From contig JALGZO010000527.1 in assembly GCA_025774865.1 (NCBI GenBank), positions 1 to 6,490 on the forward strand: DNA of 6,490 nt, written 5' to 3'. Shown piece by piece: positions 1 to 6,490 of this stretch (position 1 is its first letter; each line of letters opens with the position of its first letter). The notes under the pieces are model-generated. The model saw only the letters and a list, made by a program, of their open reading frames with translations, was not told where the DNA came from and did not search any database. The position numbers were made by a program, and so were the translations under genes. The DNA is from a bacterium (lineage in GTDB: Bacteria > ARS69).

Positions 1-201
1 GCCGGCGGTGCGGTGGACCCAGCGGACGACGAAGATTCCTCCGAGCTGATCGATCAACCACCGACTCGCTTCCACGTACGGCCACTTCTGCGGCATGCCG
101 GTCACCAGGAGCACGCCGAACACGAGAATCACGATAGCGTGCTGGAACCGAGCCCAGAAAGAGAATCGAACCACGTTATCATTCGATTCGGTCGCTTTCA
201 T
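1..201 (-). CDS. FdnI/HydC-like diheme cytochrome b subunit, N-terminal part (runs off the left edge)
   Basis: This gene starts at the ATG at 201-199 and continues beyond the window; 67 codons are visible. The product begins with a short polar N-terminus, then RFSFWARFQHAIVILVFGVL, which looks like a first transmembrane helix carrying His21. A GGIFVVRWVHRTAG stretch with His63 opens the second helix region. These two histidines sit where the formate dehydrogenase gamma / Ni-Fe hydrogenase b-type subunit family (cytochrome b561-like fold) carries heme b ligands, so the expected role is quinone-linked transmembrane electron transfer. A purine-rich GAGGAG lies just upstream and overlaps the stop of the preceding cytochrome c gene. 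Only 10 bases separate that stop from this ATG, so the two are almost certainly co-transcribed and probably translationally coupled. The family call rests on the first quarter of the protein only. Confidence 0.8.
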   Translation of the reverse strand, partial: MKATESNDNVVRFSFWARFQHAIVILVFGVLLVTGMPQKWPYVEASRWLIDQLGGIFVVRWVHRTAG

Positions 202-211
202 CAGTCGCTCC

Positions 212-1288
212 TCACCGGCCGGCCGACACGCGGAACAGGTGCAGTAGCACGTGGACAACCAATCCGATCACGATGAACGGTATGAGGATCTTGTAGAACA
301 CGCCCACGAGGTATACCAGGGGCGCGTGCTCGAGGGACGGCTCGTAGTGCGAGAGCCATGCCGCCGGAAAATCCGGGGAAGCGTCCTCGTGGCACCGCTG
401 GCAAGCCTTCGAGACGACGGCCTTCATCTCCTCGTCCCCGCGAACCTTGGGTGACTGCATGTCGTGAACGCCGTGGCAGTCCACACAAGTGACGACGACC
501 TGCCGGGGGTCCGGCTCGGTGTCGGACGCGAGGGACGCCGTGACCCCGTGGAAATCGGACAGGTACGTGGAGGCCACCGTCGCGGAGATCCCGTACCGGG
601 ACATGAGCTCCGCATCACCGTGACACCGAATGCAGATCTCCGGCGAGCTCAATCGAAAGCGAGCCGTTCGGGCGTCCTCGATCCGGTGGTGGGCGTGGCA
701 GTCGGCACACGCCGGGACGTCCGGGTCGTGATTCTCGACGAGCGCCGAGCCGTGCACGCTCTCTGCGTATCGCTCGTAGATGGACGTGTGGCAGGCCGCG
801 CAGCTGCGGGACACCATCGTGCGCTTCTCGTGCGGATTCTGGATGCCGTGCGCGCCGTGGCAGTCCGTGCACACCGGCGCGGACTCCAGCCCCTCTTTCA
901 GCAGGTGGTAATGAACGCTTTCGAGCGTGCGCGTGTAGGTATCGAAGTGGCAGGTCTTGCAGACTTCGTAGTGGTCCAGGACGTACTCACGTCGGCTCGA
1001 CACTTCGTCTTCGGGATGCTCGTCGTCGTAGCCTTCGTGGCAATCCGTGCACTCGAGGTCGGCGCCGTGGACGGAGGCGGCGAACTCCTCCGGGTCCACG
1101 AAGACGCTCATCTCGGACCCGTCCCCGAGGTCCATCGTGGCTTCGGAATCCTCGTGGCAATCCAGACAATCCCACACGCTCTCGGGGAGCTCGTCTCCCG
1201 AGGCGGCGCCAGCGAGGAACATGCCGGCGAGCATTCCCGGCCACGATTGGCGCAGGGAAGCTCGCCACCCGCACGGGGCCCATCGCAT
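212..1288 (-). CDS. membrane-anchored nonaheme c-type cytochrome
   Basis: The 358-residue product has nine CXXCH heme c attachment motifs, at residues 41, 80, 110, 140, 163, 194, 219, 268 and 296 (first Cys). An N-terminal export signal is visible: arginines in residues 2-13, then a hydrophobic LAGMFLAGAAS core with probable cleavage near residue 30. The heme domain should therefore lie in the periplasm. Repeated S-V-H-G elements (His74, His179) and other histidines between motifs are candidate distal heme ligands. Residues about 323-352 form a C-terminal transmembrane helix containing His346 and His350, with a short Arg-containing tail on the cytoplasmic side. The next gene, 10 bp away, encodes a b-type cytochrome, so this protein most likely exchanges electrons between the quinone pool (through cytochrome b) and periplasmic carriers. 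The ATG at 1288 is the only start preserving the basic signal-peptide n-region, although its ribosome binding site is weak (GGTGG). The exact partner and electron direction are unknown. Confidence 0.93.
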   Translation of the reverse strand: MRWAPCGWRASLRQSWPGMLAGMFLAGAASGDELPESVWDCLDCHEDSEATMDLGDGSEMSVFVDPEEFAASVHGADLECTDCHEGYDDEHPEDEVSSRREYVLDHYEVCKTCHFDTYTRTLESVHYHLLKEGLESAPVCTDCHGAHGIQNPHEKRTMVSRSCAACHTSIYERYAESVHGSALVENHDPDVPACADCHAHHRIEDARTARFRLSSPEICIRCHGDAELMSRYGISATVASTYLSDFHGVTASLASDTEPDPRQVVVTCVDCHGVHDMQSPKVRGDEEMKAVVSKACQRCHEDASPDFPAAWLSHYEPSLEHAPLVYLVGVFYKILIPFIVIGLVVHVLLHLFRVSAGR

Positions 1289-1348
1289 CGTTGACCACCG
1301 CGTGCCGGATCTGCCTTCTAGGCGGACCGGGACACCGTTTGTAGAGGC

Positions 1349-1768
1349 CTACCGGTCGTCGCGATCGGTCTCTTCCAGTTTGTTCCTGACCTCGTGGGCC
1401 CACTCGTCCTCGGACTTCTTCGGGGCGCGAGCCGATTTCCGCTTGGACCGGCTGAGGAAAGCCATCGACGGCTCCCATCCCGGCCGGAGCACACGCACGG
1501 CTGACGCCGCCGCGCTGCCAATCAGCTCCGCAGTCTTCCCCGCCAAGAGCCAGAGAACCATGGCAAGCCCGATGAAGGGCAGGAAGATCACGTAAATCAG
1601 GCCGAGGAACGGGCCCGCGAACATGAGCACGAACCAAGGCACCCCATGGTACACCTCGGCCTCGGTGCCGGGGAGTCGACCCTCGTGCTCCATGGACTTG
1701 AAGGAGAGCTGACGGAGATTGAAGTAGAGTCCCGGTGCAACCGTCTCGTTACCTTTGAAGCGTTTCAT
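1349..1768 (-). CDS. small membrane protein of unknown function, first gene of the cytochrome operon
   Basis: I do not recognise the family. The 139-residue product has a basic N-terminus (MKRFKGNETV) and a soluble stretch of about 40 residues. A strongly hydrophobic block follows at about residues 44-77, interrupted by Pro52 and Pro64, so it could be one long helix or a tight two-helix hairpin. The last 40 residues are highly charged (SRSKRKSARAPKKSEDEW), probably cytoplasmic. It contains no cysteine and no heme motif. The start chosen is the ATG at 1768 because AAAGGGGGTGG lies at a good distance upstream. A GTG at 1777 would add three residues but overlaps that ribosome binding site. The gene lies 60 bp upstream of the nonaheme cytochrome in the same direction. 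A role as an assembly factor or small subunit of the cytochrome complex is inference from position only. Confidence 0.8.
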   Translation of the reverse strand: MKRFKGNETVAPGLYFNLRQLSFKSMEHEGRLPGTEAEVYHGVPWFVLMFAGPFLGLIYVIFLPFIGLAMVLWLLAGKTAELIGSAAASAVRVLRPGWEPSMAFLSRSKRKSARAPKKSEDEWAHEVRNKLEETDRDDR

Positions 1769-1773
1769 TTTTG

Positions 1774-1784
1774 CCACCCCCTTT
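1774..1784 (-). promoter_or_regulatory. ribosome binding site deciding the start of the small membrane protein
   Basis: Read on the minus strand this is AAAGGGGGTGG followed by CAAAA and the ATG at 1768. It is the strongest purine-rich stretch upstream of this operon. It lies inside the longer GTG-initiated reading, which favours the ATG. Confidence 0.55.
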
Positions 1785-1966
1785 CTGCTTCCAACCTAAC
1801 TCCGCCGGCCGCTCCCTCCCATCGGGCAAGTGCCCTATTCCTGGGATGCAAACGCAGGGTTTCTTGGCGAAGAACGGCCCAGACGCTACCGCCCGATCGC
1901 GGTGGTGACCCGAACGACGTGTCGAATCGACTCTCCGCGCCCGGACCCCGACACGGCTCCGACGCC

Positions 1967-1978
1967 GCAACGCGTTGC
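1967..1978. promoter_or_regulatory. perfect 12-bp palindrome, possible operator
   Basis: GCAACGCGTTGC is a perfect inverted repeat without a spacer, about 32 bp upstream of the candidate sigma-54 -24 element and about 87 bp upstream of the DUF6600 start. It has the size of a dimeric regulator half-site pair. In GC-rich DNA such a palindrome can occur by chance, and no regulator gene is adjacent. Confidence 0.25.
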
Positions 1979-2009
1979 TCCTGAAGAGGTTCCGTGGGAG
2001 CGCCGTGTC

Positions 2010-2025
2010 TGGCACAGCCCATGCG
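2010..2025 (+). promoter_or_regulatory. candidate sigma-54 (-24/-12) promoter for the DUF6600 gene
   Basis: TGGCACAGCCCATGCG keeps the full TGGCAC of the -24 element and the invariant GC of the -12 element, with exactly 10 bases between the GG and GC. The consensus is TGGCAYRNNNNTTGCW; the -12 part mismatches at two positions (A for T, G for W). Transcription would begin near 2035, giving a 5' untranslated region of about 30 bases before the ATG at 2065. The placement supports it, but no enhancer-binding protein is visible in the window. Confidence 0.35.
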
Positions 2026-2053
2026 TAACTCCCCGGCAGCGGGCCCTGACCGC

Positions 2054-2060
2054 GGAGGTG
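2054..2060 (+). promoter_or_regulatory. strong ribosome binding site of the DUF6600 gene
   Basis: GGAGGTG, four bases before the ATG at 2065, is a near-perfect Shine-Dalgarno sequence. It selects this start over the in-frame ATG five codons later. Confidence 0.7.
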
Positions 2061-2064
2061 AATC

Positions 2065-3222
2065 ATGAAACGCAAGACTATGAAGGCCGGCGCGCACATC
2101 GCTTCGATCGTCGTGATCGCCGCGCTCCTGTCGGCTTCGGCGGCGCGGGGCCATGATGACGACCACTACTACGAATACAGCGACGCGCCCCACGGCGGCG
2201 CGTACGACGACTTGCATGGCTACGGGTACTGGCGCTACGTGCCGAGCGTCGGGGCTCGCCTGTGGTTCCCCTACGTCGAGGCGTCCTGGCGCCCCTACTA
2301 CCACGGCCACTGGATCCACACGAGCGCCGGGATGACCTGGGTGTCGTACGAGCCCTGGGGCGCGATCCCCCACCACTACGGACAGTGGGTGCACGTGGAT
2401 CACCTGGGCTGGGGCTGGGTGCCGGGCTGGGAGTACTCCCCGGCCTGGGTGACCTGGGGCGTCGTCGACGGCTACGTCGGCTGGGTCCCGTGTGCACCGG
2501 CCGGCTACCGCTACCCGCGGTACCCGCACTATCGCGCCGGAATCTGGGCGCGCCCGTATGGCTGGGCCGGATCGTTCGGTTACCACACTTCGGGTTTCGA
2601 TCTCTCTCTCTGGGTCTTCGTCCCGAATGACCATTTCTACGCTACGCCGGTGCACCGGCATGCTCTGCCCCCGCGGGACTCGTTGAGCCTCGTCAAGTGG
2701 AAGGGCATCCGGCCCAACCAGCACCTCAGCGTGGACTACGTGCAGAAGATCTCGAAGCAGAAGATCAGAACGGTCGAAACGGTCCGCAAGACGAAGCGCA
2801 TCGGAGATCGGTCGATCCCGCTGTACGAACCGCGAGGTCAACAGGACAAGGTCCGTAGCGGCCGGGAGCTCGCGAAGCGTTCGTACAAGAAGGTCCGCGA
2901 AGCGACCGGCGTCGAGGCCGAGCGGCGCGCGAAGCCATCTCGGCTGATCGCCGCGGCGGACCCGGTGAGTGTGAACAAGAAGCGGGAAGCGCCGGCGACG
3001 ACGAAGCGCACTGAGAAGAAGCAGCGATCGTCGTCGAAGGTCGAGGCTCGTGAGAAGAACCGCAGGACGAAGTCGACTGCGCCATCGGCGGAAGTGGACG
3101 AGCGTTCGGAGAAATCTCGCCGCGAGAGCACCGAGTCCGAGGCCCCGAAGCGCCGCACGAAGTCGAAGGAGTCACAGAAACGGAAGAACGCTCAGACATC
3201 CAAGTCGAGGACGCGGCGGTAA
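2065..3222 (+). CDS. DUF6600-family secreted protein with long basic C-terminal tail
   Basis: The 385-residue product opens with a signal peptide (Lys/Arg start, then HIASIVVIAALLSASAA), cleaved near residues 27-29. Residues about 46-145 match the DUF6600 pattern as I know it. There is a YDDLHGYGYWRYVP opening, then tandem Trp/Gly/Pro/Tyr-rich units such as WVSYEPWGAIPHHYGQW, GWGWVPGWEYSPAWVTWG and DGYVGWVP, suggesting a repeated small beta module. A Tyr/His-rich linker follows to about residue 200. From about residue 240 to the end the protein is dominated by Lys, Arg, Ser, Glu and Thr with no hydrophobic core, so it is probably disordered and strongly positive. One cysteine (Cys143) remains in the mature protein. 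DUF6600 has no assigned biochemical activity that I know of. A location in the periplasm or outside the cell and binding to an anionic polymer are inference. The 3' end overlaps the convergent glycosyltransferase gene by 31 bp. Confidence 0.85.
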   Translation: MKRKTMKAGAHIASIVVIAALLSASAARGHDDDHYYEYSDAPHGGAYDDLHGYGYWRYVPSVGARLWFPYVEASWRPYYHGHWIHTSAGMTWVSYEPWGAIPHHYGQWVHVDHLGWGWVPGWEYSPAWVTWGVVDGYVGWVPCAPAGYRYPRYPHYRAGIWARPYGWAGSFGYHTSGFDLSLWVFVPNDHFYATPVHRHALPPRDSLSLVKWKGIRPNQHLSVDYVQKISKQKIRTVETVRKTKRIGDRSIPLYEPRGQQDKVRSGRELAKRSYKKVREATGVEAERRAKPSRLIAAADPVSVNKKREAPATTKRTEKKQRSSSKVEAREKNRRTKSTAPSAEVDERSEKSRRESTESEAPKRRTKSKESQKRKNAQTSKSRTRR

Positions 3223-4331
3223 ACCGCAAGAGTCCGCTCCGCCGCCGTCTGCCACGAGAAGTCAGCCCGCCGGTTCGCCGCCCGTTCGAGGAGGCGCCGG
3301 CGGGCTTCCTCGTCTCGGAGAACCTGATCGATCGCGTGCGCGATCGCGCCCTCGTCCTCCGGATCCACCGCGACCCCCGCCTCGCCGAGGACTTCGCCCA
3401 GGGCGGTCGTCTTGGACGCGACCACCGGCGTCTCGCAGCCCATCGCTTCGAGAATCGGAAGACCGAATCCCTCATAGAGGGACAGGAGGACGAACGCCTC
3501 GGCCGCCGTGTAGGCGGGCGCGAGCTCGTCGACCGCCACGCCGGCCAGGAAGTGAACGCGACCCTCGAGTCCCGCACGCCCGACCTCTCGCTCCGGCTCG
3601 CCGTAGTCGCGATAGGGTTGGCCGACGATCACCAGGTCGTGAGTCTCGCGCGACCGGCTACGCGCGAACGCGCGGATGAGCCGGGCGTGGTTCTTGTGCG
3701 GGCGCCGCTCGCCCACCGTGAGCACGAAGGGGCGCTCGAGTCCGTACTTGGAGAGGAACGCACCCACTGCATCTGAGTCCGCCGGCTGGAAGAGAGGATC
3801 CGCCGCCAGCGGGATGACGTCGACTCGGTTCTCCGCAACGCGGAACAGCCGTACGAGATCCGCCCGCGACGACTCGGAGATCGTCAGGACCGCGGCGGAC
3901 CGCCGCAAGCTCTGCCCGAAACAAAAACGCATGTACCGGCGCTTGAGGGAGCTCAAATCGGGGAAGAATTCCGGGTGGACGAGGTACTTCACGTCGTAGA
4001 GCGTGACGACCACCGGCACTCGCTGGAGCAGCACGGGCGCGTCGAAGTGTGGATAATGCAGCAGGTCCGCCCCCAGGCGGCGGGCCAGGTTCGGAACGGT
4101 GACGTGCTGCCGTAGAGACATGTGCCGCTCGCGGCTCACGTGCTGCGAGAGGTTCGGCGCATCCCACTCGTCGATCCCGTAGCCGGCCCAGGGTTGGGGT
4201 CGGCGGATCACGTGAAAGTGCCAGTCGGGCGCGATCCGCATCAGGTTCGGGAGGAGACTCACGACGTATTGCCCGATTCCGGTGGGCTTCTCGAGCACGA
4301 GGCGTGCGTCGAACAGCACGGTGGCGGACAT
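3192..4331 (-). CDS. family 4 glycosyltransferase (GT-B fold)
   Basis: The 379-residue product has the length and motif order of a complete GT4 enzyme, which transfers a sugar from a nucleotide-sugar donor with retention of configuration. The N-terminal acceptor half has the glycine loop TGIGQY (17-22), LLHYPHFDAP (90-99) and VTLYDVKYLVHPEFF (109-123). The C-terminal donor half has VLTVGERRPHKN (203-214, with the conserved Lys213) and the E-x7-E nucleotide-sugar signature LYEGFGLPILEAM (Glu287, Glu295). There is no signal peptide or membrane segment, so it should act at the cytoplasmic face of the inner membrane. It resembles mannosyl- or rhamnosyltransferases of O-antigen and exopolysaccharide clusters (WbpY/MtfB-like), but donor and acceptor cannot be read from the sequence. 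It is transcribed divergently from the GT2-GT4 fusion, which supports a shared polysaccharide locus. The ATG at 4331 gives the expected beta-strand start; its ribosome binding site is weak. Confidence 0.92.
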   Translation of the reverse strand: MSATVLFDARLVLEKPTGIGQYVVSLLPNLMRIAPDWHFHVIRRPQPWAGYGIDEWDAPNLSQHVSRERHMSLRQHVTVPNLARRLGADLLHYPHFDAPVLLQRVPVVVTLYDVKYLVHPEFFPDLSSLKRRYMRFCFGQSLRRSAAVLTISESSRADLVRLFRVAENRVDVIPLAADPLFQPADSDAVGAFLSKYGLERPFVLTVGERRPHKNHARLIRAFARSRSRETHDLVIVGQPYRDYGEPEREVGRAGLEGRVHFLAGVAVDELAPAYTAAEAFVLLSLYEGFGLPILEAMGCETPVVASKTTALGEVLGEAGVAVDPEDEGAIAHAIDQVLRDEEARRRLLERAANRRADFSWQTAAERTLAVYRRVLDLDV

Positions 4332-4379
4332 GAGTCTGATCCCGGCGAAGATACCTTGAGAAGGAAGGTCGCAGGCGTG

Positions 4380-4407
4380 AAGGTAGCGGCTCCCCCGCCG
4401 GGGTCAA
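4380..4407 (-). promoter_or_regulatory. weak candidate promoter for the minus-strand GT4 gene
   Basis: On the minus strand TTGACC (4407-4402) lies 16 bases before TACCTT (4385-4380). The -35 matches 5 of 6 positions, the -10 only 3 of 6. A start near 4373 would give a leader of about 40 bases before the ATG at 4331. Its -35 lies in the left arm of the inverted repeat described below. Confidence 0.25.
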
Positions 4408-4447
4408 GGGAGGACACGCCTTCGGGAACATCGTGAGGACCCTTGAC
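4403..4447. repeat. 8-bp inverted repeat in the divergent glycosyltransferase promoter region
   Basis: GTCAAGGG (4403-4410) and CCCTTGAC (4440-4447) are perfect inverted copies with a 29-base spacer. Each arm overlaps a TTGAC -35 element, pointing leftward and rightward respectively. The spacing between arm centres is 37 bp. This could be a two-site operator or simply two symmetric promoters. Confidence 0.45.
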
Positions 4448-4471
4448 ATGCCCCGTGGAAGCCCAAATATT
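4443..4471 (+). promoter_or_regulatory. sigma-70-like promoter for the GT2-GT4 fusion gene
   Basis: A perfect -35 TTGACA (4443-4448) is followed after 17 bases by AATATT (4466-4471), which matches TATAAT at 4 of 6 positions. The AT-rich patch AAATATT stands out in this GC-rich region. Transcription would begin near 4478, about 40 bases before the leader ORF and 110 bases before the GTG start. Confidence 0.5.
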
Positions 4472-4518
4472 GGCGGAACCCCACCCTCGGATCCAACTTC
4501 GAACATGACAGAGTTCCG

Positions 4519-4590
4519 ATGAACAAATCCCTGCCTGACGTCGGGATCGCTGAACCGATTCGCGCGTCCCACGGATCGGAGACGCAGTGA
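4519..4590 (+). CDS. possible 23-codon leader ORF coupled to the fusion gene
   Basis: An ATG at 4519 opens 23 codons, beginning MNKSLPDVGIAEP, and ends with TGA at 4588-4590. That stop overlaps the downstream GTG start in the four-base sequence GTGA, the classic layout for translational coupling. The ribosome binding site of the fusion gene (GGAG, 4578-4581) lies inside this frame. Upstream of the ATG only a weak AGAG is seen. The peptide resembles nothing I know and has no run of one amino acid that would suggest attenuation. It may be chance; the overlap is the main argument for it. Confidence 0.3.
   Translation: MNKSLPDVGIAEPIRASHGSETQ
4578..4581 (+). promoter_or_regulatory. ribosome binding site supporting the GTG start of the fusion gene
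   Basis: GGAG followed by ACGCA and GTG gives a five-base spacing. An in-frame TGA at 4551-4553 closes the frame upstream, and no other ATG, GTG or TTG codon lies in frame between that stop and 4587, so the GTG is the only reasonable start. Confidence 0.6.
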
Positions 4591-6490
4591 CCGTCTCCCT
4601 GATCACCGTGACCTACAACGGTGGAGCTTCGATCGTCGGCGACCTCCGTGGAATCGCGCAGATCGTCGGCGACGAGGTCGACGAGTTTCTCGTGGTGGAC
4701 AGCGGCTCGACCGACGCAACGGCCGAGCGGATCGGCGACGAGCTCTCGGAGGTTCGCCTGATCGCCGAGCCGCAGAACCGCGGCTATGCCTCCGCGGTCA
4801 ATCGGGGGATCGCGGAAGCGACCGGCGACGTTCTCGTGATCCTCAACCCCGACGCTTTCCCGGAAGCGGGCGCGGTGGAGCGCTTGGGCCAGATCGCGCT
4901 CGAGCACCCCGAGTTTCTTCTGCTGGGTGGGACTCTGGTGGATGCGACCGGGCGCGCACAACGCAACGGCTCGGGACCGCTCCCCCGACTCGGCGATGTG
5001 CTGCGCGAAGGCATCTTCCTCCCGCGCCCCAAGGTCGCGGGATTCGAGCGCATCGCGGCCGGGGGGCCGGGGGTCGTCGAGGCAGGATTCATCTCCGGCG
5101 CGGTGATGGCGATCCTGAGGCGCAACCTCGAAAAGCTCGGCCCGATGGACGACGATTATTTCCTCTACAACGAGGACGTGGAGTGGTGCCACCGAGCGTG
5201 GAGTCGCGGCGGACGGGTCGGCATCGTGCCCTCGGCCCGCTTCGAACACGCGGGGGGAGCCACGACGCGAGAGGCGGAGCGTGATCCGTTTGCCGCTCGA
5301 GTCCTCTCGGACTTTCAGTATCACGTGGAGGTCCGGGGCGTTGCGGCGGAGCTCGTCCGCCGGAGATGGCTCCTGAGGACTCGGTTCCGTTCGTGGCTTT
5401 ACGGCGCGGACGCCAAGCTCAAGATTCTCGGAGGCCGCCCGAACTCCGCCGAACGCGCGAGGAACTATCGAGACCTGCACCGCGCGCTGAGGCTTTTCCG
5501 CTGGTCGACAGATGCGAACCGGCAGAACGGGCTGCCCTCCCGTCTCTTCGAGAGACCCACGCGTCCGCGGGTCGTGCATCTCATCACCCGGCTCATCGTG
5601 GGCGGGGCCCAGGAGAACACCGTCGCCTCCGTGGAGCAGGTCGATCCGGCGCGCTTCGAGTCCCGACTCTGGATGGGACCTCAAACGGGGGACGAAGGCT
5701 CGCTCGTCGGCGACGCCCGGCGCCGTGGGATCGCCCCGCAGATCATTCCGAACCTGGTGCGGCAGATCCATCCGCTGAAGGATCTGCTCGTCACCGCCGA
5801 GCTCGCCCGACGGTTCCGGCGCGAGCGCGTCGACCTGGTTCACACCCACAGCTCGAAAGCGGGGATCGTGGGACGACTGGCCGCCCGGATCGCCGGCGTT
5901 CCGGTCATCGTGCACACGGTCCACGGGTGGGGCTTTCACGAGCACATGTCCCCCTTCGTCCGCGGCGTGTACGTCTTTCTCGAGCGCCTGATGCAGGGTT
6001 TCACGGACCGGTTGATCTCCGTCTCCGAAGAGACGACCCGCATCGGACTCGAAAGGGCGATCGGCGTTCCGGAGAAGTACACGCTCATCCGAAGCGGGAT
6101 TCCGCTCGCACGCTTCCATCCCGACGACTCACTCCGCCGAGCGATGCGTCACGAGCTCGGAATCCTCGAGGGGGAGATCGTGATCGGGTCGGTGGGGCGG
6201 CTTTCGCCGCAGAAGAACCCACTCGACTTCGTTCGCGTGGCCCGGCAGCTGCTGTCGACTCACCCGCATCTCCGCTTTCTGTACGTGGGCGACGGGGCCC
6301 TTCGCCCGGAGTTCGAAGCCGCCGCCGGCGACTCACCGATCCCGGATCGCATCACGCTGCTCGGCCTGCGCGACGACGTGCCGGATCTTCTGCGCGCACT
6401 GGACATCTTCGTTCTGACGTCGCTCTGGGAGGGGTTGCCGCGGGTCGTGCCCCAGGCGCTCTCCACCGGCGTTCCTGTCGTCGTTTACAA
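4587..6490 (+). CDS. fused GT2-GT4 bifunctional glycosyltransferase (partial, runs off the right edge)
   Basis: The frame stays open for 634 codons from GTG to the window edge. Residues 1 to about 300 form a GT2 (GT-A) domain: LITVTYNGG (5-13), VVDSGSTDAT (36-45, Asp38), LNPDA (86-90, in the place of the DXD motif) and the acceptor/base region FLYNEDVEWCHRA (192-204). This pattern is typical of WbbL-like rhamnosyltransferases. After a basic linker, a complete GT4 N-lobe begins at VVHLITRLIVGGAQENT (329-345). It continues with HTHSSKAGIVGRL (419-431), HTVHGWGFH (443-451), the donor-site VGRLSPQKNP (536-545, Arg538 and Lys543) and SLWEGLPRVVPQAL (612-625). Perhaps 70-100 residues are missing at the end. 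No membrane helix is visible. The protein should add two sugars, probably in succession, to a lipid-linked glycan on the cytoplasmic side; the sugars are unknown. The second Glu of the GT4 E-x7-E signature is Gln623. I re-read every codon and found no stop or frameshift at the junction. Confidence 0.9.
   Translation, partial: MTVSLITVTYNGGASIVGDLRGIAQIVGDEVDEFLVVDSGSTDATAERIGDELSEVRLIAEPQNRGYASAVNRGIAEATGDVLVILNPDAFPEAGAVERLGQIALEHPEFLLLGGTLVDATGRAQRNGSGPLPRLGDVLREGIFLPRPKVAGFERIAAGGPGVVEAGFISGAVMAILRRNLEKLGPMDDDYFLYNEDVEWCHRAWSRGGRVGIVPSARFEHAGGATTREAERDPFAARVLSDFQYHVEVRGVAAELVRRRWLLRTRFRSWLYGADAKLKILGGRPNSAERARNYRDLHRALRLFRWSTDANRQNGLPSRLFERPTRPRVVHLITRLIVGGAQENTVASVEQVDPARFESRLWMGPQTGDEGSLVGDARRRGIAPQIIPNLVRQIHPLKDLLVTAELARRFRRERVDLVHTHSSKAGIVGRLAARIAGVPVIVHTVHGWGFHEHMSPFVRGVYVFLERLMQGFTDRLISVSEETTRIGLERAIGVPEKYTLIRSGIPLARFHPDDSLRRAMRHELGILEGEIVIGSVGRLSPQKNPLDFVRVARQLLSTHPHLRFLYVGDGALRPEFEAAAGDSPIPDRITLLGLRDDVPDLLRALDIFVLTSLWEGLPRVVPQALSTGVPVVVY

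Follow-up and report, generated by a model that had tools for sequence, protein, structure and literature searches.

The final gene of the window (the whole 6,490-nucleotide stretch of DNA that was analysed) encodes a GT2 and a GT4 glycosyltransferase module in a single reading frame, and this fusion is real. By alignment, the protein is the form without the middle module of a glycosyltransferase family in Candidatus Eisenbacteria-like bacteria, most members of which are trimodular (GT2-GT4a-GT4b). It is probably a bimodular cytoplasmic glycosyltransferase that carries out two transfers, most likely successive, onto a lipid-linked repeat unit in the synthesis of a Wzx/Wzy-type exopolysaccharide. 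The gene is of an already known sort, because proteins with several glycosyltransferase modules are known and two unrelated GT2-GT4 fusions were found (Table 1), and by itself it is an ordinary, well-formed example. The family-level picture, in which the modules occur in twos, in threes, split and swapped, is more interesting than the window gene. Fusions hint at which transferases work together, here in bacteria known from metagenome-assembled records, and the family offers a natural experiment for asking if the structure of a polysaccharide repeat can be predicted from the modules that one protein contains.

The fused gene and its domains

The GTG codon at 4587 agrees with the start of the homologous proteins in the alignment, and open reading frame analysis found no stop codon between it and the end of the contig. 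The window is a complete contig (C531) of a 4.7 Mb genome in 785 contigs with an estimated contamination of 8.3%, so the gene is interrupted by the assembly. Judged from homologues, roughly 75-90 C-terminal residues are missing, and no close match to the remainder of GT4b was found on the other contigs of this genome. An open run of this length would arise by chance at the given base composition with p ~1.6e-7; the gene is taken to be coding because of its domain matches and its alignment to 12 relatives. The first-pass annotation, made from the letters alone, had described a GT2 followed by a GT4 in one uninterrupted frame with no stop in the window, and both points hold, as the Pfam order is the same and the 634 codons run to the contig end.

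Table 1. Positions of the features discussed, in the window unless another locus is named
Feature	Position	Strand	Basis or remark
Fused GT2-GT4 gene	4587..6488	+	GTG start, 634 codons, 3' end cut by contig end
GT2 (GT-A) module with helical C-terminal tail ending RWSTDANRQNGLPSRL	4587..5546	+	Pfam, alignment, AlphaFold helices
Inter-module linker FERPT, 5 residues	5547..5561	+	Alignment A1, frame analysis
GT4 (GT-B) module "GT4b", incomplete at contig end	5562..6488	+	Pfam; 60-68% identical to GT4b of relatives
571-codon open frame opposite the gene, judged spurious	4404..6119	-	Pfam negative, codon-position GC
Sigma-70-like promoter candidate TTGACA-17-AATATT	4443..4471	+	Consensus scan
Divergent stand-alone GT4 glycosyltransferase	3192..4331	-	Pfam Glycos_transf_1 4.9e-32
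DUF6600 protein with long Lys/Arg/Ser-rich C-terminal tail	2065-3222	+	Pfam
Multihaem cytochrome with CXXCH repeats, weakly DmsE/NrfH-like	212-1288	-	Pfam, NCBIfam
Unrelated GT2-GT4 fusion	L115 863-2947 (G033)	+	Pfam
Unrelated GT2-GT4 fusion with C-terminal methyltransferase	L065 4263-7535 (G052)	-	Pfam

Pfam placed Glycos_transf_2 at residues 4-109 (E 4e-17), Glyco_trans_4_4, the N-lobe of GT4, at residues 340-501 (E 3e-17), and the GT4 C-lobe within residues 519-634, including Glyco_trans_1_4 at 532-633 (E 1e-21). The GT2 module scored 63 bits against PF00535 (Glycos_transf_2; gathering cut-off 23.3), and both GT4 lobes were likewise above their cut-offs (PF00534 / PF13579; 63.9 vs 29.7 and 75.1 vs 26.4). 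None of the 13 aligned proteins departs from the GT2 residues D38, N87, D89, E196 and D197 or from the GT4 residues R538, K543 and E615. We take D38, the NxD at 87-89 and the ED at 196-197 to form the GT-A site of the GT2 module, and R538, K543 and E615, the last of these in an EX7E-type motif, presumably belong to the site of the GT4 module. The motif itself reads E615...Q623, with Gln in place of the second Glu in 13 of 13 proteins. The first-pass annotation had stated that each half keeps its nucleotide-sugar motifs; this stands for the active-site columns and needs correcting for the second Glu of EX7E in the GT4 half. The GT4a modules mostly keep the second Glu, whereas every GT4b has Gln.

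The sugar donor of the GT2 module had been suggested by the label "rhamnosyltransferase-like", and this label proved weak, with a TIGR01556 score of 40.8 bits against a curated cut-off of 200.55. The top Foldseek matches, with 14-20% identity and a TM of ~0.3 over the whole model, were GalNAc-transferases and the rhamnosyltransferase RmlT; they therefore indicate a GT-A fold and not a donor sugar. Rhamnose specificity was rejected on these two grounds. For GT4b the best NCBIfam match was TIGR03088 (Stp2, a glycosyltransferase of the PEP-CTERM/XrtA system; E 8.5e-43), yet the module is not a member of that family because its score is under the curated cut-off (146.8 vs 409.05 bits, for an incomplete protein). 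The complete relative L104 reached 260.8 bits, likewise under the cut-off.

Relatives and module architectures

Relatives were gathered by a scan of genome contigs and by whole-genome searches. The nearest named relatives are Candidatus Eisenbacteria and Candidatus Effluviviaceae, and the records are metagenome-assembled. Within the phylum of G061, the GT2 module was found in 13 of 20 genomes and GT4b in the same 13. Twelve of these carriers (L094-L106 except L101) have a single open frame GT2-GT4a-GT4b of about 1,075-1,107 residues, in which GT4a is a second, different GT4 of ~360 residues. The thirteenth (G061, L101) has GT2 and GT4b as adjacent genes ~17 nt apart with no GT4a between them. 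Among four relatives from the window's own family, G003 and G004 carry GT2 alone, G002 carries GT4b alone and G001 carries neither at that level; the unfused GT2 of G003 is 56% identical to that of the window. The first-pass annotation would have been refuted by relatives that consistently encode two separate genes, and the split is not consistent: 12 of the 13 carriers keep one frame, with the extra GT4 inside it, although the modules are single in the window's own family.

The window protein shares with the trimodular proteins the order of the modules and the single frame (44-50% identity in GT2 and 59-67% in GT4b), and differs from them in having no ~360-residue GT4a. The loci differ as well, as the gene upstream in the window is a divergent GT4 and not Wzy, the upstream gene checked by Pfam in L100. 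No relatives were found in viral contigs, and searches of plasmids and phages gave only matches below 60% identity, none over 80% of the query. The two unrelated fusions in L115 and L065 have the same GT2-then-GT4 order with only 27-33% identity over both halves, and they probably arose separately from that of the window. In open-access papers we found no direct match for published GT2-GT4 fusion enzymes, nothing relevant on the glycosyltransferase genes of Eisenbacteria, and no description of the family as two-module, three-module, split and swapped forms.

The join between the modules

In the alignment with 12 relatives, the window protein matches the GT2 module and its tail up to residue ~320 and the GT4 module from residue ~326. 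The tail residues W306, Q313, P317, R319 and L320 are invariant in this alignment, the tail is also found in the unfused homologue L060 (RWSTVEGAQNAHPDRL), and the unfused GT2 of G003 ends in the same tail followed by a stop (RWSTVEGAQNAHPDRLRSGVTE). As the conserved tail reaches residue 320 and is present in unfused GT2 proteins, the true linker is ~5 residues long (321-325). An Arg-rich linker at about 300-328 had been described previously, and most of it now has to be reassigned to the GT2 tail. The GT4a module of the trimodular relatives occupies this joint, and the window protein is without columns ~345-716 of alignment A1. The AlphaFold model has helices at residues 232-303 in the region of the GT2 tail; its confidence is modest (mean pLDDT 74.8, pTM 0.53) and it does not give the arrangement of the modules firmly.

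An assembly or sequencing artefact, in which separate GT2 and GT4b genes were wrongly joined in a fragmented metagenome-type genome, could in principle produce such a frame, and the number of contigs and the estimated contamination of the source genome, the single modules in the window's own family and the adjacent GT2 and GT4b genes of one related genome are in keeping with it. We consider this very unlikely. A one-base error at the join leaves GT2 overrunning GT4 by 74 codons, or without a stop, and outside the gene's frame there is a single ATG shortly 5' of GT4, at 5512. Since an indel at the join would not give a normal gene pair, the fusion is unlikely to stem from a simple indel. The conserved motifs that flank the join share one frame and lie ~15 nt apart, codon-position GC is steady across the join with a GC-rich third position on either side, and by alignment the join falls on a module boundary of the trimodular family. 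Still less credence is given to the idea that translation starts inside the gene and yields GT4 mainly as a protein of its own, the fusion being incidental. GTG codons lie in frame at 5574 and 5598, but a start at 5574 would cost GT4b residues right at its first strand, inspection by eye showed no convincing ribosome-binding site just 5' of it, and 12 related genomes retain the one-frame arrangement.

Possible origins of the two-module gene

The genuine two-module gene could have been derived from a trimodular GT2-GT4a-GT4b gene by loss of the middle module. The alignment, in which exactly the GT4a segment is missing from the window protein, would fit such a loss, as would the search of the window's genome, where no good match to GT4a was found (best E 2e-9, 28% identity). 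The trees speak against it. The window protein clusters with the unfused GT2 proteins of G003 and G004 in the GT2 tree (support 100/97), and in the GT4b tree it adjoins, from outside, the set of 12 trimodular proteins and L101 (86/85 for the set; 99/95 with the window). These positions favour an independent fusion or an ancestral two-module form over the loss of GT4a, which we regard as unlikely. Constraining the window to group with the trimodular proteins was not rejected (p 0.097), and neither was constraining it to group with G002 (p 0.065).

Possible exchange of modules between trimodular proteins

The trees of GT2, GT4a and GT4b from the trimodular proteins conflict with strong support. 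Constrained trees were rejected for GT4b with L095 and L097 together (p 4e-59) and for GT4a with L095 and L104 together (p 0.002), the groups for these tests having been picked after the trees were seen. At the DNA level, L104 and L095 are 91% identical in GT4b and 53% in GT4a, and the identity jumps at the GT4a/GT4b joint from 33% at column 691 to 89% at column 721. L096 and L100 are 85% identical in GT2, 91% in GT4a and 69% in GT4b. The conflicting trees and the sharp changes in identity suggest intragenic recombination by module among the trimodular proteins; chimeric metagenome assembly is an alternative source of these patterns. It is conceivable, though we hold it only tentatively, that the window protein represents one arrangement within a modular system for assembling glycans: recombination at the linkers would add, remove and exchange whole glycosyltransferase modules inside a single gene, and the succession of modules would determine the repeat unit. 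If this is true, the module string would give two transfers in the window form and three in the GT2-GT4a-GT4b relatives.

Predicted function

Each module is predicted to make one linkage, GT2 at a GT-A site and GT4 at a GT-B site. Both transfers would take place in one pathway, most likely in succession, and the acceptor would be the repeat unit of a Wzx/Wzy-type exopolysaccharide while it is assembled in the cytoplasm on its lipid carrier. Because it has no GT4a, the window form would add one sugar fewer than the trimodular form.

The assignment to this pathway comes from the neighbours of the homologues. In L100 the gene order is UDP-sugar dehydrogenase, dTDP-sugar isomerase-like protein, Wza-type exporter, Wzz, Wzx, Wzy, the trimodular fusion, epimerase and WecA-like phosphoglycosyl transferase. 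The split genes of L101 are also flanked by Wzx and Wzy genes, and the unfused GT2 genes of G003 and G004 lie directly 3' of Wzy. A role in repeat-unit synthesis had been proposed in the first-pass annotation, and a role in repeat-unit or exopolysaccharide synthesis is supported by these neighbours (Wza, Wzz, Wzx, Wzy and WecA-like), from which it is carried over to the window, where the gene itself has only the divergent GT4 beside it. GT2 and GT4b occur apart in the window's family (G003, G002) and therefore need not serve one pathway everywhere.

Several glycosyltransferase modules that make different linkages are present in WbdA (K. pneumoniae O3/O5, E. coli O9/O8) and in the K. pneumoniae O7 ORF6 and O12 proteins (PMC11231755), and WsaE of Geobacillus is a further multi-module glycosyltransferase making different linkages (PMC2943079). 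The window protein is like these in having several modules in one polypeptide, and the prediction of one linkage per module is made by analogy with them. They belong to ABC-transporter-dependent pathways, whereas the GT2-GT4 family described here is found with Wzx/Wzy genes.

Opposite strand and neighbouring genes

The 571-codon open frame on the opposite strand had been flagged as a possible source of error, correctly so, since it is present and looks spurious. It matched no Pfam family and its GC content peaks at codon position 1 and not 3, as expected of the shadow of a real gene, and it was rejected as a gene. No Wzx or Wzy gene was seen in the window, where the neighbours identified by Pfam are the divergent GT4, the DUF6600 protein and the cytochrome. 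A 142-aa open reading frame at 1349-1777 (-), on the same strand as the cytochrome, had no family match. The promoter candidate upstream of the fused gene has 10 of 12 consensus matches, compared with 0.0 +/- 0.2 in shuffles.
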